Shown here piece by piece: positions 1 through 64,000 of a stretch of 64,000 bases of DNA. Source of the stretch: an uncultured Burkholderiales bacterium (GTDB lineage: Bacteria; Pseudomonadota; Gammaproteobacteria; Burkholderiales; Burkholderiaceae_C). The translations under genes were made by a program, and so were the position numbers. A model generated the notes under the pieces. It made no database searches. It was not told where the DNA came from and was given only the letters and a program-made list of their open reading frames with translations. Position 1 is the first letter of the stretch, and every line of letters begins with the position of its first letter. The stretch spans positions 1 through 64,000 of the forward strand of contig CAITYM010000130.1 of assembly GCA_903896615.1 (NCBI GenBank), read 5' to 3'.

Positions 1-216
1 CTCTGCACTAGGAGTAAATATTCGTACTCTGTAGTCAGCCAATGGATTTGAGGGTTTCAATAGGAAAGTAGTTTCAGAGAGATTAGTCCAGTTAGCAAAT
101 TGTTGCATTTGCATTGTTGATAAGTCATCAGCATGGTGTACTACAGCTAATGGATTCCCAAGTAGTGGTTGATTTGTAAACACATCGACTTGGTGAAATG
201 AATAAGATTTAGCCAT
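1..216 (-). CDS. PhzF family (phenazine biosynthesis-like) protein, N-terminal part, truncated by window edge
   Basis: Minus-strand reading from ATG at 216: MAKSYSFHQVDVFTNQPLLGNPLAVVHHADDLSTMQMQQFANWTNLSETTFLLKPSNPLADYRVRIFTPSAE, typical PhzF N-terminus (QVDVFT..P..GNPLAVV, ..NLSETTF). Absent from the ORF track because it runs off the edge. Confidence 0.85.
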   Translation of the reverse strand, partial: MAKSYSFHQVDVFTNQPLLGNPLAVVHHADDLSTMQMQQFANWTNLSETTFLLKPSNPLADYRVRIFTPSAE

Positions 217-935
217 TTTTAATACAAATTAATATGTAGTGGATTAAAGCAAAAAGTGCAACGTTGACTGTAAGTTAAGAGGCTGAGAGTGATTTAGTAT
301 TCATGGCTTCTTGACCTGGACAGCTAAATTGTCCTGACCTATAAACAACTCAGCTAGAGTGAACGATACCAGATTTTTCACCTCACGAAACTAGGACTTA
401 GTCACACTTAAATTTCCAAGAACCTTAGCCGTAGCAAGTCCACCATTTCTAGCGAGATTAGTGGGAACAAAAGGGACAGCGGGTACCGACCCAAGTAAGC
501 CGATCAGCTTGCCCGGGAAATATCTCTGCTTACCTGCAACGCCAGGCGCATTGAGCCTGATGCGCTCAAAGCTGCATTTAACCGGATTGCCTAGCAACTC
601 AGCCCCTAACAGTTTGCTGCGGAGTAGCCTATTTGCCATTAAACGTTTATCACATTATCTATTCAGATAAAGCTGCTGGAGGGGCTATTTGTAAGAATCG
701 CAGATAATGGATTGCTTAGACAGTACTTACCGAAAAAGAGAACTTTATCAATAGTAACGGACGCGTGGCTTAAAATGATCAAACGCCAGCTTGTCAATTG
801 ACCTAGAAATTAGGATTCAAGACACAGAGCAAGGTGTTTCATGAAACTCTAAACCTTGATGCACTTCATAATTAAGTACGCGTGATTTTAAGGTTGAATT
901 TTTTGGGTTTAACAACCATCAAATCTATATAAACT

Positions 936-2201
936 ATGCGCATTGGATTGCAAACATGGGGAAGCGAAGGAGATATCAATCCCTTCATAGCTCTAGCAGC
1001 AGGACTGGTGAAAGCTGGTCATAACGTCAAACTCTACATCACTGAAGTTTCTGAAAGAGATTATTCAAAGAGTGCAAACGACTATGGATTTGAGCTTGTA
1101 AACGTGCCCAATCCTATGCTTCCAAGTGTTGATATGATGGCCAAAATGAGTGATGCATTTAAGGCTATTCGTGACCCAAGTGAGCAACTAAAAATAATAA
1201 ATAAATATTTCCTGTATCCAGCAGAAACAGCGATGTTTAATGCCGCAACTGAATTATGCGATACAAGTGATTTAATAGTTAGACATATTTTCTGTTACCC
1301 CACTCAACTCGCTGCTGAACTCGCTAATGTAAGAGTTGTAACGCTGTACCCTGTGCACAACATATTTCCAAATCCTCACCAAGCTCCTTTTGGGGCAGTT
1401 AATTTAGGTCGTTGGGCTATTCCACTTTGGTGGAGGCTAGCTCAGTGGTTAATTAATAAAATATTTCTAAATCAAATAAATGACTTGAGAAGAAAATACC
1501 AAGCCCCTTTAATCAGTAATGTGCTGAAGCAGGCTTGGAGTAATGATACCTTGAATCTAATTGCAGTTAGTAAAGCAGTCTGCCCCAGAGAAATAAGTTG
1601 GCCCACAAATTTTAAAGTTTGTGGATTCTTAAACACATCAGAAGTTTATGAAGAAACAAAACTACAAAGAGAAGTTGTTGATTTCTTAAACGGTGGAGGA
1701 GCACCTATTTACTTTACATTTGGCAGCATGCTTGTACCCAACAAAGATTCCTGGCTCAAGGTATATGAAATTTGGAGAGAGACAGTCATCAAAATGGGCT
1801 GTAGAGCTATTTTCCAGCTACCAATATCTGAAACAACCCAATTTTCAAACGAATCCAATATCTTAATCGTAAAACGATTGCCACATAACTTAGTATTTCC
1901 TCATTGCGCTGCAGTGATACATCACGGTGGAGCGGGAACTACGCAATCAAGTTTACTTGCAGGTTGTCCAAGCGTTGTTGTAGCCCATATTGCCGATCAA
2001 CCTTTTTGGGGGAGTGAGTTAATGCGACTTGGTGTTTCTCCTGGTTACATGAGAAAAAGCGAATTAAGGACCGCATTACTAATTAAATACATATCTTTGA
2101 TTTTTAAAAATTCTAATTATCGTGACAATGCGCTCAGAATTTCTAAAGCAATGAAGGAGGAAAACGCAATCAAGACTGCCATCGAATCACTGATCGCTTA
2201 A
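936..2201 (+). CDS. GT1/UGT-type glycosyltransferase
   Basis: N-terminal MRIGLQTWGSEGDINPFIALAAGL; C-terminal VIHHGGAGTTQSSLLAGCPSVVVAHIADQPFWG donor-binding motif. Confidence 0.85.
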   Translation: MRIGLQTWGSEGDINPFIALAAGLVKAGHNVKLYITEVSERDYSKSANDYGFELVNVPNPMLPSVDMMAKMSDAFKAIRDPSEQLKIINKYFLYPAETAMFNAATELCDTSDLIVRHIFCYPTQLAAELANVRVVTLYPVHNIFPNPHQAPFGAVNLGRWAIPLWWRLAQWLINKIFLNQINDLRRKYQAPLISNVLKQAWSNDTLNLIAVSKAVCPREISWPTNFKVCGFLNTSEVYEETKLQREVVDFLNGGGAPIYFTFGSMLVPNKDSWLKVYEIWRETVIKMGCRAIFQLPISETTQFSNESNILIVKRLPHNLVFPHCAAVIHHGGAGTTQSSLLAGCPSVVVAHIADQPFWGSELMRLGVSPGYMRKSELRTALLIKYISLIFKNSNYRDNALRISKAMKEENAIKTAIESLIA

Positions 2202-2570
2202 AGCAGCTTGCTAAGGTAGAAGGCAAAGCGCTTATTAATTGATAGAAACGCTTATCTCAATTGCCTTACCTATATTTATCTTAAAAGTAATTAATTTAAC
2301 TGCTTGGATAACTAAAACACTTGAGCATTCAATCCTACGGGATAGGGGTTTTACCGATTTTTAGATTTATTTTGGCGTACTAAACTTGCCAAAATTATGT
2401 GGGAATCTTAGAAAAAATCCTGAAATCAACTTTTTTAGACTTCAGTTACTTTTGTTATCATGAATAATATCAACTCTATTTCCCTCCTGTTACAACCTAT
2501 TTTTTAATACGATCTATGCTTTTACTAAGGCAAAAATGAAAAGTAACACAAGTCCCTGGATACACCACAA

Positions 2571-3515
2571 ATGAACGACTTAAGTGTTCGTGAAATTTTA
2601 CTCGCTCAACCTCGTGGATTTTGCGCAGGGGTAGAACGCGCAATAGAGATTGTTGAGAGAGCATTGATTAAATTTGGAGCGCCCATTTATGTCAGACACG
2701 AGATAGTACACAACACTTATGTAGTCAACCATCTCAAACAAAAAGGAGCAATATTTATTGAGAATATCAATGAGGTTCCGCTAGGCTCAACACTTATTTA
2801 TAGCGCTCACGGAGTACCTAAAGTTGTTGAACATCAGTCTGAAATGAGGCGCCTTAAAGTATTTGATGCGACTTGTCCCTTGGTTACAAAAGTTCATATC
2901 GAACTCATCAAATTAGCCGATGAAGGGTATGAATTCATAATGATTGGACACAAGGGTCACCCCGAAGTTGAAGGCACTATGGGACAAATCGAGGGAGGAA
3001 TACACTTGGTAGAGAGTTTAGAAGACGTTGCGAGTCTGTCCCCAACTCAAACAGACTTATTAGCAGTGGTTACCCAAACAACCTTGTCTGTGGACGATAC
3101 TGCAGAAATTGTCCATGCAATTAAGGAGAGATTTCCACGGGTCAGGATGCCAAAGCAACAAGACATTTGTTACGCAACACAAAACAGACAAGATGCAGTG
3201 AAGGTGATGGGCTCTCAAGTTGATCTAATCATCGTCGTTGGAAGTTCAAATAGCTCTAACTCTAATCGCCTTAAGGATTTAGCAATAAAACAAGGCACCA
3301 AAAGCTTTATGGTGGATTCAGCCGCTGACTTAGATCCCGCTTGGTTTGATGTTTACCAAAGTATTGGCGTAACGGCTGGCGCATCTGCCCCCGAGATATT
3401 AGTTCAAGAGCTAATTACAGAATTGAAAAAACTTGGAGCTTTAAGTGTTAGACAACTTAAAGGAGTAGAGGAGAACTTTAAGTTTCCCTTGCCCAAGGGA
3501 TTAAAAACAGATTAG
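2571..3515 (+). CDS. ispH: 4-hydroxy-3-methylbut-2-enyl diphosphate reductase
   Basis: LAQPRGFCAGVERAIEIVERAL, YSAHGVP, DATCPLVTKVH, IGHKGHPEVEGTMGQ, GSSNSSNSNRL motifs. Confidence 0.97.
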   Translation: MNDLSVREILLAQPRGFCAGVERAIEIVERALIKFGAPIYVRHEIVHNTYVVNHLKQKGAIFIENINEVPLGSTLIYSAHGVPKVVEHQSEMRRLKVFDATCPLVTKVHIELIKLADEGYEFIMIGHKGHPEVEGTMGQIEGGIHLVESLEDVASLSPTQTDLLAVVTQTTLSVDDTAEIVHAIKERFPRVRMPKQQDICYATQNRQDAVKVMGSQVDLIIVVGSSNSSNSNRLKDLAIKQGTKSFMVDSAADLDPAWFDVYQSIGVTAGASAPEILVQELITELKKLGALSVRQLKGVEENFKFPLPKGLKTD

Positions 3516-3543
3516 TCTACGCTCGATAGATTGCTGATGCAGT

Positions 3544-4452
3544 CTAGTTATTAGCAATCAAGGAAAGAGCCAGATTTACAGCTTCCTTGGCATCCACACA
3601 TATGGCAGAGGCGCCAAAATCACTGGCGTCGTGATTTTCAATTGTGAAGATAGGTCCCCCTAATAATATTGCAACACGTGGATTTCGCGATGATTTTCTA
3701 ATCTCAGAAACCAACGGGGCTAGCTCAGTGAGCTGTGCTTGAATACTTACTGATAGGCCCACAGCATCAAACCATTCGTTACGAACTGCCTGAACAAGCC
3801 CATTAATTGTGGGCGAAATCTCCAGAACTACCTGCCATCCCTCTTTGCGAAAAAATTCAGACACAATTGACGGGCCTAACAAATGCTCAGAACCTGGGGC
3901 AGCAGCAATCATAATTCTTCTTACCTCCCCTTGAATCAGAGGACCATCAATGTAGGAAAACCCAATACCACGAGTTACCGAATGCATTCGCACAAGACCA
4001 TGAGTGACTAGATAAAAATCTAGATTGTTTGTCATCCATTGATCACCTAGGTAACGTGCTGCAGGGGTGATTAGATCTAAGAATATATTTTCTTTTGTTA
4101 AACCTTCATTTAAGTAACGCTCGATAAGTTGTAACGGTGCATCGTGGTTATCTGATGTGCACATTAACGCAAACTGCTGAATCTCAAGCTCAGTTGGCAA
4201 GGCACGTTGAGGGTCCAAATTTTGAATTTCGATTGGACTCATGTTTTGGGCGCCCAAGAGTCTTGGAATGATGTCCTCCTCAATAATGGACATAAGAGAG
4301 GAATTACATTCCACAGTGCTATCTCTAAAAATCTTTTGAGACCTATCACTAGAAGTTGTAGCTTTCTTGGAGAACATAGACATTGCCATGTTTGCAAAAT
4401 TACTAATTGATCTTATGGGGAGCGAAATATTTCCGGGCACATAGATGTTCAT
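3544..4452 (-). CDS. Cobalamin-binding regulator, AerR/PpaA-like (paralog 1, upstream of puc)
   Basis: B12-binding-domain-like C-terminus AAAPGSEHLLGPSIVSEFFRKEGWQV...VGLSVSIQAQ...ILLGGPIF; adjacent to puc genes. Confidence 0.8.
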   Translation of the reverse strand: MNIYVPGNISLPIRSISNFANMAMSMFSKKATTSSDRSQKIFRDSTVECNSSLMSIIEEDIIPRLLGAQNMSPIEIQNLDPQRALPTELEIQQFALMCTSDNHDAPLQLIERYLNEGLTKENIFLDLITPAARYLGDQWMTNNLDFYLVTHGLVRMHSVTRGIGFSYIDGPLIQGEVRRIMIAAAPGSEHLLGPSIVSEFFRKEGWQVVLEISPTINGLVQAVRNEWFDAVGLSVSIQAQLTELAPLVSEIRKSSRNPRVAILLGGPIFTIENHDASDFGASAICVDAKEAVNLALSLIANN

Positions 4453-4984
4453 AAAAGATGGGTCTATATATATATTAGCAATATAGCTTTACCTAAAATT
4501 TATCGCAGTAGGCCTGTATCTGCAATAGTATTTACCTTGCGTCAAGGGAATACCCTCCTACTTTTTAAATAATAAACAGGACTAAATAAATCACTCACAC
4601 AAAGAATAAATTGACTCTTAATTGAATTTTCATGATTTGAGCTCAGAAAAGAAGGCTATATGAGCAAGAAATTATGCGCAAAACATAAGTGAGACAGACA
4701 AATTTACCGAAAACTAATGATTTTTAAAAGTTTGAATTGTCAATTTAAAAAACATATTACTATGGTAAACCCTTGGTATTACCGCCAGCATAAGATCAAC
4801 ACTGAAAAACTTCTATGCGATGGCGAAGGATAGAACCAGCAATTTGCAAGCGCCTTCACAATAACTACTAATGATTTACTCAAATTAAATATTACATCAC
4901 ATTTAATTAATTTAAAGCAAAAATATAATTATTTATGGATATTTAAGTACTAATATCAGAACAAACCGGAGTTAATAATAACCG

Positions 4985-5002
4985 CGTTGATTAAAGTTGA
5001 CT
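4985..5002. promoter_or_regulatory. Degenerate PpsR/CrtJ-like site upstream of puc (CGT-N12-ACT)
   Basis: CGTTGATTAAAGTTGACT; shares AGTTGAC half with the other sites. Confidence 0.4.
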
Positions 5003-5076
5003 CGTGTCGTCACCACATATTTGAACTTTACTTTTCAATTCCAAATCCTACTTTAAAAAATAAATAGAATGATTAG

Positions 5077-5094
5077 TGTAAATATAAGTTGACT
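5077..5094. promoter_or_regulatory. PpsR/CrtJ-like site upstream of puc (TGT-N12-ACT)
   Basis: TGTAAATATAAGTTGACT, 8 bp before another TGT-N12-ACA site. Confidence 0.55.
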
Positions 5095-5102
5095 TTTATA
5101 AA

Positions 5103-5120
5103 TGTCTAACTTAAATTACA
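5103..5120. promoter_or_regulatory. PpsR/CrtJ site upstream of puc (TGT-N12-ACA)
   Basis: TGTCTAACTTAAATTACA. Confidence 0.6.
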
Positions 5121-5218
5121 CTATAGTAGATAGGTAATAAGATTCATGACCATGCAGGCCATGGAAAACCCTGGTGCGGGTTGAGCACTGAATTTGAACT
5201 TTGATAGGAGAAGAACCA

Positions 5219-5368
5219 ATGAGTGACCATAAAGTTTGGCCCACAGGTTTGACCGAGGCTGAGTCAGAGGAGCTACATCGACACATCGTCCAAGGAACAC
5301 AATTCTTTGGAATGATTGCTGCCTTCGCTCATCTTTTGGCTTATATCTATTCGCCCTGGCTTAAATAA
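5219..5368 (+). CDS. pucB: LH2 antenna beta subunit
   Basis: MSDHKVWPTGLTEAESEELHRHIVQGTQFFGMIAAFAHLLAYIYSPWLK (49 aa), AHxLAYxYxPWL motif; SD GGAG upstream; too short for the ORF track. Confidence 0.95.
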   Translation: MSDHKVWPTGLTEAESEELHRHIVQGTQFFGMIAAFAHLLAYIYSPWLK

Positions 5369-5382
5369 AAGAGGTACAGCAA

Positions 5383-5568
5383 ATGATTTACGGAAAAATG
5401 TGGTTAGTGGTAAAGCCCTCCGTGGGTGTTCCACTTATTATTGCAGCAGTAGCAGTTGCATCGTTTTCGGTGCATTTAGCTATTTTAAATAACACAACAT
5501 GGGTCAAAGCATTTCTGAACGGAAACGCCGACAAAGTTGCTGTTACAGCTCCAGCGGCCTCCAAATAG
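5383..5568 (+). CDS. pucA: LH2 antenna alpha subunit
   Basis: MIYGKMWLVVKPSVGVPLIIAAVAVASFSVHLAILNNTTWVKAFLNG...; ungapped alignment to LH2 alpha, His31 ligand. Confidence 0.95.
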   Translation: MIYGKMWLVVKPSVGVPLIIAAVAVASFSVHLAILNNTTWVKAFLNGNADKVAVTAPAASK

Positions 5569-5580
5569 CTACTGGATAAG

Positions 5581-5620
5581 GCACATGAATCAGTCGTTTT
5601 GTTTGATTCATGTGCTTTTT
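5581..5620 (+). terminator. Intrinsic terminator / attenuator between pucA and pucC
   Basis: gcacatgaatca-N-tgattcatgtgc perfect 12-bp inverted repeat followed by TTTTT. Confidence 0.85.
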
Positions 5621-5640
5621 AATTTCATGTTTTGTAAACA

Positions 5641-7092
5641 ATGACTAATGGCCTTCAACTTAACCGGACAGAAAACTCTACTCCAGTGGAAAAGTCATCC
5701 ATTAGCAAGAAAATAATTTATTCGTTTCTTCAGCGTGGTACCAAGTTTTTACCCTTTGCGGATGCGGCCTCCGTTAATCTCCCCCTATCTAGACTTTTAA
5801 GACTCTCTTTATTTCAAGTATCAGTTGGTATGGCCTTAGCTCTACTTATTGGTACTCTTAACCGGGTGATGATCGTTGAACTTCATGTTCCAGCATCATG
5901 GGTTTCAGTGATGGTCGCAATGCCCATCGTAGTTGCACCATTTAGGGCAATTATTGGCTTTAGCTCTGATGTCCATCAATCTCAACTGGGATGGAAACGT
6001 GTCCCCTTCATATGGAGAGGCACGATGGTGCAATTTGGTGGATTGGCGATAATGCCCTTTGCTCTGCTTGTTTTATCTGGCATGGGCCAAGCCTCCAGGG
6101 CCCCAGAATGGGTTGGCCATTTGGGCGCAGGCGTAGCATTTTTGTTGGTCGGCGCAGGACTTCACACAACACAAACAGCTGGCCTCGCCTTAGCAACTGA
6201 TCTAGCGCCCGAGGAATCCAGGCCCAAGGTGGTTGGACTCATGTACGTCATGCTACTAATTGGAATGATGTTAAGCGCACTGGTTTTTGGAATGATTTTG
6301 AAGGACTTCACGCCGGGTCGCCTGATTCAAGTCATTCAAGCTTCAGCACTTCTCACAATCGTATTAAATGTCATCGCACTTTGGAAGCAGGAAAGTAGAG
6401 TAAAAAAACCTTCATATCTCAAGCAGAAAACAGAGACCTTTAAGGAGTCTTGGATAAGGTTTTGTTACGGAGACCAAGCCCTGAGAAGGCTAATAGCGGT
6501 TGGACTCGGTACTATTGCATTCAGTATGGAGGACATCCTTTTAGAACCCTATGGGGGTGAGGTGCTTCATCTGAGTGTGGGTGCGACCACTGCACTTACA
6601 GCAACACTTGCATTGGGAGGATTAGTTGGATTTGCGTTAGCATCCAATATCTTAAGCAAAGGTTTTGACCCTTTTAAGATGGCAAGCATCGGCGCACTAT
6701 TCGGAATTCCTGCCTTCCTATGCGTCATCATATCTGCACCACTTGAATCGAGTTTGATATTTGCGTTTGGCATCTTCTCAATTGGTTTTGGTGGAGGCCT
6801 CTTTGGACACGGCACGCTCACTGCAACAATGAATCTAGCGCCGCCCGGTCAAAGTGGTCTTGCACTAGGGGCGTGGGGGGCTGTGCAAGCAACTGCTGCA
6901 GGAATCGCAATCGCAGTAAGCGGAATTATCAGAGACGTAATAGATTCAATCTATCAGGCGCCATTGGGTTACAACTGCGTTTACGCTTTAGAGATTGTGA
7001 TGCTTTTTGCAACCATAATTACAATGGCACCTCTTGTGCTGAAAATGCCAAGAGCACAATCAAACAATCAAATTCCTAAAGATTTAGGATAA
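5641..7092 (+). CDS. pucC: PucC, LH2 assembly protein (BCD-family MFS transporter)
   Basis: PFADAASVNLPLSRLLRLSLFQVSVGMALALLIGTLNRVMIVEL; downstream of pucBA. Confidence 0.93.
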   Translation: MTNGLQLNRTENSTPVEKSSISKKIIYSFLQRGTKFLPFADAASVNLPLSRLLRLSLFQVSVGMALALLIGTLNRVMIVELHVPASWVSVMVAMPIVVAPFRAIIGFSSDVHQSQLGWKRVPFIWRGTMVQFGGLAIMPFALLVLSGMGQASRAPEWVGHLGAGVAFLLVGAGLHTTQTAGLALATDLAPEESRPKVVGLMYVMLLIGMMLSALVFGMILKDFTPGRLIQVIQASALLTIVLNVIALWKQESRVKKPSYLKQKTETFKESWIRFCYGDQALRRLIAVGLGTIAFSMEDILLEPYGGEVLHLSVGATTALTATLALGGLVGFALASNILSKGFDPFKMASIGALFGIPAFLCVIISAPLESSLIFAFGIFSIGFGGGLFGHGTLTATMNLAPPGQSGLALGAWGAVQATAAGIAIAVSGIIRDVIDSIYQAPLGYNCVYALEIVMLFATIITMAPLVLKMPRAQSNNQIPKDLG

Positions 7093-7124
7093 TATAAACA
7101 TCATTTTTAACCAAGGAGAAAAAA

Positions 7125-7238
7125 ATGCACACCAGTACATTACTTTTTATCATCTGGGTCGTTGTATGCGTATTCTGGATTCTGAACCAGTTTCACAGGA
7201 GCAATTTACGCCGCGACTATCCAGGACAAATCAAATAA
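7125..7238 (+). CDS. Small single-TM hypothetical protein (37 aa)
   Basis: SD AAGGAG, ATG; MHTSTLLFIIWVVVCVFWILNQFHRSNLRRDYPGQIK; positive C-terminal flank. Confidence 0.65.
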   Translation: MHTSTLLFIIWVVVCVFWILNQFHRSNLRRDYPGQIK

Positions 7239-7288
7239 TTAGATTGCGCTGTGGCGCTAATAATCTATGTGTAGTAGTTTTTTAAGGG

Positions 7289-7594
7289 CTACCCTCTTAA
7301 GCTATCTCGCCAACAACTCTCAATTTCTGAACCAGTCATTGAGTCTAGGTGTTCGGCGGTGTAGTTTCCAGTTTCCAATAAGTGTTGTTTGTAACCGCGC
7401 AATTGCTTGAACTCCAGGTATTGATAAAGCGGGATTAATCCAAAAATTGGAATTAAGAAAAATAGCATGCCGTAGGGATAAAGAGGTAATCCAAGAAATG
7501 CGCATATTTTGTACAAACAGAAAAAGGTGAATACGGTAAATGTTGCGAGTACTAAATTTCTTGCGAACATAAAACTCTCCTTATTGATTTTCAA
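7289..7594 (-). CDS. Hypothetical small membrane protein
   Basis: 101-aa ORF with two hydrophobic segments; start may be the internal MFARNL. Confidence 0.55.
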   Translation of the reverse strand: MKINKESFMFARNLVLATFTVFTFFCLYKICAFLGLPLYPYGMLFFLIPIFGLIPLYQYLEFKQLRGYKQHLLETGNYTAEHLDSMTGSEIESCWRDSLRG

Positions 7595-7646
7595 TCATTC
7601 AACATCTTAGTAAATATAAACAGTCCACTTCAAATTGGGAAATAAA

Positions 7647-7784
7647 ATGAACTCATTAATGACTTTAAACAAGGTAAGAAAATTTGTAGATGACAAGGCG
7701 CTTGCCTTTATCGCTTTACTTTTTGTAGCGTTCTGTGGATTTTTTACTTTAGCCTATTGGATTAGTATAATGAACTTTTCTTAA
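7647..7784 (+). CDS. Small single-TM hypothetical protein (45 aa)
   Basis: MNSLMTLNKVRKFVDDKALAFIALLFVAFCGFFTLAYWISIMNFS; one clear TM segment; weak SD. Confidence 0.45.
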   Translation: MNSLMTLNKVRKFVDDKALAFIALLFVAFCGFFTLAYWISIMNFS

Positions 7785-7834
7785 GAAAATAAAGTTTGCC
7801 AAAAAAGCTAACTCCTAGCGATTTAAATTGTGAT

Positions 7835-8314
7835 TTAAAACCCGTTTAAGACAACGGTCTGCCAATTTAAGGCAGTTGCAATCGTTACCCATACAAGATA
7901 GGGAGAAATAAGTATGGAGGCCGTTTTCGAGTCGCGCCACTGGAAAACAATTAAAGAAAGCACCGATAGCCATAGAGGAATGCAGTCAATTAAAGACCAA
8001 TCGGGTCTGTGGAGTGTGAAGTATAAGTAACTCCAAAGAATGTTGAGCCCCCCGTTCAATACATATAGGGTCAAATAAAGCATCTTTCTTTTATGAGTTC
8101 TTGCAGAGTTCCAAGACAGCCATGCAGCGGCGGCACAAAAAGAAAATATCAAACTCCAAATTAAACCAAACGCAGGATCAGGTGGCTTCCAACTGGGCTG
8201 ATTCAAACTGAAGTACCAGTCATCTAGTTTAGTTAAAAAAGCACCTGTGCTAGCGCAGGCAACGCTTGCAAAAATACAAATGATTAATGACTGCCAACGG
8301 CGAAGAAAACTCAT
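7835..8314 (-). CDS. tspO: TspO/MBR family protein (tryptophan-rich sensory protein; CrtK of Rhodobacter)
   Basis: LNQPSWKPPDPAFGLIWSLIF ... LNGGLNILWSYLYFTLHRPDWSLID, TspO signature. Confidence 0.93.
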   Translation of the reverse strand: MSFLRRWQSLIICIFASVACASTGAFLTKLDDWYFSLNQPSWKPPDPAFGLIWSLIFSFCAAAAWLSWNSARTHKRKMLYLTLYVLNGGLNILWSYLYFTLHRPDWSLIDCIPLWLSVLSLIVFQWRDSKTASILISPYLVWVTIATALNWQTVVLNGF

Positions 8315-8373
8315 ATATTCATTGACCTCAAAAGCTTTTAATAACTAGCTGCGACCAGGTTGCGTATCTTACC

Positions 8374-9303
8374 TCAATGACTATCTATTTTGATAAACTC
8401 TAAAACATAACCCAAAGATACTTGAGAATTTTCTTCCTGCAAAAGATGACTAGATTTAGGCAGGAGTACCACTTGTGCGGTAGAAAGAACCCTTTTATAG
8501 TCAGCGCTATTGCTAGAAGGTATCATCTTATCACCCTCCCCCCAAAGCAAAAGTGTTGGAGACGTTATTCTTCTAAGCTTAGGAACAGGATCAGAGTTTA
8601 TGGTCTGCTTCATTCTCTCCAAAATCGCACTCCTAATCGTCGGGGCTCGTAACAAGTCGTAATAACGATCTAGTAGTTCGTCACTTATTAAAGATGAATC
8701 AAAGAAGGCTGGCTCTAAACTCTTTTTAACCAAAAACTTAGGCATGAAATATTTAATCAAATTCGCTATCGCCCCAGCATCATAGGGTCGCTCGCCCAAA
8801 ATTTGACCTTGACCTGGGAATCCATCGGGAGCTAAAAGTATGAGTTTTTTTACGCGCTGTGGGTAGGTGCTTGCAAAATTCCAAGCAATTCGACCTCCCA
8901 TGGAGTGGCCAACTATTATGGGATTGATAACCCCAATACGTTTTAAGAAGTTAGAGAGTCGCTCAACATCAGCTTCATCACTGTAATCATGGTCTGGGGA
9001 TTCTCCAGTGAGCCCAAAGCCTGCTAAATCGAGCCTAACGACTCGAAAATTTTGATCTAAAACACTAGACCACTGATCCCAGGTTTGCAAACTAGATCCA
9101 AAACCATGCAGCAATACAACCGTCTGAGCAGATTGAACACCAGTGTCACGGTAATGAACCCTTAAGCCGTTTACAAGCGTGAATTGACTAGGCGGTCCAG
9201 CGTACTTGCGCTCTAAGTCTGTACGGTTTAAATCAGGAGTAAAGAGAATCATAAGAAATAAACTTATTACTATTAATGTATAAAAAACGCGACTCTTCTT
9301 CAC
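8374..9303 (-). CDS. Membrane-anchored alpha/beta hydrolase
   Basis: LLHGFGSSLQTWDQW, VGHSMGGRIAWN nucleophile elbow, DGF..., LLLWGEGD; N-terminal TM. Confidence 0.88.
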   Translation of the reverse strand: MKKSRVFYTLIVISLFLMILFTPDLNRTDLERKYAGPPSQFTLVNGLRVHYRDTGVQSAQTVVLLHGFGSSLQTWDQWSSVLDQNFRVVRLDLAGFGLTGESPDHDYSDEADVERLSNFLKRIGVINPIIVGHSMGGRIAWNFASTYPQRVKKLILLAPDGFPGQGQILGERPYDAGAIANLIKYFMPKFLVKKSLEPAFFDSSLISDELLDRYYDLLRAPTIRSAILERMKQTINSDPVPKLRRITSPTLLLWGEGDKMIPSSNSADYKRVLSTAQVVLLPKSSHLLQEENSQVSLGYVLEFIKIDSH

Positions 9304-10034
9304 AGCTCAGCTCGCAAATAATTACTTATTCAACTTATATTGAAGTTGGTTGGATTATTTTATATCCAACTAACAATGAAAGTGTGTGTGCTAATTTAAT
9401 TTGAAATTATTTTTAAATTACTTTGTACTTGAGATCACTACTTACCGAGAGGCTTAACTTTATTGAGGGGACTCCGCTTTTTAGTAACTACTCACAAATC
9501 AAACAAGTGCATATCAACTTTTTTTGATACCTTTGGCGCTAGGTTTATGGTTTGCAAAATTTCAGTTTATTTTTCAATACATTGCCTATATTTTGAAATC
9601 ATTTCTGCCCACCCCCCCTAATGTTTACAACCAATCACAACCAAATTTACGACAAACTTTCATAGTCAAACCCAAACTCCGACCCCAAGCCAAAAATCTG
9701 AGATCAATGTATGACCTAAAACCAAATTCCGCCTTTGCTTTGTGCTTGCTGAGAACTTACAACTGAGCGATCCATCATAGGCCTTGGACTGGGTTGCTCA
9801 AAGGCGCTGACTAAACCTAAACGCCCCTTATCAGCAGATTAAAGCGGAAGAAAAATAGAGAACTAAAGAATTAAATAATTACTGCCATCGCAATTCGCTG
9901 CAACTGAGAAGTATCCGCAAACCGTCGTCCGATCGATCCCCAACTTACCCACTGGCACCTCAAGCACTTAACGTCAAAAAAATCCAAAAACATAGTGTTT
10001 TCCCTATGGGTAAAATGTAAATGACAGTATCTAA

Positions 10035-10052
10035 TGTCAATATAAGTTTACA
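10035..10052. promoter_or_regulatory. PpsR/CrtJ site upstream of bchH
   Basis: TGTCAATATAAGTTTACA (TGT-N12-ACA). Confidence 0.7.
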
Positions 10053-10100
10053 CAATAGCCTTGCATAGGCTTTTACAAACCATTAACGGCGGTCAATTAA

Positions 10101-13100
10101 ATGATAGCAAGTACATCAAAAGATATTAAGGCATCCAAGCTTAGGGTCCTGATTATTACGATGGACACGCACTTAAACAGTGCGGTTAATAGAAGCATTC
10201 AGGCACTAAAGAAAGTGGCTCCCTTTATTAATTTAAATATCTATTCTGCTACTCAATATACAAATGACACGAAATTACTAGAGGATTGCCGAAATGAGAT
10301 CGCTCGTGCTGACATTATCTTTGTAGGAATGCTTTTTTTAGAGAACCAATTTCTACCCATCATTGAGGATTTAAAGGCCAGACGAGACAAATGTGATGCG
10401 ATGGTTTGCGCGGTCTCTGCAGCTGAAATAGTACGCCTTACCAAATTGGGCAAGTTAGATATGTCCAAGCCCACATCCGGGCCTATGGCTCTCATCAAAA
10501 AATTAAAAGGAGATACCTCTAAGAAAAACGCGAGCTCAGGTGAGAGACAAATGAAAATGCTTCGACGCCTGCCTAAGGTACTGCGTTTCATCCCTGGGAC
10601 TGCACAGGACTTGAGAGCCTATTTTTTATGCATCCAGTATTGGCTTGGAGGTTCAGAGGACAACATGCTCAATCTAGCCCTCTACCTTGCATCACGCTAC
10701 GGTAAGGGAGCACAGGCAAATCATAGAGAGTTATGCTCTAAATTATCTTATGAGGAGCCCCTAGAGTATCCAGACATTGGTGTGTACCACCCAAGGATGA
10801 AGCCTAAGATTAGCTCCAAAGCTAACGAATTACCTATCTTAAATAGCCGCGAAAGTAAGCGAGGACGCGTGGGCGTTTTGATGTTGCGCTCCTACTTACT
10901 GGCAAATAACTCGGAGCATTACGACGCTGTAATTGCAGCACTAGAAGTGCAAGGACTTCAAGTGGTACCCGCATTTGCTGCAGGCCTTGATGCAAGGCCT
11001 GCAATCAATGAGTTCTTCATGAAGAACGGAGTAAGTACCGTAGATGCAGTTATTTCGTTAACGGGATTTTCTTTAGTCGGTGGACCTGCCTATAACGACG
11101 CTCACGCAGCAGAGGAGATGCTGGCAAAACTAGATGTCCCCTACATAGCGGCGCATCCGGTAGAGTTTCAAACGCTTGATCAGTGGGGTGAGTCAAACAG
11201 AGGTCTTTTACCTGTTGAGTCAACGATCATGATCGCAATCCCAGAGCTAGACGGGGCAGTTGTGCCTATGGTTTTTGGAGGACGCCCCGGACCTCAAGGG
11301 GTAACCTGCAAAGGTTGTCACAAGGAATGCACTTTCTCCAAGGAACAAGTTCAACAAGATATGTTCACCTGTACAGAGCGAACATCTATGCTCTCCCAAA
11401 GGGTAGCCAAGCTTGTGGACCTCAGACGCACCAAGAGAGAGGATAAAAAAGTTACTGTAGTACTTTTTAACTTTCCACCAAATGCTGGAAATATCGGCAC
11501 AGCAGCTTACCTATCGGTCTTTGAGTCTGTGTTTCACATGATGGGTAAGCTTAAGAGCGAAGGTTACAGCATAGACATGCCCTCCTCTATTGATGAGTTA
11601 AGAGAGGATATTCTTAGCGGAAATGCAAAAAAATACGGTGCAGACGCTAACGTACACACGCTTATTCCGACTCAAGATCATATAAAAAGAGAAAAATATC
11701 TCTCAGCGATAGAGGCACAGTGGGGCCCAGCACCTGGGAAACAACTTAACAACGGCGCTAATATTTTTGTTCTTGGCAAACAGTACGGTAACTTTCTTAT
11801 CGCCATACAGCCCTCATTTGGCTATGAGGGTGACCCTATGCGCTTACTCTTTGAGAAGGGCTTTGCGCCTACTCACGCCTTTTCAGCCTTTTACCGTTAC
11901 ATCAGAGAGGACTTTAAAACTCACGCTCTACTGCATTTTGGTACGCACGGGGCTTTGGAGTTTATGCCTGGAAAACAAAACGGGTTGACTGCGCAGTGCT
12001 GGCCAGATCGGTTGATATCTGATGTACCCAACTTTTATTTGTACGCAGCCAACAATCCCTCTGAAGGCGCAATCGCCAAACGAAGATCTGGCGCCACATT
12101 AATCAGTTATTTGACGCCGCCCATGACTGAGTCTGGGCTTTATACGGGACTTTTGGATTTAAAGTCTAGCTTGGAGAGATACCGCACTTTAGACAAGGAA
12201 GAAACCGTAGAGAAAAAGGAGCTTGCACTAATGATCCAAGCTCAGGCGGCGGAGCTCGATTTAACAGATTCTAATCCTCCTTGGTTTGCAAGTGAGCAAA
12301 TTGCTCATCACGAAGAATACGAAAGAGCAGACCAAACCATTCAACTCTTACTCAACAAGATTTTAGAGCTCGAATACTCCCTTATTCCAAATGGTCTTCA
12401 CGTTTTAGGTAAAGCACCTAGCGCACAGGAAAAACATGAATTCTTAAAAATCATGGCCGAGGCAAGTTTTGAGAAACCACTCAGTACAGAAGCAATTAAC
12501 GCCATCTCTGAACAGCAAAATAGCAGGAAAATTTTAAGCCTTGCAGAACTCAGTGCGGACGAGAACAATTTGGATAGAGTTGAAAAACTCCTAGCTTCAA
12601 GCCAATTACTCAACCAAAACAGCGAACTAACTGGAATATTAAGGGCCTTAGATGCGAACTACATCAGGCCTGCACCTGGTGGAGACATTATTCACAAACC
12701 AGAGATCCTTCCAACAGGGCGAAACCTTCACGGCTTTGATCCCTTTCGCATTCCAAGTAACTTTGCAATGAAAGACGGTTCTGTTCAAGCTGAAAAAATA
12801 TTAAACCGCTACTGCGAGGACGGACTTCCTTTGCCTGAGTCAATAGCAATGGTACTTTGGGGCAGTGATAATTTAAAAACAGAAGGGGCACAGATTGCTC
12901 AGGTTTTAAGGATGTACGGTGCTAAGCCCAGATTTGACAGCTTTGGTCGTCTAGTAGGGGCAAGTCTGATGACACTTGAAGAGCTTGGTCGTCCAAGAAT
13001 CGACGTTGTAATCTCTTTGTCGGGTATCTTTAGGGACTTAATGCCTTTGCAAATTAAACTTCTTGCAGAGGCTGCTTACATGGCTGCAAGCGCAGATGAA

Positions 13101-13898
13101 CCCGTTGAGAAAAATTTTGTTAGAAAGCATGCCTTAAAGTATATGAAAGACAATGGATGCGATCTACAAACAGCATCACTGCGTATTTTTGGCAACGCAG
13201 ACAGTGCCTACGGTGCGAATGTTAATAACTTAATTGAAAGTGGCGCATGGTCAGACGAAAATGAACTTGGAGACACCTACACAGCAAGAAAGGGATTTGC
13301 ATTTGGAGTTGACGGAATTCCAGTTAAGAACACTGGTATCTTAAGGTCTGCCCTTGCAGACGTTGAGTTAACCTATCAAAATCTTGATTCAGTTGAGTTG
13401 GGTGTTACGACCATAGACAATTATTTTGATACCTTAGGCGGAATCACTAAGGCTGTGCAACAGGCCAACGGAGGCATCTCCAAACCCGTCTTTATAGGGG
13501 ATCAAACAAAAGGAGAGGGGAAGGTGCGTTCTTTATCGGATCAAGTGGAATTAGAAACCAGGACTCGCATTTTGAATCCCAAGTGGTATGAGGGCATGTT
13601 AAAGAGCGGGTTTGAAGGGGTGCGCCAAATTGAGGTTCACCTCACAAATACGGTGGGTTGGTCAGCTACGACAGGACAAGTGCAGCCCTGGGTTTATAAA
13701 CAAATTACGGAGACATTTGTTTTAAACGCAGAACTCAGACAACGACTTGCGGAGCTAAACCCTACAGCTTCTATGAGAATGGCAAATAGGTTGCTGGAGG
13801 CCTGCGAGCGCAACTACTGGACACCTGATCCAGAAACCCTTGAGAAGCTGAAACTAGCTACTGAGGAACTTGAGGATCGATTGGAAGGAGTTTATTAA
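10101..13898 (+). CDS. bchH: Magnesium chelatase subunit H
   Basis: 1265 aa; CobN/Mg-chelatase family, HFGTHGALEFMPGKQNGL, ANNPSEGAIAKRRSGATLISYLTPP. Confidence 0.97.
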   Translation: MIASTSKDIKASKLRVLIITMDTHLNSAVNRSIQALKKVAPFINLNIYSATQYTNDTKLLEDCRNEIARADIIFVGMLFLENQFLPIIEDLKARRDKCDAMVCAVSAAEIVRLTKLGKLDMSKPTSGPMALIKKLKGDTSKKNASSGERQMKMLRRLPKVLRFIPGTAQDLRAYFLCIQYWLGGSEDNMLNLALYLASRYGKGAQANHRELCSKLSYEEPLEYPDIGVYHPRMKPKISSKANELPILNSRESKRGRVGVLMLRSYLLANNSEHYDAVIAALEVQGLQVVPAFAAGLDARPAINEFFMKNGVSTVDAVISLTGFSLVGGPAYNDAHAAEEMLAKLDVPYIAAHPVEFQTLDQWGESNRGLLPVESTIMIAIPELDGAVVPMVFGGRPGPQGVTCKGCHKECTFSKEQVQQDMFTCTERTSMLSQRVAKLVDLRRTKREDKKVTVVLFNFPPNAGNIGTAAYLSVFESVFHMMGKLKSEGYSIDMPSSIDELREDILSGNAKKYGADANVHTLIPTQDHIKREKYLSAIEAQWGPAPGKQLNNGANIFVLGKQYGNFLIAIQPSFGYEGDPMRLLFEKGFAPTHAFSAFYRYIREDFKTHALLHFGTHGALEFMPGKQNGLTAQCWPDRLISDVPNFYLYAANNPSEGAIAKRRSGATLISYLTPPMTESGLYTGLLDLKSSLERYRTLDKEETVEKKELALMIQAQAAELDLTDSNPPWFASEQIAHHEEYERADQTIQLLLNKILELEYSLIPNGLHVLGKAPSAQEKHEFLKIMAEASFEKPLSTEAINAISEQQNSRKILSLAELSADENNLDRVEKLLASSQLLNQNSELTGILRALDANYIRPAPGGDIIHKPEILPTGRNLHGFDPFRIPSNFAMKDGSVQAEKILNRYCEDGLPLPESIAMVLWGSDNLKTEGAQIAQVLRMYGAKPRFDSFGRLVGASLMTLEELGRPRIDVVISLSGIFRDLMPLQIKLLAEAAYMAASADEPVEKNFVRKHALKYMKDNGCDLQTASLRIFGNADSAYGANVNNLIESGAWSDENELGDTYTARKGFAFGVDGIPVKNTGILRSALADVELTYQNLDSVELGVTTIDNYFDTLGGITKAVQQANGGISKPVFIGDQTKGEGKVRSLSDQVELETRTRILNPKWYEGMLKSGFEGVRQIEVHLTNTVGWSATTGQVQPWVYKQITETFVLNAELRQRLAELNPTASMRMANRLLEACERNYWTPDPETLEKLKLATEELEDRLEGVY

Positions 13899-14098
13899 GT
13901 GTTATCAAAATGAACTTGATATTCAAAATATTCAAGAGATCTCAGCCTTACTGAACTTGTAGCTTAGACTCTTATTTTCTAATCTAGATAGTTTATAAAT
14001 ACAAAGTTTTTTGAAACTAATTTTTCAAACTGCAAATTGAATTTTTACTTATTCTTGCTTTAGACTACTCCCCTCACGGTTCAAACTTTAATCCTTAA

Positions 14099-15136
14099 AT
14101 GGCAATCCCTTTTCCCTTCTCCGCTATCGTTGGACAAAACGATATGAAAACAGCCATTCAAATAGTGGCTGTTGACCCTACTGTCAACGGTATCTTAGCG
14201 CTTGGTGACCGAGGCACAGGCAAATCCACCGCAGTAAGAGCACTAGCCGATTTGCTCCCGCCTATCAAAGTTGTCAAGCACTGCAGTTATGGTTGCGATC
14301 CCAAGGAGCAATCTAAATCTTGCGAGCAATGCGAAAAACTCAAACTCGCCGGCTCCTCGCCTGCAACTGAGTTAAGGGCTGTCCCTGTAGTGGATTTACC
14401 TTTGGGGGCATCAGAGGATAGAGTTGTTGGAGCACTAGACCTTGAAAAAGCACTCAGTCAAGGTATTAAGTCATTTTCTCCAGGGCTTTTGGCAAAAGCC
14501 AACCGTGGCTTCTTATACATTGATGAAGTTAACTTATTGGAAGATCACTTGGTTGATCTTTTAATTGATGTGGCCGCATCGGGAGAAAACTTAGTTGAGA
14601 GAGAAGGCCTGAGCGTTAGACACCCAGCTCGTTTTGTTTTAGTCGGTAGCGGCAACCCAGAGGAAGGTGAATTAAGACCTCAGCTCTTAGACCGATTTGG
14701 CTTGTGCGTTGAGGTTAAAACACCGCAAGAATTGGAAGATCGAATTTTAGTCATCAAGCGCAGAGATGCGTTTGAGAAAAATCCAGAGAAATTTCAAGAA
14801 GAATGGCGCGAGGCAAATGAAATTCTTCGTGAAAAAATAATTAAAGCTAAAAAGCGTTTAGAAAAGGTCAGTATGGACGATGACTTTTTGAGATTGTGTT
14901 CAAAACTTTGTATGTCCCTGGGCACCGATGGATTAAGAGCTGAGCTTACTTTAATGAGAGCTGCAAGGGCTTACGCTGCACTGGAGGGTGACAAGAAAGT
15001 AGAGGCTAAGCACCTTAGAGTTATTGCTCCAATGGCCCTATGCCATAGACTCAGACGCGATCCATTAGACGATACAGGATCTAGTGTCAGAGTTGAGAGG
15101 GCTTTACAAGCACTCTTTGAAGGCAGTGCTAACTAG
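14099..15136 (+). CDS. bchI: Magnesium chelatase subunit I
   Basis: PFSAIVGQNDMKTAIQIVAVDPTVNGILALGDRGTGKSTAVRALADLLP AAA+ Walker A; FLYIDEVNLLEDHLVDLLIDVAASG. Confidence 0.97.
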   Translation: MAIPFPFSAIVGQNDMKTAIQIVAVDPTVNGILALGDRGTGKSTAVRALADLLPPIKVVKHCSYGCDPKEQSKSCEQCEKLKLAGSSPATELRAVPVVDLPLGASEDRVVGALDLEKALSQGIKSFSPGLLAKANRGFLYIDEVNLLEDHLVDLLIDVAASGENLVEREGLSVRHPARFVLVGSGNPEEGELRPQLLDRFGLCVEVKTPQELEDRILVIKRRDAFEKNPEKFQEEWREANEILREKIIKAKKRLEKVSMDDDFLRLCSKLCMSLGTDGLRAELTLMRAARAYAALEGDKKVEAKHLRVIAPMALCHRLRRDPLDDTGSSVRVERALQALFEGSAN

Positions 15137-15289
15137 GCCAATTCAAAAAGGGTTCATCAGTTTGCCTGCGCTCAACCTCACTTTTCTAAATGCATATGCA
15201 TATGCACTGACCCTCGTTCACATAGAACTGATGGGTCAACGAAACGGCTCAAGCTCAGCTTCTTTAATTCCTCATCAAAGGGGTTACTC

Positions 15290-17329
15290 GTGAATAGCAC
15301 CCCTTGGGATGATGCACTGTGGGGATTGGCCGCAATAACGATTGATTCGAAGGCTTTGAAAGGTATTTGGTTAAAAAGCTATCACGGACCTGTGACTCAG
15401 GAGTGGCTTGATTGGTTGTATGCTTTAAGAAAAGATACAGTAAAAATACCCGCTAACATTGACTCAGAAAGATTGCTCGGTGGGCTAGACCTTGCGCTTA
15501 CCCTACAAATGGGACGCCCTGCTAAACAAAGTGGTGTTTTGGCTGCCAGCAGCGGAAAATTACTTTTATGTCCCATGGCGGAGCGGCTCGTTGAGTCAAG
15601 CGCCTCCATTCTTACCCAAGTGCTTGACTCAAAGCTAATAAGCTCTCAATTTGGCCATGATACGGAGGCTGCAAATTTTGGATTTATTGCTATTGATGAA
15701 TCAACGCCCGAAGAATGCGGTATATCCAGCTCTTTGAGTGAACAACTTGGCATTTGGTTGAATTTAACGCAAGTACATCCTAAACAATTTGCAGCAGATG
15801 AAACCCTAGATATGCTTGAAAGAGTGGAAAGAGCGCTGAAAAAAGATCCCCTTGCATACAAAGAAAATTTAGAAAAAATTCAGCTCTCACAATCCAATAT
15901 CAAAGACCTATGCGAGCTCGCCCAAGGCTTTGGGATTAACAGCTTGAGAGCCCCTTGGTATGCCTCTCGTTTAGCAAAAGTACTGGCCCTCCTAAGAGGC
16001 TCTGAGACAGTGGAGATGCAGGATCTGGGCAAGGCGGCTAGACTGGTTTTAACCCCTCGGGCCAAAACGATGCCTGCTCCAACAGAGGAAGAAACGACTA
16101 AAGTGGTGAGCTCAAATAACGAGCCACCTAATGAGGAGGAACCGATTGATCCCCCACCAGCACCAGAGAGGGGAGCGAACGCAACCCCACAGAGCCTACA
16201 AAATGAGGAAGAACTCACCCCCGATCAGCCGTTGGAGGATAACGAATCCAAGCAAGATTTAACAAACGAAGTTGAGAAAGACAAAGACCAAGAGCTTCAA
16301 ACTTCTGAGGTTCAAAAGCTTGAGACCTCTGTTCTTGAGGCTGCAATAGCGAGCTTACCTGTGGGTCTCTTGAAGCAACTTGCAGAGGGGAAATCTATAA
16401 CTAACAAAGGGGCTGCTGGACGGGTTGGAAATATCCAAAAAGGGGCTCAAAAGGGTCGCCCTCTTCCCGCAGTCAAAGGACTTCCGCAAAACGGTCATCG
16501 CCTACATGTTTTAGCAACCCTTAGGCACGCTGCACCCAGACAGAAAATACGTGAGCTAACGGGGCAAGATCCACTAAACCTTGAGCAACACTCAACACAT
16601 CAACATCCACAACAAAACCAACGAGAGCGGCAAAATAACAATCAGCTAATGGATGCGAAGATATCTGCTCGCAACCCTAGGCTCAAAGAGGATAGCTTCC
16701 CACACGTCAGGCGTTTAAAAATTCTGAGCGAGGATTTTCATATTCAACGCTTTGCAAAACGAAGCGAGAGTTGTATTATCTTTTGTATTGATGCATCCGG
16801 ATCCGCCGCCCTAGAGCGCCTTGCAGAAGCCAAAGGTGCGGTGGAATTGTTACTCAAAGACTCCTACGCAAGGCGTGACCACATTTGTGTGATTGGATTT
16901 CGCGATAAAAGAGCTCAAGTACATCTACCAGCGACAAGGTCCTTGGTCCGCGCTAAGCGAGAGCTTCAGGCACTCCCGGGCGGGGGTGGCACTCCCCTAG
17001 CCAGTGCGATCAAACTTGCCCTGCAAACGTCCTTGCAAGCTCGTCATCACGGCATGGCACCTACACTAGTCATTTTGAGCGATGGACGCGCCAACGTGAC
17101 GCTCCAAGGTGAGGGGTCTCGCCCTATTGCAAAAGCTCATGCATTAACTTGGGCCAAGCAGTGGCGTGCAACACAGCTACCGAGTATTTGGCTTGATACT
17201 TCTGCTAGACCTGATGCACAAGCCCAAGAAGTCGCCCTAGCGATGGGGGCCAATTATGTGCCCTTGCCGTTGGCCAATAGTCAACGTATGGCAAGCGCGG
17301 TACAAAGCTTGCAAGGCCTTGGCGCTTGA
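15290..17329 (+). CDS. bchD: Magnesium chelatase subunit D
   Basis: AAA-like N-term, acidic/proline linker, VWA domain IIFCIDASGSAALERLAEAKGAVELLLKDSYARRD. Confidence 0.96.
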   Translation: MNSTPWDDALWGLAAITIDSKALKGIWLKSYHGPVTQEWLDWLYALRKDTVKIPANIDSERLLGGLDLALTLQMGRPAKQSGVLAASSGKLLLCPMAERLVESSASILTQVLDSKLISSQFGHDTEAANFGFIAIDESTPEECGISSSLSEQLGIWLNLTQVHPKQFAADETLDMLERVERALKKDPLAYKENLEKIQLSQSNIKDLCELAQGFGINSLRAPWYASRLAKVLALLRGSETVEMQDLGKAARLVLTPRAKTMPAPTEEETTKVVSSNNEPPNEEEPIDPPPAPERGANATPQSLQNEEELTPDQPLEDNESKQDLTNEVEKDKDQELQTSEVQKLETSVLEAAIASLPVGLLKQLAEGKSITNKGAAGRVGNIQKGAQKGRPLPAVKGLPQNGHRLHVLATLRHAAPRQKIRELTGQDPLNLEQHSTHQHPQQNQRERQNNNQLMDAKISARNPRLKEDSFPHVRRLKILSEDFHIQRFAKRSESCIIFCIDASGSAALERLAEAKGAVELLLKDSYARRDHICVIGFRDKRAQVHLPATRSLVRAKRELQALPGGGGTPLASAIKLALQTSLQARHHGMAPTLVILSDGRANVTLQGEGSRPIAKAHALTWAKQWRATQLPSIWLDTSARPDAQAQEVALAMGANYVPLPLANSQRMASAVQSLQGLGA

Positions 17330-17423
17330 GTTAGGCGTACTCGCTCAAACACTCAAAGGTACTTTTTGTGATTGTTGTGAGTACGGATATTGGTAGTATC
17401 AAGGAAATTGATGCAGATGATCA

Positions 17424-18617
17424 TCAAGCGCGAATAAAACCAAATAAGTGTGCTAAATCCTTAAAGAATATTCTAATGTGTGCCATAGGATCTTTGCGCA
17501 CCAATTCTTTATTCATATAAGAATCAAATGTAAGCCTTTGCACATCTTTGTCCTCGCATATTTTGACAAACCGCTCTCTTCTTTTATCGCTCGAATACCA
17601 AAAGTATTGCATGATCCCCAAGACCCAAAAGACTTGCCCGTGTACTTTCATAAAGCTCTTACGCGCGAGTTTCAAATTTCTGGTGTCCCCTGTGAGTATG
17701 CAATTCTCAATCGCATCGGCTGCGTAGCGTCCACCAATCATGGCGTAGTAGATACCCTCTCCGGAAGCAGGCGCAACCACACCTGCTGCGTCACCGGCCA
17801 AGACCACATCCAAACCGTTGTCCCATTTAGGTAAAGGCTTCAATGGCAGCGGCGCCCCCTCACGTCTTAATGTCTCTACGTTTTGTAGGCCTGCAGTCTC
17901 ACGCAAACGCCCAACAGAGGCCTTCAGCGAATAGCCTTTATCTGAGCTACCCGTGCCTACACTCATGGTGTCACCGTGAGGAAACACCCATCCGTAAAAG
18001 TCAGGCGATAAAGTGCCCCTGTAATAGACATCGCAACGGTCAGGGTCGTGAGAGGGATCAGCCTCAGGGGCTTTGACGATTTCATGATAAGCAAAAACAT
18101 ACTTAGTCTTCTCTGAACCCTCTACGGCTTGTCTAGCGACCTCTGACTTTGCACCATCAGCTCCGATGATAAAACGGGCACGAACACTTCGCTGCACCAC
18201 CTTGTTCCTACCCTCGCGCTCCTCAAAATGAACGCGCCTAATGCCGTCCTCATCTTGAGTGAAACGATCAAAGGTGCCTTGCTGTCTTTGGGCTCCATTA
18301 TTTTGCGCCCTTTGTCTAAGCCACTCATCAAACTCATGTCTATTAACCATCCCCACGAAACCGCCCTCTATTGGAATATCAACCCGGTTATCTTTGGGGG
18401 AGATCATGCGAGCCTTGCGTGCTTTGGCAACTAACAAGTGGTCGGGTATTTCAAAATCTTTAATCAAACGCGGAGGTATAGCCCCACCGCAGGGTTTGAT
18501 TCTCCCTTGGCGGTCCAGCAACAAAACGCTACGCCCCTTTAAGGCCAAATCGTTAGCGGCTGAAGCACCTGCTGGTCCACCACCAATTACTACAACGTCA
18601 TAGGTTTTTGTATCCAT
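17424..18617 (-). CDS. bchP: Geranylgeranyl diphosphate/BChl reductase
   Basis: VVIGGGPAGASAANDLALKG; CGGAIPPRLIKDFEIPDHL; AGDAAGVVAPASGEGIYYAM. Confidence 0.96.
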   Translation of the reverse strand: MDTKTYDVVVIGGGPAGASAANDLALKGRSVLLLDRQGRIKPCGGAIPPRLIKDFEIPDHLLVAKARKARMISPKDNRVDIPIEGGFVGMVNRHEFDEWLRQRAQNNGAQRQQGTFDRFTQDEDGIRRVHFEEREGRNKVVQRSVRARFIIGADGAKSEVARQAVEGSEKTKYVFAYHEIVKAPEADPSHDPDRCDVYYRGTLSPDFYGWVFPHGDTMSVGTGSSDKGYSLKASVGRLRETAGLQNVETLRREGAPLPLKPLPKWDNGLDVVLAGDAAGVVAPASGEGIYYAMIGGRYAADAIENCILTGDTRNLKLARKSFMKVHGQVFWVLGIMQYFWYSSDKRRERFVKICEDKDVQRLTFDSYMNKELVRKDPMAHIRIFFKDLAHLFGFIRA

Positions 18618-18740
18618 TTGATATCCACCTTATCAAAATATTTAAATCTCTTCAATTTCTTAAACTAACATTGCTACATTCACTATCTATCTGCTCACTA
18701 ACCAAGACCCTCGGCGCTATAGATTTGATGCGCCAAAGCA

Positions 18741-20153
18741 TCAATCACCTGTATCTATTTGCTTTACTCTTTGCGCGATCCAAGCAGCACAAACAAACAT
18801 CGCTGCCTCTAGGGCAAAAACACTTGAGTACGCAAAACCTGTGTCCCCCATCAAACGCATCGATATATCGCTACTCCCCGTTCCAATGATTCCACCAAGT
18901 CCGAATGCAACCGCCTGCGCAGCGCCCCAAAGTCCCATCCTGATACCAGGCTGAATGGGGGGGTGATTGTTTTCATGACTCTTTTGTTTTTGCGTTGCCA
19001 AGCGCATCATCGTAGTGATTGCTGCAATTGAGAACAGTCCGTTACCAACACCCAAGGCAAACAAAATCGGGGTGAGCGGTAGTTGATAGGATTGATCGCT
19101 GATAAAGCTTGCAGCGCTCAGGCCCAACATACCCAGAGCTGATAAAACACACCCCCAACTCATCCAAGTTGAGACCCGACCCAAACGACCATTGACCAAT
19201 CGACTTCCTATGAATGCAACCAGTAGCATTCCAACCAAAACACTAGCGTGCAAAGTGCCTGAGAGTTGTGTGGTTTGCCCCGGCGTGAAGTGGTAGATCA
19301 AACCTGCAAACGGCTCCAATATCAAATCTTGAGCGCTGTAGGCAAACATGGAGGTGAATACAAAGAAAGTAAATAGTCTCGCCTGTTGATCGCGCCACAG
19401 GAGAGCCAAAGTTTCTTTGAAACCCTTGGATTGGTGCGACTCTTGTGATGAGGTGACTTGAGGATTAGGTTTTGAGCGTTGCAGTTGCTGATCGTTTAGA
19501 TCTGAGAGGTTCCGCAACAACCTTCTCTCCAAACCAATAAGACTCAGACTCGTGAGTGTCATTGCCAAAACACTTACACCGATACTGACCTGTAAAAGTC
19601 TCTCGAAAGAAAACGGATCCAAGAGCTTACCGCTGATGATTGAGGTCACTGCAAAACCAAAAATCATCATGATCCAAACCGATGTCGCTGCGCTTGCCCG
19701 TTGGTGATCACCTACCGCTTTGGATAACAATACCAACAAAGTAGTTCCGCAAGCACTCACTCCAATCCCGATCATGCAAAAAGCAACCAAAGCCGTCGCC
19801 ATGCCAATCACAAAACTATTTGCCATCCATGTAGTAGCCAACGCCGCCAAGACGCCGCCAAGTGTCAGCACAGCCATTCCACCCAAAATCCAGGGCGTGC
19901 ACTGTTGGGTTTGATCCGCTCCATGACCCATACGGGGGCGAACCATTTGGATCAGGTAGTGCAAACTCACCAAAAATCCAGATACCACAGCTGGCAAGCC
20001 CAGCTCAATCACCATAACCCTGTTTAGGGTCGTGGTGGTGGTAACTACTACTGCACCCATGCAGGCTTGAACGATACCCACACAGAAAATGTTGAACCAA
20101 TTTGATGGCTTGGATTCGCAAACTTGCAGTGATGGTAAGGTAAGTTGATTCAT
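18741..20153 (-). CDS. PucC-family (BCD) transporter located between bchG and bchP
   Basis: TTLNRVMVIELGLPAVVSGFLVSLHYLIQMVRPRMGHGAD; position matches R. capsulatus bchG-orf428-bchP. Confidence 0.92.
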   Translation of the reverse strand: MNQLTLPSLQVCESKPSNWFNIFCVGIVQACMGAVVVTTTTTLNRVMVIELGLPAVVSGFLVSLHYLIQMVRPRMGHGADQTQQCTPWILGGMAVLTLGGVLAALATTWMANSFVIGMATALVAFCMIGIGVSACGTTLLVLLSKAVGDHQRASAATSVWIMMIFGFAVTSIISGKLLDPFSFERLLQVSIGVSVLAMTLTSLSLIGLERRLLRNLSDLNDQQLQRSKPNPQVTSSQESHQSKGFKETLALLWRDQQARLFTFFVFTSMFAYSAQDLILEPFAGLIYHFTPGQTTQLSGTLHASVLVGMLLVAFIGSRLVNGRLGRVSTWMSWGCVLSALGMLGLSAASFISDQSYQLPLTPILFALGVGNGLFSIAAITTMMRLATQKQKSHENNHPPIQPGIRMGLWGAAQAVAFGLGGIIGTGSSDISMRLMGDTGFAYSSVFALEAAMFVCAAWIAQRVKQIDTGD

Positions 20154-20222
20154 GTAATTTGGTTCATATAAATGGTTGGTTAATTATTTATGATTTAAAT
20201 GAATTTCTTAGGGCTTTCTTAC

Positions 20223-21095
20223 CTAGATTGATCTCAAAGCAAACGCACTCACCATCATCCCCGCTACGTACATGGGAACACCAAACGCACTCACATAGAT
20301 AGCTTTGGCAATAGGATCTTTGATAAACGCATACATCAATGGGAGCTGCCCCAAAGAGAGCAGGAACACTGCACTAGCGCTCATGGTCATGCCGCTATGC
20401 AACAGTAAAACACTTACAGCCCACTGAGCCAAAAGCATAATCAGGCTCGACATCCATGCCGCTCCATTTGCTCCCATCAAAACAGGAAGGGATTTAACGT
20501 TCATTTGTCGATCACCTTCTATGGCTTTGAAATCATTCAAAGTCATAATTCCATGTGCTCCGAAACTGTAAAGAAGTGCAAATGCAATAATCGAATGATT
20601 GGGTAACTGATTGCCCAGCATCACTGCAGCGCCCGTTAGCCACGCCAAGCCCTCATAGCTTAGGGCGCAGGCCGTATTGCCTATCCAGCCATTTTGTTTA
20701 AATCTGAGTGGTGGGGCCGAGTAAGCCCAGGCGAAGACCAAACCCAGGGCAGTGGCTTTAAAAGCCCAAGGCCCTAATTGCGTTGCCCACAATAATGAAA
20801 ATACAGTCCATAAAATAGCCAACCAAAGTCCCCAGTACCCAGGCATACGACCCGAAGGTATTGGCCTATTCGGTTCATTGATGGCATCCACATGCCTGTC
20901 AAACCAATCATTGGCGGCCTGACTGCAGGCACAGACCATCGGCCCTGCTAATACGACTCCCCAAAGCACCTTAAACCAATTGGCCTCTACTGACTGCCCT
21001 GTGCTAATGACACCGCAAGCATAAGCCCACATAGGTGGGAACCAAGTAATTGGCTTCAAAAGCTCTGCGACTACTTTTAACTTTGGGACGTTCAT
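20223..21095 (-). CDS. bchG: Bacteriochlorophyll synthase
   Basis: UbiA family: ANDWFDRHVDAINEPNRPIPSGRMP; KAIEGDRQMNVKSLPVLMG. Confidence 0.97.
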   Translation of the reverse strand: MNVPKLKVVAELLKPITWFPPMWAYACGVISTGQSVEANWFKVLWGVVLAGPMVCACSQAANDWFDRHVDAINEPNRPIPSGRMPGYWGLWLAILWTVFSLLWATQLGPWAFKATALGLVFAWAYSAPPLRFKQNGWIGNTACALSYEGLAWLTGAAVMLGNQLPNHSIIAFALLYSFGAHGIMTLNDFKAIEGDRQMNVKSLPVLMGANGAAWMSSLIMLLAQWAVSVLLLHSGMTMSASAVFLLSLGQLPLMYAFIKDPIAKAIYVSAFGVPMYVAGMMVSAFALRSI

Positions 21096-21123
21096 ATTTT
21101 TATTCTTACATTACATTCCAAAA

Positions 21124-21141
21124 TGTCAATAGTAGTTGACA
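21124..21141. promoter_or_regulatory. PpsR/CrtJ site in divergent bchG/bciB intergenic region
   Basis: TGTCAATAGTAGTTGACA, near-perfect palindrome. Confidence 0.8.
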
Positions 21142-21258
21142 CTTATTTTGTAACTCAGCTCGATCAACTACAATTTATAGAATGAAAAATATTAATTCTT
21201 TTGGATTAAATTCAAATACCAAATCCTTCCAGACCCATGCCGGCACGGTGTTTAGGGC

Positions 21259-22521
21259 TTGGAGCGTGAGTTCAAAAAGCAAAGGCACCCTGAGGTTATG
21301 GGGTATTTAGAAAAACCAGAGCCTGCACCACACCGGTCCATGTGTACGGATTGCGGGGTCTCGCGCAGTTCCGATCCCAAACAATGCTCAATTGCATGTC
21401 AGTTCATACAACCCAACTACGAGGCACTCGAGCAAAGTGTGCATGGACGAGCAAGGGATCTGGGTAAAGCAGATGAACTGCATTTTGGGCCCTTCATTGA
21501 GATGCACCGGGCTAGCTTAAAAAAACCAAGTCCCGGGGCTCAGTGGACTGGCATCACGACTCGTATTGCTCAAAAACTCCTTGAACAAGGCCTGGTAGAC
21601 GCTGTGCTGACCGTGCAAGCCGATCCAAGCGATCAGTGGAGGCCTTTACCCATACTCATCGACAAAGCAGAGGATCTGCAAAAAGCAAGAGGCATGCGTA
21701 TGGGCTACGCCCCGTTACTATCGCTGCTTGAGCCGGCACAAGCGCTGGGTTACAAACGGCTTGCAGTGATTGGTATACCGTGTCAAATCTACGCCTTAAG
21801 GGCGTTGGAGAAAAGCTTAGGTTTTGAAAAAATCTACGTCATCGGAACGCCGTGCTCAGACAATACGACGACTGAAAATTTTCATGCGTTTTTGAAACTC
21901 ATATCCCCCGAACCTGAAAACGTGACATACCTTGAATTTAAAGCAAACTATCACGTTGAGCTAAGGTACAAGGACGGAGTGAAAAAGGAAATCCCATTTC
22001 TTCAATTGCCTTTATCAGATTTGCCGCGCGATTTCTTCCCTCTCACATGCCGAACTTGCGTTGACTATACGAACGTCCTCTCAGACATCACCATTGGGTA
22101 CATGGCCGGAGAGGGGGAACAGTGGATCATCACCCGAAATAAAAGAGGTGAGGAGTTACTGGCTCTACTAGGTGATGAGGTGAGACTCCAAAAACCTGGT
22201 AGCGCGGGTAAAAGGCACTCAGCAGTGATCGGTTTTAAAAAGAATGTGGAGCTTGCAGCAGGGGGTCTCCCTCTTCGCAAAATGCCCAATTGGCTGAGAC
22301 CTATCGTTGGTTGGTTAATGCCTAAAGTCGGTCCAAGGGGCTTGGAGTTTGCGAGAACCCGAGTGGAGATGAAAGCGATTGAGTCGATCCTTCATTTAAG
22401 AAGGGAGTTACCTAACCGGATGAAACACTTGTTACCCAATCATATTTGGCAGTTGGCAAAACCTTATGAGCTCGCTCCGGAGTTGCACGAAAAAGCAGTC
22501 AAGCCCCAAAGTTCAAAATAA
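21259..22521 (+). CDS. bciB: Ferredoxin-dependent 3,8-divinyl (proto)chlorophyllide 8-vinyl reductase
   Basis: FrhB-like: MCTDCGVSRSSDPKQCSIACQFIQPNY, GIPCQIYALRAL, CRTCVDYTNVLSDITIGYMAG; TTG start or later ATG at 21298. Confidence 0.88.
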   Translation: MEREFKKQRHPEVMGYLEKPEPAPHRSMCTDCGVSRSSDPKQCSIACQFIQPNYEALEQSVHGRARDLGKADELHFGPFIEMHRASLKKPSPGAQWTGITTRIAQKLLEQGLVDAVLTVQADPSDQWRPLPILIDKAEDLQKARGMRMGYAPLLSLLEPAQALGYKRLAVIGIPCQIYALRALEKSLGFEKIYVIGTPCSDNTTTENFHAFLKLISPEPENVTYLEFKANYHVELRYKDGVKKEIPFLQLPLSDLPRDFFPLTCRTCVDYTNVLSDITIGYMAGEGEQWIITRNKRGEELLALLGDEVRLQKPGSAGKRHSAVIGFKKNVELAAGGLPLRKMPNWLRPIVGWLMPKVGPRGLEFARTRVEMKAIESILHLRRELPNRMKHLLPNHIWQLAKPYELAPELHEKAVKPQSSK

Positions 22522-22568
22522 AACAAACTTCAAGATATTGATTGATAAGTTTGAGACAAAATAAGAGC

Positions 22569-23990
22569 CTATGGATTGTCGTTTGTGTCGGCTAATCCGT
22601 AGCGATGCAACTTCACATAAAGACTTTGTCTGGACAGGCCTAACATTTCAGCCGCTGAAGCTCTATTATTTTGAGTCAGTTCTAGTGCGGATTGGATACA
22701 CATTTTCTCAATCATATCGGACGTTTCTCCAACAATGTCTTTCATCGGCATACGCCCTACCAACTGAGCCAATTGGGAAACGGATCCAGCCATATTGCTA
22801 GAAGCAACGGGGCCTGTTTGAGACAGTAGGTGCACATCTCGGATGAAAAAAGCATATCGTTTTTCGTCTGTCGATAAGGTTGTTGCGCTAATCTCAACTT
22901 CAATGGTCGTATTGGATTGCCCCAAGAGCTCTGTGGCAAAGTTTCTAAGCGATGAGAGTTGTTTTAAATTGTTACTCAAGACGCCCCAATCAACACCTCC
23001 TCTTGCAAGCCAAGACTCAAAGGGCTTGCCCAGAACTTGTGCCAAGGAAAATGACCCCGTCAAGGCCATAAATTCTTCGTTTGCACTCAAAACAATTCCG
23101 CCAGCGTCAGTGACTAGGAATCCGTAAGGCGCAGTTTGTAAGGCGTCGGTGTACCACTCCTGGGTCAATTTATTTAAATTGGCCCCTTGCGACACTGACT
23201 TTACACCCAAGCGAATCATCAACTGTGGGCCACCTTCTTGAACAATCAAAGACGGCATGATTGTGAAGTCTTGTTCAGCGGAGGCGCTCTTGGCTCTAAT
23301 TGATTTTGTTTTACCTGCGCTTTGCGCAGATCGAATCAATTCATCAATTTCGTCGCTATTGTCTGCGGAAAAGTACTGAGCAAACTCAGTTCCATTAATT
23401 TTCTTTGGATCACTCATCATGAGCGCTTTTGCGGCAGCAGAGTTGGCTTGTGTAATTTTTTTTGTCGCTAAATCAACAATTAAAATTGGCTCGCTTGAAT
23501 TTTCAAAAAGCGTGTTGTAGCGAGATTCCAAATGTCTAAGGCGCAAATAATCACGCTCCATTGAGCGGTGCGTATCCATCAATTTTTGCTGCATCTTGGC
23601 CATAGAGCCCAAATCTCTGGCAGCCAAGATCAAATCATTTTGTCCAGGGAATTTGAAAATTTTGACCAACAAAGGAGTAGGAGCTTTGGTTGGTGAAAAG
23701 AAGTTAATGTGCTTCCAGTCCCCTTCCAAATCAGAGAGCTCGCAATTCTCTAAATCAATGGTTGCCTTTAAAACGCTGGCGAATTTGTTGGTTGAGTCAA
23801 GTTCTACAAAATCAGTGAATTTTTGCCCGACCCATGCGTCAAGTTTGAGACGTGCGAGTTCAACACCCTTAGTCTTTACGGAAATTATTTGAGTTGTTTT
23901 CTGTTGAAAAACCACAATCAAATCCGCCAAGCCAAATATGAGTGCTTCGGAGAGATTTAATTTATCTGAAAGGGGGAGGGATTTGGTCAA
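22569..23990 (-). CDS. ppsR: PpsR/CrtJ transcriptional repressor (PAS domains + Fis-type HTH)
   Basis: PAS-like repeats and C-term ENMCIQSALELTQNNRASAAEMLGLSRQSLYVKLHRYGL (read as EKMCIQSALELTQNNRASAAEMLGLSRQSLYVKLHRYGL). Confidence 0.94.
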   Translation of the reverse strand: MTKSLPLSDKLNLSEALIFGLADLIVVFQQKTTQIISVKTKGVELARLKLDAWVGQKFTDFVELDSTNKFASVLKATIDLENCELSDLEGDWKHINFFSPTKAPTPLLVKIFKFPGQNDLILAARDLGSMAKMQQKLMDTHRSMERDYLRLRHLESRYNTLFENSSEPILIVDLATKKITQANSAAAKALMMSDPKKINGTEFAQYFSADNSDEIDELIRSAQSAGKTKSIRAKSASAEQDFTIMPSLIVQEGGPQLMIRLGVKSVSQGANLNKLTQEWYTDALQTAPYGFLVTDAGGIVLSANEEFMALTGSFSLAQVLGKPFESWLARGGVDWGVLSNNLKQLSSLRNFATELLGQSNTTIEVEISATTLSTDEKRYAFFIRDVHLLSQTGPVASSNMAGSVSQLAQLVGRMPMKDIVGETSDMIEKMCIQSALELTQNNRASAAEMLGLSRQSLYVKLHRYGLADTNDNP

Positions 23991-24203
23991 TTTATTTCAA
24001 TCAAAGGATGAAAATGCTTTATAAAAAATAGTTTTTTAAAACCTTTTTATAACCCCTTCCAAAAATTCAAAAATCAAAGTCATCGTTTTTAAATAAATTA
24101 GGAAAACCCTACAAATCATATGACTTAAAGGGCCAACTATAATACTAAAAGTCAAATTTTAGCTTAATCTTGCACAATAAAGTTTGCTCTATTTGCTTGA
24201 TTA

Positions 24204-25280
24204 TTATAATGCCAATACCCTACTTTTTGAGGATTTGGGACTTTGGAAATGTGCGCCAGCGGAATCGCCGTCATTAGACGCCCTTTGACGCTGCGCCTTA
24301 GCGCCTGGCGCACGCTTGGTTGAACTGGCACGCTTTAAATTCGCTCGAGAGCCAAACTCACTCTCTGCGCTTTGTTCGGTACTATAGGAGGTGGTATTGG
24401 CCAACTCAAAGGCGTTTAGCTGATTGATTTTCCTGGCCTTTCTGTTTATGGATACCAATTTCATACCCAGAGTATGAACGTCTCTGACATTTTTACAAAT
24501 CAAATCAGCCCCCAATTCCTCAATTAGCTCAGGGTGTAGGGCGATCAAAGGGCCCCCCACTAAAAATTGAATAGCTGAGTTTTTGGATTTGGATTTGACC
24601 TTGGCAATCCAAGACTTGAGTGTCGGGACTTGAGAGGATAACGAAATGCTCACACAAAAAAGATCAACCCAGTTTTTCGCAACCAACTCAAGAATTACCT
24701 TTTCTTGGTGATCGAATCCAGGAAGCACGCTCCAACCTTTTCGCTGCAGATACTGCGAGACGATCAAGGGCCCCAAAGTGTGCTGCGAGCCGGCGGCACT
24801 CGTCACTAGCGCTTGAAAACGGTTACTGCCCGGCACAATACTTGATTCACTGGGCTTTATGAAATCTGGGCTCAACGCAAAAATTAAGCGCTTGATATTC
24901 CAAGTCGCTGTGGTGACCTCTACAAAGGAGATCTGATCGCCCTCCCACCAATCATGCAAAAGGCGGATTGAGGGCGGGATGATATCCAAATACAAAACCT
25001 CAATATCCAGGCCTTGAGCAAACAAGTTGCGAGCGAAGGAAGCCACTTCCTCAGAGCTCAACTCAAGGCAAGCCCTGCAACAAGACTCTGCGTAAGCGGC
25101 CAACTCCTGAGCAGATAAAAGGCCGTCCTGAGGGTGTTTACAGCGGGAAGTCATTGTGGATGCACTGGCGTCATCCACTAATGAATCGCGCTCGCTCAGA
25201 CCACCACGTCCCCGAACCAAATCAGGAATGATCTCACTAGCAAGGGTTGTCACGATAGGCAACAAATGCTCAAAACTCAA
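24204..25280 (-). CDS. Cobalamin-binding regulator AerR/PpaA (paralog 2, next to ppsR)
   Basis: TSAAGSQHTLGPLIVSQYLQRKGWSVLPGFD...FCVSISLSSQ...FLVGGPLIALHPELIEELGAD. Confidence 0.87.
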   Translation of the reverse strand: MSFEHLLPIVTTLASEIIPDLVRGRGGLSERDSLVDDASASTMTSRCKHPQDGLLSAQELAAYAESCCRACLELSSEEVASFARNLFAQGLDIEVLYLDIIPPSIRLLHDWWEGDQISFVEVTTATWNIKRLIFALSPDFIKPSESSIVPGSNRFQALVTSAAGSQHTLGPLIVSQYLQRKGWSVLPGFDHQEKVILELVAKNWVDLFCVSISLSSQVPTLKSWIAKVKSKSKNSAIQFLVGGPLIALHPELIEELGADLICKNVRDVHTLGMKLVSINRKARKINQLNAFELANTTSYSTEQSAESEFGSRANLKRASSTKRAPGAKAQRQRASNDGDSAGAHFQSPKSSKSRVLAL

Positions 25281-25453
25281 TTGACCGTCCCCTTCCCTTC
25301 GCGGCAGTTATTTAAAGGAATCCCTATTTAAATTAATGATTTGAGCTCAAAGCCTACAACCCAATCTAAATGTTTTTGTGTTTCCCAAGGAGTGTCCATT
25401 AAAAATGACTATTTATACCTAGTGAAAACCCCTAATATGTAATGCAAATTTAA

Positions 25454-25471
25454 CGTCAATTAAAGTTGACA
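25454..25471. promoter_or_regulatory. PpsR/CrtJ-like site in divergent aerR/bchF intergenic region
   Basis: CGTCAATTAAAGTTGACA. Confidence 0.7.
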
Positions 25472-25490
25472 TATATACTATTCAGAAATA

Positions 25491-25536
25491 CTATTGAACT
25501 ATTGAACTATTGAACAAATCAGAAATCAGAATTCAG
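25491..25536. repeat. Two adjacent short tandem repeats: CTATTGAA x3 then AAATCAG/AAATCAG/AATTCAG
   Basis: Read directly in bchF 5' region. Confidence 0.95.
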
Positions 25537-25553
25537 AACTTACTTTTAAGCCA

Positions 25554-27418
<1,865 letters not shown>

Positions 27419-27470
27419 AGCGCTTAAGCGCATGACCCTCAGTAACTAATTAAAAGACTCCTCAAAAACC

Positions 27471-29123
27471 ATGCAACTTACACTTTGGACTTATGAAGGC
27501 CCTCCTCATATCGGTGCAATGCGGGTAGCGACATCCATGAAGGATGTGCACTATGTTTTGCATGCGCCTCAAGGTGATACATACGCAGATTTGTTGTTTA
27601 CGATGATTGAGCGTTTACCCAAACGCCCGCCAGTAACCTACACAACCTTTCAAGCTCGTGATCTAGGCGGAGACACTGCTCAGCTCTTTATAGATGCAGT
27701 CTTACAAGCTAATGAAAGGTTTCAGCCCAACGCACTTTTAGTAGGATCGTCTTGCACTGCAGAACTAATCCAAGACGATCCAGGCGGATTGGCTCTGGGT
27801 CTTAAATTAAAAACACCTGTGATACCCCTTGACTTGCCTGCCTACCAAAGGAAAGAGAACTGGGGCTGCGCGGAAACACTTTATCACTTGGTGCGCAATA
27901 TTACGAAAAGAGCTGCGAGTCAATCACCAAGTGATACTCCTTCAACTGTAGCCGTTTCAAAATTCACACCCTCCTCTACACGCCCATCTTGTAACCTCTT
28001 AGGTGCAACAGCACTTGGATTTAGACATAGAGATGATGTCATTGAGATCAGTAAATTATTGACAGATTTAGGGGTTGATATAAACGTAGTTGCTCCGATG
28101 AACGCGAGTGTGAGCGATATTGAACGCTTACCTCAAGCAAATTTTAATGTTGTTCTCTACCCTGAGACTGCTCAGACGACTGCCCTTTGGTTAGAGCGTG
28201 AGTTTAAGCAACCATTTACTAAAACTATACCAATAGGGCATAAGGGAACCATTGCATTTATCAGGGAAGTACTGTCACTTTCTAATTTGGTTGTAGATGA
28301 GGACTTAATTGCACAACTATCCAAGAGATCTCGGGCCTCTTGGTACGCTGCATCTGTGGATTCAACTTACCTCACGAATAAACGTGTTTTTATTTTTGGA
28401 GACGCATCACACGCTATTGCAGCCGCTCGGGTTGCATCCGAGGAGATGGGCTTTCAAGTGGTAGGGCTAGGAACTTATAGCCGGGAATTTGCGCGTGAGA
28501 TCCGTGAGGCTGCGAAACTTTATAACATCACTGCCCTGATCACAGATGATTACTTGGAGGTAGAAGACCAAATCCAAGAACTTCACCCTGAACTTATTTT
28601 AGGCACTCAAATGGAGCGCCATATTGCAAAAAGGCACGGTATTCCCTGTACTGTTATTTCAGCCCCTATGCATGTGCAAGATTTCCCTGCGCGTTATGCG
28701 CCTCAAATGGGTTTTGAGGGTGCAAATGTTCTATTTGATACCTGGGTACACCCTCTCATGATGGGACTAGAGGAGCATCTTCTAGGTATGTTCAGAGAAG
28801 ATTTTGAGTTCAACGATCAGTCTGCACCCTCACACTTAGGAGGCGCTAAAAAAGCTGTAACCGAACAAGCACCCACCCCTGCCCATGAGGTATCACAAAT
28901 TAATTTACCAACACCTTCCCCCGCACAGACTCAAAGCGGTGAGCAAATGGTTAATGAATTAATTCAGGTATGGAGTAATGAGGCTGAGATGGAGTTGAAA
29001 AAAATTCCATTTTTCGTAAGAGGCAAAGCAAAGCGAAATACTGAAAAGTTTGCCAAAGAAACTGGCGTCATCCAAATCACTGTTGAAACCTTGTATGAAG
29101 CCAAGGCTCATTTCAGTCGATAA
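27471..29123 (+). CDS. bchB: Dark-operative protochlorophyllide reductase subunit B
   Basis: [49 protein letters not shown]. Confidence 0.97.
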
Positions 29124-29158
29124 GTAAGAAATATCAAATAACGTTACCCAATCACTAA

Positions 29159-30079
<921 letters not shown>

Positions 30080-30121
30080 TCACACCGATGAGATTTCAGA
30101 TCATAGGAGGAGTTTGGTGAA

Positions 30122-30859
30122 ATGAATAACGCAGATCAAGGCTATTTAGAGCGTCGCGGGCAAATAGAGCATTATTTTGACCGAACAGCTGCAAAAACTT
30201 GGGAGCGCCTAACGTCCACAGACCCTGTTGGGAGAATCAGGGCAACTGTACGTGCCGGTCGAGATGAGATGCGGGCCACTTTGATGTCTTGGCTTCCACA
30301 GGATATGACGGGCATGAGATTGTTAGACGCTGGTTGTGGTACTGGAGCTCTTGCACTTTGTGCGGTTGAAAGAGGCGCTCACGTTACCGCCATAGACTTG
30401 TCGGCCAATTTAATTCAAGTTGCTAAGAACAGGTACGCATCTCTTTCCCCTTTGGCACAAGGCACATCACCCTCCACCAACAGAGGTTGGGTTGAGTTTT
30501 CTAGTGGAGATATGCTTGATCCCCTACTTGGCGAATTTGATTATGTAGTGGGTATGGACTCGTTAATCCACTATGACGCGCCTGATCTGATCAACGGCAT
30601 CAAAATATTAAGCGAGCGCACCAAAAGAGCCATATTATTCACCTTCCCCCCCCGTAATCCTTTTTTAGCATTTGCGCATACTATGGGTCAGTTTTTCCCC
30701 CGTAGTGATCGCTCACCGACTCTCGCCCCTGTGTCTCAACAAAAGCTGAGAAATGCGTTACAAAAAACCATCGTTACTCAAGGTTGGGCGGAAGGTAAGA
30801 CCACACGAATTTCAAGAGGTTTTTACACCTCTCAAGCCTGGGAGTGGGTGCGCTCATGA
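30122..30859 (+). CDS. bchM: Mg-protoporphyrin IX methyltransferase
   Basis: HYFDRTAAKTWERLTSTDPVGRIRATVRAGRDEMR; LLDAGCGTGALA. Confidence 0.96.
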   Translation: MNNADQGYLERRGQIEHYFDRTAAKTWERLTSTDPVGRIRATVRAGRDEMRATLMSWLPQDMTGMRLLDAGCGTGALALCAVERGAHVTAIDLSANLIQVAKNRYASLSPLAQGTSPSTNRGWVEFSSGDMLDPLLGEFDYVVGMDSLIHYDAPDLINGIKILSERTKRAILFTFPPRNPFLAFAHTMGQFFPRSDRSPTLAPVSQQKLRNALQKTIVTQGWAEGKTTRISRGFYTSQAWEWVRS

Positions 30860-32280
30860 TCAGTATTTCCTCAATGGCTAAAGCTAAGCTTAGCAATTTT
30901 GCACTTCGTTATGTGCCGTTTGCTGACGCAGCATCGGCAGAATTGCCATTGCCCAGGCTCTTGAGGTTATGCCTTTTCCAAACTGCCATTGGGATGACCA
31001 TGGCCCTCTTAGTTGGTACTTTAAACAGAGTCATGATTGTGGAACTTGGTGTTCCTGCGTGGTGGGTTGCGCTATCAGTTGCAATCCCATTAATTTTCGC
31101 GCCTCTGCGCGCGCTCATTGGCTATAGAAGCGATACGCATCCCTCAGCCCTTGGGCTTCGCAGACTCCCATATTTGTGGATTGGTAATATCTTTTTGTTT
31201 GGCGGCTTAGCAATCATGCCTTTCGCGTTGCTACTATTGAATGATTCAACAACGCAGAGCGTTTGGGTCGGTCGGATCGGCGCTTGCCTATCATTTTTGC
31301 TAGTGGGTGCAGGGATGCAAACTACACAAACAGCAGGCCTTGCACTAGCAACTGATATTGCACAACCACAGAAAAGACCGCGAGTTGTGGCGCTACTTCA
31401 CAGCGCCATGCTTGTAGGTCTTATCGTTGGCAGTGGGATACTGGGATGGTTACTTAGTGACTTTACACCCACCAAATTAGTGCAGCTGGTTCAGGGTAGC
31501 GCGGTACTGGTAGCTTTACTGAATTTAACAGCGCTTTGGAAACAAGAGGCCCGTCAACCTAAGAGAGGGCAACGCGAACCAGACGGGTTCTCAAAGAACT
31601 GGCGTCAGTTAATCACCATGCCTAACATGAAACGGTTCTTATGGACTGTTGGGATTGGATCGTGTGCTTTCAGTATGCAAGATATTATTTTAGAGCCCTA
31701 TGGGGGCGAAGTCTTACACCTGAACGTTAGTTTTACCAGCTCATTAACCGCGTTGTCAGGAACAGGCGCACTTTTGGCGTTCGCGCTATCAGCCAAACTA
31801 ATGGGCAAAGGACTGGACGCTTGCAGAGTCTCCGCGTTTGGCCTTTTAATGGGCCTTCCCGGATTTGCTTGTGTTCTCTTAGCTTCCCCTTTGGATTCAG
31901 CCTGGCTATTTAGAGCAGGCACTTCATTCATCGGCTTTGGCGGCGGAATGTTCTCTGTAGGAATGCTCATCATTGCGATGGAGATGCCAGAGAAAGGGAT
32001 GACAGGAATGGTGCTGGGTGCATGGGGTGCAGTTCAAGCAACAGCTTCAGGTTTGTCTATGGCTGTGGGGGGAATCCTAAAAGATAGCTTTGGCAGTTTT
32101 GCGGCCAGTGGCTACCTGGGAGAAGCTTTGATGGATAAGTCAAGTGGGTATGGGCTTGTATTTGCACTTGAGATGATTTTGCTTTTTGCAGCTCTGATTG
32201 CCATGTCACCACTTTCGAGAAAAAAAATAAACAAAACCTCTCAGCCTGCGCATTTTGGTTTGGCTGAGTTACCTAATTGA
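30844..32280 (+). CDS. lhaA: LhaA, LH1 assembly protein (PucC/BCD family)
   Basis: PFADAASAELPLPRLLRLCLFQTAIGMTMALLVGTLNRVMIVELGVPAWWVAL; position bchM-lhaA-puhA. Confidence 0.94.
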   Translation: MGALMISISSMAKAKLSNFALRYVPFADAASAELPLPRLLRLCLFQTAIGMTMALLVGTLNRVMIVELGVPAWWVALSVAIPLIFAPLRALIGYRSDTHPSALGLRRLPYLWIGNIFLFGGLAIMPFALLLLNDSTTQSVWVGRIGACLSFLLVGAGMQTTQTAGLALATDIAQPQKRPRVVALLHSAMLVGLIVGSGILGWLLSDFTPTKLVQLVQGSAVLVALLNLTALWKQEARQPKRGQREPDGFSKNWRQLITMPNMKRFLWTVGIGSCAFSMQDIILEPYGGEVLHLNVSFTSSLTALSGTGALLAFALSAKLMGKGLDACRVSAFGLLMGLPGFACVLLASPLDSAWLFRAGTSFIGFGGGMFSVGMLIIAMEMPEKGMTGMVLGAWGAVQATASGLSMAVGGILKDSFGSFAASGYLGEALMDKSSGYGLVFALEMILLFAALIAMSPLSRKKINKTSQPAHFGLAELPN

Positions 32281-32317
32281 AACTGATATTCACATCGTTT
32301 TTTAAGGAGATATCACG

Positions 32318-33076
32318 ATGGAAACTGGAGCTATAACTCAAGGAGTGGACGTTGCACAAATTGTCCTCTACATGTTTTGGGCTTTTTTTGCTGGCGTAAT
32401 CTACTACCTCTTACGTGAAAACCACCGAGAGGGCTACCCCTTGGATAATGGCCAAGAGCGAGGACCAGTCCAAATTGGATGGCCAGTGCCCGATCCAAAG
32501 ACTTATAAGTTAGAGGACGGAAGAGTTATCACTATTCCCGATTTAAATCGTCCAGACGGAGATCACCACTTTGTGCCATCTCACGCGTGGCTTGGCGCTC
32601 CGCTTGAGCCAGTAGGAGACCCCCTTTTATCAGGGATGGGGCCTGGCGCATGGGCTGCTCGAGAGGACATTTGTGAAAAGGATCCACACGGTGAGTTGAA
32701 GATTGTCCCCCTCCGGGCAGCTCCAAAACATGGTGTAGCCGCACAAGATCACGATCCTAGGGGGTTGAGCGTTTACGGCGCAGATAGACTTGAGGCGGGT
32801 AAAGTTGTTGACTTATGGGTTGACAAAATGGAGATGATGTTTCGCTACATTGAGGTTGCATTACCCAGTGGTAAATCGGTCTTATTGCCCGTGCCCTTTG
32901 CAAGCATCTCAAACCGTAACATCCAAGTTGATTCGATTTTGTCGACACAATTTGAAAAAGTACCAGCCCTCAAAAATTCAGAGCAAATTACTCGTCTTGA
33001 AGAAGAGAGGATTTGCGCTTTCTACGGAGCCGGCACTCTTTATGCAACCCCTGAACGTCAGGAGCCGCTTGTATGA
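32318..33076 (+). CDS. puhA: Photosynthetic reaction center H subunit
   Basis: GVDVAQIVLYMFWAFFAGVIYYLLRENHREGYPL; PLxPMG-like region; VDLWVDKMEMMFRYIEV. Confidence 0.97.
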   Translation: METGAITQGVDVAQIVLYMFWAFFAGVIYYLLRENHREGYPLDNGQERGPVQIGWPVPDPKTYKLEDGRVITIPDLNRPDGDHHFVPSHAWLGAPLEPVGDPLLSGMGPGAWAAREDICEKDPHGELKIVPLRAAPKHGVAAQDHDPRGLSVYGADRLEAGKVVDLWVDKMEMMFRYIEVALPSGKSVLLPVPFASISNRNIQVDSILSTQFEKVPALKNSEQITRLEEERICAFYGAGTLYATPERQEPLV

Positions 33077-33756
33077 GAGCTACCCACGAACACGAGTTCG
33101 AAGCGGAGCTTGGACTCCCCGAAAGATTACCTGCGGATGAGCAGATTTTGTGGCAAGGAGCTCCGCATTGGAAGAGCTTGGGAGTTCAAGTTTTTCACCT
33201 TCGAAGCTTAGGTATTTATTTTGCGTTGATGCTTTTGCTACAGGCAAGTTATTTAAGCGGCCAATCCGCAGAATGGAGCTTCAAACCCCTGATCATCTCA
33301 GGCTATATGGTTGCAATGACTCTTGGCTCGCTTTGCGCATGGGCTTGGTGGAGCGCAAAGACTACTCTATACACAATCACAAATAAACGGGTTGTTATGA
33401 GAATTGGGGTGGTCTATAGCCTCACTTTTAATTTACCACTCAAGAAAATTGTCAGCGCTCACGAGCTTCACCGTAGCCAAGGAACTTCAGACCTTAGCCT
33501 TACTTTGCAACGCGAGGACAGAATTGGCTGGCTCCATCTGTGGCCCCACTCAAGGCCATGGGTGATCAACCAGCCTGAGCCTACCCTACGCTGTATTGCG
33601 GATGGTGCTTCGTGCGCAGAAATCCTAAAGTCTGCCTGGCTTGAGAGCAATAAAGACATTGAAGTATCAGTTCCCAATAACAACAATAACAACGCTAGCA
33701 CACGACTGTCTGAGCCATCCAGCACAGCCGTTAACAGATTAATAGCTGCGACTTAA
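33073..33756 (+). CDS. puhB: Photosynthetic complex putative assembly protein PuhB
   Basis: GLPERLPADEQILWQGAPHWKSLGVQVFHLRSLGIYFALML; TNKRVVMRIGV. Confidence 0.94.
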   Translation: MRATHEHEFEAELGLPERLPADEQILWQGAPHWKSLGVQVFHLRSLGIYFALMLLLQASYLSGQSAEWSFKPLIISGYMVAMTLGSLCAWAWWSAKTTLYTITNKRVVMRIGVVYSLTFNLPLKKIVSAHELHRSQGTSDLSLTLQREDRIGWLHLWPHSRPWVINQPEPTLRCIADGASCAEILKSAWLESNKDIEVSVPNNNNNNASTRLSEPSSTAVNRLIAAT

Positions 33757-33760
33757 CCTC

Positions 33761-34285
33761 ATGAATCAATTCTCTATTTCTAGCCAAAAAAGTTCAAGTG
33801 ATTGCCAAGGAGGCTTATCACCGATAACTAGTCGTCACTTTCGTGCGATGCTATTGGTAATGATATTGGCATTGGGTTATGCCACCTACGAGACGCAGTC
33901 CAGCGCTTCCCGAACGACAGATGATTTCCCCGCGTTGCAAAAAATGAACTTGATCATAAATGATGACTCAAACGGAGACATATTAATAACGGTGATCAAT
34001 TTGAAACCCAATTCTGAGTCAGGGGTTAACCATCAAGTTCTCAGATTCAGCGGCGAACAAGGCTTTTTAAGAGGAACACTTAGAGCCCTAGCTCGAGAAA
34101 GACACATGCGTAACTTAACATCAGACGCGCCCTTTGAGTTGGCACTGCATGAAGACGGAAGACTAACTATCACAGACACATTAACGAACAAAGGCATTGA
34201 TCTTCAAGCTTTTGGGCCTGACAACGTTGCTGTATTTGCAAAGATTTTGGCCAAGTCCGCCATAGGCCCTAATTTCAATCAATAA
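33761..34285 (+). CDS. puhC: Photosynthetic complex assembly protein PuhC
   Basis: Single N-term TM, GEQGFLRGTLRALARERHMRNLTSDAPFELALHEDGRLTITD; position. Confidence 0.92.
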   Translation: MNQFSISSQKSSSDCQGGLSPITSRHFRAMLLVMILALGYATYETQSSASRTTDDFPALQKMNLIINDDSNGDILITVINLKPNSESGVNHQVLRFSGEQGFLRGTLRALARERHMRNLTSDAPFELALHEDGRLTITDTLTNKGIDLQAFGPDNVAVFAKILAKSAIGPNFNQ

Positions 34286-34305
34286 AGACATCTAAAGGAT
34301 ATTAA

Positions 34306-35421
34306 ATGAACGCTCAAACCGCCTTCATGGACACAGACTTTACACAACTCCTCGTCAACAGTGTTGAAACCGGCGAAGACGCAAAGAAAAAGGCGCTGAC
34401 AAATACCGTCCTCGCCCCCCGCTTTTATACAACTGACTTTGAAGCGATGGATAACATCGACGTAAGCTCAGTTCGGGAAGAGTGGGATTTAATGATGAAA
34501 GAATATGAGGGGGATAATAACCATGACCACTTTCAGCGAGACGCAGCCTTTGCCCAAGAGGTAAATACACTGATGGCTAAACTCGATGAGAATTTAAAAC
34601 AAGAGTTTTATGATTTTCTGATCGGCTCACTCACCTCTGAATTCTCGGGCTGCATTTTATATAACGAGGTCAGAAAAAATATCGATAACCCAGATATCAA
34701 AAAGCTAATGACTTTTATGGCCAGAGACGAATCTCGGCACGCTGGTTTTTTGAATCAATCGCTTAAGGATTTCAATTTTGGTATCGATTTAGGTGAGTTA
34801 AAGAGAACAAAGAAATATACATTTTTTAGACCAAAGTTTATTTTCTATGCAACTTATTTGTCTGAGAAAATTGGATATGCCCGTTACATCACCATTTTTA
34901 GACAGTTAGAGAAAAATCCAGACAAGAGATTTCATCCAATTTTTCGCTGGTTTGAGAGATGGTGTAATGACGAATACCGCCACGGCGAGTCATTTGCTCT
35001 TATCATGCGCGCTGATCCAAAGCTTCTATCAGGAATTAACTTATGGTGGATTAGGTTCTTTCTATTAGCAGTCTATGCAACCATGTACGTCAGAGATCAC
35101 ACCAGGCCTGCACTTCACGACGCAATGGGTCTCAACGCAACCGAGTACGACTTTGCAGTTTTTAGGATTACGACTGAGATAACCAAGCAAGTTTTCCCGA
35201 TTTTGCTTGATACAGACCATCCAAAATTCAAAGAGGGCTTGGACAAATTAACGGCACTCTCGCTTGCGATGGAGACAGCTAAAACGAAAACAGGTTTAGT
35301 CAACACTGTAAAAAAAGGTTGGTTTGCATTACAGGCTCTTGCGACATTTAGCAGACTCTACTTTTTGCCAGTCATTAAATCCGAACTTCCCCAACAAGTT
35401 CGAATGGTACCTACTTGGTAA
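34306..35421 (+). CDS. acsF: Aerobic Mg-protoporphyrin IX monomethyl ester oxidative cyclase
   Basis: [49 protein letters not shown]; diiron E...[30 protein letters not shown]. Confidence 0.97.
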
Positions 35422-35453
35422 ATCAATCAAAAGTTTGAGCTCTATTTCCTAAA

Positions 35454-36326
35454 ATGCAAGACTTCTCTAGCCTCATTATTGAACCATCCTTAATAGCCTT
35501 GATATCTTGGTGGTTTGGCACTGGGATCATCTTATTTTTAGTTCGACTTCCAAAAGAGTGGTTCTCTTCGGCACGGGGATTTTGGAGTTTGATGAGCATT
35601 CCTGCACTATTTTTTTGTTTTCAATCTATGCAGGAAAACTCAAATTCAAATGCCTACCTTGGCTTTATAAGCACCATAGTGCTTTGGGGTTGGCATGAGT
35701 TGGCATTCCTGACTGGTTGGATTAGTGGTTCCAGGAAAATTCCACTCCAGCCCGATCTCAATTTTTGGCGTCGTTTTAAACAGTCCGTTGAAGTGATTTG
35801 GCACCATGAGTTGGCTTTATTTATAAACCTATTGATCTTAATAGGTATGCAAATAGGACGTCCCAACCACACGGCAGTATGTACTTTTGGACTGCTTTGG
35901 CTCATGCGGCTTAGCTCAAAATTGAACCTCTTTTTCGGAGTCCCCCAGGTCGGTGAACAATACCTTCCAAGCCAGTTGGCTTACATGGGAAGTTACTTTC
36001 GTAAAAGAGCAGTTAGTGCATTCTTTTACTTCTCTATGAGTTTGTCAGTCATCGTATGGCTGGCTCTTGTATGGCAAGCTCACGCTGGCCAAGTCACCAT
36101 CACATGTCACTGGGTTTTACTTGCAAGCTTATTGGGACTAGCAATCATTGAGCATATTTTGATGATGGTCCCATTGTCTTTGGAAAGAGTTTGGGGTTGG
36201 GCACTTAAAAATGGGCCGAACCCAACGAACAGTAGCACAAACGTGCGTCTTGTTTTTGATGAACCCATCACTACAACTATCCCAACTCCAAGTTTGGTGA
36301 GTAGTACGGTAATTGATTCAAAATAA
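35454..36326 (+). CDS. puhE: Putative photosynthetic complex assembly protein PuhE
   Basis: Polytopic membrane protein; WHELAFLTGWISGSRK; HELALFINLLILI; position after acsF. Confidence 0.9.
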   Translation: MQDFSSLIIEPSLIALISWWFGTGIILFLVRLPKEWFSSARGFWSLMSIPALFFCFQSMQENSNSNAYLGFISTIVLWGWHELAFLTGWISGSRKIPLQPDLNFWRRFKQSVEVIWHHELALFINLLILIGMQIGRPNHTAVCTFGLLWLMRLSSKLNLFFGVPQVGEQYLPSQLAYMGSYFRKRAVSAFFYFSMSLSVIVWLALVWQAHAGQVTITCHWVLLASLLGLAIIEHILMMVPLSLERVWGWALKNGPNPTNSSTNVRLVFDEPITTTIPTPSLVSSTVIDSK

Positions 36327-37944
36327 AAATTATTACTACACTATGCTCACCCCTGACATTATTGATAAAACCCCCTCCACTCATCTAGAGTCATTGCAAA
36401 ACCTTCCAAATAGTTTTACAACCCCAGATGGGACTAAAGATAAAAGACCAAAGGCTTTGGTCATAGGAGCGGGCTTTGGAGGACTTGCAAGTGCAATTCG
36501 TTTAAGCGTTAGAGGCTATAACGTAGAGGTTATTGAAAAACTAGATGCTCCTGGTGGTAGAGCATATATGCACCATCAAGATGGGTACTCTTTTGATGCA
36601 GGGCCAACCATCATTACAGCGCCTTTTCTCTTAGAGGAACTATGGACGTTATGCGGTAAGAAAATGTCTGACGACGTTATCCTTAAGGAGATGTCCCCGT
36701 TTTATAGGATTAGGTTCTATAACGGACAAACATTTGACTACTGCGGAGATACGCAAGCCATGTGTAAGGAGATTGCAAAATTCGATGCCAATGACATCCC
36801 GGGTTATTACAAACTCATGGCAGCAGCGGACAAATGCAAGCACCTAGGTTTTGAGCAAATGGGTGATGTTGCGTTTGATGGGTACAAAGATCTTTTAAAA
36901 GCTTTGCCCTCTTTTGCAAAAATGAAAGCTTGGAATAGCCTTTATAGCTTGGTTGCATCTCATATCAAGCACCCTCTACTGCGCGTTGCTTTTAGCTTTC
37001 ATCCCCTGCTAATTGGAGGTAACCCTTTCAGTGTCACCTGCGCTTACTCACTGATACATTCGCTTGAGAAAACTTGGGGCGTGCACTCTGCGATGGGAGG
37101 AACAGGGGCAATTGTCAAAGGTCTAGCAGGACTTTTGCATGGACTTGGCGTGAAAATTAGGTACAACTCTGCGGTTAAACAAATTCGAATTGAAAACGGT
37201 AATGCTTGCGGTGTTGAGCTTAAAGCAATCAGTGAAAAGGAGCCGGGCGAGAGGCTCAACTCTGATATCGTCGTCTGCAATACCGATTCAGCATGGACAT
37301 ACAAATATCTCATTGCACCAGAGCACCGTAAACACTGGAAAGATTCACGTATTGACAAAGGTCAGTATTCAATGGGACTTTTTGTTTGGTATTTTGGAAC
37401 CAACAAAATGTACCCTGATGTGCCACATCACATGATGCTCTTAACCAAGCGGTACAAAGAGTTGTTAAATGATATCTTCAAAAAACATCACTTAGCAGAT
37501 GACTTTAGCCTCTACCTACACCGACCAACAGCAACAGACCCCTCACTTGCCCCTGCTGGCTGCGATACATTTTATGCACTAGCTCCGGTCCCCAACTTGG
37601 ACAGCCATACCAATTGGCCTGAAAAAAGCGAACAATTCCGCCGCTCTATTCAAGAGCACCTTGAGTCCACCGTATTAAAGGACTTAGGTAAACACATTGT
37701 TACGTCAAAAGTGACCACACCACTGGATTTCCAGAACCGCCTTTGCTCCTACAAGGGAGCAGGTTTTGGTCTTGAGCCCTTACTCACACAAAGCGCAGTA
37801 TTTCGTCCACACAACAGGAGTGAGGACATTGCAGGTCTGTTCATGGTAGGTGCAAGTACGCATCCAGGTGCAGGCGTCCCAGGCGTTCTAATGTCAGCTA
37901 AAGCCTTAGAGAAGGTCATTCCTCATGCTTCAACCCTACGATAA
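36313..37944 (+). CDS. crtI: Phytoene desaturase
   Basis: KALVIGAGFGGLASAIRLSVRGYNVEVIEKLDAPGGRAYMHHQDGYSFDAGPTIITAPFLLEELW; GASTHPGAGVPGVLMSAKALEKVI. Confidence 0.96.
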   Translation: MIQNKNYYYTMLTPDIIDKTPSTHLESLQNLPNSFTTPDGTKDKRPKALVIGAGFGGLASAIRLSVRGYNVEVIEKLDAPGGRAYMHHQDGYSFDAGPTIITAPFLLEELWTLCGKKMSDDVILKEMSPFYRIRFYNGQTFDYCGDTQAMCKEIAKFDANDIPGYYKLMAAADKCKHLGFEQMGDVAFDGYKDLLKALPSFAKMKAWNSLYSLVASHIKHPLLRVAFSFHPLLIGGNPFSVTCAYSLIHSLEKTWGVHSAMGGTGAIVKGLAGLLHGLGVKIRYNSAVKQIRIENGNACGVELKAISEKEPGERLNSDIVVCNTDSAWTYKYLIAPEHRKHWKDSRIDKGQYSMGLFVWYFGTNKMYPDVPHHMMLLTKRYKELLNDIFKKHHLADDFSLYLHRPTATDPSLAPAGCDTFYALAPVPNLDSHTNWPEKSEQFRRSIQEHLESTVLKDLGKHIVTSKVTTPLDFQNRLCSYKGAGFGLEPLLTQSAVFRPHNRSEDIAGLFMVGASTHPGAGVPGVLMSAKALEKVIPHASTLR

Positions 37945-39052
37945 AAATAAAGTAAATTTACGTGACTTTGATGAGTGTGTTGCACTCATGAGAGGCGGAT
38001 CAAAAACTTTTTTTGCCGCTAGTCGACTTCTGCCCAAACGTGTCCGCCAGGCCTCTGTTGCGCTTTATGCTTTTTGCCGTGTTGCAGACGACTTGGTTGA
38101 TAACTCACAGTGTGCCTCTAAAAGCCTTGAAGAGCTTAGCCAACGACTTGATTTAATTTATGCACAACAGCCAATGGACTTCATTGAAGACCACGCACTT
38201 TCACATGTCGTTCACCAGTTCAAATTACCCAGGTCTCTATTAGACGCATTGATGGACGGATTTAAGTGGGATACGCAGGGCAGGCTTTATCCGAATATTG
38301 AAGCAGTACATGACTACGGCGCTCGCGTTGCTGGCAGCGTGGGCGCGATGATGAGTTGGATTATGGGGGCTAGAAACTCAAGCACGCTTGCTCGTGCCTG
38401 CGAACTAGGTGTTGCCATGCAACTGACCAACATAGCGCGAGATGTTGGCGAGGATGCAAGAAATGGCCGACTGTATCTACCACTAGATTGGCTTCAAGCT
38501 GAGGGCATCGATCATGAGGAGTGGTTAAAAAATCCTATTTTTAATGAAGGTATACAAAATGTAGTGTCTAAATTACTCAGCGAGGCTGATCGTCTCTATA
38601 AAAAATCTAGCGTTGGAGTTGCTGACTTAGCGCCCGAATTCAGGGCTGCGATTTTTGCAGCTCGTTTAATCTACGCAGAAATTGGACAATACCTTAGAGC
38701 CGATCACTGCGATTCAATTACCAAACGAAGCGTTGTACCCTTCAGCAGAAAACTGTGGTTATTGATTCAAGCAAAAATTCAAGCGCCGTGGATTACCATA
38801 CCCAAATCACCACCAGCTGCGTTAGGTGCAATTGCCTACTTGGTTGATGCCTGTGAAGCACACTGCGCAATTTATAACCTACGGCACGAGGGTTTTCCCA
38901 ATCGTGGTTTTCCTCAACGCGTTGAATGGGTTTTAGAATTAATTGAACGCCGCCTGGAAGAACAAGAGCAACAGATTAGTAGATCTTTAGGGCAACAAAG
39001 TGGTGGATCATTTGAAAATTTTGGCCGTACTAGCAATACCGCAAACTCTTAA
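37925..39052 (+). CDS. crtB: Phytoene synthase
   Basis: GSKTFFAASRLLPKRVRQASVALYAFCRVADDLVD; GVAMQLTNIARDVGEDARNGRLYLP. Confidence 0.96.
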   Translation: MLQPYDKNKVNLRDFDECVALMRGGSKTFFAASRLLPKRVRQASVALYAFCRVADDLVDNSQCASKSLEELSQRLDLIYAQQPMDFIEDHALSHVVHQFKLPRSLLDALMDGFKWDTQGRLYPNIEAVHDYGARVAGSVGAMMSWIMGARNSSTLARACELGVAMQLTNIARDVGEDARNGRLYLPLDWLQAEGIDHEEWLKNPIFNEGIQNVVSKLLSEADRLYKKSSVGVADLAPEFRAAIFAARLIYAEIGQYLRADHCDSITKRSVVPFSRKLWLLIQAKIQAPWITIPKSPPAALGAIAYLVDACEAHCAIYNLRHEGFPNRGFPQRVEWVLELIERRLEEQEQQISRSLGQQSGGSFENFGRTSNTANS

Positions 39053-39113
39053 TTCACTAGCGATCCTTAAATCTAAGAAGTTAATAATTCGTCCTATAGA
39101 TTGAGAAAAAATC

Positions 39114-40451
39114 TCAGTGCAACTTTACATGTGGCTCAGTTCTTTTGGTGATTAGCCTTGCCAAGGTATCTAAGAAGACTTTAAAGAATCCGTGCAAAGC
39201 GAATTCATGCATTTTGTATAAGGACAAGTACATTATTTTTGCAAAATAGCCTTGTATCATCATGTTCTCGCCAATGAGTCCTCCCATCATACTTCCAACA
39301 GTACTGAACTCTCCCAGTGATACAAGGGAGCCAAAATCTCTGTAATAATAAGGCTTCAAAGTTTTACCAGCCATACGCAGTCTTATCTGCTTGACCATAT
39401 GCGAGGCCTGCTGATGTGCAGCCTGAGCTCTTGGGGGCACAAATTTATCTTGGTGTTTGTTTGCATTAAGCCAAGGGCAAGCAGCACAATCGCCTATTGC
39501 AAAAATACTCTCGTCCACGTTGGTTTGAAGAGTTGGCAAAACAATCAATTGATTGATGTGGTTAGTCTCGAGTCCATCTAAATTTTTCAGAAAATCAGCC
39601 GCCTTCACTCCAGCGGCCCAAACAACCAACTCAGAACTTAAAGTGCGACCGTCTTTTAGTTTTACACCGTTTGGGGAGACCTCACTCACTAAAGAGTTGG
39701 TTAAAACAGATACCCCAAGATTGTTCAGTAAAGTCTGTGTTGCACTGGAGAGTTGTTCGCTTAGAGCAGGCAAAATTCTGGGCGCGGCTTCAATGACCGT
39801 TACTTTTATATCTTTTTGAGGATCAATTCTGTCTAAGCCGTAAGAGACAACTTCACGAGTCGTCCTGCTAAGTTCAGCGGCAAGCTCAACCCCTGTTGCA
39901 CCAGCACCAATGATTGCTACATGCAATTGACTCTCATGTATAGACTCTGGCTGGTAATGAGCCTTGATACATGCGTTGACCATTTTGGCGTGAAAATTCT
40001 TTGCATCGCTTTGGTTTTCAAGTCTCAGCGCATATTCTTTAACGCCTGGGGTTCCAAAGTCATTACTCAGACTGCCCACACAAATCACCAATGTATCGTA
40101 GCTTACACACTGGGAAGGGGTCACCGCTACTCCGGATTCATCTAAGTAAGGTGATAAATGGACCTCTTTTTTAGAACGGTCAATAAAATTCATCTCTCCA
40201 ATACGAAAAGTAAAATTATGCCAATGCCCCTGTGCAATATAGTTCACCTCGTGATCGCCAAAATCCATACTTCCAGCTGCGATCTCGTGTAATTTGGGTT
40301 TCCAAATATGAGTTCTATTTTTATCAACCAAAGTGATATGAGCTTTTTTAGATTTCCCTAAAGTATCTCCAAGCTTGGTTGCCAACTCCAAGCCTCCAGC
40401 ACCGCCACCAACAATTACGACTTTATGTAACTCATTCATAGGGAGCACCAT
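39114..40451 (-). CDS. Type II NADH dehydrogenase-like FAD/NAD(P) oxidoreductase
   Basis: KVVIVGGGAGGLELATKLGD; VAIIGAGATGVELAAELS; VVWAAGVKA; FAIGDCAAC; C-terminal membrane-anchoring region. Confidence 0.9.
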   Translation of the reverse strand: MVLPMNELHKVVIVGGGAGGLELATKLGDTLGKSKKAHITLVDKNRTHIWKPKLHEIAAGSMDFGDHEVNYIAQGHWHNFTFRIGEMNFIDRSKKEVHLSPYLDESGVAVTPSQCVSYDTLVICVGSLSNDFGTPGVKEYALRLENQSDAKNFHAKMVNACIKAHYQPESIHESQLHVAIIGAGATGVELAAELSRTTREVVSYGLDRIDPQKDIKVTVIEAAPRILPALSEQLSSATQTLLNNLGVSVLTNSLVSEVSPNGVKLKDGRTLSSELVVWAAGVKAADFLKNLDGLETNHINQLIVLPTLQTNVDESIFAIGDCAACPWLNANKHQDKFVPPRAQAAHQQASHMVKQIRLRMAGKTLKPYYYRDFGSLVSLGEFSTVGSMMGGLIGENMMIQGYFAKIMYLSLYKMHEFALHGFFKVFLDTLARLITKRTEPHVKLH

Positions 40452-40642
40452 TTAAGTTAGTTGAGTAATATGACTCGCTTTTTATTTCAAACTCTTTGAT
40501 CAAAAAGGTTGGAGAAATTCATAATTATTTATACAAGCACGTGCTTAAATAAAACATGAACTCAACCTTAATTCTAAACAAACAATCTTTCAATCGCGTG
40601 TAACTTTTAGTATTTTGTGAATAAGACCGCAAGACCTCTCAA

Positions 40643-41728
40643 CTACCCTCTTGTAGCACAAGGACTGGAGACCCTGGGCATCCTCCAGGGTAACAAAGCT
40701 TGTACCCATGTTGTAGCAAAACGATTTGCGTTTAAAGTTTCGTGAAAGGATTTAACCCCCTCCCCCATCAAACGGTTTTGAACAACTGCTCGCTGATAAA
40801 AAGGTGTGTCCTCCAGTTGAGTGATTGTCCCAAGAGAATCCTCGCTCCTTAGACGTCTGGCTATACCCCAAGCCGTTTTAGGCATCGCCTTGCGCTGCGG
40901 CGCCTCAAAGCTCTTGATTTCGCCGTTCTTTAAAAACCTGAGTGCTAACACATGGTCCTTTCCCTGATGGAACTGGCAGTCGTAGACCACTGCGCAAGAT
41001 CCATCAGACATATGCCCCCTACTCCAGTCCCACTCTGTAAATGCATTTGCAATGGGCTCAGTGCCTTCATTTGAATCCAAATATGCGTGACCACTCCAAG
41101 ACTGTTCAGGGTGGGTAAGTTTAACCACTACCCTTGAACTCGGAGCAATAGGTCCCCAGTGGTGATGTGCTTGTGGATCTAAAGGAGTTGAAAAATTAAA
41201 GAGCTGCTCAGGGTAGACACTGACTCTGCCTTTAATTCTCCTGGGTATAGGTACGGACCACTCATTAATATCAATATGCAAAGCTTGGCCATCCCAATGA
41301 ACACATGAAGGCCCAATCACGAATTCACTCTGACTCCTGATAACACTCCCCTGTGGTCGCTCGGTCATACTCCAAAACTTTCCCTTTGGCGTATACAAAG
41401 CTACGTTGAGTGCACAGTGATTTATGGGCAGTGGATTCATACCCCTGCGAATAGCTTTAGCGTAATAGGGAGAGAAAACACTTCCAACAAAAGCAATCAA
41501 ACTTAATCCGTACTGTCCATCATCGCTCATGGCATCTACGTACCACCAAAGATAACCCCCAGAAGTTACCTCTTGATCAAACCGAGGTGATCCATCGCTG
41601 CTGCGCCCGCCAAGCGCCCGGACATCGCCGCCATGGGTAGCCCGGGTCCTGGGTGTACGCTCCCCCCCGCTAGAAATAGCCCCTTGATAGGTGTTTTGGC
41701 CTGCGCCCTGGCAAACACCTGCATCCAT
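40643..41728 (-). CDS. crtC: Carotenoid 1,2-hydratase (hydroxyneurosporene synthase); 5' end uncertain
   Basis: FDQEVTSGGYLWWYVDAMSDDGQYGLSLIAFVGSVFSPYYAKAIRRG; nearest in-frame upstream ATG is 41728, inside crtD; ORF track extends to 41875. Confidence 0.88.
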   Translation of the reverse strand: MDAGVCQGAGQNTYQGAISSGGERTPRTRATHGGDVRALGGRSSDGSPRFDQEVTSGGYLWWYVDAMSDDGQYGLSLIAFVGSVFSPYYAKAIRRGMNPLPINHCALNVALYTPKGKFWSMTERPQGSVIRSQSEFVIGPSCVHWDGQALHIDINEWSVPIPRRIKGRVSVYPEQLFNFSTPLDPQAHHHWGPIAPSSRVVVKLTHPEQSWSGHAYLDSNEGTEPIANAFTEWDWSRGHMSDGSCAVVYDCQFHQGKDHVLALRFLKNGEIKSFEAPQRKAMPKTAWGIARRLRSEDSLGTITQLEDTPFYQRAVVQNRLMGEGVKSFHETLNANRFATTWVQALLPWRMPRVSSPCATRG

Positions 41729-43206
41729 CCATGTGTTGCCTGCCCGTAAAGGGCTCCCCCGGTTGCTGGAAACAGCTGATGAAAATTCTCTGGAAGCGTT
41801 TGAATACTTTGAGCTGTCTGAAGATCTAACTCCAGACCACAGCGTTTCATTAAAGAAAAGGTTACTGCCTTGCATGCCTCTAACTCCTGTTTTGTTAATG
41901 CGTGCCTATCCCCGGTAGCTGGTGCGTTGATAAGGCAAAAAATAGATTCATCTGCGTTGATTTGCTCATTGCTTTGATAGACCCTCTCGAGTCCACGCTG
42001 CTGAGCACACACATAGACAGTTGGTGTAGCGGGTAGTTTTTGATCTACAAAAATATCTTTGAATTCATTTGCATAATTGTTTTCAAAAAATACATTATGT
42101 CGGTCAAGATTAAAGCGGTGTTCTTTGACATTGCATTTCATACTCCAAGTTACCGCTGATAACGATCGCTCAGCTTTAACATCTGTTGAGGGTATGAGTG
42201 CTTTGACACTAACTCCTAACAAACCTGAACTAAGAGCTTGTATATCACCGTTAAAAACAATTGAGTCTGCACCAAATCTATCGCCGCGATCGGTTTGAAC
42301 AGCGCTAACAGCACCATCCTTGAGCTCAATCAAGCTACACCGAGTCTGATATTTGAACTCTACCCCGCGCTGTATACAAAGTCTCTCAATGGCTTTTGCA
42401 AGAGCCCTCATTCCCCCCTCTACTGACCAAACACCGTCCATCTCAACCTGAGCGATTAGCATTAACGTCGCTGGTGCACTCCAAGGTGAAGAGCCGCAGT
42501 AACTGGCGTACCTAGCAAACAACTGGCGTAACCTTTGGTCCTTAAAGTATCCACCTAAACTGTCCCACAAACTGCGCATAGGCCCTATGCTTGCAAGCGT
42601 AGCCAGACCTCTGGGGCCAAGTGCAAAGGCAAGTTTTTTAGCGCTCGGTGATGCCTCTCGTATGATAGGGCCCTCTAGAGCTTTGTATAAATCTTTGGCA
42701 CTGCGACAAAATCGGTTGAACCTGTGAAGCTCTGCTGCACCAGCAAACTCGCCAATAGCCTCTTGGGTTTGTAGTGCATCTGCATAAAGTGTGAGTTGCT
42801 CCTCGCCTGCATCTGCGCTCCAAGCATGACGCGCTAAAACTGGAAGCTTTTTGAGCACAAGCTCTGTGTCTAGGTTCGCTCCCACAGCTGCGAATAACTC
42901 CTCAAATACCCACTTCATGGTGAGCACAGTTGGTCCACTGTCTATTCCAAGTGATTCGTCTGTTTGCTTGCCTTGAGCAGAGGGTCTGAGTTGTCGCATT
43001 TTGCCGCCGCACTCCGCATGCGTTTCTAGCACCGTCACTTGAGCACCAGCATCTGCTAGTAACAAAGCGCTCACCAAGCCGCCCATACCAGCGCCGATGA
43101 CAACAGCTTTTGGTCCGCTATTCAAACTGCTCTTTAAACTACTATTTAAAGAAGTAGCATTCAATCTATTAACTGGAAGTGGTGATGAAGTGGTATGAGT
43201 GTTCAT
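41566..43206 (-). CDS. crtD: Hydroxyneurosporene desaturase (CrtD)
   Basis: AVVIGAGMGGLVSALLLADAGAQVTVLETHAECGGKMRQL; LAGGSVHPGPGLPMAAMSGRLAGAAAM. Confidence 0.95.
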   Translation of the reverse strand: MNTHTTSSPLPVNRLNATSLNSSLKSSLNSGPKAVVIGAGMGGLVSALLLADAGAQVTVLETHAECGGKMRQLRPSAQGKQTDESLGIDSGPTVLTMKWVFEELFAAVGANLDTELVLKKLPVLARHAWSADAGEEQLTLYADALQTQEAIGEFAGAAELHRFNRFCRSAKDLYKALEGPIIREASPSAKKLAFALGPRGLATLASIGPMRSLWDSLGGYFKDQRLRQLFARYASYCGSSPWSAPATLMLIAQVEMDGVWSVEGGMRALAKAIERLCIQRGVEFKYQTRCSLIELKDGAVSAVQTDRGDRFGADSIVFNGDIQALSSGLLGVSVKALIPSTDVKAERSLSAVTWSMKCNVKEHRFNLDRHNVFFENNYANEFKDIFVDQKLPATPTVYVCAQQRGLERVYQSNEQINADESIFCLINAPATGDRHALTKQELEACKAVTFSLMKRCGLELDLQTAQSIQTLPENFHQLFPATGGALYGQATHGWMQVFARAQAKTPIKGLFLAGGSVHPGPGLPMAAMSGRLAGAAAMDHLGLIKR

Positions 43207-43215
43207 GCTACGATT

Positions 43216-44007
43216 TCACGCGGTATGATCAATAATAGTATTTTCTTCAAAAACACGACTGGTTGAGTTAAATTGTCGGCCCTTCCACTGCCCACGCATG
43301 TGCAGAACTTGCATGCGAACAAACATAGACTCAGTAAAAAAAGAGTGTTTCTTTGCAGCAGCTATTGCTCTTTGGTGCGCACCTTGATGAGCATAATCGA
43401 TTAAAGCCTCGGTATTGCTCCACAAACTGAACGTGCACTGTCTTAGCAAAGGCGCTTCGCCTAATCCTATTGCTAATTGGCAACCCTGCGCTTGCTCTAA
43501 ATCGATTTGAGCGGGCGGTGCGTAACGCCAAAATGAAACCGCTTTCGTAGCACGAATACTCCCCCGGGTGAGTGAGGCCACAGGTCCTATATGCTCAGTT
43601 GGGGGGGCCTTATCTAAAACGCTTCTACTTGCCCACGACTGGTTGCTCCAAGAACCTCGACAAGAATTAACTGCCATGAGCCCTTGCCACCATTCACGAG
43701 CTTTCTCTTGATAGAACAGCAACTCTGAGCTATTCAAATAATTGGTGGCATTCTTAATCCCATCGAATACAAATATCAAGCCTTGGTGTGTTGAACTTGG
43801 CCTAAGACCAAATCCGCCGTCCTCACCAGAGCCCATTACTTTTGCAAATAAAAGTCCTGGTAGGGTTTTGTAAAAATGATTCGTCCCTTGTACGAGCCTC
43901 AACCATGCCCATGATCGGTACTGAGGCAAAAAGTCAAATAACAATATAACCACAACACCATTTAGTGTGGAAGGCGAGGTGTGTGTGTTATTTTGAAGTG
44001 TTGGCAT
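43216..44007 (-). CDS. crtA: Spheroidene monooxygenase
   Basis: LVQGTNHFYKTLPGLLFAKVMGSGEDGGFGLRPSSTHQGLIFVFD; ...GLGEAPLLRQCTFSLWSN. Confidence 0.94.
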   Translation of the reverse strand: MPTLQNNTHTSPSTLNGVVVILLFDFLPQYRSWAWLRLVQGTNHFYKTLPGLLFAKVMGSGEDGGFGLRPSSTHQGLIFVFDGIKNATNYLNSSELLFYQEKAREWWQGLMAVNSCRGSWSNQSWASRSVLDKAPPTEHIGPVASLTRGSIRATKAVSFWRYAPPAQIDLEQAQGCQLAIGLGEAPLLRQCTFSLWSNTEALIDYAHQGAHQRAIAAAKKHSFFTESMFVRMQVLHMRGQWKGRQFNSTSRVFEENTIIDHTA

Positions 44008-44184
44008 GCTAGGTATTGATCATGAACAACACGGGCAAATCCTAAGTGAAGACTTGACGCGAGACCAAGATGATTAATGTCATTACAAAAGGTTTTCTGA
44101 AGTATTTATTGCAAACACTGATGTTGGGCTATTGGCTATTGACAAATACGGCTTATGCCTATTGCCCAACATCATTTACAAAAC

Positions 44185-45228
44185 CTAGCGTTTAGCCACC
44201 TTTGCATCAAGATTGCCTGCAGTGATTGCTTTCAACTCGGGGTAATCTTTGGCCATTTGCGCACCATTCAACGGCTTATATACGCCTTGATGACAGGTTG
44301 CACAATAAACTTTTGCGACATCTCCAGTTTCGCCCAGTCGGTGTGCGGGAAAAGTACTCTGCAGCGGCTCCATATAGGTAAGGTTTAAGTCTCGCACCAT
44401 GCGAATACCGTACCACGCCGTAGCTCGTTGAGGCGGGTTCCCCTCCCAACTCGAAAAAGTACGGGTGTTGTGACAATATGTGCAATTTACACCAAGCGAT
44501 GTAGCCATATGGGTCATTAATCCGTAAGTCCACTCGGCTTGTTTGATGGAGTGTTTATTGCCATTAGGCAGTGCGGTTACCCCGCCCACTCTTATATCTT
44601 GCGCGCCTAACAAAAAGGGTGTGAAAGGATCGTTAGGCAATGAGGAGAGTCCCACACTCAAAGCGGGTTCATTTTGACCCGCCTTGTCCCCGATAAAGTT
44701 TGCACCAGCGGGGGTTACATCACGTTTAAACCAAACTTGCTGTGGTATGTTGTTGCCGCGGTGACAGGTATAACAAGTGACGCCTGTATTTGCAACGTGG
44801 CTGGTCCAATTGACATTCAGATTTTGTGTCATTTGGATCATTCGCCTAGCAACCACTTTGGTGTATTTGCTGTCCTCTGCAAAGTTGGCAGGGTTATGAC
44901 AGTAAACACAGCCCTCATTAGGAGCAACCCAAGAGGCCATCGACACCATAAGACGGGTAAACTGTGCCGAGGACAGGCCACCTAAGACTTGTACGTTTTT
45001 GTAAACCTGGCTTGCCCGGGGTCCATCAGTTGGAGCCGGCGGCAGTGCAAACGGGACAGCGTTATTTTCAGCCTTCGCCTCCACAATTCTGGGGTTGTAT
45101 ATTTCCACCATACCTGTTCCGCGGTATCCGTGTTGGATGCTGTCCATGGGAGGGCGCTCACACCCTGACAACAAAAGCAACAAACCTAGGCTTGCAAGGT
45201 GGAGAATTTTAATCATGATAGATCTCAT
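44185..45228 (-). CDS. pufC: Reaction center tetraheme cytochrome c subunit
   Basis: Four CxxCH motifs (CVYCH, CYTCH, CTYCH, CATCH); lipobox LLSGC. Confidence 0.97.
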
Positions 45229-46202
45229 GGTTTCGCTCCTTGTAGGGTTGCAGGGTCAACCACATTAGGAAAAACGGGGGGATACGGTGGAGCTACACCG
45301 TGTTTTACGGCCCACAGATACCAGTTATCGACTACTGTCCCGGTTAGCAAAATTCCAATTCCACCCACTAAAGGACACAAAACTGCAAACCACCAAGCCC
45401 ATCTGTGAATCGACTCCATGGTGGCGTTAAAGCCCATCGTCCATCGCCAAAATAGAGCTGCACGCTCAGATGCAGTGCCTCGATCTACGATTTGTTCAAT
45501 TTCGCGCTCACCCCCGTAACGACCTACAGCCAAAATAGTTGCTCCGTGCATGGCAAAGAGCAACACTGAGCCGTACAGAAAAACAATCGATAGTGCATGA
45601 AAGGGGTTATAGAAAAGATTTCCGTATCGAAGCGAGAACGCCGCAGTCCAATCTAGGTGAGGAAAAATTCCAAATGGCACAGCCTCACACCAACAGCCCA
45701 TCAATACGGGTCTAAAAAATCCGAGTACGAGGAAAAGCCATATTGCACCCGTAAAAGCCCAGGGAACGTGGGTACCCAGCCCTAGCTGCCTAGCGCGTCT
45801 GTATGTTCTAACCCACCACAAAAGAATTGAAATAGTTAAAAACAAACCTGCAATCAACCACCACCCCCCCTGATTAAGCGGGGGCATATGAAGTCCATAA
45901 ACTGGAGCGGGTGGTTCAAGAGCCAACCAAAAGAGTTGTCTAACGAATTGAACAGGACTAAAGTTAACAGAGGCCAACATGTTCATACCGATAATGTTGA
46001 AGGACAAAATCCCAAACACCAAAGACGCAAGACCCACGCTTCCTAAATAAACAGGACCAATCTGTGCGTTCCCTAAACGTCCAGCAAGGTGCAAGAAAAA
46101 AGGTTTTATCAAGCGGGGATCATTTCCCTTGGGTAGAGGTATACCTTCACTCACGGGTCCCGTCGCTTGTACGGCAGTGAACAGGTTTTGATATTGAGCC
46201 AT
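45225..46202 (-). CDS. pufM: Reaction center M subunit
   Basis: [64 protein letters not shown]. Confidence 0.98.
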
Positions 46203-46281
46203 ACTCTAATTCCTTTAAATCTTTTATCCTGGTGTTTGATGATTGATTTTTAAATCAATCTTTACTGAAGAGATTACGGGT

Positions 46282-47106
46282 TCAATGCCAAATTGGCATG
46301 TTCAACCACCATCCCCACCACTCTGGCCATCCTCTGGACCAAAAAGGTCCACTGATAACGATACAAACTGCTGAGAAAAATACTGCAGCAAGAGCTAAAA
46401 ATAATCCAAGCCTGTGAATCCCAAGGGTTCCAATTGAGTAGCCCACAATATCTCTAAAAAAGGTATCCTCATGCTCAGGAGATTTGACAACTTCGCCGGC
46501 CTTTGGATTCGTGGCCGAGAGAACCAAAGCACCGTGAAGTGAGAGCGCAAAAGTGGTAGTGAAGAAAAAGGTCACTGCAATCATATGCGCAGGGTTATAG
46601 TGAAAATGCAAATACTGATAGCCTACATTGGACACCCAGTCCAAGTGACTGTAGATGCCGTAGGGAAAAGCGTGCCCCCAAGCACCCATCAACACAGGGC
46701 GAATAACCTCAAGCGTAAAGTAGGCAAATATCGCAAAACTAAAAGCAAAGGGAACGTGGTATCCCATTCCCAGTTTGCGACAAATTTCAACCTCTCTTAA
46801 CGCCCAGGAGACAAATGCACCCAAGGCGCAAACAGTTATCCACTGCCACAACCCGCCCTTAAGCATTGGCGCCATTTTGAGTCCATAGGACAAATCAGGT
46901 GGTGCAATACTGATTTGCCATAAATTCCAAGTAGGCCCCATTGCTGCACCGTACAAAATGAGAGCAGTTCCAAGTACTGAGAAAAAAAATGTCGTAACTC
47001 CAAAGAAGCCCACAAAAAACGGACCTACCCAAAAGTCAAACAAGTCGCCACCAATTAAAGTGCCACCACGAATTCGGTATTTTTTCTCAAAACTCAGCAT
47101 GGCCAT
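46282..47106 (-). CDS. pufL: Reaction center L subunit
   Basis: [59 protein letters not shown]. Confidence 0.98.
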
Positions 47107-47162
47107 CTTCGAGCCCTCCTGTGCCTCTTAAGGCAGATATAAACACAAACACTTTCTAAATA

Positions 47163-47206
47163 CAGGTGTCAAAGGTCTTGCCTTGCAACTTAACCAATGG
47201 CACCTG
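47163..47206 (-). other. Imperfect hairpin in pufA-pufL intercistronic region
   Basis: On minus strand CAGGTGcCAttGGT...ACCttTGaCACCTG. Confidence 0.5.
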
Positions 47207-47230
47207 CACTCTTCTCTACGCTAACCTTTA

Positions 47231-47428
47231 TCAGGACTTTTCTGCCACTGGCGCTGGCATTGGCGCATTTTGCGCCGCAGCCGGTGCCGGCTTTCTAGGT
47301 CCATCGAACCAGTTATAGCGATTTGTACTTAGCAAAATGAGGTGAATCATTGCTGCTAGTGCAAAAAGAAAAATTCCCTGAGCAACCATTGCTCTTAAGG
47401 GATCAAACAGACGCCAAATTCTCCACAT
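47231..47428 (-). CDS. pufA: LH1 antenna alpha subunit
   Basis: [50 protein letters not shown] overlapping stop of the preceding ORF. Confidence 0.97.
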
Positions 47429-47437
47429 GGCTTTCTC

Positions 47438-47662
47438 CTAGTTGATATGAGACATAAAGGTGAATACTGCCGATTTGATTCCAATAAAAATGTTTTGAGA
47501 ATCCTCAGCCCCACTCAACCATTTGCGCCAATGAATGCCAACCATTTGGCCAAGCAAAGCAACAACAAGCAAAAGAACAAAGCACGGTACAAAGATCAAC
47601 AAATCACTCATCTTCTCTGTGAGAGAAAATGCACTATTGGTTTCATTCATCATTTCTGACAT
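47438..47662 (-). CDS. Uncharacterised 74-aa single-TM protein inserted between pufB and pufA
   Basis: MSEMMNETNSAFSLTEKMSDLLIFVPCFVLLLVVALLGQMVGIHWRKWLSGAEDSQNIFIGIKSAVFTFMSHIN; SD AGGAG-8 nt-ATG; 9 nt before pufA. ORF track start (47743) overlaps pufB and is probably too long. Confidence 0.85.
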   Translation of the reverse strand: MSEMMNETNSAFSLTEKMSDLLIFVPCFVLLLVVALLGQMVGIHWRKWLSGAEDSQNIFIGIKSAVFTFMSHIN

Positions 47663-47702
47663 GGCAGTAACTCCTAATTTAAAAACACTTACCTGCTCTG
47701 AC

Positions 47703-47846
47703 TTAGAACCAGGGCCGCCATGCCCAGACCAACATGTGGGCAATAACAGCTATCGCTGTAAACCCCACTAATCCTTGGACCCAGTAATGGTGGAACTCCT
47801 GAGCTTCCTCATCGGTCAGTCCGGATATTGAATTCCGATTAGACAT
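47703..47846 (-). CDS. pufB: LH1 antenna beta subunit
   Basis: [47 protein letters not shown] (47 aa); SD AAGGAG; missed by ORF track. Confidence 0.97.
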
Positions 47847-48018
47847 ATGAATGCTCCTTCTTTATGAAAGTGGCCTGGAAGACCATCGACGCGCTCAGCC
47901 CGCGCACCCTGGGCAGCCGCAACAAGACGTTGCTGCATTGGGTCCAGATTGCCTTTGTGCATTCGAGCTTGAATGCGTTCAAAGACAATCCATTGAATTC
48001 GTTGAGTTGCTGGTTCAT
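47839..48018 (-). CDS. Doubtful 59-aa ORF filling the bchZ-pufB gap
   Basis: ATGA start/stop overlap with bchZ and stop overlapping pufB start; [59 protein letters not shown]; no recognised homology. Confidence 0.25.
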
Positions 48019-49553
48019 GCTGCTACGCCCGTACCTGTTTGAGCTGCGTTTGTTGGGGTTGGAACTGGCCCAACAGGTTTTGAGTTAGGTGCAGGGGCCA
48101 TACCCAATGTCTTTGCAGTCAGCATCAAACGCTCAGCACTGACCTGGATTTCGTTTGCCTGTTGAGCGGCTCTATCAGTTGTATCTCTAAGAGTTTTAGC
48201 CACAGAGATCTGAATGAGTACGGGCTGTGCGCTCACACATTGCCTGAGTAGCTCTTGAGCCTCCTCGCTCCATTGCAGTTGTGAAGGCGCAACCACTCCT
48301 CTAGACAGTGTGGACTCTGCCTTGTCCATCTCAGTACCGAGCGGCAAAATATTAAAGAGCGCATCAAACAATGCATTGCAAACCTCTTGAACCAAATAGG
48401 TCGCACCGCTGTAACCCATAAAAGGCGTACCAGTGTGACGACGAATAATCGCACCTGGAAACGAAGCCGCAATAAAGCAAGGCTTCATGGGGCCGCGAGA
48501 TGCAAGCTCACTCAAATACATTCTTTCGTTATAGCTACCAAAAAGAATAAGAGGCGTTTGACTGCGTACCAACTCCCTCACAGCTTCGTTATCTGTTTTT
48601 TGACCCGGTAATCGAGGCACTGAAAAACGACAAGGTAAGCCCATCTCATCTTCAAGAAAGTGTTTGAGTCCGCGGGAATAAGTCTCATTGGCAACAACAG
48701 CAAAACTAGCTGTTGCAAAGAAATCTTGAGTCACTGAGCGCCAAAGGTCCCAAACCGGCTTCAAAGTCGTGTGACGTTCACGCTCAATAAACGGCTCTGG
48801 ATCCAGACCCAACATCTCGCCTAACTTTCTCAAAAAAAGAGTCGTGCTGTGCAGCCCTATTGGAGCTTGCAGATAGGGGCGGTCAAGTGCTTCACAAAGC
48901 ATACGACCAAATTCTCGGTACATGCAAATGTTTACATCTGATTCAACCAAGCGAGATACATCGGATAAGTGTGATCCCAGTGGAAAGATCATATTGATTT
49001 CTGCGCCAATCCCCTGAACCAAGCGCTTTATTTCAGCAACATCACTGGGTGAGTTGAAAACTCCGTAACTAGGGCCAATGATATTGACGCGAGGCCTATC
49101 GCCCTCTTTTCGAACACGTTTTGGCACCTTCTTGAGTCCGTACTCACTCCAGAGCCAAAACATCGCCCGATTTGCGCATTGCCACTGGTCTTCATCGATG
49201 GTACGTGGCAAAAAGCGCAATAAGTTTGTACCTTCAGGTGTGACCCCGCCCCCAATCATCTCGGCAATAGAGCCGGTTACAACTACAGCAGGTAAATCGG
49301 GATCTAATGAGGCATGAGCACGTTTCATTGCACCCTCTGTACCCTCGCGTCCGAGTTGCTCCTCTGCCAACCCAGTTACGACAATCGGCAACTCGTGAGG
49401 GGGCAGCGCATCTGTGTAATGCAGCACAGAGGTGACCGGTAAGTTCTCACACCCTACAGGTCCATCAATAACGACTTGCAGTCCCTTGATAGCCGTGAAA
49501 ACATACACAGCGCCCCAATATCCGCCAGCGCGGTCATGATCAATGACAAACAT
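48015..49553 (-). CDS. bchZ: Chlorophyllide a reductase subunit Z
   Basis: [68 protein letters not shown]. Confidence 0.97.
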
Positions 49554-51082
49554 TAACCCATCTCCTGTGCTTTGCGTAGCTTGATTTTTTTCTCAAGTTG
49601 GCGCTTGTTTTCTGCACGAAACTCAGGCCTATCTACAGGCTTTTCCATCCACACACCTGATGAATCTCCGTGACCAACTGCCCCAAAGAATGCTTTCATC
49701 TTATTGAAGCGACTTTGGTTACCTATAGCTGCATTTACAACTTGTACCAATGATCCTGCACCGGCGACCCCCATCAAAGGTCTGGCTGAAATCAGGTTCG
49801 TGAAATAAAGAGAGGGTATGCAGGCCTCTTTTGCGTATTGCACAACAGGTGTGGTCCCAATAGCCAAGTCTGGCTTGAAGGCCTGAACAGCATCTAAATC
49901 TTGTTCGAGTGAGGCCCTAAATTGGACTTGCACACCCTTTGACTTAAGCCACTCAGCGTCATGTGCGTTCCAAGGTGTTGAGGGACAGGCTGAGCCCACA
50001 TATCTTAAATCGGCACCACACTCAACCAAAAGCCTTGCAACGATAAGCTCAGAGCCCTCGTAGCCACTAAGAGTGATACGGCCATTTATTTTTTGCTCAG
50101 ACAAAACGTTCTTGATGATGGGTAAGCATTTATTTTTTGCTTCATCAATGAGGGCTTGGGAGACGCCTGAGCTGTGGCCAATGTTTTGCAGCCAATCATT
50201 AGTCCCCTCAACACCCACAGGTGCTGAACCAACGATGGGACGACCTGCTGCCTCAAACTCTCTGATACTGGCTGTATAAAAAGGATGAATAGCGGCAACC
50301 ACTGAACAGTCAAGGGCTGCGTACAACTCGCGCCACTCTCGCGTTGGAACACTGCATCCAACGGATAACCTCATGGGCTCGATCATCATCGCAATGCCCA
50401 TTGGATCTGCCGGGAACATTTCCCCTAGGAGAGTGATAGTTGGATTTTGTTGTCTGCCTTTTTTGGGCGCTTGAACCGGACCGCTCATGATCTCATGGCG
50501 CGCGTATTTGAGCATTGCGCCTGCGAGAACGTCTTTGGCTTCTGCGTGGGTTGGAACACCAAACCCTGGCACATCAATACCTATGATACGTACACCGTTG
50601 ATCTCTTTTGGAAGAAGTTGAAGCGGTACACCACTGGCTGTGGGAACACATAAATTAATGATCACAATGGCGTCATATTTCTCTGGATCTGCCTGGGCAT
50701 GTACAGAGTCACGAATATCTTCAAACAGTTTGCCTGTAACCAGGGTCTCAGAGTTAAAGGGTACATAACCCACGCTTCTTCTTGCACCGTAGAAATGGGA
50801 TGTAAAGGTAAGCCCATACACACAACAAGCTGAACCAGATAGGATGGTTGCAGTGCGACTCATTCTCAGGCCAACCCTTAATGAGCCAAACGCAGGACAC
50901 ATACTTTGCGGTTGATCGTGAGGACCCTTTGGATAATCCAATGCGTAGCGCTCTAAGATATCGCTTTTGCCTGCGGCTTGGGCCGCAGCAAGTAGTGTTT
51001 TCTCACCCGCGTGGCACGCTGCCCCCTCGGGCTGGTGGTCATCAACCTTTTGAATAGGAATGGTTTTGGCTGGGGTATTCAT
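49553..51082 (-). CDS. bchY: Chlorophyllide a reductase subunit Y
   Basis: [67 protein letters not shown]. Confidence 0.97.
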
Positions 51083-51087
51083 ACGAA

Positions 51088-52137
51088 TTAGACTTCGTCG
51101 TAAATAACTTCAAACGTTGGCTTTGTTGATATGGTCGCACCTCTCATATCAAACTCCGTAGCGGGCTCAAGAACTACATTTCGTCCAACAGTGTCCGCAC
51201 TAAAAAGACCGAGTAGTTCGTCTTGTGTCAGTGGCTTAGGACGCTGGGGCGGGGCTTCGCCGACATTTTTGGCCAAGCTCTCAAATAGCGGCCCCCATTG
51301 ACCACCAGGTCTGCCGATGATCTCGTAACTTGCGCTTTTTCTGCGAATGTCCTCGTGTGCTGGGATTGCAGCTAATACGGGCACTCCGGCTAGCTCTGCA
51401 AATTTTGCCGCCTCTCCTGTACCGTCATCTTTATTGATAACCATTCCAGCAACACCTACGTTGCCACCTAATTTGCGGAAATACTCCACTGCTGAGCAAA
51501 CATTATTGGCAACATAGAGTGACTGAAGATCGTTTGATCCAACCACAATTACTTTTTGACACATATCGCGAGCGATTGGCAGCCCAAAACCGCCACAAAC
51601 AACGTCCCCTAGGAAGTCCAGTAAAACGTAGTCAAAACCCCACTCGTGAAACCCAAGTTTCTCAAGCGTCTCGAACCCGTGAATAATGCCCCTGCCTCCA
51701 CAACCGCGTCCCACCTCGGGTCCACCGAGCTCCATCGCGTATACGCCGTCTCGTTTAAAGCAAACGTCACCAATGCTTACCGCTTCACCGGCTAATTTTT
51801 TCTTTGACGATGTCTCGATGATGGTGGGACAAGCTTTACCCCCAAATAGCAAACTCGTTGTGTCACTTTTTGGGTCGCACCCGATCAGTAGCACTTTTTT
51901 CCCTTGCTGTGCCATCATGTAACTTAGATTGGCTAGCGTGAAACTCTTGCCAATACCTCCTTTACCGTAAATAGCAATAATTTGAGTTTCTTTGGTCACC
52001 TCACCTGTGTGAACTTTCTCAGGCTCATGGCTTGCTTCGTCTCTTAGACGCTTGGTGAATTGAATCGTTTTTTCAGCAGAATTAGTTGACATCAATTTCT
52101 CCAGTCCAGGATCATTTTCAAACAATGGGGATCGCAA
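51088..52137 (-). CDS. bchX: Chlorophyllide a reductase iron protein X
   Basis: [54 protein letters not shown]; start probably ATG at 52092 (MSTNSAEKTIQF). Confidence 0.97.
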   Translation of the reverse strand: MRSPLFENDPGLEKLMSTNSAEKTIQFTKRLRDEASHEPEKVHTGEVTKETQIIAIYGKGGIGKSFTLANLSYMMAQQGKKVLLIGCDPKSDTTSLLFGGKACPTIIETSSKKKLAGEAVSIGDVCFKRDGVYAMELGGPEVGRGCGGRGIIHGFETLEKLGFHEWGFDYVLLDFLGDVVCGGFGLPIARDMCQKVIVVGSNDLQSLYVANNVCSAVEYFRKLGGNVGVAGMVINKDDGTGEAAKFAELAGVPVLAAIPAHEDIRRKSASYEIIGRPGGQWGPLFESLAKNVGEAPPQRPKPLTQDELLGLFSADTVGRNVVLEPATEFDMRGATISTKPTFEVIYDEV

Positions 52138-53039
52138 AATGCGGCTTCATAAGCATCCTGCGCTTGAGCAGGATTGCTCGTATTAGTGATCAATCCGTCT
52201 AGCGAGAGTCTTCCGTTGCTGAGGAGCATGGAGACGGCCGATAAATCACAACGCTTCCACTGCGCGGCAACACGAATTTGGGGCTCTTTCATAAATGCCG
52301 CAGCAAAGTTAAAGGAGACATCTTGTGTGTAAAAACCGGCCAGTACAACTTCACCACCTGGGGCCAAATGTGCAATCAACTTATTAAGTAACGAAGCGTC
52401 CCCACTGACGTCGTAGATGGCCTTGTAATCTTTTTTGGTGTCTTCCCTAGGATCAATGACTTGGTAGCCCTGTGCACCGCTCATGCGCGCTGCATTGATC
52501 TCCCAAACTACGGGAGGTGGCATACCAGCTGCGACGGTCATTCTGGCGAGCAAGCGCCCCATGATTCCGTGTCCAATAATCAAATCCGGGGGTTCAGCAG
52601 TGTTGATGGCTCCACCCTTTGAAACACTGTGATAGGCAGTTGCGGCCAAAGCGAGAAGAGTTGCGTTGAGCGCATTTTTTTCCTCAACTGCAATTGCCCT
52701 ATCCGCAGGCACTACCAATTTAGATCCTGATCCACCAAATAAATTGCGCACATTCTTAAATGAATAGGCACCGGGGACGAATACGAAATCTCCGGTTTTG
52801 AAGTCTAAATTTGAATGATTCTTTTTAACTTGTCCCACTGCTTCGTAGCCTGGGACAAGGGGATAACCCATACCGGGGAAATTGGGCATAGAGCCCTCCC
52901 ACAGCAAGCGCTCTGTACCGGTGCTGATGCCTGTATAAGCAACTTCGATCTCCAGATCCCCCTCAACCATCTCGTTGACTTCTAATTTTGTCAACTTGAT
53001 ATTTTTGGGACCTTCAAAGAGTATGGCCTGAGCTTCCAT
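52092..53039 (-). CDS. bchC: 3-hydroxyethyl bacteriochlorophyllide a dehydrogenase
   Basis: GISTGTERLLWEGSMPNFPGMGYPLVPGYEAVGQV; MDR family. Confidence 0.96.
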   Translation of the reverse strand: MEAQAILFEGPKNIKLTKLEVNEMVEGDLEIEVAYTGISTGTERLLWEGSMPNFPGMGYPLVPGYEAVGQVKKNHSNLDFKTGDFVFVPGAYSFKNVRNLFGGSGSKLVVPADRAIAVEEKNALNATLLALAATAYHSVSKGGAINTAEPPDLIIGHGIMGRLLARMTVAAGMPPPVVWEINAARMSGAQGYQVIDPREDTKKDYKAIYDVSGDASLLNKLIAHLAPGGEVVLAGFYTQDVSFNFAAAFMKEPQIRVAAQWKRCDLSAVSMLLSNGRLSLDGLITNTSNPAQAQDAYEAAFCDPHCLKMILDWRN

Positions 53040-53074
53040 TTGGGTACTTGTATATTTTTATTTACAATTTAATA

Positions 53075-53092
53075 AGTCAATCTTAGTTGACA
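53075..53092. promoter_or_regulatory. PpsR/CrtJ-like site upstream of bchC
   Basis: AGTCAATCTTAGTTGACA (minus strand TGTCAACTAAGATTGACT). Confidence 0.65.
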
Positions 53093-53120
53093 CTTTTGAG
53101 AAAAAAAATAAGTAGAAACA

Positions 53121-54395
53121 CTAATACTTCTTAGCAATTAATACTTTTGAATGCATAGACATCGGATTCGAGAGGACTTCAATTTGAATAAATCCGGCTT
53201 CTAACATCATCTGCGTGAGTTGCTCAGGGGTGCGGAGCCTGCCCTCACCCATTGCCAACAAGTAAAAATGAAAGTAAGGATCGTGCTTTGCGCCTTTTGC
53301 ACTCGCCATGGGCTCGGCCAACAAGAGGGTTCCCTTGGGTGGCAATGCATGGTGAATTTTTTTCAAAAGCATCTGCACAACCTCATCGCTGTGATCGTGA
53401 GCGACTCGGACTAATGTGACCAAGTCAACTGTGCTTGGCAAGGGATCTAATTTAAAACTGCCTGCAACTAAATTAATTCTTTTATAAAAGGGCTGATCCA
53501 ACAAATTTTGTCGTGTGAGCGCGATGACTTCTGGCAAATCCATTGCCGCGAATTCGAGCTCAGGGTACATCTGGGCAACTGTAGAGACAAATCTTCCTTT
53601 GCCGCACCCAATATCTAACATTTTGGTGTGCTTAGAGAAATCATAAACGGATGTGATCTCATCTATGACAAAGTTCTGGGAGTTAGACATTAAATCGCTG
53701 TACTTAGCGAATTGTTTTTCTTTTTCCGACTCGACTGCGTTTTGAGCGTCAACGACTGCACCTGAATTTATATCCCCGTCCATAGCGTACTTTGCATAAG
53801 GCCAGTACTCATTCATCTGAGAGGCTTTGCCCGATTGAAGCAACTTGGCTGTATCTAGCATGTCTGCATAAAGCACGGCATTGTGCTCTACCATCGCACT
53901 GATGCCGGGGTAACTGATAACGGGTAAACCAAGTGGTCCAATACCAAATCTGTTACGGGAACGACTCTCTATGAGGCCAAGCGAGAGTGCGGACAAAATC
54001 AACCGATCCAGGTTATCTTTTGGCAATTGGATATGCTGGATGAGTTCCTCGTAGTTGCAAGGATTTTCATAAAGGCGCTCCAAAATTCCGTAACGCACAC
54101 AAGTTAAAAGTACTTGAAAATTAACGAATCCGGTCATTAAATCAAAAACCTGTTGCGTTCTGTATTTAGCAAACCAACGGGTAAAGATATTGTTTACTGA
54201 GAAACGATAAAAAACAGGAGACGCCATTAACCTATCGACGGATTTCCTAAATCGCTCTGAATAGGAATCCAATGCAACTTGAGCGCTTGTGTCCCGTGCA
54301 TTAGCGCGCCCTACATTAGTGCGCCCTGCGCTAATCGGGGCAGAGGAGGCCAAAGCCATCTCTTGTTCTGCGCCTTGAGGAACGTTTATCCTCAT
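53121..54395 (-). CDS. crtF: Demethylspheroidene O-methyltransferase
   Basis: MLDIGCGKGRFVSTVAQMYPELEFAAMDLPEVI; ARVAHDHSDEVVQMLLKKIHHALPPKGTLLLAEPMA. Confidence 0.94.
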   Translation of the reverse strand: MRINVPQGAEQEMALASSAPISAGRTNVGRANARDTSAQVALDSYSERFRKSVDRLMASPVFYRFSVNNIFTRWFAKYRTQQVFDLMTGFVNFQVLLTCVRYGILERLYENPCNYEELIQHIQLPKDNLDRLILSALSLGLIESRSRNRFGIGPLGLPVISYPGISAMVEHNAVLYADMLDTAKLLQSGKASQMNEYWPYAKYAMDGDINSGAVVDAQNAVESEKEKQFAKYSDLMSNSQNFVIDEITSVYDFSKHTKMLDIGCGKGRFVSTVAQMYPELEFAAMDLPEVIALTRQNLLDQPFYKRINLVAGSFKLDPLPSTVDLVTLVRVAHDHSDEVVQMLLKKIHHALPPKGTLLLAEPMASAKGAKHDPYFHFYLLAMGEGRLRTPEQLTQMMLEAGFIQIEVLSNPMSMHSKVLIAKKY

Positions 54396-55384
54396 ACAAC
54401 TGTTTCAGCTTTAGAGCTTTGCATTTTGGCCAATTTGACATACTTTTGATATTCTTTTTGCGGCACCAACCGCTCCGACTCTTTATAGATCATTGCGCGC
54501 AAAAGATCCCTTCCATCGCAGTAGGGGACTCCATTGGCAGCGTTTTCAATCAAACGTTTAAACTCTAAATTAGCACCCTCCAATCCCAGTGCCTGGGCAG
54601 CGCTTGGGCGTCCATGCTCAACATCTTGACCAACAGGTTTGCCAATCATGGAGAAGTGACCGACCACATCTCGAATGTCATCTGCGATTTGGTATGCATC
54701 CCCAAGACTCTCACCCACCTCTCGCCACGGCTCGGGGTTGGCACCCGCAGCGATAGCCCCCATAAAAACAGCTGCCGTGAACAATGATCCAGTCTTAGAT
54801 CTTTGGTACTTCCATAAATCCACCTTGCTCTCGCACTCCCAGGCTTGGCCAGCGACGATACCGTGGGGTACGCCGACACCTTGGCTGAGCACACTCATCA
54901 TTTTTAATACCCGGTTCGACTGCTCAGGGCTTAAGAGCATTTTTTCGCTTTGACTGAGTAACACTTGATAGGCCATCACAATCAAAGCGTCACCCGTCAA
55001 CAAGGCGACGGGCTCGGAGAAGGCTGCGTGAACGCTTTTCTTTCCCCGCCTTGTTTGCGCATTGTCAAAACAAGGCATATCATCATGTACCAGAGAAGCG
55101 CTGTGCATCAGCTCCAACGCGACTGCTCCTGCATCGGTCAACTCCGGTGAGTCATCCCCACTAACCATCGCAACAGCCATATATAACTGAGGTCTTATCC
55201 TGGCGCCGCCCGGAAATAATGCATGCTCCATTGCGCCGCGTAGGGTTGGAGGGGTGCTTGGGCTGACCAGATCGCGGAAGTAACGCTCCATCGCGGACTG
55301 AATTCTTTGTTCAATATTCATATTCCCTCCCTTTTTGATCCGAAAACGACATTCTGCAGGCTCGGTGTAAATACTTGTTGACAA
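54392..55384 (-). CDS. crtE: Geranylgeranyl diphosphate synthase
   Basis: GGARIRPQLYMAVA; ALELMHSASLVHDDMPCFDNAQTRRGKKSVHA; DDIRD second Asp-rich motif. Confidence 0.96.
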   Translation of the reverse strand: MSTSIYTEPAECRFRIKKGGNMNIEQRIQSAMERYFRDLVSPSTPPTLRGAMEHALFPGGARIRPQLYMAVAMVSGDDSPELTDAGAVALELMHSASLVHDDMPCFDNAQTRRGKKSVHAAFSEPVALLTGDALIVMAYQVLLSQSEKMLLSPEQSNRVLKMMSVLSQGVGVPHGIVAGQAWECESKVDLWKYQRSKTGSLFTAAVFMGAIAAGANPEPWREVGESLGDAYQIADDIRDVVGHFSMIGKPVGQDVEHGRPSAAQALGLEGANLEFKRLIENAANGVPYCDGRDLLRAMIYKESERLVPQKEYQKYVKLAKMQSSKAETVV

Positions 55385-55391
55385 TATTTTA

Positions 55392-55409
55392 TGTCAATGT
55401 AGCATTACA
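55392..55409. promoter_or_regulatory. PpsR/CrtJ site between crtE and hemA
   Basis: TGTCAATGTAGCATTACA (TGT-N12-ACA). Confidence 0.6.
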
Positions 55410-55601
55410 ATCTAATTTGTCAAGTAAATTAATTTACAAAATGCTCGGAACAAACCCTCGCCCCCACTGCCGTCAAGGTAAAAGCACTCTAAAGACCACA
55501 GCTTGGTTAGTATGCCTAGCTGAATTGGACTTTTGCGCCAATGACGCCCATAACGCCAGTTACCCTCAAACCCAGTTCAACCCTGCCCAGAAAAGCAAAG
55601 T

Positions 55602-56879
55602 ATGAGCATCTTAACTTTGGGGCTGAATCACCAAACAGCTCCCCTTCAAATCAGAGAGCAATTTGCTTGGGCTTCAAATCAAATTCAAGTCCACTTGAAT
55701 GACTTTAGAAATAAATTCGGCAATAACGCTGAAGCCGCAGTGCTCTCGACTTGCAACAGAACTGAGATTTACTGCGCCATCAATCCCAAACTCATTGGAC
55801 AAACTCAGCAATGGTTTGCAAACCTAGGTGGAGCGAGCACAAACATATTAGAGGACCACGGCTATACGCTAGAGCACGATAACGCTGCCCGCCATGCCTT
55901 TCGTGTAGCAAGTGGTTTGGACTCCATGGTTTTGGGTGAGCCACAAATTTTGGGGCAACTCAAGGAAGCAGTTCAAACCTCTAGAGAAGCTGGATCTCTG
56001 GGGTCGACCTTAAACCAACTCTTTGAGAGAAGCTTCTCGATTGCTAAGAAAGTAAGAAGTACAACCGAGATTGGTAGCCACTCTATCAGCATGGCCGCGG
56101 CCGCTGTTCGTTTGGCGAGTCAACTTTTCGAGGACATCGAGCAGACCACAATTCTCTTTGTCGGTGCAGGCGAGATGATTGAGTTGTGTCTGGCTCATTT
56201 TGCGGCTAAAAACCCAAAAACCATGTGTATTGCCAATCGCAACCTGCACAATGGACAAGAATTGGCACAGAAGTTTGGCGCTGAGGCTTTTGCTTTGAGC
56301 GAAATACCGCAGAGATTTCATGAATTCGATGTGGTCATAAGTTGCACTGCCAGTACCCTTCCCCTAATTGGGCTAGGAGCGGTGGAGAGTGCACTCAAGA
56401 AACGAAGAAACAGCCCAATGTTCATGCTTGATTTAGCAGTCCCACGAGATATAGAGCCGCAGGTCGAAGCGCTAGAGAACGTTTATCTCTATACCGTTGA
56501 CCATCTTGCCAATATTGTGCAAACAGGAAAAGAAAATAGAAAAGCAGCTGTCTCAAAAGCAGAGGTGATCATTGATGAGGGTGTTGACGGTTTTTTGAAT
56601 TGGCTAAACTCAAGAGACGATGTACCCCTTATTCAAAGACTTCAGCAAAAAACAAACGAGTGGCGTGAATTAGAAATCTCCAAAGCCAAAAAAATGTTAG
56701 CCAAAGGGGACGATATCAACCAAGTGTTGGAGATCCTCAGCAAAGGCCTTACTCAAAAACTCATACACGGGGCCATAGCGGATCTGCACTCCAAAGACAA
56801 CGATACAAAAGACAAAGCTCAATACGCTATTGAGCACTTTTTCTTAGAAGGCTGTAAGCGTCATCTGATTGAGAAATAA
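55602..56879 (+). CDS. hemA: Glutamyl-tRNA reductase
   Basis: LNHQTAPLQIREQFAW; VLSTCNRTEIY; RVASGLDSMVLGEPQILGQLKEAV. Confidence 0.97.
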   Translation: MSILTLGLNHQTAPLQIREQFAWASNQIQVHLNDFRNKFGNNAEAAVLSTCNRTEIYCAINPKLIGQTQQWFANLGGASTNILEDHGYTLEHDNAARHAFRVASGLDSMVLGEPQILGQLKEAVQTSREAGSLGSTLNQLFERSFSIAKKVRSTTEIGSHSISMAAAAVRLASQLFEDIEQTTILFVGAGEMIELCLAHFAAKNPKTMCIANRNLHNGQELAQKFGAEAFALSEIPQRFHEFDVVISCTASTLPLIGLGAVESALKKRRNSPMFMLDLAVPRDIEPQVEALENVYLYTVDHLANIVQTGKENRKAAVSKAEVIIDEGVDGFLNWLNSRDDVPLIQRLQQKTNEWRELEISKAKKMLAKGDDINQVLEILSKGLTQKLIHGAIADLHSKDNDTKDKAQYAIEHFFLEGCKRHLIEK

Positions 56880-56938
56880 ATTACCAGCGTAGCAACAATA
56901 CACTTAAGGGGTTGTTAAAACGTATTGCTCCGCTTGAT

Positions 56939-58063
56939 TTAAGTACGTGCAACACTCCTGCGTTGTTGGCCAGAGTACTCGTGCACAGCATCGACCAAAG
57001 CGGACACATGTTCGGGCGGTGTGTATTGACTTATGCCGTGCCCTAAATTAAAAATGTGTGTAGGTCCGTTTGTTTTGTAGTCCGTATGCGGAGCACCAAA
57101 ACTATCTAAAGCTTGGTGAACCTGCGTGATAATTTTATAGGGCGGACTAAACAGCACATTAGGGTCAATGTTGCCTTGCAAAGCTTTACCCTTTGTACCT
57201 ACACCCACACCCCCACCAACCATTTGCTTTGCTAGACCCAAATTCATAGTCCAGTCCAATCCCAAAACTTCGCAGTCGAGTTCACCCATTTGTTGCAACC
57301 ACAACCCCCCACCTTTGGTGAACACAATGCGGGGGATAACGGCTCCCTCAAAGCTCCTCTGTATTTGAGCAAGAACTCTAGCGGTATAAGCCAAACTGAA
57401 CTCTTGGAAGGCCCCATCAGCCAATACCCCGCCCCAGCTATCAAATATCATAACGGCCTGCGCGCCCGCTTGGATTTGAGCATTCAGATACTGAGCCACT
57501 GCGTCTGCGTTGACGGCCAAGATCTTGTGCATCAGATCTGGCCTGCTGTACATGAGTGTTTTAACATGGCGGTAATCATCAGAGCCCGCACCCTCGACCA
57601 TATAACAAGCAAGTGTCCAAGGGCTTCCCGAAAATCCGATCAAAGGCACTCGAGCGTTAAGGGCCCGGCGAATTGATGTGACCGCATCAAACACATAGCG
57701 AAGTTTATCCATATCTGGAACTTCTAACTGCGCAACAGATGCCTCATCCCTAACGGACTTAGCAAACTTGGGTCCCTCCCCTTGGGTGAAGGTAAGCCCA
57801 AGCCCCATAGCATCTGGAACAGTCAAAATATCCGAAAACAATATCGCCGCGTCTAATTTATAACGCTCCAAAGGTTGAAGCGTAACCTCGGTTGCAAAGT
57901 CCACATTAGTGGCTAGACCCATGAAACTTCCAGCCTTCGCACGGGTCGCGCAGTACTCAGGCAAATACCGTCCTGCTTGGCGCATCAGCCATACCGGTGT
58001 GTAATCGGTTGATTGGCGCAAACACGCACGTAGAAAAGTATCGTTTTGGATTGAAGCTGTCAT
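56939..58063 (-). CDS. hemE: Uroporphyrinogen decarboxylase
   Basis: [59 protein letters not shown]. Confidence 0.97.
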
Positions 58064-58121
58064 TTAGTGTCTCTCTTCAAACCCTTTGAGCGCGGGTTAT
58101 TTAATAATTTGGGAACATCAA

Positions 58122-58139
58122 TGTCATATATTTTAGACA
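58122..58139. promoter_or_regulatory. PpsR/CrtJ-like site between hemE and dxs
   Basis: TGTCATATATTTTAGACA (TGT-N12-ACA). Confidence 0.5.
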
Positions 58140-58145
58140 AAATAA

Positions 58146-60104
58146 GTGTCTCACCCAGTTGACTATTTAAAAAAAACCGATAAATTATCAAGTCAGTGTA
58201 AAAAGGAAAGGCTTCTCATGGATGGGAGTTTGTTGCAGTGGTTAAAGGCGCCCGCTTTGCTGAGAAAACTGGGGAGAGATCAACTAGAACGGGTTGCCGA
58301 AGAACTTCGCGCAGATCTAATTAGGTTTGTATCCCAAACTGGTGGGCACTTTAGCTCAAACCTAGGCACTGTTGAGTTAACAGTCGCATTGCACTACGTT
58401 TTCAATACCCCAGACGATCGGTTAGTCTGGGACGTGGGTCATCAAACGTATGCTCACAAAATGCTCACCGGTCGGTTTGATCAAATGAGCACACTTAGAC
58501 AAAAATCAGGGTTAAGTGGTTTCCCCAAAAGAGATGAAAGCGTTTACGACTCGTTTGGAACAGCTCACTCCTCTACCAGCATTTCTGCTGCACTTGGGAT
58601 GGCATTGGGTGCTAAACAAATGGGATCACAGCGCAGATGCGTCGCCATTATTGGTGACGGTGCTTTGACTGCAGGAATGGCTTATGAGGCCTTAAATAAT
58701 GCAGGCGCAAGTGATTGCAATTTGTTGGTCATACTCAACGATAACGACATGTCTATCAGTCCACCTGTTGGGGCTTTGAACAATTATTTAAAGCAATTAA
58801 TGGGAGGTCGTTTTTACGCAAATGCAAAAGAGCTGGGAAAAAACATTTTAAAAAATGCCCCGCCACTTTTTGCGTTGGCCAAACACTTAGAGCAACAAAC
58901 ACAGGAACTCATTAATCACAATACCATTTTCGAGAAAATGGGATTCGAATATACAGGCCCAATTGATGGCCATGACCTTGCCGCGCTGATCGATACACTA
59001 GGTGATGTGAAAGAAAGAAAAGGTCCTCAGTTCATGCACGTCGTCACTAAAAAGGGGAAGGGTTATCTCAAAGCCGAAATTGATCCTATCGCCTATCACG
59101 GGCCAAGTAAATTTGACCCCTTAATAGGAGTGCTTCCCGCTAAGCCGTCTAAACCAACCTACACCCAAATATTTGGAAAATGGCTTTGCGATATGGCCTC
59201 TCATGACCCGCGCCTGGTTGCGATAACGCCTGCCATGCGCGAGGGTTCGGGGTTGGTTCAATACAGCCAAATTTTTCCAGATCGCTACTTTGATGTTGGA
59301 ATCGCTGAACAGCACGCCGTCACATTTGCAGCTGGCTTAGCATGTGAGGGACTAAAACCTGTGGTTGCCATCTACTCAACTTTTTTGCAAAGAGGGTACG
59401 ACCAATTAATCCACGACGTGGCCCTTCAAAATTTACCTGTCTTGTTTGCCCTAGACCGAGCAGGGATCGTTGGACCAGATGGCCCAACCCACGCAGGACT
59501 CTACGATATCGCATTTACCAGGTGCATCCCGAATATGAGCATCATTTGCCCATCCGATGAGTCTGAGTGCAGAAGGTTGCTAAGTAGCGGCTATTTACAC
59601 AACGGTCCCGTTACAGTTCGCTACCCTCGAGGTTCAGGGATTGAGGCAGTGGTTGAGGATACTTTGGATCCCCTCCCGTGGGGCAAAGCAGCCTTGAGAC
59701 AATCGGGCAGTGAGTTGGCATTACTGGCCTTTGGTCAGTTACTTCAACCTGCCCTGATAATTGGTAAAAAACTCGGATTAACGGTTGTAGATATGCGCTG
59801 GGCCAAGCCGCTGGACCTGCAGATGATCAGCGAGTTGGCAAAAACACATAAGGGATTTGTCACCCTTGAGGACGGGAGTAAAGCGGGCGGCGCAGGATCA
59901 GCAGTCTTAGAGGCCTGTCAACAAATGAATCTCAAGCTTGATACGCTGATACTTGGATTTGGGGATGAATTCACTGAGCACGGGGATCACGCAGAGCTCC
60001 TAAATTACTATCAGCTCGATGCTGAGGGAATTGAAGCTAAGATTACGCTTCGATGGCCTGAGTTATTGGCTAAGGGTCCCTTGAAAAACCGTCTGGCCGC
60101 GTAA
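58146..60104 (+). CDS. dxs: 1-deoxy-D-xylulose-5-phosphate synthase; likely start at ATG 58218
   Basis: [77 protein letters not shown] before ATG 58218. Confidence 0.97.
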
Positions 60105-60163
60105 ACCTAACTCATTTCTTTAAACTAAACTATTTAATTCAATTTTTTCTGAAGGAGAAAAAA

Positions 60164-60346
60164 ATGCACAGCACTAAAACTTTTGGCTTGATTATTATTT
60201 TCCTAATCAACACCTTTATCTTTCATTTTATTTTTCAATCCAAGGGCGGCGCCTCCTCTGCCGCAGTTTGGTTGCTCTCCTTGGCGTTTGGAGCTATTGC
60301 TGCTGCTATCCTACACATGACCACCAAAGAACACCACCAAGATTGA
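60164..60346 (+). CDS. Small two-TM hypothetical protein (60 aa)
   Basis: SD AAGGAG; MHSTKTFGLIIIFLINTFIFHFIFQSKGGASSAAVWLLSLAFGAIAAAILHMTTKEHHQD. Confidence 0.65.
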   Translation: MHSTKTFGLIIIFLINTFIFHFIFQSKGGASSAAVWLLSLAFGAIAAAILHMTTKEHHQD

Positions 60347-60400
60347 GTGGTTTATCAAAGGTCATTTACTAAACCATAAAACTTATTTCGCATATAAGTT

Positions 60401-61423
60401 TTGGTGCGAAATATCTGTCTTAAGTTTTCACAAATTGACGCTGTAACCAAATGCACAAACGTATTTGGGTTTGACTGTCATTTTTATGAATTAATGTATC
60501 AAACATACGCAATGGATTCAAACCAAGTTAGAGATTATTTGATGAGTCTGCAAAGGACTATCATGTCCGCGGTGTCTACTCTAGACGGCGGGACGTCATT
60601 TGTCTCAGATGAGTGGCAAAAACCATTGAATGAGCCATTACAAGGCAACGGTATTACTCAAATACTAGAAGGCGGAAAAGTTTTTGAGCGTGCTGGATGT
60701 GGGTTCTCACACGTTAAGGGTCATAAACTCCCCCCTTCAGCCACGCAGCACCGTCCCGATCTAGCTGGAATGCCTTTCGAGGCCATGGGGGTATCCTTGG
60801 TTTTTCATCCACGCAACCCCTATGTACCGACTGTTCATATGAATGTGAGGATGATCAGCGTTACGACACAAAACGATGAACCAGTAAGTTGGTTTGGCGG
60901 CGGAATGGATTTAACACCTTATTACGGTTTTGAAGAGGATGCGGTTCATTTCCACAAAATTTGTCATGACACGCTCGCCCCTTACGGGGAGAGCTTGTAT
61001 CCGCGCTTTAAGAGTTGGTGTGATGACTATTTCTGTCTCAAGCATAGAAATGAACAAAGAGGTATTGGAGGCATTTTCTTTGATGATTTCTCAGAACTTG
61101 GAATCGATCAAAGTTTCTCCATGCTCAAGAGTGTTGGAGACTCTTTCCTAAATGCCTACTTGCCTATTGCTAAGCGAAGAATGGATACCCCATACTCAGA
61201 GCGTGAGAGAGCGCACCAACTTTACAGGCGCGGTCGATACGTGGAGTTCAATTTGGTATGGGACCGTGGAACTCATTTTGGACTGCAATCTGGGGGAAGA
61301 ACAGAGTCCATCCTATTATCGATGCCGCCATTGGTCAGTTGGGCTTATCAACACGCGCCACAAGCAGGCTCGCCAGAGGATGATTTATTAAAGCACTTTA
61401 TTGTTCGCAAAGATTGGCTTTAA
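60401..61423 (+). CDS. hemF: Oxygen-dependent coproporphyrinogen III oxidase; likely start at ATG 60512
   Basis: [65 protein letters not shown]. Confidence 0.96.
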
Positions 61424-62482
<1,059 letters not shown>

Positions 62483-62503
62483 TTCACCGTTATAACTAAT
62501 CCA

Positions 62504-63436
62504 ATGTCTTTAAAATTAACTATTGCAACACGAGAGAGTCGACTTGCCCTGTGGCAAGCTAATCATGTTAAAGAATTGTTGGAGATGCGAGGCCATCAGA
62601 TCCAGCTCTTGGGAATGACGACCCTTGGCGACCAAATTCTAGATAAACCCTTAAGTAAAGTTGGTGGAAAAGGGCTCTTCATCAAAGAGCTGGAGGTTGC
62701 TATTGAAAACGGAAGTGCCCAACTAGCTGTTCATTCACTCAAAGATGTTCCCATGGAATTACCGCATGGGTTTGAATTGGCTTGTATCTTGCCCCGTGAA
62801 GATTCAAGAGATGCTTGGGTGTCCAACGAATTCGAAAGTATTGATAGCCTGCCTCTTGGGGCTGTGGTTGGAACTTCAAGCCTTAGAAGAACTGTTTTAA
62901 TCAACTCCATGAGGCCAGATATAAAAATAGAACCCTTGCGAGGTAATTTAGACACACGTTTAAAAAAATTAGACGATGGACACTACCAGGGCATCATTTT
63001 GGCAGCTGCTGGGCTAAAAAGACTCGGTTTATCAACGCGTATCCGCTCAGAATTTGATACAAGTGTGATGCTACCCGCAGCAGGGCAAGGCGCGATTGGC
63101 ATCGAAATTAGCTCAAACCGCCCCGACTTAGTGAAAGTGCTTTCTGAGTTAAATGATGCCGAGACTGCGATTAGGGTTTATGCAGAGCGCGGCGTCAGCC
63201 GTGCGATGGGGGGGAGCTGCTCCATGCCATTGGCAGCACATGCTATTTTGACGCAAAATACACTCTCAATCCGAGCCGCGTGGGGGGATCATTTGCATGA
63301 GGGTTCAAGGCTTATTTACGCCGAGCACCAAAGCATTATTGAACCTAAGGACCTCAACATTTTGCATACTGCATCAACTATGGGCGAACTCGTTGCTCAA
63401 AAATTGATCGACCAAGGCGCACGCCCCTATTTGTAA
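62504..63436 (+). CDS. hemC: Hydroxymethylbilane synthase
   Basis: LTIATRESRLALWQANHVKELL; AVHSLKDVPMELP; LRGNLDTRLKKLD; GSCSMPLAAHA. Confidence 0.98.
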   Translation: MSLKLTIATRESRLALWQANHVKELLEMRGHQIQLLGMTTLGDQILDKPLSKVGGKGLFIKELEVAIENGSAQLAVHSLKDVPMELPHGFELACILPREDSRDAWVSNEFESIDSLPLGAVVGTSSLRRTVLINSMRPDIKIEPLRGNLDTRLKKLDDGHYQGIILAAAGLKRLGLSTRIRSEFDTSVMLPAAGQGAIGIEISSNRPDLVKVLSELNDAETAIRVYAERGVSRAMGGSCSMPLAAHAILTQNTLSIRAAWGDHLHEGSRLIYAEHQSIIEPKDLNILHTASTMGELVAQKLIDQGARPYL

Positions 63437-63512
63437 TGAACTACAACTTAGCAATAGTTGAAACACAATGAAGAATTGATTTAGAGAATCAGCTCTTTCA
63501 AGAAAACTATAA

Positions 63513-63545
63513 GATATCTGATCCAGATATCAGATCCAGATATCT
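63513..63545. repeat. 13-bp tandem repeat (about 2.5 copies) GATATC(T/A)GATCCA, also palindromic
   Basis: GATATCTGATCCA GATATCAGATCCA GATATCT. Confidence 0.9.
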
Positions 63546-63626
63546 CATTTGATAGCTATCTAGGTTTTCTTGTGACTACGTGTAATATTTATACAAAAGC
63601 TTATTTTGCACCCATGCTAATTAATC

Positions 63627-63866
63627 TTAAGGTGTGGCCTTAAACACCAGAATGATTGATAAGACACAAATAGAGAACCAAACAATCATTTTGATCCAAC
63701 TCTTAGTTGCAGCCGGGTAAGATCCTTGCCTAAAAGTGTCAAATGCGATTTGAAAATTCTTGTATTTAAGATGCGCTTTAACAGAACGAGATGCTGCATA
63801 AAGTGAAAGGTAACTTAATAATAGCATTCCAATATAGTTAATAGTATTCATAATTTCCTCAATCAA
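63627..63866 (-). CDS. Small hypothetical membrane protein (79 aa)
   Basis: Two hydrophobic segments; no recognised family. Confidence 0.4.
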   Translation of the reverse strand: MIEEIMNTINYIGMLLLSYLSLYAASRSVKAHLKYKNFQIAFDTFRQGSYPAATKSWIKMIVWFSICVLSIILVFKATP

Positions 63867-64000
63867 ATCAAATCCACTATAGGTTAACTCGGATATATTT
63901 TATATTATCTGCCCTTTAGCCCCTAGATATATAAGACTATCCCTCACCAACTTTGGCACTGTTTGCTGAAACGGATTGGCATGGTTTTAGATTACCTCAA

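Follow-up and report, generated by a model that had tools for sequence, protein, structure and literature searches.

The puc locus

The stretch of DNA analysed (64,000 nucleotides, hereafter the window) carries its puc genes within a photosynthesis gene cluster, in the order pucB-pucA-hairpin-pucC (Table 1). The pucA open reading frame (186 bp) encodes a 61-residue LH2 alpha subunit, whose translation is MIYGKMWLVVKPSVGVPLIIAAVAVASFSVHLAILNNTTWVKAFLNGNADKVAVTAPAASK. A profile search assigned PucA to the LHC family with PF00556, at 38.5 bits where the cut-off is 23. The gene is genuine, with pucB directly 5' and pucC 3' of it and a protein that is conserved in congeners, being 89-98% identical in the ten nearest of them (tblastn). 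PucA and PucB both resemble LH2 chains more than LH1 chains, since the best PDB matches of both are LH2 proteins, which in the case of PucB are the LH2 beta chains of Rps. palustris. The PF00556 domain in alpha and beta, alpha His31, beta His38 and the adjoining PUCC gene are those of an LH2. The hairpin that follows pucA is likely the 3' end of the pucBA mRNA or a stabiliser of it.

Table 1. Coordinates of the puc genes, the key codons and the putative regulatory elements in the window
Feature	Position	Strand	Evidence or remarks
PpsR/CrtJ-like half of a putative tandem operator, TGTAAATATAAGTTGACT (TGT-N12-ACW)	5077..5094	+	Position and sequence conserved 5' of pucB in 8 congeneric genomes
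Second PpsR/CrtJ-like site, TGTCTAACTTAAATTACA (TGT-N12-ACA)	5103..5120	+	Pattern match; conserved 5' of pucB in 8 genomes
pucB, LH2 beta	5219..5368	+	PF00556, 36.3 bits; central His38, His20 near B800, Gln28 (-10)
pucA, LH2 alpha	5383..5568	+	S27, H31, V41, F44, L45; gapless alignment and PF00556
alpha-Ser27 codon TCG	5461..5463	+	Gapless alignment to 7PBW
alpha-Val41 codon GTC	5503..5505	+	Alignment; Tyr in strain 7050 LH3, Val in PucD (PMC6988754)
alpha-Phe44 and Leu45 codons TTT CTG	5512..5517	+	Phe44 = 5512-5514, Leu45 = 5515-5517
RNA hairpin, 16-bp, then T-run, between pucA and pucC	5578..5618	+	MFE -20.7 kcal/mol, z = -3.8
pucC, LH2 assembly factor	5641..7092	+	PUCC, 503.9 bits
ppsR/crtJ, repressor expected to control puc	22569..23990	-	TIGR02040 PpsR-CrtJ, 356.7 bits, cut-off 275.4

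Regarding the databases, NCBIfam NF040862 labels PucB as 'LH1 beta' (67.1 bits versus a curated cut-off of 61) despite its pucA and pucC neighbours, so automatic annotation may mislabel such genes. PDB entry 9LT4 ("B-800/814 alpha") ranked low compared with other PDB matches for several queries.

In the assembly (173 contigs, 99.86% complete, 4.2% contamination), an HMM search returned four LHC genes, all of them on the contig of the window. Two are pucB and pucA, and the other two are puf genes located at 47.3-47.8 kb. tblastn with PucA gave one copy as well, and no second pucBA was found in the assembly. Hence, pucBA is the only peripheral antenna of the cell. The first-pass annotation had described it as the only LH2 in the window, which holds for the whole assembly, and the second pucA of the YW type that it considered elsewhere in the genome was found there by neither method.

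Residues of PucA related to spectral tuning

PucA aligned without gaps, over residues 1-48 in the Rbl. acidophilus numbering, to the solved LH2 alphas 1KZU, 1IJD, 7ZE3 and 7PBW, which places His31, Trp40, Phe44 and Leu45. The gapless alignment and the Phe44-Leu45 pair noticed in the first pass are thereby confirmed, and their interpretation is partly supported. In the structure alignment, positions 27/41/44/45 read S/V/F/L for the window. The reference proteins have A/F/Y/W (Rbl. acidophilus 10050, 850 nm), A/Y/F/L (strain 7050, 820 nm), V/V/F/M (Rps. palustris PucD, 803 nm) and S/L/Y/Y (Rba. sphaeroides, 850 nm). On this alignment, the set S27-V41-F44-L45 differs from LH3 and LH4 by keeping Ser27.

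A comparison of nine LH2 structures related two C3-acetyl H-bonds to absorption at ~850 nm, one to ~825 nm and none to ~803 nm (Qian et al. 2022, PMC9618040). In the 820-nm complex of strain 7050 (LH3), alpha Tyr41 is the one acetyl H-bond donor (PMC9618040, PMC6988754), and the complex stays at 820 nm because this residue compensates for the bonds that the alpha-side pigment has lost, while PucD, which presents Val41, lacks the acetyl bond (PMC6988754, PMC9897067). The window has the Phe44-Leu45 of the strain 7050 type, but with Val41 instead of Tyr41, so that the "B800-820 (LH3) signature" proposed earlier is short of one part. Moreover, according to a 2025 review, the single-band LH4 found in Roseobacter-type aerobic phototrophs has F44-L45 as its motif (PMC12654162), and the pair alone cannot tell LH3 from LH4. 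The PucD type of LH4 is defined by the lack of a donor at alpha 41, 44 and 45, as in the window (V41, F44, L45). The pucA of Roseobacter litoralis, whose 806-nm spectrum is known, was not found when the plasmid collection was searched by tblastn with PucA queries.

Concerning Ser27, this residue H-bonds the C13-keto group of beta-B850 in Rba. sphaeroides (7PBW; PMC8775250), where the F44-L45 double mutant, which keeps Ser27 and has Leu41, shows its band at 826 nm (PMC8775250). The Ser27-to-Ala change by itself has no effect in this species.

Position -10 of PucB

In Rba. sphaeroides, Arg at beta -10 H-bonds the B800 acetyl group and drives the carotenoid electrochromic band shift (PMC8775250). 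This usual B800-binding Arg is replaced in the window by Gln28 (codon 5300-5302), as it is in all 54 F44-L45 relatives with a readable PucB, and Gln is also found in most YY/YW relatives (within L034-L116). Its presence in both groups points to a B800-site trait that belongs to the lineage and does not depend on the switch at 44/45. The beta Arg is typical of the known LH2 structures, not strictly defining, and Gln is no bar to LH2. This Gln, Val41 and Ser27 had all been overlooked in the first pass.

Regulation of the puc genes

The first of the two PpsR/CrtJ-like sites is an imperfect palindrome, so its role as an operator is tentative. The bare TGT-N12-ACA pattern occurs in the window at chance frequency (17 seen versus 17.2 expected), and it is the conservation upstream of pucB that argues for such sites. 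These conserved sites, together with a ppsR gene in the cluster, indicate regulated expression. The antenna had been called constitutive, which fits the choice of spectral form but not the expression: oxygen or light probably represses puc, and the spectral form is what stays fixed. Proteins with B12-binding or corrinoid-type domains are encoded beside puc (3544-4452, minus strand) and beside ppsR (24204-25280, minus strand), possibly two AerR/PpaA-type light or redox antirepressors.

Distribution and switching at residue 44

LHC genes are present in 56 of the 84 genomes of the genus; the other 28, several of them complete, carry none, so phototrophy is patchy in this genus. Among its 49 PucA copies, which include the window's own copy twice, 46 present S27-V41-F44-L45 (SVFL), two S-V-Y-L and one S-I-Y-L. 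Judged by these residues, the blue-shift trait is common to nearly all phototrophs of the genus and is not unusual. Tyr44-Leu45 occurs in three members (L051, L133 and L138), natural partial reversions which should be red-shifted. One congener (genome G011) carries two pucBA loci, L046 and L141, both with F44-L45. Of the 33 named relatives, 30 carry SVFL; MAGs under the names Limnohabitans, Polynucleobacter, Rubrivivax, Ramlibacter and Hylemonella are among them. SLYY, AMYW, SIFF and SVFL are all present in other genera of the family. In one relative, from a MAG titled Bordetella parapertussis, pucA (L092:2056-2250) has an in-frame stop at codon 7; this is probably a mislabelled bin, or the stop a sequencing error.

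On a tree of the neighbouring PucC from related Burkholderiales (70 sequences), position 44 changes between Phe and Tyr at least seven times, an estimate, since the tree is a quick one with many open forks; if only its strongly supported branches are counted, the SVFL label still has to change at least three times. The window falls within a fully supported clade of 11, all SVFL. Two sister sequences, L048 and L051, differ at residue 44 (Phe versus Tyr). Furthermore, L107 (SLYY) and L108 (SIFF) have an identical PucB and sister PucC sequences. The pucA of L108 is 97-85% identical per 100-bp block to that of L106 and 76-70% to that of L107, while its pucC is nearer L107. These three mosaic loci, all in one genus, suggest that pucA may be exchanged by recombination.

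Predicted absorption of the complex

Alpha residues 44 and 45 are unable to H-bond the B850 acetyl groups and there is only one pucBA, so a blue shift is expected. Combining Val41 (PucD, 803 nm) with Ser27 and F44-L45 (the 826-nm mutant) places the band somewhere from 803 to 826 nm. The loss of Tyr41 alone was also considered as proof of an 803-nm band and was rejected, since Tyr41 is likewise absent from the Rba. sphaeroides mutant, which has its band at 826 nm. We consider it probable that the LH2 of the window is blue-shifted, with its lower band near 813 nm (805-826 nm) and no acetyl H-bond from alpha 41, 44 or 45. The direction of the shift proposed in the first pass therefore stands, given the non-donors and the single pucBA, but the nearest measured relative, Limnohabitans planktonicus, lies at 813 and not at 820 nm: its LH2 peaks at 799/813 nm, with puc genes within the photosynthesis cluster, in the values of Kasalicky et al. 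2018 as quoted in PMC12654162. As three of the 49 genus PucA copies carry Tyr44, this quoted 813-nm band may stem from another residue set.

The pucBA product would form a ring-shaped LH2, presumably a nonamer, in which neither C3-acetyl group of the B850-type bacteriochlorophyll pair would be H-bonded by alpha Val41, Phe44 or Leu45. The unbonded acetyls could rotate freely, which would raise the site energies and move the lower exciton band from ~850 to ~813 nm (805-826 nm), beside B800. The retained Ser27 probably still H-bonds the C13-keto of beta-B850 and may prevent the band from shifting as far as in LH4 (803 nm). Energy would pass from LH2 to LH1 as usual.

A true LH3 as in strain 7050, keeping one acetyl H-bond and absorbing at 818-826 nm, would agree with the F44-L45 shared with 1IJD, with the 826-nm mutant and with Rfx. 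antarcticus, whose F44-F45 antenna absorbs at 819 nm (PMC5374385). However, the single donor Tyr41 is Val in the window and in nearly all relatives, and the nearest measured genus, Limnohabitans, is at 813 nm in the quoted values, which makes this rather unlikely. Somewhat less likely still is an LH4-like complex in which the two pigment rings share a single band near 800-806 nm: PucD, also the best-scoring PDB alpha, shares V41 and F44, and F44-L45 is cited for the Roseobacter LH4 (PMC12654162), but PucD has Val27 and Met45 where the window keeps Ser27, and two separate peaks are resolved in the spectrum quoted for L. planktonicus.

Instead of separate LH2 rings, the antenna could form a second ring around RC-LH1 as in Gemmatimonas, which PMC12654162 suggested for Limnohabitans because the peaks are similar (813-819 nm). 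It is improbable here, since PucA matches LH2 alphas at an E-value of 1e-14 and the LHC chain of 7O0U at only 0.31, and pucC and a standard pucBA layout are present. It is very unlikely that other donors, for instance beta Trp (+9) or beta tyrosines, bring back ordinary B800-850 absorption. A beta-Trp does H-bond an acetyl group in Phs. molischianum (PMC9618040) and PucB ends in YIYSPWLK, yet the LH2 betas of Rps. palustris also end in AYVYSPWL and PucD absorbs at 803 nm. The blue-shifted LH2 near 813 nm is thus the preferred reading.

Significance

A blue-shifted sole antenna is already known in freshwater betaproteobacteria, from Rfx. antarcticus (819 nm) and, in the quoted values, L. planktonicus (799/813 nm). 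These data add the Val41/Ser27 context, the lineage-wide spread, the repeated switching of residue 44 and, for the question of Ser27, a background that occurs in nature. How the Ser27-C13-keto bond affects tuning once both acetyl donors are gone is open, and a triple mutant has been suggested (Qian et al. 2022, PMC9618040); the lineage of the window offers this background, with Ser27 and without acetyl donors. The pairs L048/L051, which differ at residue 44, and L107/L108, with the same PucB and a YY or FF alpha, make the question testable. Concerning ecology, most phototrophs of this abundant lake genus appear fixed on light of ~813 and not 850 nm.

More tentatively, the freshwater Burkholderiales LH2 could be a third natural tuning class, with Ser27 and no donors at 41/44/45. 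Its band would be held at ~813 nm, between LH4 (803 nm) and LH3 (820-826 nm), by the Ser27-C13-keto bond. The lineage would repeatedly switch form by point changes at residue 44 and by swaps of pucA among relatives, leaving PucB untouched. We regard this wider proposal as possible but doubtful.

Comparison with known systems

The closest likeness is to L. planktonicus, as described in the quoted account: a freshwater betaproteobacterial aerobic phototroph with puc in the photosynthesis cluster and a blue-shifted LH2, which in the window is predicted. A MAG named Limnohabitans sp. Rim8 (L089) carries the same S27-V41-F44-L45, and Limnohabitans is presumably the genus name that applies to the window.

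The LH3 of Rbl. acidophilus 7050 (1IJD) shares alpha Phe44-Leu45 and 24 of 48 residues with the window, but has Tyr41 and Ala27 instead of Val41 and Ser27, and is a low-light alternative rather than the sole antenna. The PucD-LH2/LH4 of Rps. palustris (B800-803, 7ZE3), the top PDB alpha match with 25 of 48 residues identical, resembles it in Val41, Phe44 and a non-donor at 45; it differs in Met45 (Leu45 in the window), in Val27 (Ser27) and in belonging to a multigene puc family, of which the window has none. The Rba. sphaeroides F44-L45 mutant (B800-826) has Ser27, F44 and L45 and lacks Tyr41, as in the window, but it carries Leu41 instead of Val41 and Arg instead of Gln at beta -10, and is engineered whereas the window is natural. 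Finally, the LH3-only antenna of Rfx. antarcticus is likewise encoded by a single puc operon in the photosynthesis cluster and exists in the blue-shifted form only, although it has F45 where the window has L45 and belongs to an anaerobic-capable purple bacterium.

Follow-up and report, generated by a model that had tools for sequence, protein, structure and literature searches.

The puf operon of an uncultured Burkholderiales bacterium contains, between pufB and pufA, an additional gene for a 74-residue protein with a single strong hydrophobic stretch, which raises the question of what this protein is and what it does among the antenna genes. The window considered here is the whole stretch of 64,000 nucleotides in which the operon lies. 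On its minus strand the genes follow the order bchZ, pufB, the 74-aa ORF (hereafter ORF74), pufA, pufL, pufM, and pufC, and the ATG of pufA stands 9 nt past the ORF74 stop codon (Table 1). A preliminary description of this DNA had given the ORF, its start, stop, Shine-Dalgarno (SD) sequence, spacings, single transmembrane (TM) segment, and GQMVG string, all of which hold, and had named the flanking genes pufB and pufA, identities that are confirmed by the Pfam LHC and NCBIfam models. The window copy of ORF74 looks like an orphan because no Pfam or NCBIfam model recognizes it.

Table 1. Features of the puf region in the window, listed in the direction of transcription.
Feature	Position	Strand	Remarks
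bchZ	48015..49553	(-)	immediately 5' of the puf operon
Leader 5' of pufB	47847..47960	(-)	short conserved hairpins in an alignment of 60 relatives; no Rfam match
pufB	47703..47846	(-)	canonical short LH1 beta, 47 aa, ending WRPWF; Pfam LHC and NCBIfam pufB
Shine-Dalgarno AGGAG of ORF74	47671..47675	(-)	8 nt 5' of ATG
ORF74/ORF2-type gene	47438..47662	(-)	74-aa single-TM protein; very probably a divergent LH1 beta paralogue, without the BChl-ligating His
Gln39 codon of ORF74	47546..47548	(-)	aligned to the BChl-ligating His of LH1 beta
ORF74 C-terminal extension, residues 50-74	47441..47515	(-)	family consensus PGAEGxKSLxxGVKAAVYTFMSHL; predicted helix 58-73
pufA, LH1 alpha	47231..47428	(-)	Pfam LHC and NCBIfam pufA; SD overlaps the ORF74 stop (TAGGAG)
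pufA-pufL intergenic stem-loop	47158..47211	(-)	sets pufB-ORF74-pufA apart from pufLMC; z = -1.9, only moderately better than shuffles
pufL	46282..47106	(-)	
pufM	45225..46202	(-)	
pufC, multi-CxxCH cytochrome	44185..45228	(-)	read from sequence

The leader hairpins include a GGCC-GNAA-GGCC element just 5' of the pufB SD that is paired in 57-60 of the 60 relatives. They may serve to regulate or stabilize the mRNA, and the leader may be what was named ORF1 in Rubrivivax gelatinosus. ORF1 (59 aa, 47839-48018) was rejected as a second protein of the operon, its common part being a short stretch within the conserved leader. The stem-loop 3' of pufA fits a separate pufB-ORF74-pufA transcript.

Earlier Records and Expression

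The preliminary description considered the gene undescribed, but it was already on record, as ORF2 in R. gelatinosus (from 1994) and as ORF74 in Roseateles depolymerans. A 2025 paper places ORF2 5' of pufA with a function given as unknown, after Nagashima et al. 1994, compares it with PufA only, and rejects a link to Gemmatimonadota PufA2 (PMC12817894). In R. depolymerans the gene is RD2015_RS05155, located between pufB (RS05150) and pufA (RS05160); the three share one major 1-kb puf transcript and are the three most reduced transcripts in a sigma-factor mutant (PMC10037100), in keeping with the expression alongside the antenna genes that the preliminary description had expected. In the loci of both species compared here (L128 and L156), a homologous 74-aa ORF lies between pufB and pufA, and the window gene, ORF2, and ORF74 are one gene family.

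Distribution and Selection

A search of 401 genomes of the family found ORF74 in 55 of the 65 that bear PufL/PufM, and on every contig that includes both neighbors it stands between pufB and pufA; seven more weak matches, which are, or seem to be, long forms of pufB, lie outside the 55. The gene also occurs in several other families of Burkholderiales, and named isolates that carry it include R. gelatinosus, R. benzoatilyticus, R. depolymerans, Limnohabitans, and Piscinibacter. An SD-like motif precedes 51 of the 55 starts, the stop codon is often overlapped by the SD of pufA, and the spacing to pufA is 9-17 nt. Pooled over 19 close pairs, dN/dS is 0.19 for ORF74, compared with 0.10 (pufB) and 0.13 (pufA), and ORF74 evolves faster than these two genes and pufL. 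The value of 0.19 indicates purifying selection and not the ratio near 1 that would speak against a gene. ORF74 is a real, widespread gene, and a genuine conserved single-TM protein is encoded inside pufBA, as had been proposed; a chance ORF or spacer was rejected on its conservation and dN/dS. A mobile or viral origin was likewise rejected, no relative having been found in viral contigs or plasmids.

Relationship to LH1 Beta

The preliminary description saw no resemblance of the protein to LH1 beta, a view that profile-based searches overturn. A single-sequence search hints at LH1 beta (E = 0.0016), and a profile of 40 ORF74 members retrieves from the PDB the LH1 beta chains 8z81_B (1.5e-16), 9m8m_B (3.8e-13), and 7xxf_B (5.2e-12), with the LH2 betas ranking after them; the R. 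gelatinosus sequence alone reaches LH1 beta chains at 2.8e-10. Profile-profile probabilities of ORF74 against LH beta range from 98.8 to 99.6%. With hhalign, the long beta scores 99.6% over 75 columns and the short beta 97.4%, and the PufA control reaches just 14%, on which account ORF74 was rejected as a relocated LH1 alpha. NCBIfam pufB matches 13 of the 40 members, and Pfam LHC 7 of them at E ≤ 1. In a gene tree built from only 74 columns, all ORF74 sequences fall on one branch beside beta (SH-aLRT 80), and the group of ORF74 plus beta is split from PufQ with a support of 99.

Long-form LH1 beta chains (8z81_B, 9m8m_B, 7xxf_B, and 6z5r_D) are collinear with ORF74 over its full length, and both have W-R-x-W followed by a PG..G..S...GVK.A tail. 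Unlike the long form, ORF74 lacks His both at the BChl ligand position and at -18, differs at the N-terminus, and is present on top of a normal short beta. The alignments thus leave us confident that ORF74 is a paralogue of LH1 beta derived from the long form.

The BChl-ligand position is His in 61 of 61 PufB sequences; in ORF74 it is Gln in 81 of 101 and His in one, the remainder having Lys, Thr, Ala, Leu, Ser, Gly, Cys, or Glu. The second beta His, on the N-terminal side (EFH, -18), is likewise His in 1 of 101. With both beta histidines lost, ORF74 is, as judged from sequence, without a standard bacteriochlorophyll ligand. Around the lost His it keeps Ala at -4, a small residue at -1, and Trp at +6 and +9; the beta scaffold residues F24 and F28 are retained, as are W, R, and W of the WRPW motif, in which Pro is mostly replaced. 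Conservation peaks past the membrane helix, at W45/R46/W48, PGAE, and the C-terminal VxAAVYTxMS, the best-conserved strings being W-R-x-W-L-P-G-A-E and VK-A-AVYT-F-MS. The GxxxG (GQMVG) pointed out in the preliminary description is not a motif of the family, with G38 in 22 and G42 in 20 of 55 sequences. An AF2 monomer has a helix at 8-49 and a second at 58-73 at modest confidence (mean pLDDT 66), a fold of one helix plus a short helix with which a fold search would match anything.

The sole relative seen with His at the BChl-ligand position is L021:1455-1701 (genome G093). A subgroup of loci (L039, L021, L072, L074, L076, L178, L181, and L183) has a clearly different LH1 alpha (MWRYWRIVDPRKAI / MWRIWRVIDPRKAI) and a distinct beta (NPSGLTDEECQEFH), with ORF74 still between the alpha and beta genes.

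Operon Types

Among 194 loci with pufB, some of which are redundant because a genome can be represented by both a named and an unnamed copy, 153 have the order pufB-ORF74-pufA (two are cut before pufA), 23 have PufQ or a PufQ-like gene followed by pufB and pufA, and 18 have pufB-pufA. ORF74 and a PufQ-type gene occur together in none of the 194, an exclusion that partly follows taxonomy. The Burkholderiales beta beside ORF74 is always short, stopping at or just past WRPW[LF], and of the Burkholderiales loci lacking ORF74, 11 encode a long beta with an ORF74-like tail. The long beta and ORF74 share a locus in none of the Burkholderiales loci compared, a pattern for which a tree-aware test has few independent pairs. 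A short beta without ORF74 is found in four sampled Burkholderiales (G116 and loci L185, L188, and L189 of family f23), all of which have a PufQ-like gene directly 5' of pufB, and Burkholderiales with the long beta have neither ORF74 nor a PufQ-type gene. In alphaproteobacteria, PufQ-like genes do occur alongside a long beta; the exclusion therefore concerns ORF74 and PufQ only. On the PufL+PufM tree a single clade of ORF74-bearing operons is rejected (AU p = 0.003), so gene losses or operon transfers must have happened.

PufQ-like genes lie 5' of pufB in L185, L188, L189, L083, L193-L198, L209, L216, and L218. Their profile matches long LH1 beta at 97% (hhalign) and Rhodobacterales PufQ weakly, at 19%, so a common origin of PufQ-like proteins and LH beta is conceivable on these sequence profiles.

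As far as the accessible literature shows, the proposed identity as a His-less LH1 beta paralogue, the spread through phototrophic Burkholderiales, and the exclusion with PufQ-type genes are new; the accessible papers on ORF2 and ORF74 leave the relation to PufB, the loss of the histidines, and the spread unstated.

Proposed Role and Alternatives

The features above suggest that the ORF74 product probably carries no pigment and either assists the ring or forms part of it. More specifically, we put at about an even chance that it is an accessory subunit of beta type, lacking the ligand, that is produced together with LH1 and located at the RC-LH1 ring. Such a protein would insert like LH1 beta, with the N-terminus inside and the C-terminus in the periplasm, would join LH1 alpha or beta while the ring is being assembled, and would occupy a site with little pigment, either at the RC-LH1 ring or within it. 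The conserved tail would then be found at the periplasmic rim, in the role that the long beta tail has in lineages lacking ORF74; that role might be stabilization of the rim, stabilization of a docked cytochrome, or provision of a gap for quinone exchange. The structural or quinone-channel function in LH1 that the preliminary description had suggested is conceivable. Its faster evolution than that of pufB, pufA, and pufL counts against a subunit packed in the ring on all sides, and the fact that lineages such as G116 and family f23 cope with a short beta without ORF74 counts against the ring-subunit reading.

ORF74 could instead be the Burkholderiales counterpart of PufQ, a protein of antenna-like descent outside the ring that steers porphyrin or bacteriochlorophyll supply or aids pigment insertion into LH1. 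PufQ binds ferrochelatase (PMC5725709). PufQ (PF05398) or PufQ-like proteins and ORF74 are alike in size, single TM segment, and presence in the puf operon, and their profiles are weakly similar (96% for ORF74 against the PufQ-like set, but partial). The lack of co-occurrence in the 194 loci and the PufQ-like gene in all four short-beta Burkholderiales that lack ORF74 would also be expected of counterparts, and the exclusion fits an assembly or pigment-supply role equally well. Profiles and the gene tree, however, put ORF74 nearer to LH1 beta than to PufQ, which has a separate branch; no PF05398 match appears in any of the 40 ORF74 members or in the genome, and ORF74 does not lie directly 5' of pufB next to bchZ, as PufQ does. 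Since the exclusion is in part taxonomic and the long-beta Burkholderiales manage with neither gene, we regard equivalence to PufQ as doubtful, though it deserves serious consideration.

The retained pocket residues and the prevalence of Gln would also suit a working, divergent LH1 beta that binds BChl through Gln39 or a water molecule and so adjusts where some of the ring absorbs. The variety of other residues at the ligand position and the near-universal absence of the second beta His make this improbable, and ligand swaps of such a kind usually weaken binding. The TAGGAG overlap of stop and SD and the short, constant gap to pufA could, for their part, mean that ORF74 is mainly a translational spacer, in which stop/SD coupling sets the beta:alpha ratio and the peptide is unimportant; given the low dN/dS, the invariant residues, and a single family across many genera, we consider this highly improbable.

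Extending the reading of ORF74 as a beta-type ring subunit, one may tentatively picture, as a conjecture less likely to be right than wrong, a duplicated beta gene split by function. The short copy would keep the pigment site, and ORF74 would have lost the pigment ligand but retained the periplasmic tail, so that most phototrophic Burkholderiales would have an RC-LH1 core with a specialized subunit free of pigment, in place of the long beta tail or the PufQ of other purple bacteria; PufQ-like proteins would perhaps be older members of the same His-less beta lineage.

Comparison with Other Accessory Polypeptides

PufX, protein-W, and LH1 gamma or gamma-like are accessory TM polypeptides that shape the RC-LH1 ring or its quinone pores. 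The PufX gene lies 3' of pufM, unlike ORF74; in the window, pufM is followed by pufC. The best PF11511 hit, from one of the 40 ORF74 members, has E = 0.27, which is no match, and ORF74 as PufX was rejected. Protein-W has three TM helices, and gamma-like is a 22-residue polypeptide of opposite orientation (PMC7806223, PMC9640540). ORF74 showed no relation in sequence to PufX, protein-W, or gamma/gamma-like, and sequence searches of the PDB, with its solved RC-LH1 entries, found no ORF74-family chain. Betaproteobacterial phototrophs are widespread in freshwater, and if their core complex does contain a ligand-less beta subunit, its ring size, closure, and quinone passage would follow a plan unlike those of PufX, protein-W, and gamma. 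The three exclusive patterns (short beta with ORF74, long beta, and short beta with a PufQ-like gene) also offer a concrete way into the long dispute over where PufQ came from and what it does.

Elsewhere in the window, a second LH pair, pucB/pucA-like, lies at 5219-5568 on the plus strand and scores above the Pfam LHC cut-off; it is followed by a PucC/LhaA-like MFS gene (5641-7092, plus strand), and from these genes the organism probably also makes LH2.
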